Source: Phycisphaerae bacterium
GTDB lineage: Bacteria; Planctomycetota; Phycisphaerae; Sedimentisphaerales; Anaerobacaceae
DNA: 32,806 nucleotides
NCBI GenBank assembly: GCA_030608075.1
Contig: JAUWIU010000012.1
Coordinates: 1-32,806 of the forward strand
Reading direction: 5' to 3'
In this document: positions 1 to 32,806 of the stretch, piece after piece
Layout: each line of letters starts with the position of its first letter
Numbering within the stretch: position 1 is the stretch's first letter
Program-made: the position numbers and the translations under genes
The notes under the pieces: generated by a model
Database searches by the model: none
Seen by the model: the letters and a program-made list of their open reading frames with translations, nothing else
What the model was told of the DNA's origin: nothing

Positions 1-186
1 AAGCTCATTAAAGAGCTGCGGCAAGAGGAGGACAAGTCCGCTGCGGACTGGCTCTGCGCGCAGGTTCTCAGTAATTTTCCCCAAGCTGAATGCGAAATAA
101 AGCGAATAGCTAACAGGCGTGTGGCTGTGCTGCATCTGGACGGCAAGGCCGAAGAACTACCGTTGGGAGGAGAGCTCAGTGGCTAA
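1..186 (+). CDS. 3' end of an unidentified gene (partial)
   Basis: An open frame enters from the left edge and runs 61 codons to a TAA at 184-186. The visible tail is charged (KLIKELRQEEDKSAADWL at its start) and ends PLGGELSG. I do not recognise the family. The next gene starts at GTG 179 inside this one, and the ribosome binding site of that gene (GGGAGG, 165-170) lies in this coding end, so the two are probably translationally coupled. Given the downstream genes, a phage structural or assembly protein is possible, but that is inference from context only. Confidence 0.6.
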   Translation, partial: KLIKELRQEEDKSAADWLCAQVLSNFPQAECEIKRIANRRVAVLHLDGKAEELPLGGELSG

Positions 187-1693
187 TATATTTGCGACGG
201 AAAATTCGGTATTTTTTATCGGTGGAACCGGCACCAAGGCGGGTGCAACTTATAACGGTGGCTGTACAAAGGAGTTTTTCGCAAATAACGGCGGCGAGGG
301 TGGCTTCGACCTTTCGACGATAATGGGGGCCAACGGTGCGGCAAAGGTGGGCCTGTCAGGATGTCATTACGACCATGAAGGTGCCGCTGAAGGTGACCGC
401 AAGGTCTACAAGAATAACGCCGGCGAGTTCGCCGATGCCCAGGTCGGAATGGTTGCCTATATCTCGGGTACGAATATAACACTCAGTCGGTATAAAATTA
501 CGGGCGTGGATTCTGCCAACGGCAATTACGTATTGGTTGCGGGAATTGTGGCGACCGGCGATAATGATGATACCGGCATATATATCGGTGGCGCCTTGAA
601 TAGCTTACCGTATGCTTTAGGAAGCGGCATTCTCGATGCCACGGCCTTTAACGTTTATGTCTACGATAACAAGGCCGAGACACTCTCGGCCGGGATTGAC
701 GTAAGCGTAGAGGGTAGCAGCAGTGCCGGCACGCATTTATACGTCAAGGGCTTTAACACGGTCCCCGGCGATATGGACTACGGCGGCAATTACTATCAGA
801 GTCCTTTGAGCGCCGACAATGATGGTATAGATACAAGTAAGTGTGTTGAGATTGACGGTGATGGGGGCGATTATCACCTGCTCGATTTGACCGATATGGA
901 GGGCATCCATTTACAGAACTTCTACTTTCATAATGTCACGACGGATACGAGCAAAGCCCTTGCCTATAAAGGCTATTATATCGGGTTTCATAATTGCAGG
1001 TTCAACCAGGCGGGATACGGGGCGATGAACGTTTATTTTGCCGCGTATGTTGGTTGCTGGTTTGGAAGTAATTTTGATTCAACTTGTGTCATGTCTTATG
1101 GTATTTCCGTATTAATGGATAGCTTTATCAATTCCCCAGCGGGCCATTATGGAGTGCGGGTAGTAACGGGCGGATTCATTATCCGTAATATCTTTGTAGG
1201 CGGGATTTATGCTATTGATACTTACTATTCTACGTTCACATGTTGTGCATGGAATACTTTCTACAACCAAACGGAAGGGTGCATAAGATGTTGTGACGAT
1301 GCTGCATTCATAGAATTTGGGAATGTATTTGTCCCAGCCGATGAGAACGATTATGCTGTCCTGGCCACACACACCACTAATGGTTGCGGCGTTGTCTTGT
1401 ACAGTGATTTTAGTCTTGCCTATAACGTGGCCGGCAATGATTTTGCCCATCCGCCATGGTATGACAATTACAACGACAGAGACCTTCAAGGGGCCAATTC
1501 GCTTAAAGATGTTGACCCTCAGTTTATCGATGCGGCAAACGGAGATTTCAGGCCTCGCAGCCCCGATGTTATCCGCAGGGGCAAGCCGGATATCCACGGC
1601 AATTCTACATCGATGGGGGCCGTCCTGGAACCGGCTGATACTGTAATTCGTGCTGCCATGGCCAATTTGGGGCGGCTGAAAATCTTTCGATAG
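179..1693 (+). CDS. Right-handed beta-helix, tail-spike-like protein
   Basis: A 504-residue protein read from GTG 179, chosen because GGGAGG sits 8 bases upstream; the open frame itself extends further 5'. There is no signal peptide. The body is rich in Gly, Asn, Tyr and short beta-strand segments (for example GIHLQNFYFHNVT and IGFHNCRF), as in parallel beta-helix folds. The C-terminus carries DPQFIDAANGDFRPRSPD followed by SMGAVLEP, the closing motif common to phage and planctomycete beta-helix proteins (DPxFxDxxxGDFRPxxxSP...GA). The lack of a secretion signal and the position at the head of a virion-like cluster favour a phage tail spike or fibre that binds or cleaves cell-surface polysaccharide. 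No catalytic residues can be assigned by eye. Confidence 0.6.
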   Translation: MANIFATENSVFFIGGTGTKAGATYNGGCTKEFFANNGGEGGFDLSTIMGANGAAKVGLSGCHYDHEGAAEGDRKVYKNNAGEFADAQVGMVAYISGTNITLSRYKITGVDSANGNYVLVAGIVATGDNDDTGIYIGGALNSLPYALGSGILDATAFNVYVYDNKAETLSAGIDVSVEGSSSAGTHLYVKGFNTVPGDMDYGGNYYQSPLSADNDGIDTSKCVEIDGDGGDYHLLDLTDMEGIHLQNFYFHNVTTDTSKALAYKGYYIGFHNCRFNQAGYGAMNVYFAAYVGCWFGSNFDSTCVMSYGISVLMDSFINSPAGHYGVRVVTGGFIIRNIFVGGIYAIDTYYSTFTCCAWNTFYNQTEGCIRCCDDAAFIEFGNVFVPADENDYAVLATHTTNGCGVVLYSDFSLAYNVAGNDFAHPPWYDNYNDRDLQGANSLKDVDPQFIDAANGDFRPRSPDVIRRGKPDIHGNSTSMGAVLEPADTVIRAAMANLGRLKIFR

Positions 1694-1702
1694 GAGTTTA
1701 TA

Positions 1703-2146
1703 ATGGCAAATGCAGGGATTTGTATACCTTTTTACGCAGCGAAAAGTGGCGAGCCCTTGACCGGCGCCGCCGCTCAGATGGACTTTGAGAGCTTAAAGAC
1801 CTTAGCTGGCATTGACAAATCCGGCAGTGCACCCTCGGTCAGCGAGGTCGGCGGCGGCTGGTATAAGTTCAGTGTCGCTTACGGCACAGCCCCGTTCGAT
1901 GCCGGCGATATTGTCGGTGTAATCGATGCCGACAAAAACGGCACAAACGGCCTGACGAATCCGGAAAGGTATATACCCGTTGAGGTCCGGCTTGACTTTT
2001 ACGCGTTGATGCGCTCGGTCAACAAAATGAGCCAGGCAAAGACCGGCGGCGATATGCTCATCAAGGATTCCGGCGGCAATACCATACTCAAACTTGACAT
2101 TACAGATGGTGAATCCACCGTCGACAGGGACCCCGGTGCTGCTTGA
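1703..2146 (+). CDS. Small virion-like protein (tail fibre accessory type)
   Basis: A 147-residue protein with GGAG six bases before the ATG, starting 9 bases after the beta-helix gene ends. It has no signal peptide or membrane span. Residues 1-100 look like one beta domain (GGGWYKFSVAYGTAPFDAGD followed by NPERYIPVEVRLD), a pattern I associate with uncharacterised phage-like proteins encoded next to tail genes. The C-terminal third is polar (TGGDMLIKDSGGNTILKLD) and beta-rich. Its stop overlaps the next start (TGATG). The phage assignment rests on weak family resemblance plus context. Confidence 0.45.
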   Translation: MANAGICIPFYAAKSGEPLTGAAAQMDFESLKTLAGIDKSGSAPSVSEVGGGWYKFSVAYGTAPFDAGDIVGVIDADKNGTNGLTNPERYIPVEVRLDFYALMRSVNKMSQAKTGGDMLIKDSGGNTILKLDITDGESTVDRDPGAA

Positions 2147-2832
2147 TGGATGATGTGTTTTTCGATAGTCTGTTTGAGGGTGATTCCGCTAACGGCGTTA
2201 AGTTAGGGATGGGCGTGACGGGCGGGGATTTCTGGCCGCGTCCCGCGGGCTGCTCGGTGCTATATCGCGGCAGCAGTATAGAGATGGTTGATTTTGCGAA
2301 CATAGTAGCTGTTGTCGGGCTGGACGCCGAACAAATCTCACCGCCAGTCTACATTCAGCACGACAGCGGGCAGACGTATTTCTATGTTGTTCGCCGAGCC
2401 AACCAATGCGGCGAGCAGGAGCAGACCTGCGGCTGTGCCGTCAGGGTTGCGATAGATGCCAATGGACAACTGGCCTTGGCTGAGCCGAACGATATTTTTG
2501 AGTTAAGAGTTGAGCGATTAGCAGGCAGTAAAGTGCGGCTTGTGTGGTTCTATTGTCCCATCGAGCAGAAGTCGGAGCCGGCGCGGTTCAGGGTTTATTG
2601 TGACGGCCGGAGCGGTCAGGTCGACTACGAGAATCCTGTTGGTACGGTCGGCTACGCCGGTCGCCGGTACTACAGCTACGAAAGCGAAAGTCTTGATGCG
2701 GGCAGATACCAGTTTGCTGTCAGGGCTGAAGACGCAGCTGGCACCGAAGACGGGTCTTTTGCCAAAGTGGCGGTCGAGATTGACGCAGCAAGTCCAGCTG
2801 GCATCGACATCCTGAGTGCCGAAATGGTCTGA
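2146..2832 (+). CDS. Fibronectin III-like protein of the phage-like cluster
   Basis: A 228-residue protein from ATG 2146, which overlaps the upstream TGA by one base; a TTG at 2143 is also in frame. The C-terminal half, about residues 105-228, reads as a fibronectin type III-like beta sandwich: FELRVERLAGSKVRLVWFY, ARFRVYCDG and DAGRYQFAVRAEDAAGTED are the expected strand and turn patterns. The N-terminal half has FYVVRRANQCGEQEQTCGC, with several cysteines. There is no secretion signal. Such domains are common on tail tips and fibres, where they add weak carbohydrate adhesion. The exact role is unknown. Confidence 0.5.
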   Translation: MDDVFFDSLFEGDSANGVKLGMGVTGGDFWPRPAGCSVLYRGSSIEMVDFANIVAVVGLDAEQISPPVYIQHDSGQTYFYVVRRANQCGEQEQTCGCAVRVAIDANGQLALAEPNDIFELRVERLAGSKVRLVWFYCPIEQKSEPARFRVYCDGRSGQVDYENPVGTVGYAGRRYYSYESESLDAGRYQFAVRAEDAAGTEDGSFAKVAVEIDAASPAGIDILSAEMV

Positions 2833-2849
2833 GAGGTCTGAGGTATTCT

Positions 2850-4682
2850 ATGAGCAACAGAGTAGATTTTTTCCAGTCGGAACAGACAACTCCTGCAATT
2901 CCGTGCGCGACTGTTTCGGTGTTTCTTGAGGGACGGTTGTGTCCCGAGCTTGAGCTGACAGAAATAGTTCGGGGCGATTGGCCGGAATTCAGTTGGGCGA
3001 GACTGAGCTATAATCCGGCCGGCAGTTTTGGCGAGGCGGCTGGCGCCGAAGAGGTCGAGAGTTTATTCGCTATGGGACGCAGGATTTGCATCCGCCAGGT
3101 TTACAACGGCACGGCACCGGCACCGGCGGCTTTTGGCATTGCCATTTTCGCCGGTCAGATAGAAAACATCGAGTCCAGGCTGGGCCCGGACGGTGAAAGA
3201 GTCGAAATTGTCGTCAGGGATTTCAGCTCGATTCTCGAACGTGTTAGCGTGTACGGACAATGGGTCAGCAGTGATGACGAGCCAATAGTGTTTTTTGGCA
3301 GTCGACGGTGCGCCTTTAACGAAGGTGGACGGCCCAATGCAACGGTTGAGCAGGTCGAGCACAACGGCAACAGATGTAGGCTGTTTTGCGTTGAGCCTTC
3401 TGCGGGCAAATCCTGGAGCTATGCGGAGGTAATTGAGTATCTTTTCTGTGAGTATTTGCCGCAGGGGCAGTTGGCAAGGCCGAGTATTGAGCAGCTTCGC
3501 GTTCTGACGGAGGGCCGAGAGGTCTACGACCTTGACGTTACGGACCTGAGTCTGCTGGCTGCGCTTCGGCGGTGCTGCGAGAAGACCGGTTTGAGCATCA
3601 GGTTTATGCCGCGGCTGACTGCGAGCGGGCCGGAGCAGGCGATTGAGCTTTACAGGCCGGGCTGCGGAAGGGCGGTTGAACTGAGCTGCCAGGCTAAGGG
3701 CGAGCAGTTGAGCATCTCAAAGACAAACATAGCCAGGGTGCACAGCCGGAAGAATTTCTGGCCGGTAACCCACAGGCACATCGGCCAAGGCGATTTCAAG
3801 GTCTACGAGGCGACTTTCGATTTGATTAAGGCTTGGGACCCTGCGTACGAGGACCCGGAAAAGTATGAGAAGTTTTCACCCTCAACGAATCCCGACTTTT
3901 ACCAGGTGAAGAATGTGTATCGGAAGTGGTGTCTGAATGAGGCGGGCGATTACAGTTGTTCGCCTTACAACCAGGGCGAGGCGTTTGATTTTTCGCGGAT
4001 ATTTGCGGGTGATTTTGTCCGGCGTCACAGGCGGTTTTGGCCGGCGCTGACAACCGACAGGCAAAATCGCTCGTTAGGATACTATCTGCAGGTGTCGTTC
4101 GATAACGGGGAAAACTGGTGGCAATATGCCTACAGCTTTGACAATCTGGCCGAGGAGTGCGGGGTGTGGCTCAGCAGCGACAAGCTCGATGCCGACACCT
4201 GGACGGCAGCGTGCTACGAGAGGCTTAAGTTCAGAATGACCGTGTCGGTTGTCAGCGACCAGCGTCTGAGGTTCACCGTTGCCGACGGGCCGGTTGGGTC
4301 TGTCGCGCCCGTCGTTGAGCACATTATTACATTGGGGCGTCAGTTCAAGTATCGGAAGGTTTCGAGTCAGAGCATTTTTTTCAAGTCGTCGGACGACTCA
4401 ATCGGGCCGCCGGATGAGGTCGACGACACTAAAGGTTTGTATGAATTTGTGCGCAAGAGGGCGGCCGGCTCTGCCGAGATTATCGAGACGGTCGATGTGC
4501 AGACGCCATATCTGACTTTTGATTATCGAGTGGGCGACATAGTGCGGACAAGCCCTGAGAGCAGGGACCTGTTAGGCTGCCGAGGTGACAATCGCAGCAG
4601 CCGACGGATAAAGTGGGTGCAGATGGATTTTGCCGGGCAGTGCACAAATCTGAAAATCATTCGACAAAGGGCAGCGGTGTAA
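2850..4682 (+). CDS. Large phage tail-like protein (baseplate/hub type)
   Basis: A 610-residue soluble protein with a GAGGT ribosome site, 17 bases after the previous stop. Near the N-terminus it has a beta-rich module (ATVSVFLEGRLCPELELTEI, then FAGQIENIESRLGPDGERVEI) followed by DFSSILERVSVYGQW. This is the general order seen in tail hub and baseplate proteins of the gpD/gp27 type, in which a coordinate-like segment precedes a virion-assembly domain. A middle segment (YDLDVTDLSLLAALRRCCEKTGLSIRF) resembles the rapid one-dimensional lookup motif of such hub proteins. The C-terminus (YLTFDYRVGDIVRTSPESRDL) also fits. I see no enzymatic motif. It could alternatively be a planctomycete-specific structural protein; the identification is moderate. 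Confidence 0.45.
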   Translation: MSNRVDFFQSEQTTPAIPCATVSVFLEGRLCPELELTEIVRGDWPEFSWARLSYNPAGSFGEAAGAEEVESLFAMGRRICIRQVYNGTAPAPAAFGIAIFAGQIENIESRLGPDGERVEIVVRDFSSILERVSVYGQWVSSDDEPIVFFGSRRCAFNEGGRPNATVEQVEHNGNRCRLFCVEPSAGKSWSYAEVIEYLFCEYLPQGQLARPSIEQLRVLTEGREVYDLDVTDLSLLAALRRCCEKTGLSIRFMPRLTASGPEQAIELYRPGCGRAVELSCQAKGEQLSISKTNIARVHSRKNFWPVTHRHIGQGDFKVYEATFDLIKAWDPAYEDPEKYEKFSPSTNPDFYQVKNVYRKWCLNEAGDYSCSPYNQGEAFDFSRIFAGDFVRRHRRFWPALTTDRQNRSLGYYLQVSFDNGENWWQYAYSFDNLAEECGVWLSSDKLDADTWTAACYERLKFRMTVSVVSDQRLRFTVADGPVGSVAPVVEHIITLGRQFKYRKVSSQSIFFKSSDDSIGPPDEVDDTKGLYEFVRKRAAGSAEIIETVDVQTPYLTFDYRVGDIVRTSPESRDLLGCRGDNRSSRRIKWVQMDFAGQCTNLKIIRQRAAV

Positions 4683-4684
4683 GA

Positions 4685-4966
4685 ATGGCTGAAGGCGCTT
4701 CGCGAAATTGGCGGTTCAACAGGCAAGTGAATATTTCGGTGCTGATACAATTGGTGTTTTTGGCTTCTCTGATTGTTGGCAGTTGGGTGAATCTGCAGCG
4801 GCAGCTCGACCTTCTGCAGCGTGACGTTACGTACCTGTGTCAGTATCAGAAGGACTTTGCGCAGAAACTCGAGTCGCTTACTGCAAAGAGCATTTCATAC
4901 GAATATCGGCTGCGGGCGGTCGAGAAGGAACGCCGCCGGGCTGATGGAGCCGAGGAAACTTTTTAA
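4685..4966 (+). CDS. Single-span membrane protein with coiled coil
   Basis: A 93-residue protein starting two bases after the tail-like gene. One hydrophobic helix (about residues 17-36, ISVLIQLVFLASLIVGSWV) is followed by an amphipathic, heptad-like stretch (LQRQLDLLQRDVTYLCQYQKDFAQKLESL) and a strongly charged end. This is the shape of small phage lysis or holin-associated proteins encoded at the end of tail operons, but no family is recognised with certainty. Orientation in the membrane cannot be fixed from sequence alone. Confidence 0.5.
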   Translation: MAEGASRNWRFNRQVNISVLIQLVFLASLIVGSWVNLQRQLDLLQRDVTYLCQYQKDFAQKLESLTAKSISYEYRLRAVEKERRRADGAEETF

Positions 4967-4990
4967 CCGTGACATCAAAGGAGAGAAACA

Positions 4991-5569
4991 ATGGGAAAAA
5001 CTTTAGTGACAGTGGTCGGCGTTCTGTGTCTGACGGCGGGGTGCGACAGCCTGCGTTTTGCGCCGGGCGAAAAGCAAAAGCAGAACGCCTGGCTGCACAA
5101 TCGCACGGCCGTTTTAGCCGCTGATGCTGCGAAAGGCGAGCAGGCATCTGAAAAGGTGCAGGGACTAACCAGGTTAAGCGAGGTTCAGAGCAGAGCAATC
5201 AGCTCATACTACGGCCTTCCGAGAGAGTTCCCGCCGGCAGATACGGCGGAAGAATTGCTCAGCGAGTCGAATTTCGAGCTTGCACGAACGGCACTGCGTG
5301 AATCGAGCGAGCGGCCTGACGGATGGCAATTGGCTGATTCGGCGATGGAGTTAGCTATCGGTGTGTGTGCTTTGTTAGGCGGTGTGTACGGGACAAGGGC
5401 TGTCGGATTTTTGCGGCAGGCCAAGGCAAAGTCGCAGGCACTGCGGGAGATTATCAACGGCAATGAGCTTTTCAAAAGTCAGGGGCCCGATTATGCAGAG
5501 GCGTTCAAGCAGGCCCACAAGGACCAATCGCCGCAGACCCGACAAATCGTCACGGAGATGAAGGGATAG
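4991..5569 (+). CDS. Lipoprotein, phage lysis-type candidate
   Basis: A 192-residue protein with a GGAGAG ribosome site. The N-terminus is a lipoprotein signal (VVGVLCLTAGCDS), so Cys18 is the expected lipidated residue. A second hydrophobic stretch lies at about residues 118-135 (MELAIGVCALLGGVYGTRAV). It is followed by RQAKAKSQALREIINGNELF and a closing KDQSPQTRQIVTEMKG, reminiscent of the C-terminal part of some phage holin-like or endolysin-associated proteins. It is the last gene of the + strand cluster, where lysis genes usually sit. The lysis role is inference; an envelope lipoprotein of the host is the alternative. Confidence 0.5.
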   Translation: MGKTLVTVVGVLCLTAGCDSLRFAPGEKQKQNAWLHNRTAVLAADAAKGEQASEKVQGLTRLSEVQSRAISSYYGLPREFPPADTAEELLSESNFELARTALRESSERPDGWQLADSAMELAIGVCALLGGVYGTRAVGFLRQAKAKSQALREIINGNELFKSQGPDYAEAFKQAHKDQSPQTRQIVTEMKG

Positions 5570-5737
5570 GCACCATTACACCAACAGCGCGGGGCAGGTG
5601 CAAATCAGGGAGGGAAAAATGCAGGCAATTTCCATATTGTTATCATTTTGCAGAACGCATAATAAATAACATTTAAGAATCTGGTTGGACTGCCTATACG
5701 GCTTGGACATATAGACAGTTGAAAACAGTGGGTTTTT

Positions 5738-5941
5738 ATGGCTGATACTCGTTCGTCAATTACGGAGGCTGGATGCTCGATGCTCGCTCATAGCGAGCAT
5801 CTGGAGAAAGTGCGCGACCAGGTGTTCGCTGCAAGGGACTCGATGCTCGATAGGCAACGCCGGAAGGTCGCTCCTGAAGACCGACTTACGGAAGTGCGCG
5901 AGCTGATTTTCGAGGCAAGAAACTTGATGCTCAATTGTTGA
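5738..5941 (+). CDS. Doubtful 67-codon reading frame containing repeats
   Basis: ATG to TGA, 67 residues, with only a weak ribosome site (AGTGGG). The predicted peptide is polar and helical, with two related stretches (EKVRDQVFAARDSMLD and TEVRELIFEARNLMLN), so it is internally duplicated at about 40 residues. Part of the DNA is made of GATGCTC heptamers and a perfect hairpin, so the frame may be an accident of repeat DNA rather than a gene. I give it low weight. Confidence 0.25.
   Translation: MADTRSSITEAGCSMLAHSEHLEKVRDQVFAARDSMLDRQRRKVAPEDRLTEVRELIFEARNLMLNC
5779..5801. repeat. Perfect 10-bp inverted repeat, 3-nt loop
   Basis: GATGCTCGCT at 5779-5788 is the exact reverse complement of AGCGAGCATC at 5792-5801, separated by CAT. 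It directly follows a GATGCTC heptamer doublet (from 5772). There is no T-run after it, so it is not a typical terminator. Confidence 0.7.
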
Positions 5942-6003
5942 CCCGGCTCTTTGTCCCTCGGCCATTTCTGTATACCGCGTTACCGCATTTGCGTTTTAGG
6001 TGT

Positions 6004-6027
6004 AAAATTACGTAGAAATACGTAGAG
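6004..6027. promoter_or_regulatory. Phased TACGTA element, copy 1
   Basis: The palindrome TACGTA occurs at 6009-6014 and 6019-6024, exactly 10 bp apart, within a 24-bp block that is 23/24 identical to 8831-8854. It lies about 30 bp upstream of the putative -35 of the gene starting at 6149. One-helical-turn spacing of palindromes is typical of a protein binding site; the binding factor is unknown. Confidence 0.5.
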
Positions 6028-6056
6028 CCGTAATTGTTGTTGGTTCGGCAAAAACC

Positions 6057-6084
6057 TTGCGTTCCAGGCTTTTTCTGCTAAAGT
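6057..6084 (+). promoter_or_regulatory. Putative promoter for the gene at 6149
   Basis: TTGCGT (-35, 6057-6062), a 16-bp spacer and TAAAGT (-10, 6079-6084). Spacing matches better promoters in this window, but both hexamers are imperfect. Confidence 0.4.
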
Positions 6085-6148
6085 GGGGGCTATAAAAAAG
6101 TCGAAATCAAAGCAATAACAGCAATAGCAGGAAAAAAGGAGATTTCAG

Positions 6149-6607
6149 ATGAAGCGGTATTTGTTTATCGGCCTTTTCATGGCAATGGTTGTCCCGACAG
6201 CGGCATTTGGCCAGGAACGCCCCGAGCGGCCGCGACCGCAGGACGGACCCAGGCACAAAATGCAACAGCGCAGGATGGAACTGGAATTAGACCAGCGCGA
6301 AGCAGAACTGGAATTTGAGAAGGAAATGCGACAACTCGAGTTGGAGGAGCGAAACATCGAGCTTGACCGCCAGAGAAAAAAGCTCGAGCATCGAGCCTGG
6401 CTGGGCCACCATAGAAGAAGCCCGCTGCGAGGGCTTTTCATCGTGCTGCTGGTTGTGCATATCCTCGCGGCGGTGTGGGTCTATCAGGATATACGCAAAC
6501 GCAGCGCCGGCTCTGGAATCTGGATTGTACTGACGCTGTTGACCGGCCTGTGCGGCACTGTGGTATACGCGCTCGTTCGCCTCGGCGACAATCAGCAGAA
6601 AAAATAG
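6149..6607 (+). CDS. Secreted/membrane coiled-coil protein with C-terminal two-span domain
   Basis: A 152-residue protein with a strong AAGGAG ribosome site. Residues 1-22 form a signal peptide (FIGLFMAMVVPTAAFGQE). Residues 35-85 are a highly charged coiled coil of short ELxxRExELE-type repeats. Two membrane helices follow (GLFIVLLVVHILAAVWVY and WIVLTLLTGLCGTVVYALV). The ending GLCGTVVYALVRLGD resembles the short N-terminal module of phospholipase D-like proteins (PLDc_N), often found alone in small membrane proteins. The role is unknown; it probably displays a coiled coil at the membrane. Confidence 0.65.
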   Translation: MKRYLFIGLFMAMVVPTAAFGQERPERPRPQDGPRHKMQQRRMELELDQREAELEFEKEMRQLELEERNIELDRQRKKLEHRAWLGHHRRSPLRGLFIVLLVVHILAAVWVYQDIRKRSAGSGIWIVLTLLTGLCGTVVYALVRLGDNQQKK

Positions 6608-6697
6608 CAGCCCTTGATGTTTCGACTTCGCTCAACACGAATTCCGGATACTCGCAGCTCGATGCTTGAAGGTCATAAGAGTTCCTGCATCCGCGTG

Positions 6698-7247
6698 CTA
6701 CATTTTGATTTTGCTGATAAGGTCTTTTTTTATTAGAATACAATCGTAGCATGCAGCCATAAGCTCATCGTGTGGCCGAGGCGGCACATGGTAGTAGAGT
6801 TCTACCACCGTACCTGCATCGCGAGCAATCTGAATAGCGGGAACAAAATCACTATCATTGGCAAGCAAAACTGCTCTTTGTATTTGATGCTGAACGCTCA
6901 TCTGAACTAAATCGACTGCCAAGAGAATGTCTACCATTTTTTGTTGAAAGCCGGATGTATGACATATCCGGCATTTTCTTTTTGCCAGCCTTCCAAATCT
7001 TAACCTGAAACCGTGGTTCTCTCTCTAAAGCGAACGTAAACCTGTCAAAATCAGCCTTTCGTTTTTTCTCATCAGCGAGCGGAGGGCTGCTTACGTACGG
7101 TGCGCAATCGTAGTAGTACGTTCGCAGTCTTTCTTGCGTATTAGCAACGCACTCAGAAAAGTTGAGATAACTAATCTTCAGGTTGCCCAACTCAGAAAGT
7201 ACCTTCTTGGTATAACCCCCATCGATAAATACAGCATATCTGGCCAT
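6698..7247 (-). pseudogene. NYN-domain (LabA/DUF88-like) protein, frameshifted
   Basis: The 5' part begins MARYAVFIDGGYTKKVLSEL, the hallmark start of NYN-domain proteins with the first catalytic Asp in FIDGGY. The 3' part in another frame continues FQQKMVDILLAVDLVQMS and RAVLLANDSDFVPAIQIARDAG, holding the conserved Asp pair of NDSD. These are one PIN-like ribonuclease family split by a frame change near 6974-6983. That DNA has two adjacent A-runs on the coding strand; removing one base gives ...KKKCRICHTSGFQQK... and one 182-residue protein. NYN proteins are predicted metal-dependent RNases. It may be a real pseudogene, a programmed shift, or an assembly error. GGGGA precedes the ATG by six bases. 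Confidence 0.7.
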
Positions 7248-7269
7248 GCACTTTCCCCATAAAAAGAAA

Positions 7270-7294
7270 CCAGCGACCGCCTCCCGATCGCTGG
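7270..7294 (-). promoter_or_regulatory. Leader hairpin 2 of the NYN gene
   Basis: On the - strand CCAGCGATC pairs with GGTCGCTGG around a 7-nt loop GGGAGGC, with eight Watson-Crick pairs and one G-U. It is homologous to the hairpin at 7308-7331 and lies 23 bases before the ATG, inside the predicted 5' leader. The loop carries a GGAGG string resembling a ribosome binding site. Confidence 0.55.
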
Positions 7295-7307
7295 CGCGTA
7301 TATTTTA

Positions 7308-7331
7308 CCAGCGACCTCTATGGATCACTGG
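7308..7331 (-). promoter_or_regulatory. Leader hairpin 1 of the NYN gene
   Basis: On the - strand CCAGTGATC pairs with GGTCGCTGG around the loop CATAGA. Compared with the second copy, a C to T change converts a C-G pair to U-G, so pairing in RNA is kept while the loop sequence differs. This is the behaviour expected of a selected RNA structure. Confidence 0.5.
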
Positions 7332-7350
7332 AGAGTATTGTTCTTATTAC

Positions 7351-7378
7351 ATTATCGGCAATTATATCGATTTGTCAA
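7351..7378 (-). promoter_or_regulatory. Promoter for the NYN gene
   Basis: On the - strand TTGACA (7373-7378), a 16-bp spacer and GATAAT (7351-7356). This predicts a leader of about 100 nt that contains both hairpins. Confidence 0.65.
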
Positions 7379-7511
7379 GCACGAAAGCCCGCTTTTTATA
7401 TTTTTTTTGCACCGCCTGTTCCGCATACACCTTTTTACGGCTGCGGCAAAGTTCCGGCCAGCGTCAAACCGATGGCCTCCGCTCAATTAAGCTTCGCGGG
7501 TAGTCAATTCT

Positions 7512-8657
7512 CTAAACCACTTCCCAGTCCCGCAGCCAGGCATATTCGGCCCTGAGCAGCTCCCATCGCCGGTCGGTTACGCAGTTGAGCCAGGCCTTCT
7601 CCGCCACCGTCTGCCCGGCCTTACGTGTGTACGAAGCAGTAACGGCATTGTTGACCTCGTAAACAGTCGTCAGCCCCGGTATGGTCGCTGTAATCGCATC
7701 GTTGGTAAGGATGCACTGAAGCGTCAGCCTTGCCAGCCGGTTCTCCTTTTCGGTGCCCGGGCCCACCACGGGAAACTTTGTCTTGCGCTCAAAAAGTTTT
7801 CCGCCCAAGAATGGGTTGATTGCCACCACGCCGATGTCCCGCTCGCGGACCGAGTGAAAAATACTCTGCTCGATGTCGGCCCCATAGCCGGCGTTGACTT
7901 CCTCGATGTTATCCTTCATCGGACGCCGTCCCAGCTCCCTGGTCTTGGCGGAACAGGGAAAGCTCACAATCCCGACCTCCGGGAATGTCTCGATAACGTG
8001 CTGCAGCCAGCTTCGGCGGTGCGATGAGATAGCTAAGTGTCGCACCTTCCCCTGGCTGCGGGCCTTTTGGAAGGTCTCGACCATAATCTCAACCTGAGAA
8101 TCGGTACTGCCGCCGTACATATCAGCCTTAATTCTCCAGATGTCGAGATAATCGGTCTTTAACCGCCGGCAGCACTGCTCTATGTCAAACATCAGCTTAT
8201 CGACTCTGCAGTTTTCCGCTTTGCGAGCACAAAGCTGAAAATCGTCGGCCCCGATGAGCATCTTATCGCGCCGACCCTTCAGCGCAACGCCGTAGGCCAG
8301 ACACTCGGCGGACGTGCTTATGTCGACATAGTTGATGCCCGCATCGATGCAGGCGCTGATTACCTCGATGCGATTCTTTGCCATATCAGCCGGCACTTCA
8401 TCGTTGGCAAAGTTGGCACAATATCGCGAGCCGTCCCTGTCCTTCCAGTGACCGCCGAGACTGACTTCAGAGATGACCAGACCCGTCCCGCCGAGTCGCC
8501 GGTAGCCCATCTTCGGATTGTAGTTTAGTATCTTCGAGGTATCGACCGTTTTCGACTGCCTGCATCCTTCAGCTAACAGCGCACCGGCAAGTGTCCCGGC
8601 AGCACCTAAAGAAGCATTGCGGATAAATGTCCGCCTCGAAATTTTATTATTGCTCAT
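7512..8657 (-). CDS. Tat-exported aldo/keto reductase-like protein
   Basis: A 381-residue protein beginning with a twin-arginine signal (SRRTFIRNASLGAAGTLAGA) ending near a cysteine, so it may also be a lipoprotein. GYRRLGGTGLVISEVSLGG is the start of an aldo/keto reductase barrel. DKMLIGADD, RLKTDYLDIW and RSQGKVRHLAISSH mark successive barrel strands in the family order. The usual catalytic tetrad appears altered. After the Asp of YVDISTSAE no Tyr stands at the usual place, the Lys strand reads MLIGADD, and the His of the DLYLIHW-type motif is Lys in YLDIWRIKAD. It may therefore bind a substrate or cofactor without classical reductase activity. GGGAA precedes the start. Confidence 0.8.
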   Translation of the reverse strand: MSNNKISRRTFIRNASLGAAGTLAGALLAEGCRQSKTVDTSKILNYNPKMGYRRLGGTGLVISEVSLGGHWKDRDGSRYCANFANDEVPADMAKNRIEVISACIDAGINYVDISTSAECLAYGVALKGRRDKMLIGADDFQLCARKAENCRVDKLMFDIEQCCRRLKTDYLDIWRIKADMYGGSTDSQVEIMVETFQKARSQGKVRHLAISSHRRSWLQHVIETFPEVGIVSFPCSAKTRELGRRPMKDNIEEVNAGYGADIEQSIFHSVRERDIGVVAINPFLGGKLFERKTKFPVVGPGTEKENRLARLTLQCILTNDAITATIPGLTTVYEVNNAVTASYTRKAGQTVAEKAWLNCVTDRRWELLRAEYAWLRDWEVV

Positions 8658-8780
8658 CGGCTTTTTCCCTTTTTCATATTAACTCCGACACAACATCCGG
8701 GCTGAAAAGCAGCGGCATCGCGCCTTCGGGCGGCGCCAACAAAAAAGGCCGCAAGCATCCGTGCCTACAGCCCTGCACGC

Positions 8781-8809
8781 AAAATATGGTCGGCACCTGT
8801 CCCTGTCAA
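8781..8809 (-). promoter_or_regulatory. Putative promoter for the aldo/keto reductase gene
   Basis: On the - strand TTGACA (8804-8809), a 17-bp spacer and TATTTT (8781-8786), about 120 bases before the start codon. Confidence 0.5.
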
Positions 8810-8830
8810 GGAAAAATTGCTGTTCTGCGA

Positions 8831-8854
8831 AAAATTACGTATAAATACGTAGAG
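8831..8854. promoter_or_regulatory. Phased TACGTA element, copy 2
   Basis: Nearly identical (23/24) to 6004-6027, with two TACGTA palindromes 10 bp apart. It sits 21 bp upstream of the putative -35 of the aldo/keto reductase gene, so both copies occupy an activator-like position relative to a promoter. Confidence 0.5.
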
Positions 8855-8898
8855 GCACAAAAAGCCCGTAAGTTCAATCCTCACAGCCTCTTAAATAA

Positions 8899-9099
8899 TT
8901 ATCCGATTACACGCTGCCGCAAACGCCAAGGCGGCGGACGTATCCGATTCAAAAAAACAGACTTGTTTGAACCCGTCTTTCTCGTGATAACCTGCGAATT
9001 GGGATGATATGCACAATCGACCGACAGCCGCTCGACAACCGACATCACAACCGCCAGCAGCATAATTACTATTGCAGATGTAATCAGTCTTTTTCTCAT
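8899..9099 (-). CDS. Small signal-peptide-bearing reading frame
   Basis: 66 codons. The first 24 residues (MRKRLITSAIVIMLLAVVMS) look like a signal peptide or membrane anchor; the remainder is basic and unrecognised (SNKSVFLNRIRPPPWRLRQ). A G-run lies a few bases before the ATG. It could be a real small secreted peptide or the remnant of a longer secreted protein. Confidence 0.3.
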   Translation of the reverse strand: MRKRLITSAIVIMLLAVVMSVVERLSVDCAYHPNSQVITRKTGSNKSVFLNRIRPPPWRLRQRVIG

Positions 9100-9209
9100 A
9101 GCGCGCCCCCCATAACAGACACTATAATATCATCGGCTCACCTGAAACTTTTTCATTAAAGTTGGAACGGCTGCCCAGCCGGATTATTTCCGCAATGGAA
9201 AAGGTCGAT

Positions 9210-9408
9210 TCACGACCGGATATCTGCCCGTGAGGTCCTCAAAAGTGCGTGTTTGCAATACAGATGTGCGATTTTTTCCCTGACAATGCCTGCAAGTGCC
9301 GCTAAGTTAGCCCGCCTGACTTCTGCGAAAATCAGGCTGAAACGACGGGATCTCGCACATTTTTTTGACGATAGCTGTACCTGTCCCGCCACGACCCAGC
9401 ACCAAAAC
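9210..9408 (-). pseudogene. Decayed Rossmann-fold dehydrogenase fragment
   Basis: On the - strand 9408-9307 reads VLVLGRGGTGTAIVKKMCE, a clear nucleotide-binding beta-alpha unit with GxGGxG-like spacing. It then stops. A neighbouring frame continues FAEVRRANLAALAGIVREKI down to 9210. The combination resembles the N-terminus of saccharopine dehydrogenase-type proteins broken by a frameshift, with the rest missing. It lies about 20 bases after the HSDR_N-like gene on the same strand. The family call is tentative. Confidence 0.35.
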
Positions 9409-9430
9409 GAGGGGAGATACCACTTATTTA

Positions 9431-10255
9431 TCACAATGGATGCATTGTTTCGCCAGAATCGTCGAAGTCAGCGACCTTTTCTTGATCAGCCTCTCCTTGT
9501 GCGGTTTTAATTACTTTTCGAGGCCTTTTCCTCTTTGGCGCGAAGTCTATTTTTATTTTGGACAACTCAATACCCGCGTTTTCGTTTAGCAGCTTTTTCA
9601 TGCCGGTTACTAAGTCCTCAGGTGCAACCATTACGCCTGTATTCTTTCTCAGAACACGACGCAGGACTCTTATCGTCTCTTGGCTGACTAATGCATCCAA
9701 GAGACTCTCAGGCGAAAGAACGCTTGCTTTCTCCCAGAGTTTTTTGAGACTTCCCTTCCTCACTTGCCGGTAGCTTATGAACGCAAACTTGTCTGCTAAC
9801 TCGCCTATATCGTCGGTCAACAGGTTCCACTGTTCAATCAATTTCGACTTCGGTGGCTGACCAAACTCAACATGGTATAACCGCCAGTCTCGGCTGTTTG
9901 TAAGCAGAACCCATTCGCAACCGGAGTCAATAGCGTAAGATGTTACTTGCTTGAGATGTTTCAAGGCAAGGTCGACCCCGACGCGTTTCAATTCAAGCAT
10001 GATAAGAGGCTCGGCATCAGGCCCGGATTCGAGTTGAACCGCAAAATCGACATGCTCTGTCTCGCCAGCGCCTCTGATAGCCCTTTCGCGGCTAAGATGG
10101 ACAAACGCATCGTACCCCATAACCCTCTCGAATATGCGCTCAACCCTCCTCCTGGTTTCAGCTTCATTGCCATCTGCTTTCATTAGCTTGTCAATCATTC
10201 TACGGGCATCAGCAATTCTCCGTCTAAGCTCCTTGTCAATCTTCTTGCCAGCCAT
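9431..10255 (-). CDS. HSDR_N-type PD-(D/E)XK nuclease-like protein
   Basis: A 274-residue protein starting at ATG 10255 (MAGKKIDKEL), with AAAGGA six bases upstream; the longer open frame is unlikely to be used. An N-terminal helical stretch is followed by VERIFERVMGYDAF, then VDFAVQLESGPDAEPLIMLELKRVG. The D...E-x-K arrangement matches the nuclease core of type I restriction subunit N-terminal (HSDR_N) proteins. SYAIDSGCEWVLLTNSRDWRLYHVE is also typical of that group. The C-terminus is basic (KRKRPRKV). Standalone members are common and often annotated as restriction-associated, but no methylase or specificity gene is nearby, so a defence role is uncertain. Confidence 0.7.
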   Translation of the reverse strand: MAGKKIDKELRRRIADARRMIDKLMKADGNEAETRRRVERIFERVMGYDAFVHLSRERAIRGAGETEHVDFAVQLESGPDAEPLIMLELKRVGVDLALKHLKQVTSYAIDSGCEWVLLTNSRDWRLYHVEFGQPPKSKLIEQWNLLTDDIGELADKFAFISYRQVRKGSLKKLWEKASVLSPESLLDALVSQETIRVLRRVLRKNTGVMVAPEDLVTGMKKLLNENAGIELSKIKIDFAPKRKRPRKVIKTAQGEADQEKVADFDDSGETMHPL

Positions 10256-10579
10256 TTTCATTCCTTTCAAAAGTTCTAGGAGGTCTGCTTTGGTAAAAAT
10301 ATACTCATTTTCAACGGGGAAAACAAGGAAAAATGTAGCCAATTCCTGTAGCGTCTTTTGTCAAGCCCACGCCAGCCGACGCAAGGGATAAGCCCTCACC
10401 GGAATGATGTTAGTGCCAAGGAGGTTCATGTGGGATTTTCGCGCTTGGAGATATGTTGCCTATTAGGTGCAGCCCAAGGCACGCGCCAGCCTGCCAGCAA
10501 GGACCCCATTGACCCCGGCACTGGGTACCCCCACAATACCAGCTTTCGGGCATTCTGGGCTGTCTTATCGGCCGTTATC
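10256..10579. other. Spacer without a recognisable gene
   Basis: No convincing coding frame, RNA gene or repeat was seen between the HSDR_N-like gene start and the tandem 11-bp repeat at 10580. Small open frames here lack ribosome sites and protein-like composition. Confidence 0.5.
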
Positions 10580-10601
10580 AAATGGTAACGAAATGGTAAC
10601 G
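10580..10601 (+). repeat. Tandem 11-bp direct repeat
   Basis: AAATGGTAACG occurs twice back to back (10580-10590 and 10591-10601). It lies 48 bp upstream of the -35 of the orphan promoter at 10650. The 11-bp period is one DNA turn, so it could be an operator for that promoter. Confidence 0.55.
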
Positions 10602-10649
10602 AAAAAAGTTGCTGATGCAGATTTTTTTATCATTGTGCGGTTTTTGGCG

Positions 10650-10677
10650 TTGACCGGCTCAGCACAGCAGCTATAAT
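10650..10677 (+). promoter_or_regulatory. Strong orphan promoter
   Basis: TTGACC (10650-10655), a 16-bp spacer and a perfect TATAAT (10672-10677). No coding sequence follows on this strand before the terminator at 10705-10757. Confidence 0.7.
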
Positions 10678-10683
10678 GAACAA

Positions 10684-10757
10684 GTAACAATGTGGAATTA
10701 AGTGTACCCCTGCTCATCATCACTCCTCTCCTCCTCCAAAGCAGGGGTATTTTTTTT
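10684..10757 (+). ncRNA. Candidate small RNA, about 74 nt
   Basis: Transcription from the promoter at 10650-10677 would start near 10684 and end at the terminator, giving a short RNA without a usable reading frame. Its 3' half is a hairpin with a 25-nt loop containing CUCCUCUCCUCCUCC (10723-10737), which is complementary to GGAGG ribosome sites. Pyrimidine-rich terminator loops are the seed regions of some known small RNAs, such as RepG of Helicobacter. The promoter, terminator and loop are seen; regulatory function is inference. Confidence 0.5.
10705..10757 (+). terminator. Rho-independent terminator of the small RNA
   Basis: TACCCCTGCT (10705-10714) pairs perfectly with AGCAGGGGTA (10740-10749) and is followed by eight T (10750-10757). 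The T-run is only on the + strand, so it does not serve the lipoprotein gene on the opposite strand. Confidence 0.75.
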
Positions 10758-11082
10758 ATCTGCCTGCAGCCGGTTGCTGCTTTTGCATCTGCTCAATCAT
10801 CTTTTGAAGCTCAGCCATTTGCTTTTGCGCTTTTTCGCGGCATTCCGCACAAAGCGTTACCCTTTTGCCGTCAGGTCCAATCGCCGGTATCTCTTTGCCG
10901 CACACGGCACACTTGGTCATCTCGACCCCTGCTGGCGTTTTTTTCGGCTCGACCTTCACGGCAGTCTGTGTCGACTTGACTTCGCCCGTCTTGCCGGTAT
11001 TCTCACCCTTTTTGTCTTTTGATTTGCACCCGACCACGCCGAGCACCATCAAGGCCAGAGACAAAACGATTATTTTTTTCAT
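10756..11082 (-). CDS. Lipoprotein with a zinc-ribbon-like domain
   Basis: A 108-residue protein with AAAGGAAC before the start. A lipobox (VLGVVGCKS) places the lipidated Cys at residue 19. A Lys/Thr-rich linker is followed by CAVCGKEIPAIGPDGKR and LCAEC, a C-x2-C-x16-C-x2-C pattern that should hold one zinc ion. The C-terminus is a Gln/Lys/Met-rich helix (AELQKMIEQMQKQQ). A tethered envelope zinc-ribbon protein is the best description; its partner is unknown. The stop codon lies within the T-run side of the + strand terminator. Confidence 0.75.
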   Translation of the reverse strand: MKKIIVLSLALMVLGVVGCKSKDKKGENTGKTGEVKSTQTAVKVEPKKTPAGVEMTKCAVCGKEIPAIGPDGKRVTLCAECREKAQKQMAELQKMIEQMQKQQPAAGR

Positions 11083-11190
11083 CGCAACAGTTCCTTTCCA
11101 TTCAAAAACTACTTACGCCTTTTCAGTATTATATCATATCTGAAAAGCAATAACAGCCGGCTGCTCGAATTTCTCCGCCGAAGCGCTCCG

Positions 11191-11337
11191 CGATACTTAT
11201 TCTACTTACTGTTGCGGAAAGCGACAACCGATGATGTCACCCCTGCGAAAGCAGGGGTCTAAAGCCAAAAAACTGGATTCCCGCTTCCGCGGGAATGACA
11301 AATCCTGTTTCCGCAACAGATACTATCTAACGAACTC
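11191..11337. repeat. MITE-like palindromic repeat, copy A
   Basis: Inverted ends CTGTTGCGGAAA (11209-11220) and TTTCCGCAACAG (11308-11319) enclose two hairpins. One is ACCCCTGC-GAAA-GCAGGGGT (11239-11258). The other is ATTCCC-8 bases-GGGAAT (11277-11296), the same pattern as the dRS3 repeat of Neisseria. The sequence is shared with 15593-15779, including about 17 bases on each flank. It encodes nothing. Confidence 0.7.
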
Positions 11338-11360
11338 TAATCGGCTTTTGCAAGAACAGA

Positions 11361-11391
11361 CTTGAACTGTTCAAGGCAACTCTGGTATTAT
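11361..11391 (+). promoter_or_regulatory. Putative promoter with palindromic operator for the entericidin-like gene
   Basis: CTTGAAC-T-GTTCAAG (11361-11375) is a perfect 15-bp palindrome that contains a -35-like TTGAAC (11362-11367). TATTAT (11386-11391) follows after 18 bp. A palindrome over the -35 is where a dimeric repressor would bind. The promoter itself is only moderate. Confidence 0.4.
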
Positions 11392-11430
11392 TGTGAAACC
11401 TTATATGCACACTTTTTAAGGGCAATGGTT

Positions 11431-11568
11431 ATGCAAAAATTGAAAAAGATATGCTTGATATTGCTGCTGGCTATGTTGGCCTTCAAACTTGCAGGGTGCA
11501 ACACCTTCTACGGTTTTGGCGAAGACGTCGAGGCCGGCGGCAAGGCAATCAAGAACGCCGCAGAGTGA
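11431..11568 (+). CDS. Entericidin-like small lipoprotein
   Basis: A 45-residue peptide (start ATG 11431; ATG 11425 is two codons upstream in the same frame) with AAGGG upstream. A signal segment LILLLAMLAFKLAGC ends in a lipobox, giving a mature peptide of about 23 residues: CNTFYGFGEDVEAGGKAIKN and a short tail. The string CNTxxGxGEDVxAGGxAI is the signature of the entericidin family (EcnA/EcnB), tiny membrane lipoproteins linked in Enterobacteria to stationary-phase lysis. No paired antidote gene is adjacent. In distant phyla the function is uncertain. Confidence 0.8.
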   Translation: MQKLKKICLILLLAMLAFKLAGCNTFYGFGEDVEAGGKAIKNAAE

Positions 11569-11637
11569 CTCCGCCGCTGAACGCAGACACACAAAGCCGG
11601 GTGCTTGCAAGTTAAGCCCAACCGGCAGGGGTATCTT

Positions 11638-11919
11638 ATGATTGTAGGCGTAATGACAGCACAACTGCATATGCAGGGCATAAACAGCCTGAAGGAAAAG
11701 AGAGGCATCGTAAAAAGCCTGACCGGCCGACTCAGAGCCAGGTTCAACATCTCTGTTTCGCAGGTCGACCATCAGGACAAGAAAACCTCCGCGGTCATTG
11801 CAGTAGCAATAGTGTCAAACGATACCTGCTTTATCGACAGCCAACTCGACACCATAATCAATTTCCTCCAAAGGGACGGCCGATTCTACCTCGGACAAAT
11901 CCACCGCGAGACCTTTTGA
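11638..11919 (+). CDS. DUF503 (YlxP-like) protein
   Basis: A 93-residue protein starting MIVGVMTAQLHMQGINSLKEKRGIVKSL, with AGGGG upstream of ATG 11638. This opening (lxlhipxxxSLKxKRxvvkxl) and the length match the DUF503/YlxP family, a small alpha/beta fold. In many bacteria it is encoded near rbfA or infB and thought to be linked to translation or ribosome maturation. None of those neighbours is present here. It lies 69 bases after the entericidin-like gene, but co-transcription is not demonstrated. Confidence 0.8.
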   Translation: MIVGVMTAQLHMQGINSLKEKRGIVKSLTGRLRARFNISVSQVDHQDKKTSAVIAVAIVSNDTCFIDSQLDTIINFLQRDGRFYLGQIHRETF

Positions 11920-11952
11920 CGGGCGACGCTGTTCGGCACATCAACCACCGTC

Positions 11953-13020
11953 TCAAAGAACCTTGCCGATGAGCGCTCTTGCGCCGAGGAATATATCGAC
12001 CGCCGTCGCCGAGCAAAGAATGACCCACCGCAGCGGCACAAGACGCAGGCCGGCACGCGCGATAAAGAAAATAACCCCGGCAGCAACCGCACCCAGTATG
12101 TACATCTTCGCCGTGTCCACGAGACCACGAGCGTACTTTGCCCCAAGCCCGGCAAAGACCTGAAAGTACTTCGTCGCTAACAGCAGCGTCACCACCGAAA
12201 GAGCCACCATAATTGCCGCGGCGGCCAAAACCCACTTTCTGTCGGCTGAACCTGCCGAGGCAAGTGCCTGCATACCCGCTCCGATTATCACCGAACAGCA
12301 CAATACCGGCATCGCAAGCCAGATAATCGGGCTGACGGCGAAAACCGGACCCCGAAAGGCCAATATCGTCCCGACCACAACAATCAACGCTACGCCCAAT
12401 CGCCGCCCAGCCAGCAGCATTGAAAAACCCATAATCAGCGCCGCTATCGGGACATGGTAGAAACCAACCAGGGTCTCGACTCGTCCGGCCACAACCGCCG
12501 GAGCCAATAGAGAAGCCAGGTCGGACGGCTTAAATTTGAGCTGTATCGGAACGGGGAAGAGCCTAAACTTTGCCGAGCCCTCAAAAAAAAACACTACCGC
12601 CAGGAACGGCACCGCGCACAACGGCACTGTCAGCCATCGCCATCGGCCCTTAGGTCCGAACGCAGCCGGGCAGAAAAGCCACGGTATACTCGCAGCCAGA
12701 AGTCCCGCCGACGGATGAAACTTAGCCAGCCCGAAGGCGAACGGCCCAAAGCCGTATATCGCCCCGGCAATAAGCGATGCCCAAAAAGCCCCAAGCCACC
12801 GGCGACTAAGAACAAAACAGCCCAGCGCCCCCGCACAGGCATTAACAACAAAAAGGTCCTGCAGCCTAAGCGAACCAAAACCCCTGAAGTACGGATAATA
12901 CAAACAGACCGCAAAGCCCGCATAAACAATGCCGGCGATAAAAAACCGCCCGACTCGTAAACCGTCTTTGGTATGTTGTTTCTTGAGTTCGCCTTTAAGC
13001 TTTGAATTTTGGTTTTGCAT
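11953..13020 (-). CDS. Polytopic membrane protein in the purine operon
   Basis: About 355 residues from ATG 13020, 16 bases after the purM stop; a TTG further upstream would overlap purM. The first 20 residues are polar and Lys-rich and partly encoded by an imperfect 14-bp repeat. The remainder contains about ten or eleven hydrophobic helices (for example FFIAGIVYAGFAVCLYY, LGVALIVVVGTILAF and YILGAVAAGVIFFIARA). No transporter signature is recognised. Tight linkage to purM suggests co-transcription, though shared function does not follow. It could be a glycosyltransferase-like membrane protein or an uncharacterised integral protein. Confidence 0.65.
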   Translation of the reverse strand: MQNQNSKLKGELKKQHTKDGLRVGRFFIAGIVYAGFAVCLYYPYFRGFGSLRLQDLFVVNACAGALGCFVLSRRWLGAFWASLIAGAIYGFGPFAFGLAKFHPSAGLLAASIPWLFCPAAFGPKGRWRWLTVPLCAVPFLAVVFFFEGSAKFRLFPVPIQLKFKPSDLASLLAPAVVAGRVETLVGFYHVPIAALIMGFSMLLAGRRLGVALIVVVGTILAFRGPVFAVSPIIWLAMPVLCCSVIIGAGMQALASAGSADRKWVLAAAAIMVALSVVTLLLATKYFQVFAGLGAKYARGLVDTAKMYILGAVAAGVIFFIARAGLRLVPLRWVILCSATAVDIFLGARALIGKVL

Positions 13021-13036
13021 TTTCAGCTTAAAGTTT

Positions 13037-14107
13037 TCAGCTTTTAAGGACAACTTTGCCGGTGCCGTTCGTTATTCTGCCTATCCTGTAGACTTTTTCG
13101 CCGTATTTTGTCAGCTTTTTGGCTATAGAGCCGCCAAAATCCTCGGCCACTATCAGCACAAACCCTATCCCCATATTGAAAACCCTGTACATCTCGGCCT
13201 CCTCGACCGGCCCGGCGTCCTGCAGAAATGTAAATACCTTCGGCACATGCCAGCTCGATTTCTTTATTACCGCGTTGTAGCCCTTCGGCAGCACCCGCGT
13301 AATATTGCCTCCCATCCCTCCGCCGGTGATATGCGCCATACCGTGCACGCTTCGCTTGACCTTGTATTGGGCTAAAAGTTTGACAATCGCCCGCACGTAA
13401 ATCCGTGTCGGCTCCAGCAGAACATCGCCCAGGACCGCACCACCGAGCTCGTCCGGCGCGTCGGTCATTTTCAGACCGAGCATCTTAAAGCAGATATTGC
13501 GGACCAGCGTATAGCCGTTGCTGTGCAGACCGCTTGCCCCTAGGCCGAGTATAACGTCGCCGACGCGTATGTTTGTCCCGTCGATGATTCTTTTTCGCTC
13601 AACCACTCCCACGGCAAAGCCGGCCATATCGAAGTCACCCCTGCGGTAAGTATCGGGCATCTCAGCGGTCTCTCCACCTATCAGCGCGCAGTCGGCCAAT
13701 CGGCAGCCCACCGCGACGCCTTTTACAAGCTCGGCTATTATTCTCGGCTCGAGTTTGTGAACCGCCAAATAATCCAGAAAGAACAGCGGCTCGGCGCCGC
13801 CAACGAGCATATCGTTGACGTTCATCGCAACAAGGTCGATGCCGACGGTGTCGAACTTCTTCACTCTCCCGGCCAACTGTACTTTGCTGCCCACGCCGTC
13901 CGTGCAGGCCACCAGCACAGCATTTCTGTAGTTTTTCTTGAAGAGTCTTTCATCGTAGTCCAGCCGAAACAGCCCCGCAAAGTTGTTCCTGCTCTCGATA
14001 ACTCTCGGCCCGAACGTGCTCGAAACCAGCGCGCCAATCCCCCGAACCATCTCATCGCCGGCATCTATGCTCACACCTGATTGCGCATAGCTTATGTAAT
14101 TACTCAT
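13037..14107 (-). CDS. purM: Phosphoribosylformylglycinamidine cyclo-ligase (AIR synthetase)
   Basis: A 356-residue cytoplasmic enzyme that closes the imidazole ring of aminoimidazole ribotide using ATP in de novo purine synthesis. Start ATG 14107 overlaps the purF stop in the form ATGAGTAA. Family motifs: YAQSGVSIDAGDEMV at the N-terminus, ACTDGVGSKVQLA (substrate loop), GIDLVAMNVNDMLVGGAEPLFFLDYLA, IGGETAEMPDTY, GLGASGLHSNGYTLVR and HITGGGMGGNITRVLP, all in the expected order and at normal length. It shares an operon with purF and the downstream membrane protein. Confidence 0.95.
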   Translation of the reverse strand: MSNYISYAQSGVSIDAGDEMVRGIGALVSSTFGPRVIESRNNFAGLFRLDYDERLFKKNYRNAVLVACTDGVGSKVQLAGRVKKFDTVGIDLVAMNVNDMLVGGAEPLFFLDYLAVHKLEPRIIAELVKGVAVGCRLADCALIGGETAEMPDTYRRGDFDMAGFAVGVVERKRIIDGTNIRVGDVILGLGASGLHSNGYTLVRNICFKMLGLKMTDAPDELGGAVLGDVLLEPTRIYVRAIVKLLAQYKVKRSVHGMAHITGGGMGGNITRVLPKGYNAVIKKSSWHVPKVFTFLQDAGPVEEAEMYRVFNMGIGFVLIVAEDFGGSIAKKLTKYGEKVYRIGRITNGTGKVVLKS

Positions 14108-15551
14108 TCGTCTCGGCTGACTCATCAAATATGGTCATCTGATAGCGTTCCATAACAAACTTGTTCACCGCAAAATCTACCGGTATTTTGTATTTGCCGT
14201 TCCAGCAGGCGGTGCAGTAGTGCTCAGCAGGCTGCGACGCACAGGACAAAAGCCCCTCCAGGGACATATAGCCGACACTGTCGACCTCGAGGAAGTCCCT
14301 GATTTGCTCCAGGTCGAGATTATTTGCCAGCAGCTCTTCGCGGGTCGGAAAATCCACACCGTAGAAACACGGATGCCGGATGGGCGGACAGCTCACCCGC
14401 ATATGGATTTCTTTCGCACCGGCCTTACGCAGCGCTCGTATCTTGCCTCTGGTCGTTGTGCCACGGACGATTGAATCGTCAACCACGACAACCCGCTTTC
14501 CCTCAACAGCTTCTCGGACAATCGCCAGCTTGAGCTTGACCTGCAGCTCACGCAGAGTCTGGTCCGGCGTGATAAACGTTCTGCCGACGTAGTGGCTCCT
14601 GATAATCCCCATATCGAAAGGCACGCCGCTTTTCTCGGCGTACCCTATCGCCGCCGATGTCCCAGAGTCCGGCACCGGTACTACGACATCGGCCTCGGCA
14701 GGGTGCTCCACAGCCAGCCGTCTTCCCAGTTTCTTTCTGAACCCGTGGACGTTCTCGCCAAAAATAGTGCTGCTTTGCTTGGCAAAATAGATGTGCTCGA
14801 AAGTACAATGAGCCGGCGTGATACTACCGGGCGTTGCGAAGAACCGGCTGGTTATTCCGTCTTTATCTAATCTGACGATTTCGCCCGGCTCCACTTCGCG
14901 AACAAACTCGGCGCCGACAGCGTCGAAAGCACAACTCTCGCTGGCAACAACATACGTACCTTCTCCGATTCGCCCGATGCACAAAGGCCTGACACCGTAA
15001 GGGTCGCGCGCCGCCTCAATCCGGTCCGCATACAAAAATAGCAGACAATACGCACCCTGAAGATGGTTCAGCACGTGTGCCAGAGGGTCGGGCTTACCTA
15101 TGTGCGTCGGCTTGGCAAGCAGATGAGTAATTATCTCGGTGTCACTTGTGGACTTGAAGATACTTCCGTACGCCTCGTACTCGTCCCGCAGCAGAGACGC
15201 GTTTATCAGGTTGCCGTTGTGCGCTATCGCTATCTGCCCGTGGGAATATTCGCTCATGAAGGGCTGGGTGTTCACCGCCTTGCTCGAGCCGGTGGTCGAA
15301 TACCGCACATGGCCAATCGCTATCGGATTAGCCAGCTTCTCCAGTACGTCTCGACCGCTTCTGAAAACCCTGCTTACCGGCCCCATCCCTTTGTAGCACT
15401 GGATAAACTCACCGTCGCTGGATGCTATCCCTGCCGACTCCTGCCCCCGGTGCTGAAGACTGTGCAGCCCGAAATAGGTCTTCTGCACAGCATCCGGGGC
15501 GCCGAAAATACCGAACAGACCACAGTTCTCTTTTTTGTCCGAAGCCATCAT
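14100..15551 (-). CDS. purF: Amidophosphoribosyltransferase, iron-sulfur type
   Basis: It catalyses the first committed step of purine synthesis, transferring glutamine amide nitrogen to PRPP. Start taken at 15551 (MMASDKKEN...); other ATG codons lie within 12 bases. A short propeptide precedes the nucleophile Cys of CGLFGIFG, as in the Bacillus enzyme. The N-terminal glutaminase domain has RYSTTGSS and HNGNL. The PRPP site is VVVVDDSIVRGTTTRGK. Cysteines in AHCTFEHIYF, HPCFYGVDF and YCTACWNGKY match the four ligands of the 4Fe-4S cluster, so this is the clostridial/Bacillus-type enzyme, probably oxygen-sensitive. About 483 residues, full length. Confidence 0.95.
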   Translation of the reverse strand: MMASDKKENCGLFGIFGAPDAVQKTYFGLHSLQHRGQESAGIASSDGEFIQCYKGMGPVSRVFRSGRDVLEKLANPIAIGHVRYSTTGSSKAVNTQPFMSEYSHGQIAIAHNGNLINASLLRDEYEAYGSIFKSTSDTEIITHLLAKPTHIGKPDPLAHVLNHLQGAYCLLFLYADRIEAARDPYGVRPLCIGRIGEGTYVVASESCAFDAVGAEFVREVEPGEIVRLDKDGITSRFFATPGSITPAHCTFEHIYFAKQSSTIFGENVHGFRKKLGRRLAVEHPAEADVVVPVPDSGTSAAIGYAEKSGVPFDMGIIRSHYVGRTFITPDQTLRELQVKLKLAIVREAVEGKRVVVVDDSIVRGTTTRGKIRALRKAGAKEIHMRVSCPPIRHPCFYGVDFPTREELLANNLDLEQIRDFLEVDSVGYMSLEGLLSCASQPAEHYCTACWNGKYKIPVDFAVNKFVMERYQMTIFDESAETNE

Positions 15552-15592
15552 ACCCCACACCACATAATCAACAAAACGTTACCTGAACCTGT

Positions 15593-15779
15593 CGATACTC
15601 TAATTTACTTCCTGTTGCGGAAAGCGAAAACCAACGATGTCACCCCTGCCCCTGCTTACGCAGGAGTAAACTTGCCCCCGCGAAAGCGTCGAGCAGGGGT
15701 CTAAAGCCAAGAAACTGGATTCCCGCTTCCGCGGGAATGACAAACGCTGCTTCCGCAACAGATACTAATCTAATGAACC
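15593..15779. repeat. MITE-like palindromic repeat, copy B, in the purF leader
   Basis: Same element as 11191-11337: inverted ends CTGTTGCGGAAA (15612-15623) and TTCCGCAACAG (15751-15761), and the dRS3-like ATTCCC-8-GGGAAT (15719-15738). Relative to copy A about 40 bases are inserted inside the ACCCCTGC hairpin loop. It lies directly upstream of purF, between the start codon and the putative promoter. Confidence 0.7.
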
Positions 15780-15795
15780 CGCCAACCAAAGTCAA
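15768..15795 (-). promoter_or_regulatory. Putative purF promoter at the repeat edge
   Basis: On the - strand TTGACT (15790-15795), a 16-bp spacer and TTAGAT (15768-15773). The -10 lies in the flank shared with repeat copy A, so the transcript would start inside the repeat and carry its hairpins in a leader of about 200 nt. Confidence 0.4.
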
Positions 15796-15963
15796 ATCAA
15801 ACACAATTTTCGCAGGCAAAGTACGCTCGGATTTCCCCCAGAAAGTCGCGGACTCTTGAAAGCTGCCGCTATTCGAAGGCGGCCAGAGACCACCCTGGAC
15901 TAAAACCAATACTTGGTGTGTTCGGCCCCGGCTTTACTCACTATCTTGAGCCAGGCCGAGGGT

Positions 15964-17082
15964 TTACGGGTAGGGACTTGCAAGCCAATACCCGGCAAAT
16001 TCCGCAAAATCCTCCATGTCAACACCGCCGCAGTGGTTCAGGTCGGCACCATTACACCAGTTGTTTTCCTCGCCGCAGCCGTCGACCAACCAATGGCTGG
16101 CCAGTTGCATTAAATCGAAGAAATCTGTTGAGCAGTCTTCGATGAGCGGGGACGCGTCGGGATAGCTGAGTAATATAAAAGAATTGTTCTCGAGGATTAT
16201 CGGGAGGTATTTGCAATAGGCTGCCGAGTTCAGGGGATTATCGGAAAGATTTAGTTCCCACAGATTTGTCAGGCTCGCCACCGGCGATATATCTGTGATT
16301 TTGTTAGAGTCCACACGTAGCTGCACGAGTTTGGTCATACTGGCCACCGGCGAGATATTGCTGATTTGGTTGTCCTGGGCATAAAACCTTAGCAGTTCGG
16401 CCATTCCGGTCAGGCATGAAATATCTGTAATCTGATTGTTACTTATCCGGAGACACCACAGTTTTGTCTTTCCGGCCAGAGGTAAGATATTGCTGATATG
16501 ATTGTCATGCAACTTCAGCTTGGTGAGTTTTGGCATGCCTGTCAGGGGCAAGATATTGGTGATTTGATTTTCGTACAAATACAACTGCTCCATATTTGTC
16601 AGGCCCGCCAACGCCGAGATGTCGCTGACCTGATTGTCGCCCAGATACAGGGCATACAATTCCGTCAGGTTAGCCACCGACGAGATGTCACTAATTTGGT
16701 TGTGGGATAGCAATAGTTCGACCATATTAGGCATATTCGCCAGGGGCGAGATGTCGCTGATGTGATTGTAATGGAGCCAGAGCACTGTTAGCTTGGTCAG
16801 GTCCGCCAACACTGAGATATCGGTTATCCTATTGTGGTCAAGATATAGCTCCCTCAGATTCACAGCATACTCAAGGCCTGTAAGGTCGACTATTCCGCTG
16901 TCGTTTGCGCGACAGTAGTTCACCAGCGAAAGCATGTCGGTCGGCGTAGGGTCCGCAATCCCTAATTCCCATTCCACAACCGCCTTGAGATTGGCATCGG
17001 CAAAATAGACCGGCTCCTCCGCCTTGACCAAAGCGGCTGTTACTAACATCATAGCCAGAAATAAACACGCAGGCCTTCCCAT
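15964..17082 (-). CDS. Secreted leucine-rich repeat protein with dockerin-like tail
   Basis: A 372-residue exported protein. The signal peptide covers about residues 1-21 (ACLFLAMMLVTAALVKAEE). Residues 70-290 contain about nine complete 22-residue repeats of the SDS22/internalin type, each with LxLxxNxIxDIxxLxxLxx, for example LYLDHNRITDISVLADLTK. Such repeats form a curved protein-binding surface. The C-terminus has two copies of an acidic helix motif (FFDLMQLASHWL and VDMEDFAEFAGYWL) separated by a DLNHCGG loop, resembling dockerin modules. It is probably an extracellular adhesion or assembly protein. It shares its tail type with the genes at 17982 and 29855. Confidence 0.85.
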   Translation of the reverse strand: MGRPACLFLAMMLVTAALVKAEEPVYFADANLKAVVEWELGIADPTPTDMLSLVNYCRANDSGIVDLTGLEYAVNLRELYLDHNRITDISVLADLTKLTVLWLHYNHISDISPLANMPNMVELLLSHNQISDISSVANLTELYALYLGDNQVSDISALAGLTNMEQLYLYENQITNILPLTGMPKLTKLKLHDNHISNILPLAGKTKLWCLRISNNQITDISCLTGMAELLRFYAQDNQISNISPVASMTKLVQLRVDSNKITDISPVASLTNLWELNLSDNPLNSAAYCKYLPIILENNSFILLSYPDASPLIEDCSTDFFDLMQLASHWLVDGCGEENNWCNGADLNHCGGVDMEDFAEFAGYWLASPYP

Positions 17083-17161
17083 TTACGCCGCCTCCTTTTC
17101 ACGGCATGGCCGAACAAAAAGCCCGGCACACAGCAGCTACCTGAACGTCATCCCTAACAAC

Positions 17162-17190
17162 AGCATATCTAATTAAGGGCAAAATGTCAA
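17162..17190 (-). promoter_or_regulatory. Promoter for the leucine-rich repeat gene
   Basis: On the - strand TTGACA (17185-17190), a 17-bp spacer and TATGCT (17162-17167), about 80 bases before the start. Confidence 0.6.
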
Positions 17191-17261
17191 GAAAAAACCA
17201 TAAAACGGCCCTTTCAGAGACGACAATGTTTGATTTTTGCCCCCGCTTGCAGGCCGGCCGC

Positions 17262-17289
17262 TTGCATTTCTCGGACTCTTCGTTATTAT
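17262..17289 (+). promoter_or_regulatory. Promoter for the flavodoxin-like reductase gene
   Basis: TTGCAT (17262-17267), a 16-bp spacer and TATTAT (17284-17289), 53 bases before the start codon. Confidence 0.5.
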
Positions 17290-17342
17290 TGCCCCGATGA
17301 AGCCCGGTTCAGCCTGCCGGAATCACGCTCGAGGCAAAAAAT

Positions 17343-17948
17343 ATGAACAAAAAAATAATTGGCATCGTCGGCAGTTATCGAAAAGGCGGTATTAGCGATA
17401 GCGCCGTTTCAGCCGTCCTCGAAGCAGCCAACGCCGCAGGAGCCGAGACCAAAAAAATCTATCTTATCGACAAAAACATCGAGTTCTGCAAAAACTGCAG
17501 AATCTGCACAAAGCAAAACCCCACCGAGCCACGGGGCAAATGCGTCCAGAACGATGATATGCAGCAGATTCTCGCGGAAATCGATAGTGCCGACGGCGTC
17601 GTCCTCGCCTCGCCAATCAACTTCGGAACCACCACCGCCGTCACCAAAAGATTCATCGAAAGGCTGCTGCCATACGTCTATTGGCCGTGGGGCAGGACCA
17701 TACCGGCCTTTAGAACAGGCCGACGCCACAAAAAGGCGGTCATTATTACATCCAGCGGCCCCCCCGCCTGGCTCGGCAGAATTCTTATGCGGGCAGCGCT
17801 CCGCTCCTTAAAAGCCGCGGCAAGGTGTATGGGTGCCACGGTCATAAAGTCGCTTTACTTCGGCCTGGTCGCCCAGAAGCACGACCAGAAGCTATCGGAC
17901 AAAGACATATTAAAGGCCCACAAAGCCGGCCAAAAACTCGCCTCCTGA
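17343..17948 (+). CDS. NADPH-dependent FMN reductase / flavodoxin-like oxidoreductase
   Basis: A 201-residue soluble protein starting MNKKIIGIVGSYRKGGISDS, the FMN phosphate-binding loop of the flavodoxin-like fold. FCKNCRICTKQ is the short cysteine motif typical of iron-sulfur flavoprotein-like relatives in this family. ADGVVLASPINFGTTTAVTKRFIER is the second flavin-contact region (SPxxxGxxxAxxKxFxDR in relatives). It probably reduces FMN or a quinone-like substrate with NAD(P)H; the substrate cannot be told. GAGG lies before the ATG. It is flanked by two - strand secreted-protein genes and stands alone. Confidence 0.8.
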   Translation: MNKKIIGIVGSYRKGGISDSAVSAVLEAANAAGAETKKIYLIDKNIEFCKNCRICTKQNPTEPRGKCVQNDDMQQILAEIDSADGVVLASPINFGTTTAVTKRFIERLLPYVYWPWGRTIPAFRTGRRHKKAVIITSSGPPAWLGRILMRAALRSLKAAARCMGATVIKSLYFGLVAQKHDQKLSDKDILKAHKAGQKLAS

Positions 17949-17981
17949 CCACAGCTTTCCCAAAACGCCGCAGCAAAAACA

Positions 17982-19475
17982 TCATTCGCCACAGGCACTA
18001 CTCGGCACAAGATTACAGGTGAGCCATTGCGACGCAAGTTCGGCAAAATCGACGAAATCTACTTTACAGTCTTTGTTGGAATCCATTGTAGGATATTCAG
18101 TGCATATCGGTCTTGAGTTGCTTGCCTGCGCTGTGCCCCCGTAAGCCCCAATGTTGACCCTGCTCCCGTTGGGGCTAGGTTCACACCCCACGCTGTCAGA
18201 AGGGTCACCCGCATCAATACACGGACTTGTCACCGCATCTCTCACCCATGATTGTTTGTTGAAATCCCACCTCCCTCCTTCAGATTTCAAACGATAATCG
18301 CCATTCTCAGAGTCAACAAACAGTGGATCCATAACTCGGCGGCCATTTAAGCCAGCCTGATAAATGTGCGTTATTTCGTCAGCTGATAACGCCCTGCCGA
18401 AAACAGCAACTTCATCGATTTTGCCGCCAAAAGAAAACTCTCGGCCACTCCTGCTTCCGATCGATGAATGACCACCAGAAGAATAAATTAAGTTTCCTCC
18501 TGTTCCTTCGTAACAACCGCCATCATTCATTCCATCAACGTACAAGTCAATACCCCTTGCCCCGTTTATAACGGCGGCCACGTGATACCAAAGTCCCGTT
18601 TCAAACCTTGTGGTGCCGTTCTTGGTCCTTCTGTTTTTCGCGTCAGGACCACCCCCATCCCCAAACTCAGCCCTTAGATAAGACCCGTTCAACTCAAGCC
18701 ACACACCATAATACCTCGTTGAGTGGTCATCCAGCGACACTATACATCCATGATAAACTTGCTCCGGCCTAATCCATGCGGAGATTGTTACAGGAAGTGG
18801 GGGCTTCAAGCTACTCGTACTTCCTAAATCAACGTAATCGCCGATGCCGTCAAAGTGCAATCCGCCCCGTACTTGCCCAGTTGTCCACGCTGCTCCGCGG
18901 AGAGCACCGGGGTTGGAGTCTGCTGAGTCTAATGCTGTCGACCCAATTTGTTCGTCAAAATTCCAGTAGGAAATATAATCTTCCGCATAACTATATTCTG
19001 GGTCGCAACCTTGTATATCGCCCAAAGAATTGTTCCAGAAAATGCAGTTTTTAACCTCGGGATTTGCTCCGCAACAGGCCTTGATGCCAAGTAGATTATC
19101 GACTATTGTGAGGTTACTCACAATGGGTGAACAACCGTCGATATAAACCGCTACACCGCTGCCGCGAATCACAAGATTTCTCAATACACTTTGCGAACCT
19201 TCGCCATGTTGGAAACAAACCGCATAAAAGGTCGAACTTTCTATGACCGCTGGCTCAGCGATACAACTCTGTACTGTTATTGCCTTGCCCCAAAAATCTA
19301 TACTGCCCCCGTAAACACCCGGCTGGACTTCGATAATATCGCCATTGATTGAGTTGTCGATGGCATCCTGAATCGTGCGGTAGTCGGCAGGTCCATCGTC
19401 ATCGACAGTAATTGTCCTGGCAAGACAAGGGATAACCATAAACACGCTAACAAAAAGAAGTATTGTCGTTCTCAT
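17982..19475 (-). CDS. Secreted beta-helix protein with nested LamG domain and dockerin-like tail
   Basis: A 497-residue exported protein. The signal peptide is MRTTILLFVSVFMVIPCLA. Residues 20-160 start with TITVDDDGPADYRTIQDAID, the classic opening of pectate-lyase-like parallel beta-helices. A LamG/concanavalin-type module runs from about YISYWNFDEQIGSTALDSA to IDEVAVFGRALSADEI. After it the beta-helix closing motif resumes (DPLFVDSENGDYRLKS and SPCIDAGDPSDS). The LamG module is therefore inserted inside the beta-helix unit. The end carries one VDFVDFAELASQWL dockerin-like helix. It probably binds extracellular polysaccharide; no catalytic residues are identified. Confidence 0.8.
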   Translation of the reverse strand: MRTTILLFVSVFMVIPCLARTITVDDDGPADYRTIQDAIDNSINGDIIEVQPGVYGGSIDFWGKAITVQSCIAEPAVIESSTFYAVCFQHGEGSQSVLRNLVIRGSGVAVYIDGCSPIVSNLTIVDNLLGIKACCGANPEVKNCIFWNNSLGDIQGCDPEYSYAEDYISYWNFDEQIGSTALDSADSNPGALRGAAWTTGQVRGGLHFDGIGDYVDLGSTSSLKPPLPVTISAWIRPEQVYHGCIVSLDDHSTRYYGVWLELNGSYLRAEFGDGGGPDAKNRRTKNGTTRFETGLWYHVAAVINGARGIDLYVDGMNDGGCYEGTGGNLIYSSGGHSSIGSRSGREFSFGGKIDEVAVFGRALSADEITHIYQAGLNGRRVMDPLFVDSENGDYRLKSEGGRWDFNKQSWVRDAVTSPCIDAGDPSDSVGCEPSPNGSRVNIGAYGGTAQASNSRPICTEYPTMDSNKDCKVDFVDFAELASQWLTCNLVPSSACGE

Positions 19476-19540
19476 TTTTCAATCCTCCTAAAAATGGCTG
19501 ATGCTTTTCGGCACTTTTAATTTCTCACATAGCCCCGCTC

Positions 19541-19554
19541 GACCGCAAGCGGTC
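19541..19554 (-). promoter_or_regulatory. Short inverted repeat in the leader of the beta-helix gene
   Basis: GACCGC and GCGGTC flank two bases, giving a nearly perfect 14-bp palindrome just downstream of the predicted transcription start. This position suits a repressor site; the factor is unknown. Confidence 0.35.
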
Positions 19555-19566
19555 AAACCCTAGACA

Positions 19567-19594
19567 ATTATAGGGCTTCCAAGCTCCAAGTCAA
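19567..19594 (-). promoter_or_regulatory. Promoter for the beta-helix/LamG gene
   Basis: On the - strand TTGACT (19589-19594), a 16-bp spacer and a perfect TATAAT (19567-19572). Confidence 0.65.
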
Positions 19595-19652
19595 CGGAAA
19601 AATCCAAAATTCGCCCTGAAAACCTGGAAAAAACGGAACTAATGCCTGACAA

Positions 19653-19682
19653 TGGAATTTGAAATTCGGAATTTGAAATCCG
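19653..19682. repeat. 14-bp direct repeat
   Basis: GAATTTGAAATTCG is followed directly by GAATTTGAAATCCG with one mismatch. The period of 14 is twice the 7-bp period seen in other tandem repeats of this window. Confidence 0.5.
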
Positions 19683-19698
19683 AGCGCCCCGGTAGCAA

Positions 19699-20133
19699 TC
19701 AGACTAATGATTCTTTCGTTTCGGCTGGGTACATAAACTCCGGCACTCGGCGAATCTTGCCTTCGCCGTCGACACAGGCCAATATGCTTGAGCCTTCCGC
19801 AAGCAGCACGCCATCCGCCAGCCGAGTAAGCCTGTAAATATGCTCAACTTTGCTGGCGGTAACAGCCGAGCAGCTCGTCTGCAACTGAAGCTCATCATCA
19901 TAAAGCGCAGCCCTGCGATACTTTATACGAAGCTCGGCAACCACAAAGAAAAAACCCGCCGCCTCCAGGTCCTTATAAGCCATCCCATTCGCCCGCAGAA
20001 GCTCGGTCCTGCCCATCTCGAACCACACCGGATAAACGCTGTGGTGAACCACGCCCGCCTGGTCGGTCTCAGCGTACCGAGGCCTAATCTCTATCGTATG
20101 GCTCTGAACCGTTACGCGCTGCGGAAAATCCAT
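19699..20133 (-). CDS. YbgC/FadM-type acyl-CoA thioesterase
   Basis: A 144-residue 4HBT (hot-dog fold) protein taken from ATG 20133 (MDFPQRVTV), which has AAGGTG nine bases upstream; ATG 20151 is the alternative, and the frame is open further. The signature IRPRYAETDQAGVVHHSVYPVWFEMGRTELLR includes the active-site Asp of ETDQAGVVHH and the family helix. It should hydrolyse short or medium acyl-CoA thioesters in the cytoplasm. Escherichia YbgC is associated with the Tol-Pal region, but no tol genes are here. It is divergent from the ppiC-type gene. Confidence 0.85.
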   Translation of the reverse strand: MDFPQRVTVQSHTIEIRPRYAETDQAGVVHHSVYPVWFEMGRTELLRANGMAYKDLEAAGFFFVVAELRIKYRRAALYDDELQLQTSCSAVTASKVEHIYRLTRLADGVLLAEGSSILACVDGEGKIRRVPEFMYPAETKESLV

Positions 20134-20314
20134 CCTGCCTGTCACCTTCATTTGCGAGATTATACCCGCCTCGGCCAGCTCGCTCAACCGATATTTGCAG
20201 GATTTCGCCCTAAAAAACCGCATCACCACGAATAAATCCTGACTTACAACCACCTCGGCAATACCCACAGCACCGGCAAACAGCAAATAATATTGAAAAT
20301 TAAGCACAAACAAA

Positions 20315-20343
20315 TTGACACCCCGGCCCTATTATGACATAAT
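20315..20343 (+). promoter_or_regulatory. Promoter for the PpiC-type foldase gene
   Basis: A perfect TTGACA (20315-20320), a 17-bp spacer and CATAAT (20338-20343), 64 bases before the start codon. Confidence 0.65.
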
Positions 20344-20407
20344 CATGTTTTGCTTCTGCAAATGCTTATCAGATATTCCTGTTCTAATCGCACGAAAGGA
20401 CAAAATT

Positions 20408-21553
20408 ATGAAAAATCATCTCACAACCACAATTTTGCTTGCAGTATCTATTGTAGTTTCCCTTTTGCCGGCCAAAGCCCGCCCTAATCCAGTTTCTGCC
20501 GAGCCGAATATCGGCGTCAAGACAGCCGCTGACGATATCGCCGCCACTGTTAACGGCGTAGCTATCACCGAAAGCCAAATAGAAGCGGCGCTCAAGCCGC
20601 AGCTTGAAAAACTCGCCTCGAGGGCCAAAGGTGACCAAAACCTTGTAAACCAGTACAAGGGCATGTTCAGGCAGCAAATCCTTGACGGCATGATTAGTCA
20701 GCTGCTGCTGGAGGAGAAAATAAAACAGGCAAAAATAGTCGCTACCGACGAAGACGCCGACGCAAAACTCCAGGAAATAGCCACCAGGGAAAACAAAACA
20801 ATCGAAGAGTTGAAGGCAATGCTAAAGGCACGCGGGCTAAGATTCGAAGAAATAAAAGAGCGAATGAAAAAAGGTATCGCCTTCGGAAAACTTATGGAAA
20901 AGGAGTTCGCCGACCAGCTAAACGTTACCGAAGAGCAGGCCCGGGAGTATTATACCAAGAACAAAAGCCGCTTCGAAAAGCCCGAACAGGTCAGGGCAAG
21001 TCACATCCTCATAAAGCCCGAAAAGACCGACCCCAATGTCGCCGACCCCAACGAAGCAAAAGCAAAGGCAAAAGCCGCAGCAAAGGCAAAAGCTGAGACT
21101 CTGCTCAAACAGGTCAAAGCCGGTGCCGACTTCGCCACGCTGGCAAAAGACAATTCAGCCTGCCCATCGGCCCAAAAAGGAGGCGACCTGGATTTCCGCG
21201 GGAGAGGAAGCTGGGTGCCGCCTTTTGAAGAAGCCGCCTTCAACTTAAAGGTCGGCCAGGTCAGCGATGTCGTCGAAACAAGATTCGGCTATCACATCAT
21301 AAAGCTCACCGACCGGAGGCAACCCTCCACCACAACCTTCGAGCAGGCTAAAGATGACATAATAAACAACCTGAAGCAGACCGAGCAGCAACAGCTTGCC
21401 AGGAAATATATCGAATCGCTCAAGACCGAAGCAAAAATCGTCTATCCCCCCGGCAAGGAGCCAAAACCCGCCAAATCCCCCCTGTCGTTCCGAAAAGCCC
21501 CCGCCCGTTCCGGAAAGACTCCTAAGCCGACCGGCAAGACCACAACCAAATAG
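20408..21553 (+). CDS. Exported PpiC/SurA-like peptidyl-prolyl isomerase
   Basis: A 381-residue protein from ATG 20408, with GAAAGGA upstream. The signal peptide is about residues 1-25 (LTTTILLAVSIVVSLLPAKA). Residues 45-165 form a helical SurA-N-like chaperone region (VNGVAITESQIEAALKPQLEKLA and REQ/DGMISQLLLEEKI type helices). The rotamase domain starts QVRASHILIKPEK, is interrupted by an Ala/Lys-rich insertion, and continues ADFATLAKDNSACPSAQKGGDL and FNLKVGQVSDVVETRFGYHIIKL. It ends in a Pro/Lys tail. It probably assists folding of exported proteins in the periplasm. Confidence 0.9.
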   Translation: MKNHLTTTILLAVSIVVSLLPAKARPNPVSAEPNIGVKTAADDIAATVNGVAITESQIEAALKPQLEKLASRAKGDQNLVNQYKGMFRQQILDGMISQLLLEEKIKQAKIVATDEDADAKLQEIATRENKTIEELKAMLKARGLRFEEIKERMKKGIAFGKLMEKEFADQLNVTEEQAREYYTKNKSRFEKPEQVRASHILIKPEKTDPNVADPNEAKAKAKAAAKAKAETLLKQVKAGADFATLAKDNSACPSAQKGGDLDFRGRGSWVPPFEEAAFNLKVGQVSDVVETRFGYHIIKLTDRRQPSTTTFEQAKDDIINNLKQTEQQQLARKYIESLKTEAKIVYPPGKEPKPAKSPLSFRKAPARSGKTPKPTGKTTTK

Positions 21554-21578
21554 CAGACGCATAGGGCATCACAGTATC

Positions 21579-21602
21579 GTAATACACCTGCGCGTGTATT
21601 AC
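21579..21602. terminator. Hairpin between convergent genes
   Basis: GTAATACAC (21579-21587) pairs perfectly with GTGTATTAC (21594-21602) around CTGCGC. It covers the nagB stop and follows the foldase gene by 26 bases. There is no clear T-run on either side, so it may end transcription weakly or protect 3' ends. Confidence 0.45.
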
Positions 21603-22411
21603 TTCAGTAACGTTGACGGGTCAAGATTGGCTGACTCTATGTCCTTAAAGTATTTCACCGTGCCGACTTTCAGCTCGGTCGTAGCTTCGTCATCGCAAAG
21701 AATAATACCTTTAGGGTGCAGTTGCAGCGCGCTGACCGTCCACATGTGATTGACGCTGCCTTCTACCGCATGCCGCAGCGCGCGGGCCTTGCCGTGACCG
21801 TTAACGATAATCAGAACCTCCTCGGCATCCATTACGGTTCCTACACCCACCGTCAGAGCGGTCTTCGGAACCTTGTTGACATCGCCGTCAAAGAATCGCG
21901 AATTAGCTATGACGGTGTCGTAGGTCAGTGTCATAACGCGCGTCCTCGATAACAATGATGAGCCCGGCTCATTAAACGCTATGTGCCCGTCAGGCCCTAT
22001 ACCGCCGACAAACAGCTTCACGCCGCCTGCCGCCTTTATTCTTTCCTCAAAACCGACACATTCGGCTTCGAGGTCCGCCGCATTACCGTCAAGAATGTTG
22101 ACGTTATCCTTCTGAATGTCGACGTAGCTGAAGAAATTGTTCCACATAAATGAATGATAGCTCTCGGGGTGGTCCTCCGCTAACTTCACATATTCATCCA
22201 TATTAAACGTAACAACGTTCTTAAACGAAACCGTATCCGCTTTGTTAAGGTTTATTAACTCCTTGTACATCCCTAACGGCGAAGAGCCTGTGGGAAGACC
22301 AACCACAAAGGGCCTGGAGTCACTCGCGCCAGATTCATTTATCTTAGCGGCAACATAATTGGCAGCCCATTTGGAAACTAACTTATACTCTGGTTCAATA
22401 ATTACTCTCAT
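21599..22411 (-). CDS. nagB: Glucosamine-6-phosphate deaminase
   Basis: A 270-residue cytoplasmic enzyme converting glucosamine-6-phosphate to fructose-6-phosphate and ammonia. Motifs in order: [17 protein letters not shown] (substrate phosphate loop), TFNMDEYV with the catalytic Asp, [28 protein letters not shown] with the Asp, His and Glu of the active site, and [18 protein letters not shown]. Length and motifs match the hexameric NagB type. GGGAG precedes the start. It lies 30 bases after the DUF4954 gene on the same strand and is probably co-transcribed from the promoter at 24492-24519. Confidence 0.95.
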
Positions 22412-22441
22412 AGCCTGCTCCCATGATAAAATCTTCTTACG

Positions 22442-24433
22442 TCAACTCACTTTTTCCATTCGGCTGATAAGCTCGTCACCGAGCCTGGTCTTGGCAGCTA
22501 TATGCTTCTCAATTTCGCAGACGAAACTGTTTTTCTCAAATGCACCCCTGACCGCTTCGAAATCAGCCTGCGTTGTCGCTTCATCCCCGTCAATTCCAAA
22601 CCCAATTTGAGCGGTAGCGGCAAATTCCTTCTTAGCGTCGGCGTAAAGCTGGTGGTCAAGTTCCACAACCGCCTCTTTCCATTTATTTACCAGTTCAATG
22701 ATGTCAGCCGCAGTTATCGTGTCGATTTTCTTGCCGACAACCTGCTGAAGCACCTCCGCCGCCCACACCCACTCGTATGCGGGATAATTATCATACATCG
22801 ACCGGAAAGCTTCCGTCAGCCCATCCAAAGTGCCAATAGTACCGTTCTCGATATCGCTAAGCACCTTCTCTACGATTTTCTCCGGGGCAAACAAACCCGC
22901 CAAGTCCAGCCATTTGCCTGCACCCGTGTCCGTTTTGGCCGACAGCACCGCCCGCAATTCGTCAACGCTCTCAGGCTGCTTGTTTTCCAGCCGCTTAATA
23001 AGACAATTGCCCAGAAACTTATCAATACCGATTTGGTAGAGCCTTATGCCATTCTCCAACGACGAGTTCTTAATCCTGACATTATGGTAGGTAAAGTAAT
23101 CCGTATTTCCGCCCGAAGCCGCTTTGAGCGCTATAAGCAACTTACGGCCGTTAACCATCTTTTGAATCGTATAAGGGCTCAGCAGTTTGAAGTTTATGTA
23201 ATCGAGTTTCTCAGCAGCCTTGCGCTTGTCGCGCTTTGGCCATTTTCGAGCATCTCGAACCGTGCCTACACTGCGCAAATTCACACCGGGAACAAGAATG
23301 CTTTCATCTTCGTGCTCAATCAAATACGAAAAAGGCAAATCCGAGGTATCCGAGTTCCTGTAATGCCTGCCCATCACGACGGTAAATGCGCCGACCTTTG
23401 CTGGCCAGAGCATATACGAATCGCTCGCCGTCTTTGAGCCTCTCTCGACGATGCCCTGGTGAACCGCACCCAGTTTGTACATATGGTTACTCTGGTTCGT
23501 GCCGCTGCCGGCATTCAAAAACGAGAACAGACCGGCGATAAGCAGCGTCGACTTGTGATGCGTAACGGTGTAGGGACCGGCAAATATCGCGCAGGCCTCA
23601 CCGTGAAAACCACCGCAATTGGCAAAGTACACCGAATTCTCAGCCGAATACTGCTTGGCCAGCTCGGTGCTCTGCCCTACGAAACATTTGGATATTATCG
23701 TCCCGTCCGTAATCTTCGAGCCGCTCGAGCAAATAAAATCCTCTGCAAAAACACCAGGCCCGATATAAACAGGGTCCTCCTCACAACTATTGATTGACCC
23801 GTTCTCCAGATTGTTCACCCCCTCGACAACCGCCGCAGGACCAATCTTTACATCCTTGATAATTCGGCAGTCGATTAGCCTGGCGCCCTTCGCCACAAGA
23901 CCCATAGAAGAGGTCACAGACCCGGTATATTCAGCTATCATCCTCCGCAGATTTTCAATCACTCCGGGCCGGTGCCGATAAAAAGCTATTACATAAGCGG
24001 TATGAGCAGACAAATGGTCATATATCGGTATCTCTCTGCCGCCGCCTTCGTTGACCACCGCAACTTCCGTACCGTTGCCAAATGAACTCTCGCCATCAAC
24101 AGCCAACAGGTCAACATTCTCGATTACCACGTCATCTTCAATCACGTAGTTGGCAATGTAATTGCCGACCTGGTTGATGTATACGTTATCGCCGATTGTG
24201 CAGTTGTGAATCGTGGCATTGCTGATTCCCGCCGGCCTTGTAACACCGCCGGCAAATGTAACCTCCTTTTCGAAAACCCCTAACCTTACCTTGCCGGAAA
24301 AGTGTGCCGCTTTCACTCGTGCCGGCTCGAATCCTTCCGCAACCCGTACCTCCGCCCAGTTTGCGCAACTACAGCCCCGACTGCTCAACCTGGCGATTTC
24401 GTCAGCCGATAATGCACGATATTCTAATGCCAT
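22442..24433 (-). CDS. DUF4954 left-handed beta-helix protein
   Basis: A 663-residue protein. Residues 65-330 contain hexapeptide-type repeats typical of the left-handed beta-helix of sugar-nucleotide and acyl transferases (ISNATIHNCTIGDNVYINQ, IEDDVVIENVD, GARLIDCRIIKDVKIGPAAVVEGV and KITDGTIISKCFVGQS). The C-terminal half is helical (EKLDYINFKLLSPYTIQKMVNGRK). This architecture and length match DUF4954, known mainly from Bacteroidetes and a few planctomycetes, with no established activity that I can name. It is the first gene of a two-gene unit with nagB, so a link to amino-sugar metabolism is likely but inferred. Confidence 0.8.
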   Translation of the reverse strand: MALEYRALSADEIARLSSRGCSCANWAEVRVAEGFEPARVKAAHFSGKVRLGVFEKEVTFAGGVTRPAGISNATIHNCTIGDNVYINQVGNYIANYVIEDDVVIENVDLLAVDGESSFGNGTEVAVVNEGGGREIPIYDHLSAHTAYVIAFYRHRPGVIENLRRMIAEYTGSVTSSMGLVAKGARLIDCRIIKDVKIGPAAVVEGVNNLENGSINSCEEDPVYIGPGVFAEDFICSSGSKITDGTIISKCFVGQSTELAKQYSAENSVYFANCGGFHGEACAIFAGPYTVTHHKSTLLIAGLFSFLNAGSGTNQSNHMYKLGAVHQGIVERGSKTASDSYMLWPAKVGAFTVVMGRHYRNSDTSDLPFSYLIEHEDESILVPGVNLRSVGTVRDARKWPKRDKRKAAEKLDYINFKLLSPYTIQKMVNGRKLLIALKAASGGNTDYFTYHNVRIKNSSLENGIRLYQIGIDKFLGNCLIKRLENKQPESVDELRAVLSAKTDTGAGKWLDLAGLFAPEKIVEKVLSDIENGTIGTLDGLTEAFRSMYDNYPAYEWVWAAEVLQQVVGKKIDTITAADIIELVNKWKEAVVELDHQLYADAKKEFAATAQIGFGIDGDEATTQADFEAVRGAFEKNSFVCEIEKHIAAKTRLGDELISRMEKVS

Positions 24434-24491
24434 CTTTCTTCTCTCCGTATTCTTAGCCTTTTCGCTAATTCACACTCAAATCGATACGGGG

Positions 24492-24519
24492 AATATACAC
24501 ACTCCAGCCCATAAATCAA
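24492..24519 (-). promoter_or_regulatory. Promoter for the DUF4954-nagB unit
   Basis: On the - strand TTGATT (24514-24519), a 16-bp spacer and TATATT (24492-24497), 58 bases before the DUF4954 start. Confidence 0.5.
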
Positions 24520-24694
24520 GATATTTCAGCACTACGGCATGCAACCAATGGTGAAACGGCCTGCTATCGCAAGAATCACGAAAACAGCAACATTATAATT
24601 TATTTGCAGAGGGACATACACGATTAAACAGTAATACAACCTATCAGGGCTGCTAATAATCCATATGCAAACGCAAACAACCCCTGCCACTCAC

Positions 24695-25396
24695 TTATTT
24701 TGCTCCCGGCGGTTCGACAGCCAGCTCTTCAAGGTCCCGGCCTTCTGTCTCCAACTTAAGCTGACTCATAAAAGATTCAGCCGCCGAAAGTCTCCGTTCC
24801 GCAAGCCCGCGCACCTGCTCGAATCGGAAACTTCTCTTTAGGCGGGCCTGCCAGTACTGATAATCAATCTTATTCTTCCAGTCCTGCACCGCATCGCAGG
24901 CCCCTCTGCCGCTGATTGCATGCCGCCTCGACTCATTAAAAATCCCAACCGCTCCGACATCATCCAGATTGCGGGCGTCCGAAAGGACCATAGCCTCGGT
25001 CATACTCGTGAAACGGTCGCCGCTTTCCCTGATAATCCTGACTATTTTCTCGATTTTTCCACCGTCCAGAACATCGGTCAGTTGCGCTGCCGTTATCTCC
25101 GCTGCCAAATCCAGCAAATCCATCCCGTTACCGTCCGAAAAAGTCCGTCTTGCCGCCGCACCCCTGCCATCGGACCGCCCCATAGCACCAGCTTCACTGA
25201 AATACGCCGCCGCCATAAGGCAGCAGCGGTCTATCGGCTGTCCTGACTCAGCTAATTCGGCAAGGCGACAGATATGTTCGGTGTTACGAGCAAAACGCTC
25301 GGCGCGGTCCCAGTAGGAATTATCGCTTTCATTGCTCAGGCTTGGTATTGTCAGCGCTTCCCTGGCCAGCGCCCGCACAGTATCCATTTCACACAT
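24695..25396 (-). CDS. HD-domain-like protein with degenerate metal site
   Basis: A 233-residue soluble helical protein from ATG 25396 (MCEMDTVRAL), with GGGAAG upstream. SYWDRAERFARNTEHICRLAEL, then CCLMAAAYFSEAG, then VLSDARNLDDVGAVGIFNESRRH follows the order of YedJ-like HD phosphohydrolases. The central HD pair appears to be replaced (AAYFSEAG where LLHDIG is expected), so classical phosphohydrolase activity is doubtful. The C-terminus is helical (ERRLSAAESFMSQLKLE). It could still bind a nucleotide or act as a regulator. It has its own promoter. Confidence 0.55.
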   Translation of the reverse strand: MCEMDTVRALAREALTIPSLSNESDNSYWDRAERFARNTEHICRLAELAESGQPIDRCCLMAAAYFSEAGAMGRSDGRGAAARRTFSDGNGMDLLDLAAEITAAQLTDVLDGGKIEKIVRIIRESGDRFTSMTEAMVLSDARNLDDVGAVGIFNESRRHAISGRGACDAVQDWKNKIDYQYWQARLKRSFRFEQVRGLAERRLSAAESFMSQLKLETEGRDLEELAVEPPGAK

Positions 25397-25436
25397 ATCT
25401 TCCCATCCATTGAGAATCAAACAGTCATACAGTTAA

Positions 25437-25465
25437 ATTATCGCAGCTAATCCGAACCTCGTCAA
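25437..25465 (-). promoter_or_regulatory. Promoter for the HD-like gene
   Basis: On the - strand TTGACG (25460-25465), a 17-bp spacer and GATAAT (25437-25442), about 40 bases before the start. Confidence 0.6.
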
Positions 25466-25643
25466 GTTTTTTTCCCACCTTCAAAAGCACCGAAACTGCT
25501 CATACAAATGTCACCAGGACGAATTTCCAAAATCCCTTACAAAATCTGGAGTAATCCGTTGACACGTGCCGATGTTAATTATATTGAAGTTGTCACGCCC
25601 TTTGTGGGCAGTCATCGTTAAATCTGTCGTCAGGGACGAAGTT

Positions 25644-26192
25644 ATGTCAAATCAGGCAAGGGTGGTGAAAGTATTAGCAGCACTGTTAGTCTCGATGACT
25701 ATGGGGGCGATAGCTCTAATGGCGCTCGGCACCAATCCACCATCCGCAGGACCGTTCTCCCTTGCTATCTATTGCAGCCTCGACCCTGTCGAAAGAACCG
25801 TCTCATCCCGCGCCGCACAGACAAGCGGACGCTGGAACTGTATCGAAATCTACTACAGCGGCACCAAGGGCGGAAATCTAAAGCAATTGGCCCATCTCAA
25901 TGGCCTGCCAGGCACAGATGACATCAACTGCCACTTCGTTATCTGCAACGGCAACGGCAGCGGCAACGGCCAAATACTCACCACTGAAAGATGGCAAAAA
26001 CAGTGGCCCGTTGTCCAGACCAGAACCTGGTACGGCACCGCCCAGACCATCCGCGTCTGCATCATAGCCGACAGCAAAACCACTCGCCCAACAGACTTCC
26101 AGACAAAAAGGGTAGAAGCGCTGACCGACGCGCTCTGCAGAAAGTTTGATATTCGCCCCGAATCCGTCTACTATCCAGGCCTCTGGCGATAA
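25644..26192 (+). CDS. Amidase_2-like protein lacking metal ligands
   Basis: A 182-residue protein from ATG 25644 (MSNQARVVKV), with AGGGACGA upstream. One N-terminal membrane helix (VLAALLVSMTMGAIALMALG) anchors or exports it. WNCIEIYYSGTKGGN, INCHFVICNGNGSGNGQI and a late DFQTKRVEALTDALCRKFDI follow the plan of planctomycete N-acetylmuramoyl-L-alanine amidase_2 domains (IVIHHSAT, GYHFVIGNGxGSxDGxI). The expected His-His of the first motif is Tyr-Tyr, the GAH motif is missing and the late His is Tyr (VYYPGLW). It is probably a non-catalytic peptidoglycan-binding relative. Confidence 0.6.
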   Translation: MSNQARVVKVLAALLVSMTMGAIALMALGTNPPSAGPFSLAIYCSLDPVERTVSSRAAQTSGRWNCIEIYYSGTKGGNLKQLAHLNGLPGTDDINCHFVICNGNGSGNGQILTTERWQKQWPVVQTRTWYGTAQTIRVCIIADSKTTRPTDFQTKRVEALTDALCRKFDIRPESVYYPGLWR

Positions 26193-26317
26193 AACCCAAC
26201 TCGCTAATCATTCCTGTTCGCTGAAAAACGCCACACTTCTGCTTTACACTTTTGGCAGTTGTGTTCATCGACGATAACTCCATGAGGGGGTGGTTTGCCA
26301 ATTGGTGAGGGCAATCA

Positions 26318-26352
26318 AAAACGGCCCACTTTGAGGCGGGCCGTTTTGTTTT
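26318..26352 (+). terminator. Rho-independent terminator after the amidase-like gene
   Basis: AAAACGGCCC (26318-26327) pairs with GGGCCGTTTT (26338-26347) and is followed by GTTTTT. On the opposite strand the stem is followed by A-rich paired sequence, so it may also stop the convergent gene that ends at 26380. Confidence 0.75.
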
Positions 26353-26379
26353 TGTGCAGACTGTCGACCTTGGCCTATA

Positions 26380-27420
26380 TCAAGGCTCGGCCTTTCGTCT
26401 TTGGCGTCTCATGCGTCTGGGGCGCGGCCTTTCACGACATTTTTCAAGTTCTTCAAATTGTCCTTCCGTAAGCTCGGACTTTCGCCTTTGGCGTCTCATA
26501 CGCCTGGGGCGTGGCCTTTGACGACATTTTTCGAGTTCTTCAAGCTGTTCTTCCGTGAGCCCGGCCTTTATGGCCTCGTCTGCGCGTCTTCGGATCTGCT
26601 GTTTTTCTTCAGGCGTTTGAGCGCCCTGGGCGGCCTGTCCTGCCCTTTTGCGAATGGCGTCAATGGCGGCCTGCTGCTCTTCAGTGAGGTCCAGTTTCTC
26701 GAAGCAGGCGCGACCGCGATGATGAGGCCCTTGGCCCTGACGCCAGCCCGTCTTCCTGCACTTTTCGAGTTCTTCGACCTGCTCGTCGGTCAGCTCGGCC
26801 TCGACCGCCTCTTCTGCGCGTTTCCACACTCGGCGTTTGGCTCCAGCGGCTTCAGCATCCTGGGCGGCTTGTCTTGCCCTTTTGCGAATGGCGTCAATGG
26901 CGGCCTGCTGCTCTTCAGTGAGGTCCAGTTTCTTCAAGCAGTCGCGACCGCGATGATGAGGCCCTTGGCCCTGACGGCGGCCGGTCATCTTCCCGGCCCT
27001 GCCCCCGTCAGCATTCGCCCCTTCGTCTTCGCTTGCAGACCATGCATCGAGATCCCCTTCTTTGTCAGGCCCTGCCCTGCGCCGATATTTACGGACAGCG
27101 CCTTTGGCCTCCTTCCTTATCTGCTGAATCTTTCGTAGCAACTCCCCCATCTTGTCTCTGTCATCTTCCCGATAGGCCTTCACAAACGCCGTAAACCATC
27201 TGTCAAACACCATCGGCATAAACCGCTGCCCACGGCGCCCGCCCATCATACGCCCGCGAGCCTTTCCGCCTTCCGTCCAACCAACGTCTTTTTCAAAACC
27301 CTTACCCCGCCTGAATGCCCCGCTGGTGAGTTTGTCGCCATTTTTCGCCCCAGCGAACAAAAGGCTGCTCCCTACCAGCAAAACCACAACTACCGAACTA
27401 AGAATCATTTTCTTTAACAT
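26380..27420 (-). CDS. Secreted Spy-like basic repeat protein
   Basis: A 346-residue exported, strongly basic protein. The signal peptide is MLKKMILSSVVVVLLVGSSLLFAGA. Two copies of a 78-residue unit contain KLDLTEEQQAAIDAIRKRA and EELEKCR, resembling the LTxEQ helix motifs of periplasmic Spy/CpxP chaperones. Two 29-residue units with RPRPRRMRRQRRK end the chain. Duplication is recent: 59 bases at 26641-26699 recur exactly at 26875-26933. A metal- or stress-related periplasmic role is possible from the Spy resemblance, but the extreme Arg and Lys content suggests binding of polyanions. It converges on the terminator at 26318. Confidence 0.65.
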   Translation of the reverse strand: MLKKMILSSVVVVLLVGSSLLFAGAKNGDKLTSGAFRRGKGFEKDVGWTEGGKARGRMMGGRRGQRFMPMVFDRWFTAFVKAYREDDRDKMGELLRKIQQIRKEAKGAVRKYRRRAGPDKEGDLDAWSASEDEGANADGGRAGKMTGRRQGQGPHHRGRDCLKKLDLTEEQQAAIDAIRKRARQAAQDAEAAGAKRRVWKRAEEAVEAELTDEQVEELEKCRKTGWRQGQGPHHRGRACFEKLDLTEEQQAAIDAIRKRAGQAAQGAQTPEEKQQIRRRADEAIKAGLTEEQLEELEKCRQRPRPRRMRRQRRKSELTEGQFEELEKCRERPRPRRMRRQRRKAEP

Positions 27421-27577
27421 TTTTCTGCCCTTTCGATTAATCTTTGCCGTTATTCTGTTTTCATTTCCGCCACACGGCTTTCTACAACCTCAAGACGCAG
27501 CCAGCCCACCATTTATTGCAGGATTCTTCCCAGCTCACGCAGTTCATAGAGAATCAGTGGGCTTCAAGCCTACCCTG

Positions 27578-27590
27578 CGAACTACGAACT
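27578..27590. repeat. Heptamer doublet CGAACTA
   Basis: CGAACTACGAACT is a 7-bp unit repeated nearly twice. It is related in sequence to the tandem array at 27649-27683. Confidence 0.5.
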
Positions 27591-27648
27591 GAAACCAGAA
27601 CACTCAGCGGGCGTCAATAAAAAACGCAATACGATGTGTAACTTACCT

Positions 27649-27683
27649 ACTACGAACTAAGAACTACGAACTACGAACTAATC
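27649..27683. repeat. 7-bp tandem repeat (ACTACGA)
   Basis: Five successive heptamers: ACTACGA, ACTAAGA, ACTACGA, ACTACGA, ACTAATC. The array overlaps the 3' end of the ASCH gene and supplies its stop codon. Confidence 0.7.
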
Positions 27684-28086
27684 CAAAGTTCTCCTTTTCC
27701 GTCAGAACCACCCAGCCACGCCAGTCCCTTTTGCTTATTCGCACAGGCTCCATCGCCCGCACATCACCCAGCCACGCCAAAAAACCGAATCTACACTCTG
27801 CCTTACTCCGCCAGTACTCTTCATCGCCGCAGATTAAATGGTTATATTGCCGTTTGACCAGGGCCATCTTCTCCGGCGTCAGGTTTGCAAACTTCTTAAC
27901 CGCCCGAACCGTCGCGGTCGCACACACCGGCCCACTGCTTACCTTCAGAAAGAGCTTGTCTCCTGCCGACACCTGCGACAAACCTACACGCCGAGTCCTC
28001 ATAAAGCGCGACTCAACGGTCTTTCGACCCTCCAGAATCGCATCAAGATAAGGCTTCTTCAAAATTGCCAGATGATAATTCGCCAT
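27664..28086 (-). CDS. ASCH-domain protein
   Basis: A 140-residue soluble protein from ATG 28086 (MANYHLAILKKPYL), with GGGG upstream. ILKKPYLDAILEGRKTVESRF carries the G-x-K-x-x-E-x-R signature of ASCH domains, a PUA-like beta-barrel that binds RNA and in some members acts as a nucleoside amidohydrolase or transcription coactivator. SAGDKLFLKVSSGPVCATATV and FGFLAWL continue the barrel. Its last residues are encoded by a 7-bp tandem repeat, so the original stop may have been replaced. It is divergent from the sulfatase gene. Confidence 0.8.
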   Translation of the reverse strand: MANYHLAILKKPYLDAILEGRKTVESRFMRTRRVGLSQVSAGDKLFLKVSSGPVCATATVRAVKKFANLTPEKMALVKRQYNHLICGDEEYWRSKAECRFGFLAWLGDVRAMEPVRISKRDWRGWVVLTEKENFGLVRSS

Positions 28087-28112
28087 AATCTCAACCCCTG
28101 CTGCACCCGCCA

Positions 28113-28141
28113 AAGATACAATGCCCCCCGCATCATATCAA
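28113..28141 (-). promoter_or_regulatory. Putative promoter for the ASCH gene
   Basis: On the - strand TTGATA (28136-28141), a 17-bp spacer and TATCTT (28113-28118), close to the start codon. Confidence 0.35.
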
Positions 28142-28178
28142 GCCTTATCTACGTCCCTTCGCAAACCGCTCGACCCGC

Positions 28179-28207
28179 TTGACATTTGGTCACCAAAAAC
28201 CTATAAA
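28179..28207 (+). promoter_or_regulatory. Promoter for the sulfatase gene
   Basis: A perfect TTGACA (28179-28184), a 17-bp spacer and TATAAA (28202-28207), 36 bases before the start. Confidence 0.65.
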
Positions 28208-28243
28208 CAAAGCAAACTACCAACGATAAAAGGAAAGCTGAAC

Positions 28244-29746
28244 ATGGAAAAACCTCAAACAAGAAGAGATTTCTTAAAGGCCCTGGGTTTAACTGCCGCT
28301 GCCGCTGCGGCACCCGGATGTACAAACACAAACACGCTGCTCTCTCACAAACCACAGAAAAACAAACCCAATATCATTCTCATTATGGCCGATGATATGG
28401 GATATGGGGATGCGGGTTTCAACGGCAATAAAATCATCAAAACGCCGTACCTCGACGCTATGGCCACAAACAGCATACGTTTTACACGCTTCTTCGCCGC
28501 CGGCCCGGTGTGCTCGCCAACGCGAGGCACCTGCCTGACAGGCCGTCATTATTTCCGCTACGGCATCTTTTCCGCAAGTGTCGGCTATCTGCCCGCGGAG
28601 GAAATCACCATAGCCAAAATGTGCAAATCGCTCGGCTACACAACCGGCCACTTCGGAAAATGGCACCTCGCTCCCCTCAGCAAAACCGGACCCACCCTCC
28701 CGGAGTACTACCAAAACAGACCCAGAAAGTACGCACCGCCATGGGAAAGGGATTACGACGAAACCTTCGCCACGGAATGTAACGTCCCGACCTGGAACCC
28801 TGCAGAAAACGCAAAATTCCGCGAAGTCTTCCGCCTGCCATTCTGGCATAACGGTCAAATCGTAACCGAAAACCTCAAAGGCGCCACCGCGCGTGTAGTG
28901 ATGGACCGCGCGATTCCCTTCATACGCACCGCAGCCGTCAATAGCCAACCATTCTTTACCACAATCTGGTTCTGCGAACCCCACGACCCAGTCGTCGCTG
29001 GCCCAAAATACCGCGCCATATACAAAAAATACAGCGAGGGAGAGCAGCACTACTACGGCTGCCTCACCGCTATGGATGAGCAAATCGGACGACTGCGCGC
29101 AGAATTGCGAGACTTGGGCATTGCCGACAACACAATGGTGTGGTTTTGCAGTGACAATGGCCCAGAAGGCAAGACCGGTACAAAGGGAACATTTCGCGGC
29201 TCAACAGGCGGATTACAAGGCCGAAAACGAAGCCTCTTCAATGGCGGCCTATGCGTACCGGCCCTGCTCGAATGGCCAGGCCATGCTCCGCCCGGGGTCG
29301 TGGCTGAGATGCCCTGCAGCACCCTCGATTATCTCCCAACCATTAAGCAGATAATCGGCTTCAAAATGCCCGACAACCGACCAATAGACGGAATCAGTCT
29401 TGTGCCTTTGCTCAACGGAAAGATGACAATCCGCCCCAGGCCCATGCCCTTCTGCTTCGTCAAGGCAAGCAAAAAAGCCCGCCATGGCTCCCCCAAAGTC
29501 GCCTTAATCGATAGAAACTTCAAACTTCTCACCGACTTCTCGCCGGATGGCCGCGAGGATTTGCTCTTTGGCATCCAGAAAGACCCCGCAGAAAATAACA
29601 ACATTATCAGTCAACATCCCCAGGTGGCCGCCACAATGAAGGCCAAACTAAGAAAATGGCTCGAATCCTGCAAATTAAGCCACTCCGGCACCGACTACCA
29701 CACCCCCTTTACGCCCGTAAATCGCTTCCCCACCGTAACGACATAA
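28244..29746 (+). CDS. Tat-exported sulfatase, formylglycine type
   Basis: A 500-residue exported enzyme from ATG 28244 (MEKPQTRRDFLK), with GGAAAG upstream. The N-terminus is a twin-arginine signal (RRDFLKALGLTAAAAAAPGC). ILIMADDMGYGDAGFNGN holds the metal-binding Asp pair. PVCSPTRGTCLTGRH contains C-S-P-T-R, whose Cys is converted to formylglycine. GKWHL and CSDNGPEG complete the alkaline phosphatase-like active site. It belongs to the arylsulfatase A-like family and should remove sulfate esters, probably from algal or animal polysaccharides. The activating formylglycine enzyme is not in this window. It is near-typical length and intact. Confidence 0.9.
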   Translation: MEKPQTRRDFLKALGLTAAAAAAPGCTNTNTLLSHKPQKNKPNIILIMADDMGYGDAGFNGNKIIKTPYLDAMATNSIRFTRFFAAGPVCSPTRGTCLTGRHYFRYGIFSASVGYLPAEEITIAKMCKSLGYTTGHFGKWHLAPLSKTGPTLPEYYQNRPRKYAPPWERDYDETFATECNVPTWNPAENAKFREVFRLPFWHNGQIVTENLKGATARVVMDRAIPFIRTAAVNSQPFFTTIWFCEPHDPVVAGPKYRAIYKKYSEGEQHYYGCLTAMDEQIGRLRAELRDLGIADNTMVWFCSDNGPEGKTGTKGTFRGSTGGLQGRKRSLFNGGLCVPALLEWPGHAPPGVVAEMPCSTLDYLPTIKQIIGFKMPDNRPIDGISLVPLLNGKMTIRPRPMPFCFVKASKKARHGSPKVALIDRNFKLLTDFSPDGREDLLFGIQKDPAENNNIISQHPQVAATMKAKLRKWLESCKLSHSGTDYHTPFTPVNRFPTVTT

Positions 29747-29780
29747 CCAAAAATATAGGCAAATAATGGAAAATTTTTGA

Positions 29781-29808
29781 TTGACGTGCAAGACTAACGG
29801 GATATAAT
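29781..29808 (+). promoter_or_regulatory. Strong promoter for the GLUG-repeat gene
   Basis: TTGACG (29781-29786), a 16-bp spacer and a perfect TATAAT (29803-29808), in AT-rich DNA, 46 bases before the start codon. Confidence 0.75.
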
Positions 29809-29854
29809 TAAAATGTTACACAAATTTTATCCTGTAACGGTGGAGGTATGACCG

Positions 29855-31651
29855 ATGAAAAAGAATAACAAACCTCACTTTATCGCAGTATTAACTCTCA
29901 CCGTTTTGGCATCCGGCCTGCTCGCCCAGCCCAGCCGCGCCGATACCATCATTCACGAATCAGCAACATTAGGCAACACAAATCCCCACGCAGGGGTTGG
30001 GATTAGCGTTAATGTGGCACAATTTCTCGGCCCCCGCTTTCATGTTGAACAAAGAACTCAAATTACCGCGGTTGGAGGACACCTTTGGAATAGTGGCTCA
30101 AACACATTCTTCGCAGCGATTCTTGCCTTGAGCGGACCCGACGCCCTGCCCACCGGCAGCCCGATTAACCCGTCTGAAGTGGCAGCCTCGACAGTATTCG
30201 ACCCAGGCCGAATTTATGGCGATTTTAGCACACCATTATCCGTCATACTCGAGCCGGGTTATTACGGCCTGGTCTTCGGCACCGACGAGCTCGGCGCCTC
30301 AGGCGGCGACGGCATTATGCCAACCAACCAAAAGGACAACCTCGACCAACCCTCCTACTTCCGATGGGACCTCCACGCCGGCAGCGCCGGCAGCATCTGG
30401 AAAAATAGCTCCGACTATTACCCGAGGCGCTTCATAGTGAAAGAGATTATTCTTAACAATGGCGGTATGTATGGCGGCGGCAGAGGTACTGCCGCAGAGC
30501 CTTATCTAATCTACACCGCCGAGCAGATGAATGCAATCGGCGACAATCAAAACGACTGGGACAAACACTTCAAACTGATGGCCAATATCGATTTGGCCTG
30601 CTACGACGGACAAAACGGCAGGCCGACTTTCAACGTTATTGGATATAGTAATATCTACAGCTATGACCCGCCTACCAAGCCATTCACCGGCGTCTTTGAC
30701 GGCAACGGATACGCCATTGCTAACTTCACCTTTTCAAAGTACAGCGCTAACGGTACGGCTATTTTCAGGTACATCGACAGCACGCAGGCCGAAATCAGGG
30801 ACCTGAAGCTGATTACGCCAAACATCCAGGCCGGAAGTATCTATACCGCCGCACTGGTAGGAAGACTCGAAAGCGGAACTATCAAAAACTGCAGCGTCAA
30901 GGCAGGCAGCATTTCCGGAGATGATTATGTCGGCGGATTGGTCGGCGATAATTGGGGCGATATATACCAGTGTTACTCCACATGCAGCGTCGACGGTAAC
31001 AACCATATCGGTGGAATTACCGGAAGAAACGCCGGCTCTATTCACGAAAGTTACGCCACCGGCAACATAGATGGAAACGTACTTGTCGGCGGATTGGTGG
31101 GCAGAAATAGCAATGCCTTCGGTTCAGATGGATACATGTCCGACACTTACGCCTTAGGCACTGTGACGGGAAGCAGCTCGGTGGGTGGACTGGTCGGCCA
31201 AAATTGGGGTGGTTCCGTAAACTTCAGTTATGCCGCAGGCCCTGTTTCGGGAAGTGCCGATGTAGGCGGCCTGATTGGAGGCTGCGTCGCGAACGGCCAC
31301 TGCTCCAATTCTTTCTGGGATAGTGAGACTGCCGGCCAATTCGCAAGTGCCGGCGGCACGCGCAAAAACACCGGCCAGATGCACACCCAAAGCACCTTCG
31401 TCGGCTGGGATTTTACCACACCCATCTGGACAATTTGTGAGAACGCAAATTATCCCAGGTTGACCTGGAGCCTATTTCGCGGTGACATCATCTGCCCGGA
31501 TGGAGTCGATTTTGTAGACTTCGCACTTTTCGCAAACAACTGGTTTCAAATCAACTGCGGCAACTGCGGTGGCGCCGACCTTACCGACGATGGACAGGTC
31601 AATATGATGGATATGGAACAATTCGCACATAATTGGCTAAAAGGCAAATAA
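29855..31651 (+). CDS. Secreted GLUG-repeat protein with dockerin-like tail
   Basis: A 598-residue exported protein with GGAGGT upstream. The signal peptide ends near LLAQPSRA. Residues 30-200 form a beta-rich N-terminal domain (VEQRTQITAVGGHLWNSG, ILEPGYYGLVFGTDELG). After GGGRGTAAEPYLIYTAEQMNAIG, an IgA-peptidase/GLUG-type region, come four or five GLUG repeats with xVGGLVGxNxGxIxxxYAxGxVxG, for example VGGLVGRNS and SVGGLVGQNWGG. The C-terminus has two acidic helix motifs (VDFVDFALFANNWF and VNMMDMEQFAHNWL), dockerin-like. It is probably a cell-surface adhesin. It shares this tail with the genes at 15964 and 17982. Confidence 0.85.
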   Translation: MKKNNKPHFIAVLTLTVLASGLLAQPSRADTIIHESATLGNTNPHAGVGISVNVAQFLGPRFHVEQRTQITAVGGHLWNSGSNTFFAAILALSGPDALPTGSPINPSEVAASTVFDPGRIYGDFSTPLSVILEPGYYGLVFGTDELGASGGDGIMPTNQKDNLDQPSYFRWDLHAGSAGSIWKNSSDYYPRRFIVKEIILNNGGMYGGGRGTAAEPYLIYTAEQMNAIGDNQNDWDKHFKLMANIDLACYDGQNGRPTFNVIGYSNIYSYDPPTKPFTGVFDGNGYAIANFTFSKYSANGTAIFRYIDSTQAEIRDLKLITPNIQAGSIYTAALVGRLESGTIKNCSVKAGSISGDDYVGGLVGDNWGDIYQCYSTCSVDGNNHIGGITGRNAGSIHESYATGNIDGNVLVGGLVGRNSNAFGSDGYMSDTYALGTVTGSSSVGGLVGQNWGGSVNFSYAAGPVSGSADVGGLIGGCVANGHCSNSFWDSETAGQFASAGGTRKNTGQMHTQSTFVGWDFTTPIWTICENANYPRLTWSLFRGDIICPDGVDFVDFALFANNWFQINCGNCGGADLTDDGQVNMMDMEQFAHNWLKGK

Positions 31652-31819
31652 AGCAAAACTCCACCTTTGGCGGTTCACAATACTCCTGACGAACTTTTCA
31701 AACCACCGTTGAGACGACTATTCAATACCGCACTATATCAAATCTATCAACAAATCTTTTTCCTCCTGTTGCACCAGGCCGTCCCGAAAGTCTCGGTTGG
31801 ATTGCCGCAGCAAACTGGT

Positions 31820-31847
31820 TTGACGCAGCAAAGGTTTTCGCTATAAT
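31820..31847 (+). promoter_or_regulatory. Promoter for coaD
   Basis: TTGACG (31820-31825), a 16-bp spacer and a perfect TATAAT (31842-31847), 27 bases before the ATG. Confidence 0.7.
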
Positions 31848-31874
31848 GGTCTTTCAAAGCAAGAGGTACGCTGA

Positions 31875-32346
31875 ATGAAAAGGAAGTTTACAAGAGCGAT
31901 TTTCCCCGGCTCATTCGACCCGATTACCAATGGACATCTCGACGTTATTGAACGAGGCATAAAGCTGTTTGATGAGCTAATTGTTGCCGTGGGCCGAAGT
32001 CCCGTCAAAGATGCGATGTTTACGCCCGAAGAACGAGTCCGGATGATAACTGAACTGTTGGCAGATATGCCCCGCGTCCTGGTCGAGAGTTTTGACGGTC
32101 TGACGGTCGAATACGCTAAGCAGCCGAAACGCCGACGTCATTCTGCGCGGCATGCGAAGTTTGACCAACGTGCAGTATGAGTTCAGGCTTGCTATGACCA
32201 ACCGGGCAGTCGCGGGCATCGAGACGGTCTTTATTATGACAAGCGCCGAATACGGCTTCACCAGCTCAACATTGATTCGCCGGGTCGCCTCTCTCGGCAG
32301 CGACGTCTCAAATCTGATTCCGAAAAGTATCTACAAGCACCTGTAG
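31875..32346 (+). pseudogene. coaD: Phosphopantetheine adenylyltransferase, frameshifted
   Basis: The enzyme adenylates 4'-phosphopantetheine in coenzyme A synthesis. The first frame gives AIFPGSFDPITNGHLDVIERG, with the T-x-G-H nucleotidyltransferase motif. It stays recognisable until VEYAKQ and then turns to unrelated sequence. Another frame continues NADVILRGMRSLTNVQYEFRLA, TVFIMTSAEYGFTSSTLIRRVASLG and the end. One extra C in the run at 32124-32125 explains the split; without it the protein is about 156 residues, normal for the family. Because the gene is usually essential, an assembly error is more likely than real loss. Confidence 0.85.
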
Positions 32347-32745
32347 CAGCGATTCATAGGTTTTGCGCCGTGGGACCATCAGCCGTTGCAGCAAGAACTG
32401 GCCAGACAGATTGCTAACGAACTTGGTGAAGATGATGGTGTAATTGTTTTTGACCCTTCGGGACACAAAAAATGCGGCAACAATTCGGTGGGCGTACAGC
32501 GACAATGGCTGGGTCGGCTTGGCAAAGTAGACAACGGCCAGGTAGGTGTTTACATGGGTTATGCCTCTCGCAAAGAACATGCGCTGGTGGAACCGGAGAA
32601 GAACATCATCCGGCAGGCACTGGAGGCGCATCGCTGGAACAGGCAGGAGACGGCAAAGGCACTTCAGATAAACCGCACAACGCTGTTCAAAAAAATGAAA
32701 CGCTACGGCCTGTACGCTGAAGCCGAACGCTTAGGCCTGACGTGA
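32347..32745 (+). pseudogene. Transposase fragment fused in frame to a Fis-type HTH tail
   Basis: The frame opens directly after the coaD stop. The first about 90 codons (QRFIGFAPWDHQPLQQELA, DDGVIVFDPSGHKKCGN, SVGVQRQWLGRLGKV, GVYMGYASRKEHALV) match the region of IS701-type DDE transposases around the first catalytic Asp. At ALV the sequence changes to EPEKNIIRQALEAHRWNRQE and INRTTLFKKMKRYGL, the Fis-like DNA-binding end of sigma-54-dependent regulators. Neither half is complete. It is either a deletion or recombination remnant or an assembly chimera. Confidence 0.7.
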
Positions 32746-32754
32746 GTTCGTGTC

Positions 32755-32806
32755 TCGTATATCGTATATCGTATATCGTATATCGTATATCGTATATCGT
32801 ATATCG
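32755..32806. repeat. 7-bp tandem repeat (TCGTATA) at the window end
   Basis: About 7.4 perfect copies of TCGTATA run to the last base. The array probably continues beyond the window and may have ended the assembly. Confidence 0.85.

What the first reader, a model, noticed from the sequence alone, without database searches (positions are those of the whole stretch)
10580..10757. Orphan promoter-terminator unit: candidate small RNA with a CCUCC-rich loop
Seen: TTGACC, a 16-bp spacer and TATAAT (10650-10677), then no coding frame, then a perfect 10-bp stem with T8 (10705-10757) on the same strand. The loop contains CUCCUCUCCUCCUCC. A tandem 11-bp repeat (10580-10601) lies upstream like an operator. 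Known: some small RNAs, for example RepG, use pyrimidine-rich terminator loops as seeds. Inference: a trans-acting RNA of about 74 nt that pairs with GGAGG ribosome sites, which are abundant in this window.
Basis: partly seen in the sequence, partly recalled or inferred. Interest (0 to 1): 0.6.

Follow-up and report, generated by a model that had tools for sequence, protein, structure and literature searches.

The report
Planctomycete small RNAs mimicking anti-Shine-Dalgarno
The spot is almost certainly a real gene for a tiny regulatory RNA of about 74 nucleotides, one of an undescribed family found in most related planctomycete genomes (up to about 25 copies each), whose loop is built to pair with the ribosome-binding sites of messenger RNAs in bacteria where we found no Hfq, the usual helper protein for such RNAs.

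Summary
A covariance model built without the window scores it at 56.6 bits (E 8e-13; next best in the window 13.8 bits). Such hairpins occur in 74 of 87 sampled genomes of the window's family (up to 26 copies), weakly in other families of the order, and hardly at all in the rest of the phylum. Of 8 modelled stem pairs, 6 show compensatory changes. A sigma-70-type promoter sits close before the stem in 37 of 113 members (0.7 expected). At 12 aligned sites, mostly beside an NtrC-like regulator gene, promoter, leader, stem and 26-nt loop are conserved while the flanks have diverged. CCUCC is over-represented in the loops (43 of 51 against 18.7 expected). No Rfam family matches. No Hfq was detected in 89 family genomes. 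Inferred, not shown: transcription, and repression in trans by pairing with Shine-Dalgarno sites. No long complementary target was found, and two other loop types bind start regions no better than composition predicts, so the targets, or a protein partner instead, remain open. The tandem 11-bp repeat is real; its operator role is untested.

The parts
10580..10601 (.). tandem 11-bp repeat AAATGGTAACG x2; possible operator, role untested
10650..10677 (+). sigma-70-type promoter TTGACC-16-TATAAT
   Evidence: same arrangement before the hairpin in 37 of 113 members against 0.7 expected
10684..10757 (+). predicted small RNA, about 74 nt; start site inferred from the -10 box
   Evidence: start and transcription not measured
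10705..10714 (+). 5' arm of the terminator stem (TACCCCTGCT)
   Evidence: compensatory changes in the family
10715..10739 (+). 25-nt pyrimidine-rich loop; anti-Shine-Dalgarno stretch CTCCTCTCCTCCTCC at 10723-10737
   Evidence: CCUCC enrichment in the family
10740..10749 (+). 3' arm of the terminator stem (AGCAGGGGTA)
10750..10757 (+). T8 terminator tail; overlaps the stop codon of the convergent gene
10756..11082 (-). convergent neighbour: 108-aa lipoprotein-like ORF with two CxxC motifs (context only)
   Evidence: (no Pfam match)

Best explanation
[quoted passage not shown] It belongs to an undescribed, multi-copy family confined mainly to one planctomycete family (which contains the MAG Phycisphaerae bacterium SG8_4). 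The RNA has a short unpaired 5' leader and one hairpin that serves both as the intrinsic terminator and as a display for a 20-35-nt pyrimidine loop carrying CCUCC, the core of the 16S anti-Shine-Dalgarno. Most likely the loop acts as a seed for G-rich sites: it pairs in trans with Shine-Dalgarno or other purine-rich start-region sites of selected mRNAs and blocks translation, without Hfq. Shown by comparison: the gene unit, the conserved stem and loop, the CCUCC bias, no detectable Hfq. Inferred: transcription, start site, trans pairing, repression, identity of targets. The confidence given is for the whole mechanism; that this is a real small RNA gene I put at about 0.93.
For: Hold-out model R3, built from 89 members without the window, hits 10705-10756 at 56.6 bits, E 7.7e-13, next best 13.8 bits; caveat: those members were found and aligned with R1, which had the window among its 4 seeds. 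Range: 70 of 89 own-family genomes at E<=0.01 against 20 of 293 weak hits in a phylum-wide sample; with R2, 74 of 87 own-family genomes, up to 26 copies. Stem: 99.8% of cells paired, 6 of 8 pairs with changes on both sides, 0 of 500 shuffles. Strand-specific loop: pyrimidine version of the pattern found in 27 of 89 genomes (reversed control 0), purine version only twice, both the other strand of members. Promoter >=10 of 12 within 75 nt: 37 of 113 against 0.7 in shuffles and 1 of 110 further upstream. Footprint at 12 sites: promoter, AGCTTTTTCATTTTT leader, stem and loop conserved, flanks not. CCUCC in 43 of 51 loops against 18.7 in a null that keeps the purine/pyrimidine pattern. Strong SD motifs in 34 of 156 family ORFs against 5-8 controls. 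Window loop binds start regions best: 24-28 of 204 at or below -12 kcal/mol against 4-12 elsewhere. Hfq 0 of 89 with 5 positive control genomes.
Against: No expression data. Loops of two other sub-classes bind start regions no better than shuffled loops of the same composition. No long complementary target in the own genome (32 matches against 28 control matches at up to 3 mismatches) or, for a conserved 22-nt loop stretch, in 7 genomes. The exact loop is conserved over more bases than an anti-SD would need. The window's copy is not syntenic with any relative in hand.
Confidence: 0.6

Rival explanations
1. The RNA is real, but its loop is a landing site for a protein (a pyrimidine-binding protein such as a cold-shock protein, ribosomal protein S1 or Rho) and the many copies act as a sponge, much as CsrB acts on CsrA.
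For: Multi-copy (up to 26); whole 26-nt loops conserved beyond the CCUCC core; loops of two sub-classes no better than composition at binding start regions; no long mRNA complement.
Against: CCUCC itself is over-represented even when the purine/pyrimidine pattern is kept, which a general pyrimidine-binding protein would not need.
Confidence: 0.2
2. The CCUCC loops pair mainly with other RNAs of the same superfamily: class B members carry GGAAGGAGG upstream of their own CCUCC-loop hairpin, so members could sequester each other or switch by internal pairing.
For: 23 of 115 hits have GGAGG within 75 nt upstream of the stem against 4 in the next 75 nt; class B has its own conserved promoter-like element.
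Against: Only one copy was found in the window's (incomplete) genome, and its transcript has no GGAGG; most members lack GGAGG.
Confidence: 0.1
3. An ordinary intrinsic terminator or a repeat of a mobile element, with a promoter-like sequence upstream by chance.
For: The stem motif CCCCTGC/GCAGGGG also occurs in short palindromes in the window (11231-11260) and in scattered unrelated bacteria; the single-sequence fold is only mildly unusual.
Against: Promoter co-occurrence, strand-specific loop, compensatory changes and footprint; no adjacent upstream gene on that strand to terminate; mostly weak hits outside the order.
Confidence: 0.06
4. The transcript acts on its convergent neighbour (10756-11082) by 3'-end overlap or transcription interference rather than in trans.
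For: The T-run overlaps the neighbour's stop codon; in 18 loci the downstream gene is convergent.
Against: Convergent genes differ between lineages; the loop, not the overlap, is conserved.
Confidence: 0.04

Closest known systems
Cuckoo RNAs / alpha-r14 family (NfeR1 of Sinorhizobium; CcsR-like RNAs of Rhodobacter)
   Same: Small RNAs whose hairpin loops expose an anti-Shine-Dalgarno (CCUCCUCCC) with variable stems; NfeR1 represses ntrBC through these seeds (PMC10746234, PMC3927594). Some of our members lie beside an NtrC-like regulator gene.
   Different: Ours: one loop placed in the terminator hairpin, stem sequence well conserved, loop longer and varied around CCUCC, planctomycetes, no detectable Hfq, no Rfam match. 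A DUF1127 partner gene was not looked for.
RepG of Helicobacter pylori
   Same: C/U-rich terminator loop as seed against G-rich mRNA sites (G-repeat target: PMC8295292; loop details from own knowledge), in a bacterium without Hfq (own knowledge).
   Different: RepG targets variable homopolymeric G repeats and is not a multi-copy family (own knowledge); no sequence relation was tested.
NsiR1 (RF02399), cyanobacteria
   Same: Short single-hairpin RNA, tandem copies (own knowledge); weak match 14.2 bits.
   Different: Far below the gathering score of 39; not a member.

Membership tests
Cuckoo / alpha-r14 anti-SD RNAs | Anti-SD motif (CCUCCUCCC or close) in an unpaired loop | tested here: inconclusive
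   CCUCC core present and enriched, but CCUCCUCCC itself is not the shared motif
Cuckoo / alpha-r14 anti-SD RNAs | Several hairpins each carrying the motif | tested here: not met
   Window RNA folds as one hairpin
Cuckoo / alpha-r14 anti-SD RNAs | Associated DUF1127 protein gene (CcsR branch) | not tested
   No DUF1127 search was made
Any family of Rfam 15 | Covariance-model score at or above the gathering threshold | tested here: not met
   No match to the hairpin in the window or in 20 further loci
Trans-acting anti-SD small RNA (functional kind) | Own promoter and intrinsic terminator | tested here: met
Trans-acting anti-SD small RNA (functional kind) | Represses mRNAs by pairing at their start regions | not testable with these tools
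   Only complementarity could be scored; mixed result
RepG-like terminator-loop seed | C/U-rich loop within the terminator hairpin | tested here: met
RepG-like terminator-loop seed | Pairs with homopolymeric G repeats | not tested
   No search for G repeats was made
NsiR1 (RF02399) | Score at or above the gathering threshold | tested here: not met
   14.2 against 39 bits

The most novel reading that the evidence does not exclude
One family of planctomycetes, in which no Hfq is detected, runs an expanded set (up to about 25 per genome) of short anti-Shine-Dalgarno RNAs under two promoter types, a housekeeping one and a separate GTTACATT-N13-GGCAC type, forming a translation-control network that includes GGAGG-bearing members able to pair with the CCUCC members.
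Probability: 0.3. Interest if true: 0.8.

Novelty: new variant of a known kind. Interest (0 to 1): 0.62.

Why it matters
The searches made here (Rfam, and a limited search of open-access papers) found no described trans-acting small RNA family of this kind in planctomycetes. A multi-copy, lineage-specific anti-SD RNA family without Hfq would suggest that CCUCC-loop regulation arose independently of the alphaproteobacterial cuckoo RNAs, and it gives a precise list of loci to test in metatranscriptomes.

Tried and rejected
Rfam at gathering and relaxed thresholds: only chance-level hits, NsiR1 among them. Simple DNA similarity to relatives: mostly noise, but it gave the first true relatives. A link to the NtrC-like two-component genes as the general context: real in 18 loci of some genera, but no member was found at the orthologous gene in other genera and families, and the window's own genome shows no such ortholog at the threshold used, so it is not the defining context. 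Regulation of that regulator's own start site: no clear SD there. Long complementary targets: none. SD enrichment and binding computed on loci picked by a GGAGG-rich pattern (the G000 loci) are biased, so the sets not picked that way (family loci) are the ones used. Loop enrichment on model-found members is open to ascertainment bias, hence the pattern-based test.

Full report
What was claimed and what is there. All parts are at the stated coordinates. The promoter is one of only three sites in 20 kb that match 11 of 12 bases; the 74-nt RNA folds into one hairpin of -17.2 kcal/mol, mildly better than shuffles. The T-run is on the + strand only, and the nearest gene upstream is on the other strand, so it needs no terminator there. 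The tandem 11-bp repeat is real; it was not looked for in relatives, so its role is open.

Relatives. The segment is single-copy in the window's MAG (1.5 Mb, 67% complete). A DNA search of 60 relatives gave a few true partial matches, with the stem CCCCTGC/GCAGGGG, a C/U loop and a T-run; one genome has two copies in tandem, each behind TTGACC-N16-TATAAT. From four of these hairpins, the window included, a covariance model R1 was built. It finds 80 of 89 genomes of the window's family at E<=0.5 and 70 of 89 at E<=0.01, many with 5-25 copies. In 72 genomes of other families of the order it finds 13 with weak hits, and in a phylum-wide sample 20 of 293, weak. R2, built from 120 members, finds 74 of 87 family genomes (up to 26 copies) and 33 of 72 in the rest of the order, weaker. 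One genome of the family is the MAG Phycisphaerae bacterium SG8_4, identified because contig G026:C212 and LJTR01000020.1 have the same length, 18557.

Is the window a member? R3 was built from 89 members without the window and scores 10705-10756 + at 56.6 bits, E 7.7e-13; the next best place in the window has 13.8 bits. R3's members were found with R1, to which the window contributed one of four seeds, so the hold-out is not perfectly clean.

Tests against chance. Stem: over 108 distinct sequences 99.8% of cells pair, 6 of 8 pairs have changes on both sides, 40 such cells against 8.2 in shuffles; the alignment was fitted to the model's structure, which leans the counts towards it. Loop and strand: the pattern with a pyrimidine loop occurs in 27 of 89 genomes with none in the reversed control; with a purine loop only twice, both being the opposite strand of members. 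Promoter: 37 of 113 members have a sigma-70-type promoter of at least 10 of 12 within 75 nt, against 0.7 expected from shuffles and 1 of 110 in the next stretch upstream; for those at 9 of 12 or better the distance from -10 to the start of the match clusters at 20-29 nt. Footprint: at 12 sites, aligned over about 370 nt, the promoter, a leader AGCTTTTTCATTTTT, the stem and a 26-nt loop are conserved while both flanks are not. Most of these sites lie next to an NtrC-like sigma-54 response regulator gene, with a sensor kinase gene beyond it in several; the family names of these two proteins rest on their sequence as read, no Pfam scan of them was run. No member was found at the orthologous gene in other genera and families, nor is that gene next to the window's copy, so the RNA is not tied to it.

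The loop. CCUCC occurs in 77 of 95 distinct loops against 18 in shuffles; since the model might favour such loops, the test was repeated on 51 distinct loops found by a pattern that asks only for pyrimidines, with a null that keeps each loop's purine/pyrimidine pattern: 43 against 18.7. Strong Shine-Dalgarno motifs precede 34 of 156 ORFs in the family loci against 5-8 in controls. The window's loop binds start regions better than elsewhere and slightly better than shuffled loops. Two other loop types do so no better than their composition predicts, and no long complementary target was found. So a short seed against SD-like sites is the favoured mechanism, but a protein partner is a live rival. 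Hfq is not detected in any of 89 family genomes while the search rings in 5 control genomes; most are incomplete MAGs, but 32 are at least 90% complete.

Known systems. The nearest working analogues are the alphaproteobacterial cuckoo/alpha-r14 RNAs (PMC3927594, PMC10746234, PMC10253847) and RepG (PMC8295292). No Rfam family matches the hairpin. Literature searches for small RNAs in planctomycetes or Phycisphaerae found none of this kind, within an open-access library only.

Sub-classes. Besides the window's type, some members carry a second hairpin and GGAAGGAGG upstream, and 22 of 115 have the element GTTACATT-N13-GGCAC, mostly about 100 nt before the hairpin. That element occurs only 18 times on both strands of 398 kb searched (795,320 bases counting both strands), all in loci fetched for these hairpins, so its tie to this sub-class is strong but its genome-wide specificity was not tested.

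Limits. No expression data exist here; the start site, the transcript and any regulatory effect are inferred. The window's genome is incomplete, and no same-genus genome was among those searched.

Noticed in passing
L039:4044, L056:372, L191:2242, L209:373, L236:3453 and others: Class B relatives: promoter-like element GTTACATT-N13-GGCACTTAATTATAG about 100 nt upstream, then GGAAGGAGG, a second hairpin, and the CCUCC-loop hairpin; the GGAGG could pair with its own loop.
   Followed up: partly
L072, L077, L079, L110, L115, L121, L139, L142 and similar: In Porticoccaceae/SAR92 gammaproteobacteria a hairpin with the same stem and a loop ending ACUCCCCCUCCUUAC (like the 16S 3' end) is conserved while most flanking sequence differs; no Rfam match in three loci scanned (L072, L136, L142). 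Possibly an independent anti-SD RNA.
   Followed up: partly
L029, L050, L054, L192, L204 and others; L251-L266: A member lies convergent to an NtrC-like response regulator gene, in several with a sensor kinase gene beyond it, and often an acyltransferase-like gene on the other side, in several genera.
   Followed up: yes
window 11231-11260, 11277-11296, 15719-15738: Short palindromes (ACCCCTGCGAAAGCAGGGGT; ATTCCCGCGGAAGCGGGAAT) that look like dispersed intergenic repeats; the first shares the stem motif but has neither the loop nor a T-run.
   Followed up: no
own family, 89 genomes: No Hfq (PF17209) detected in any of them.
   Followed up: yes
L010:1242 and 1501; L020:1263 and 1501; L043:2489 and 2835: Tandem copies 240-350 nt apart; in L010 and L020 each copy has a TTGAC-type promoter, in L043 the -35 boxes are weaker (TTCACT, CTTGCA).
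   Followed up: partly
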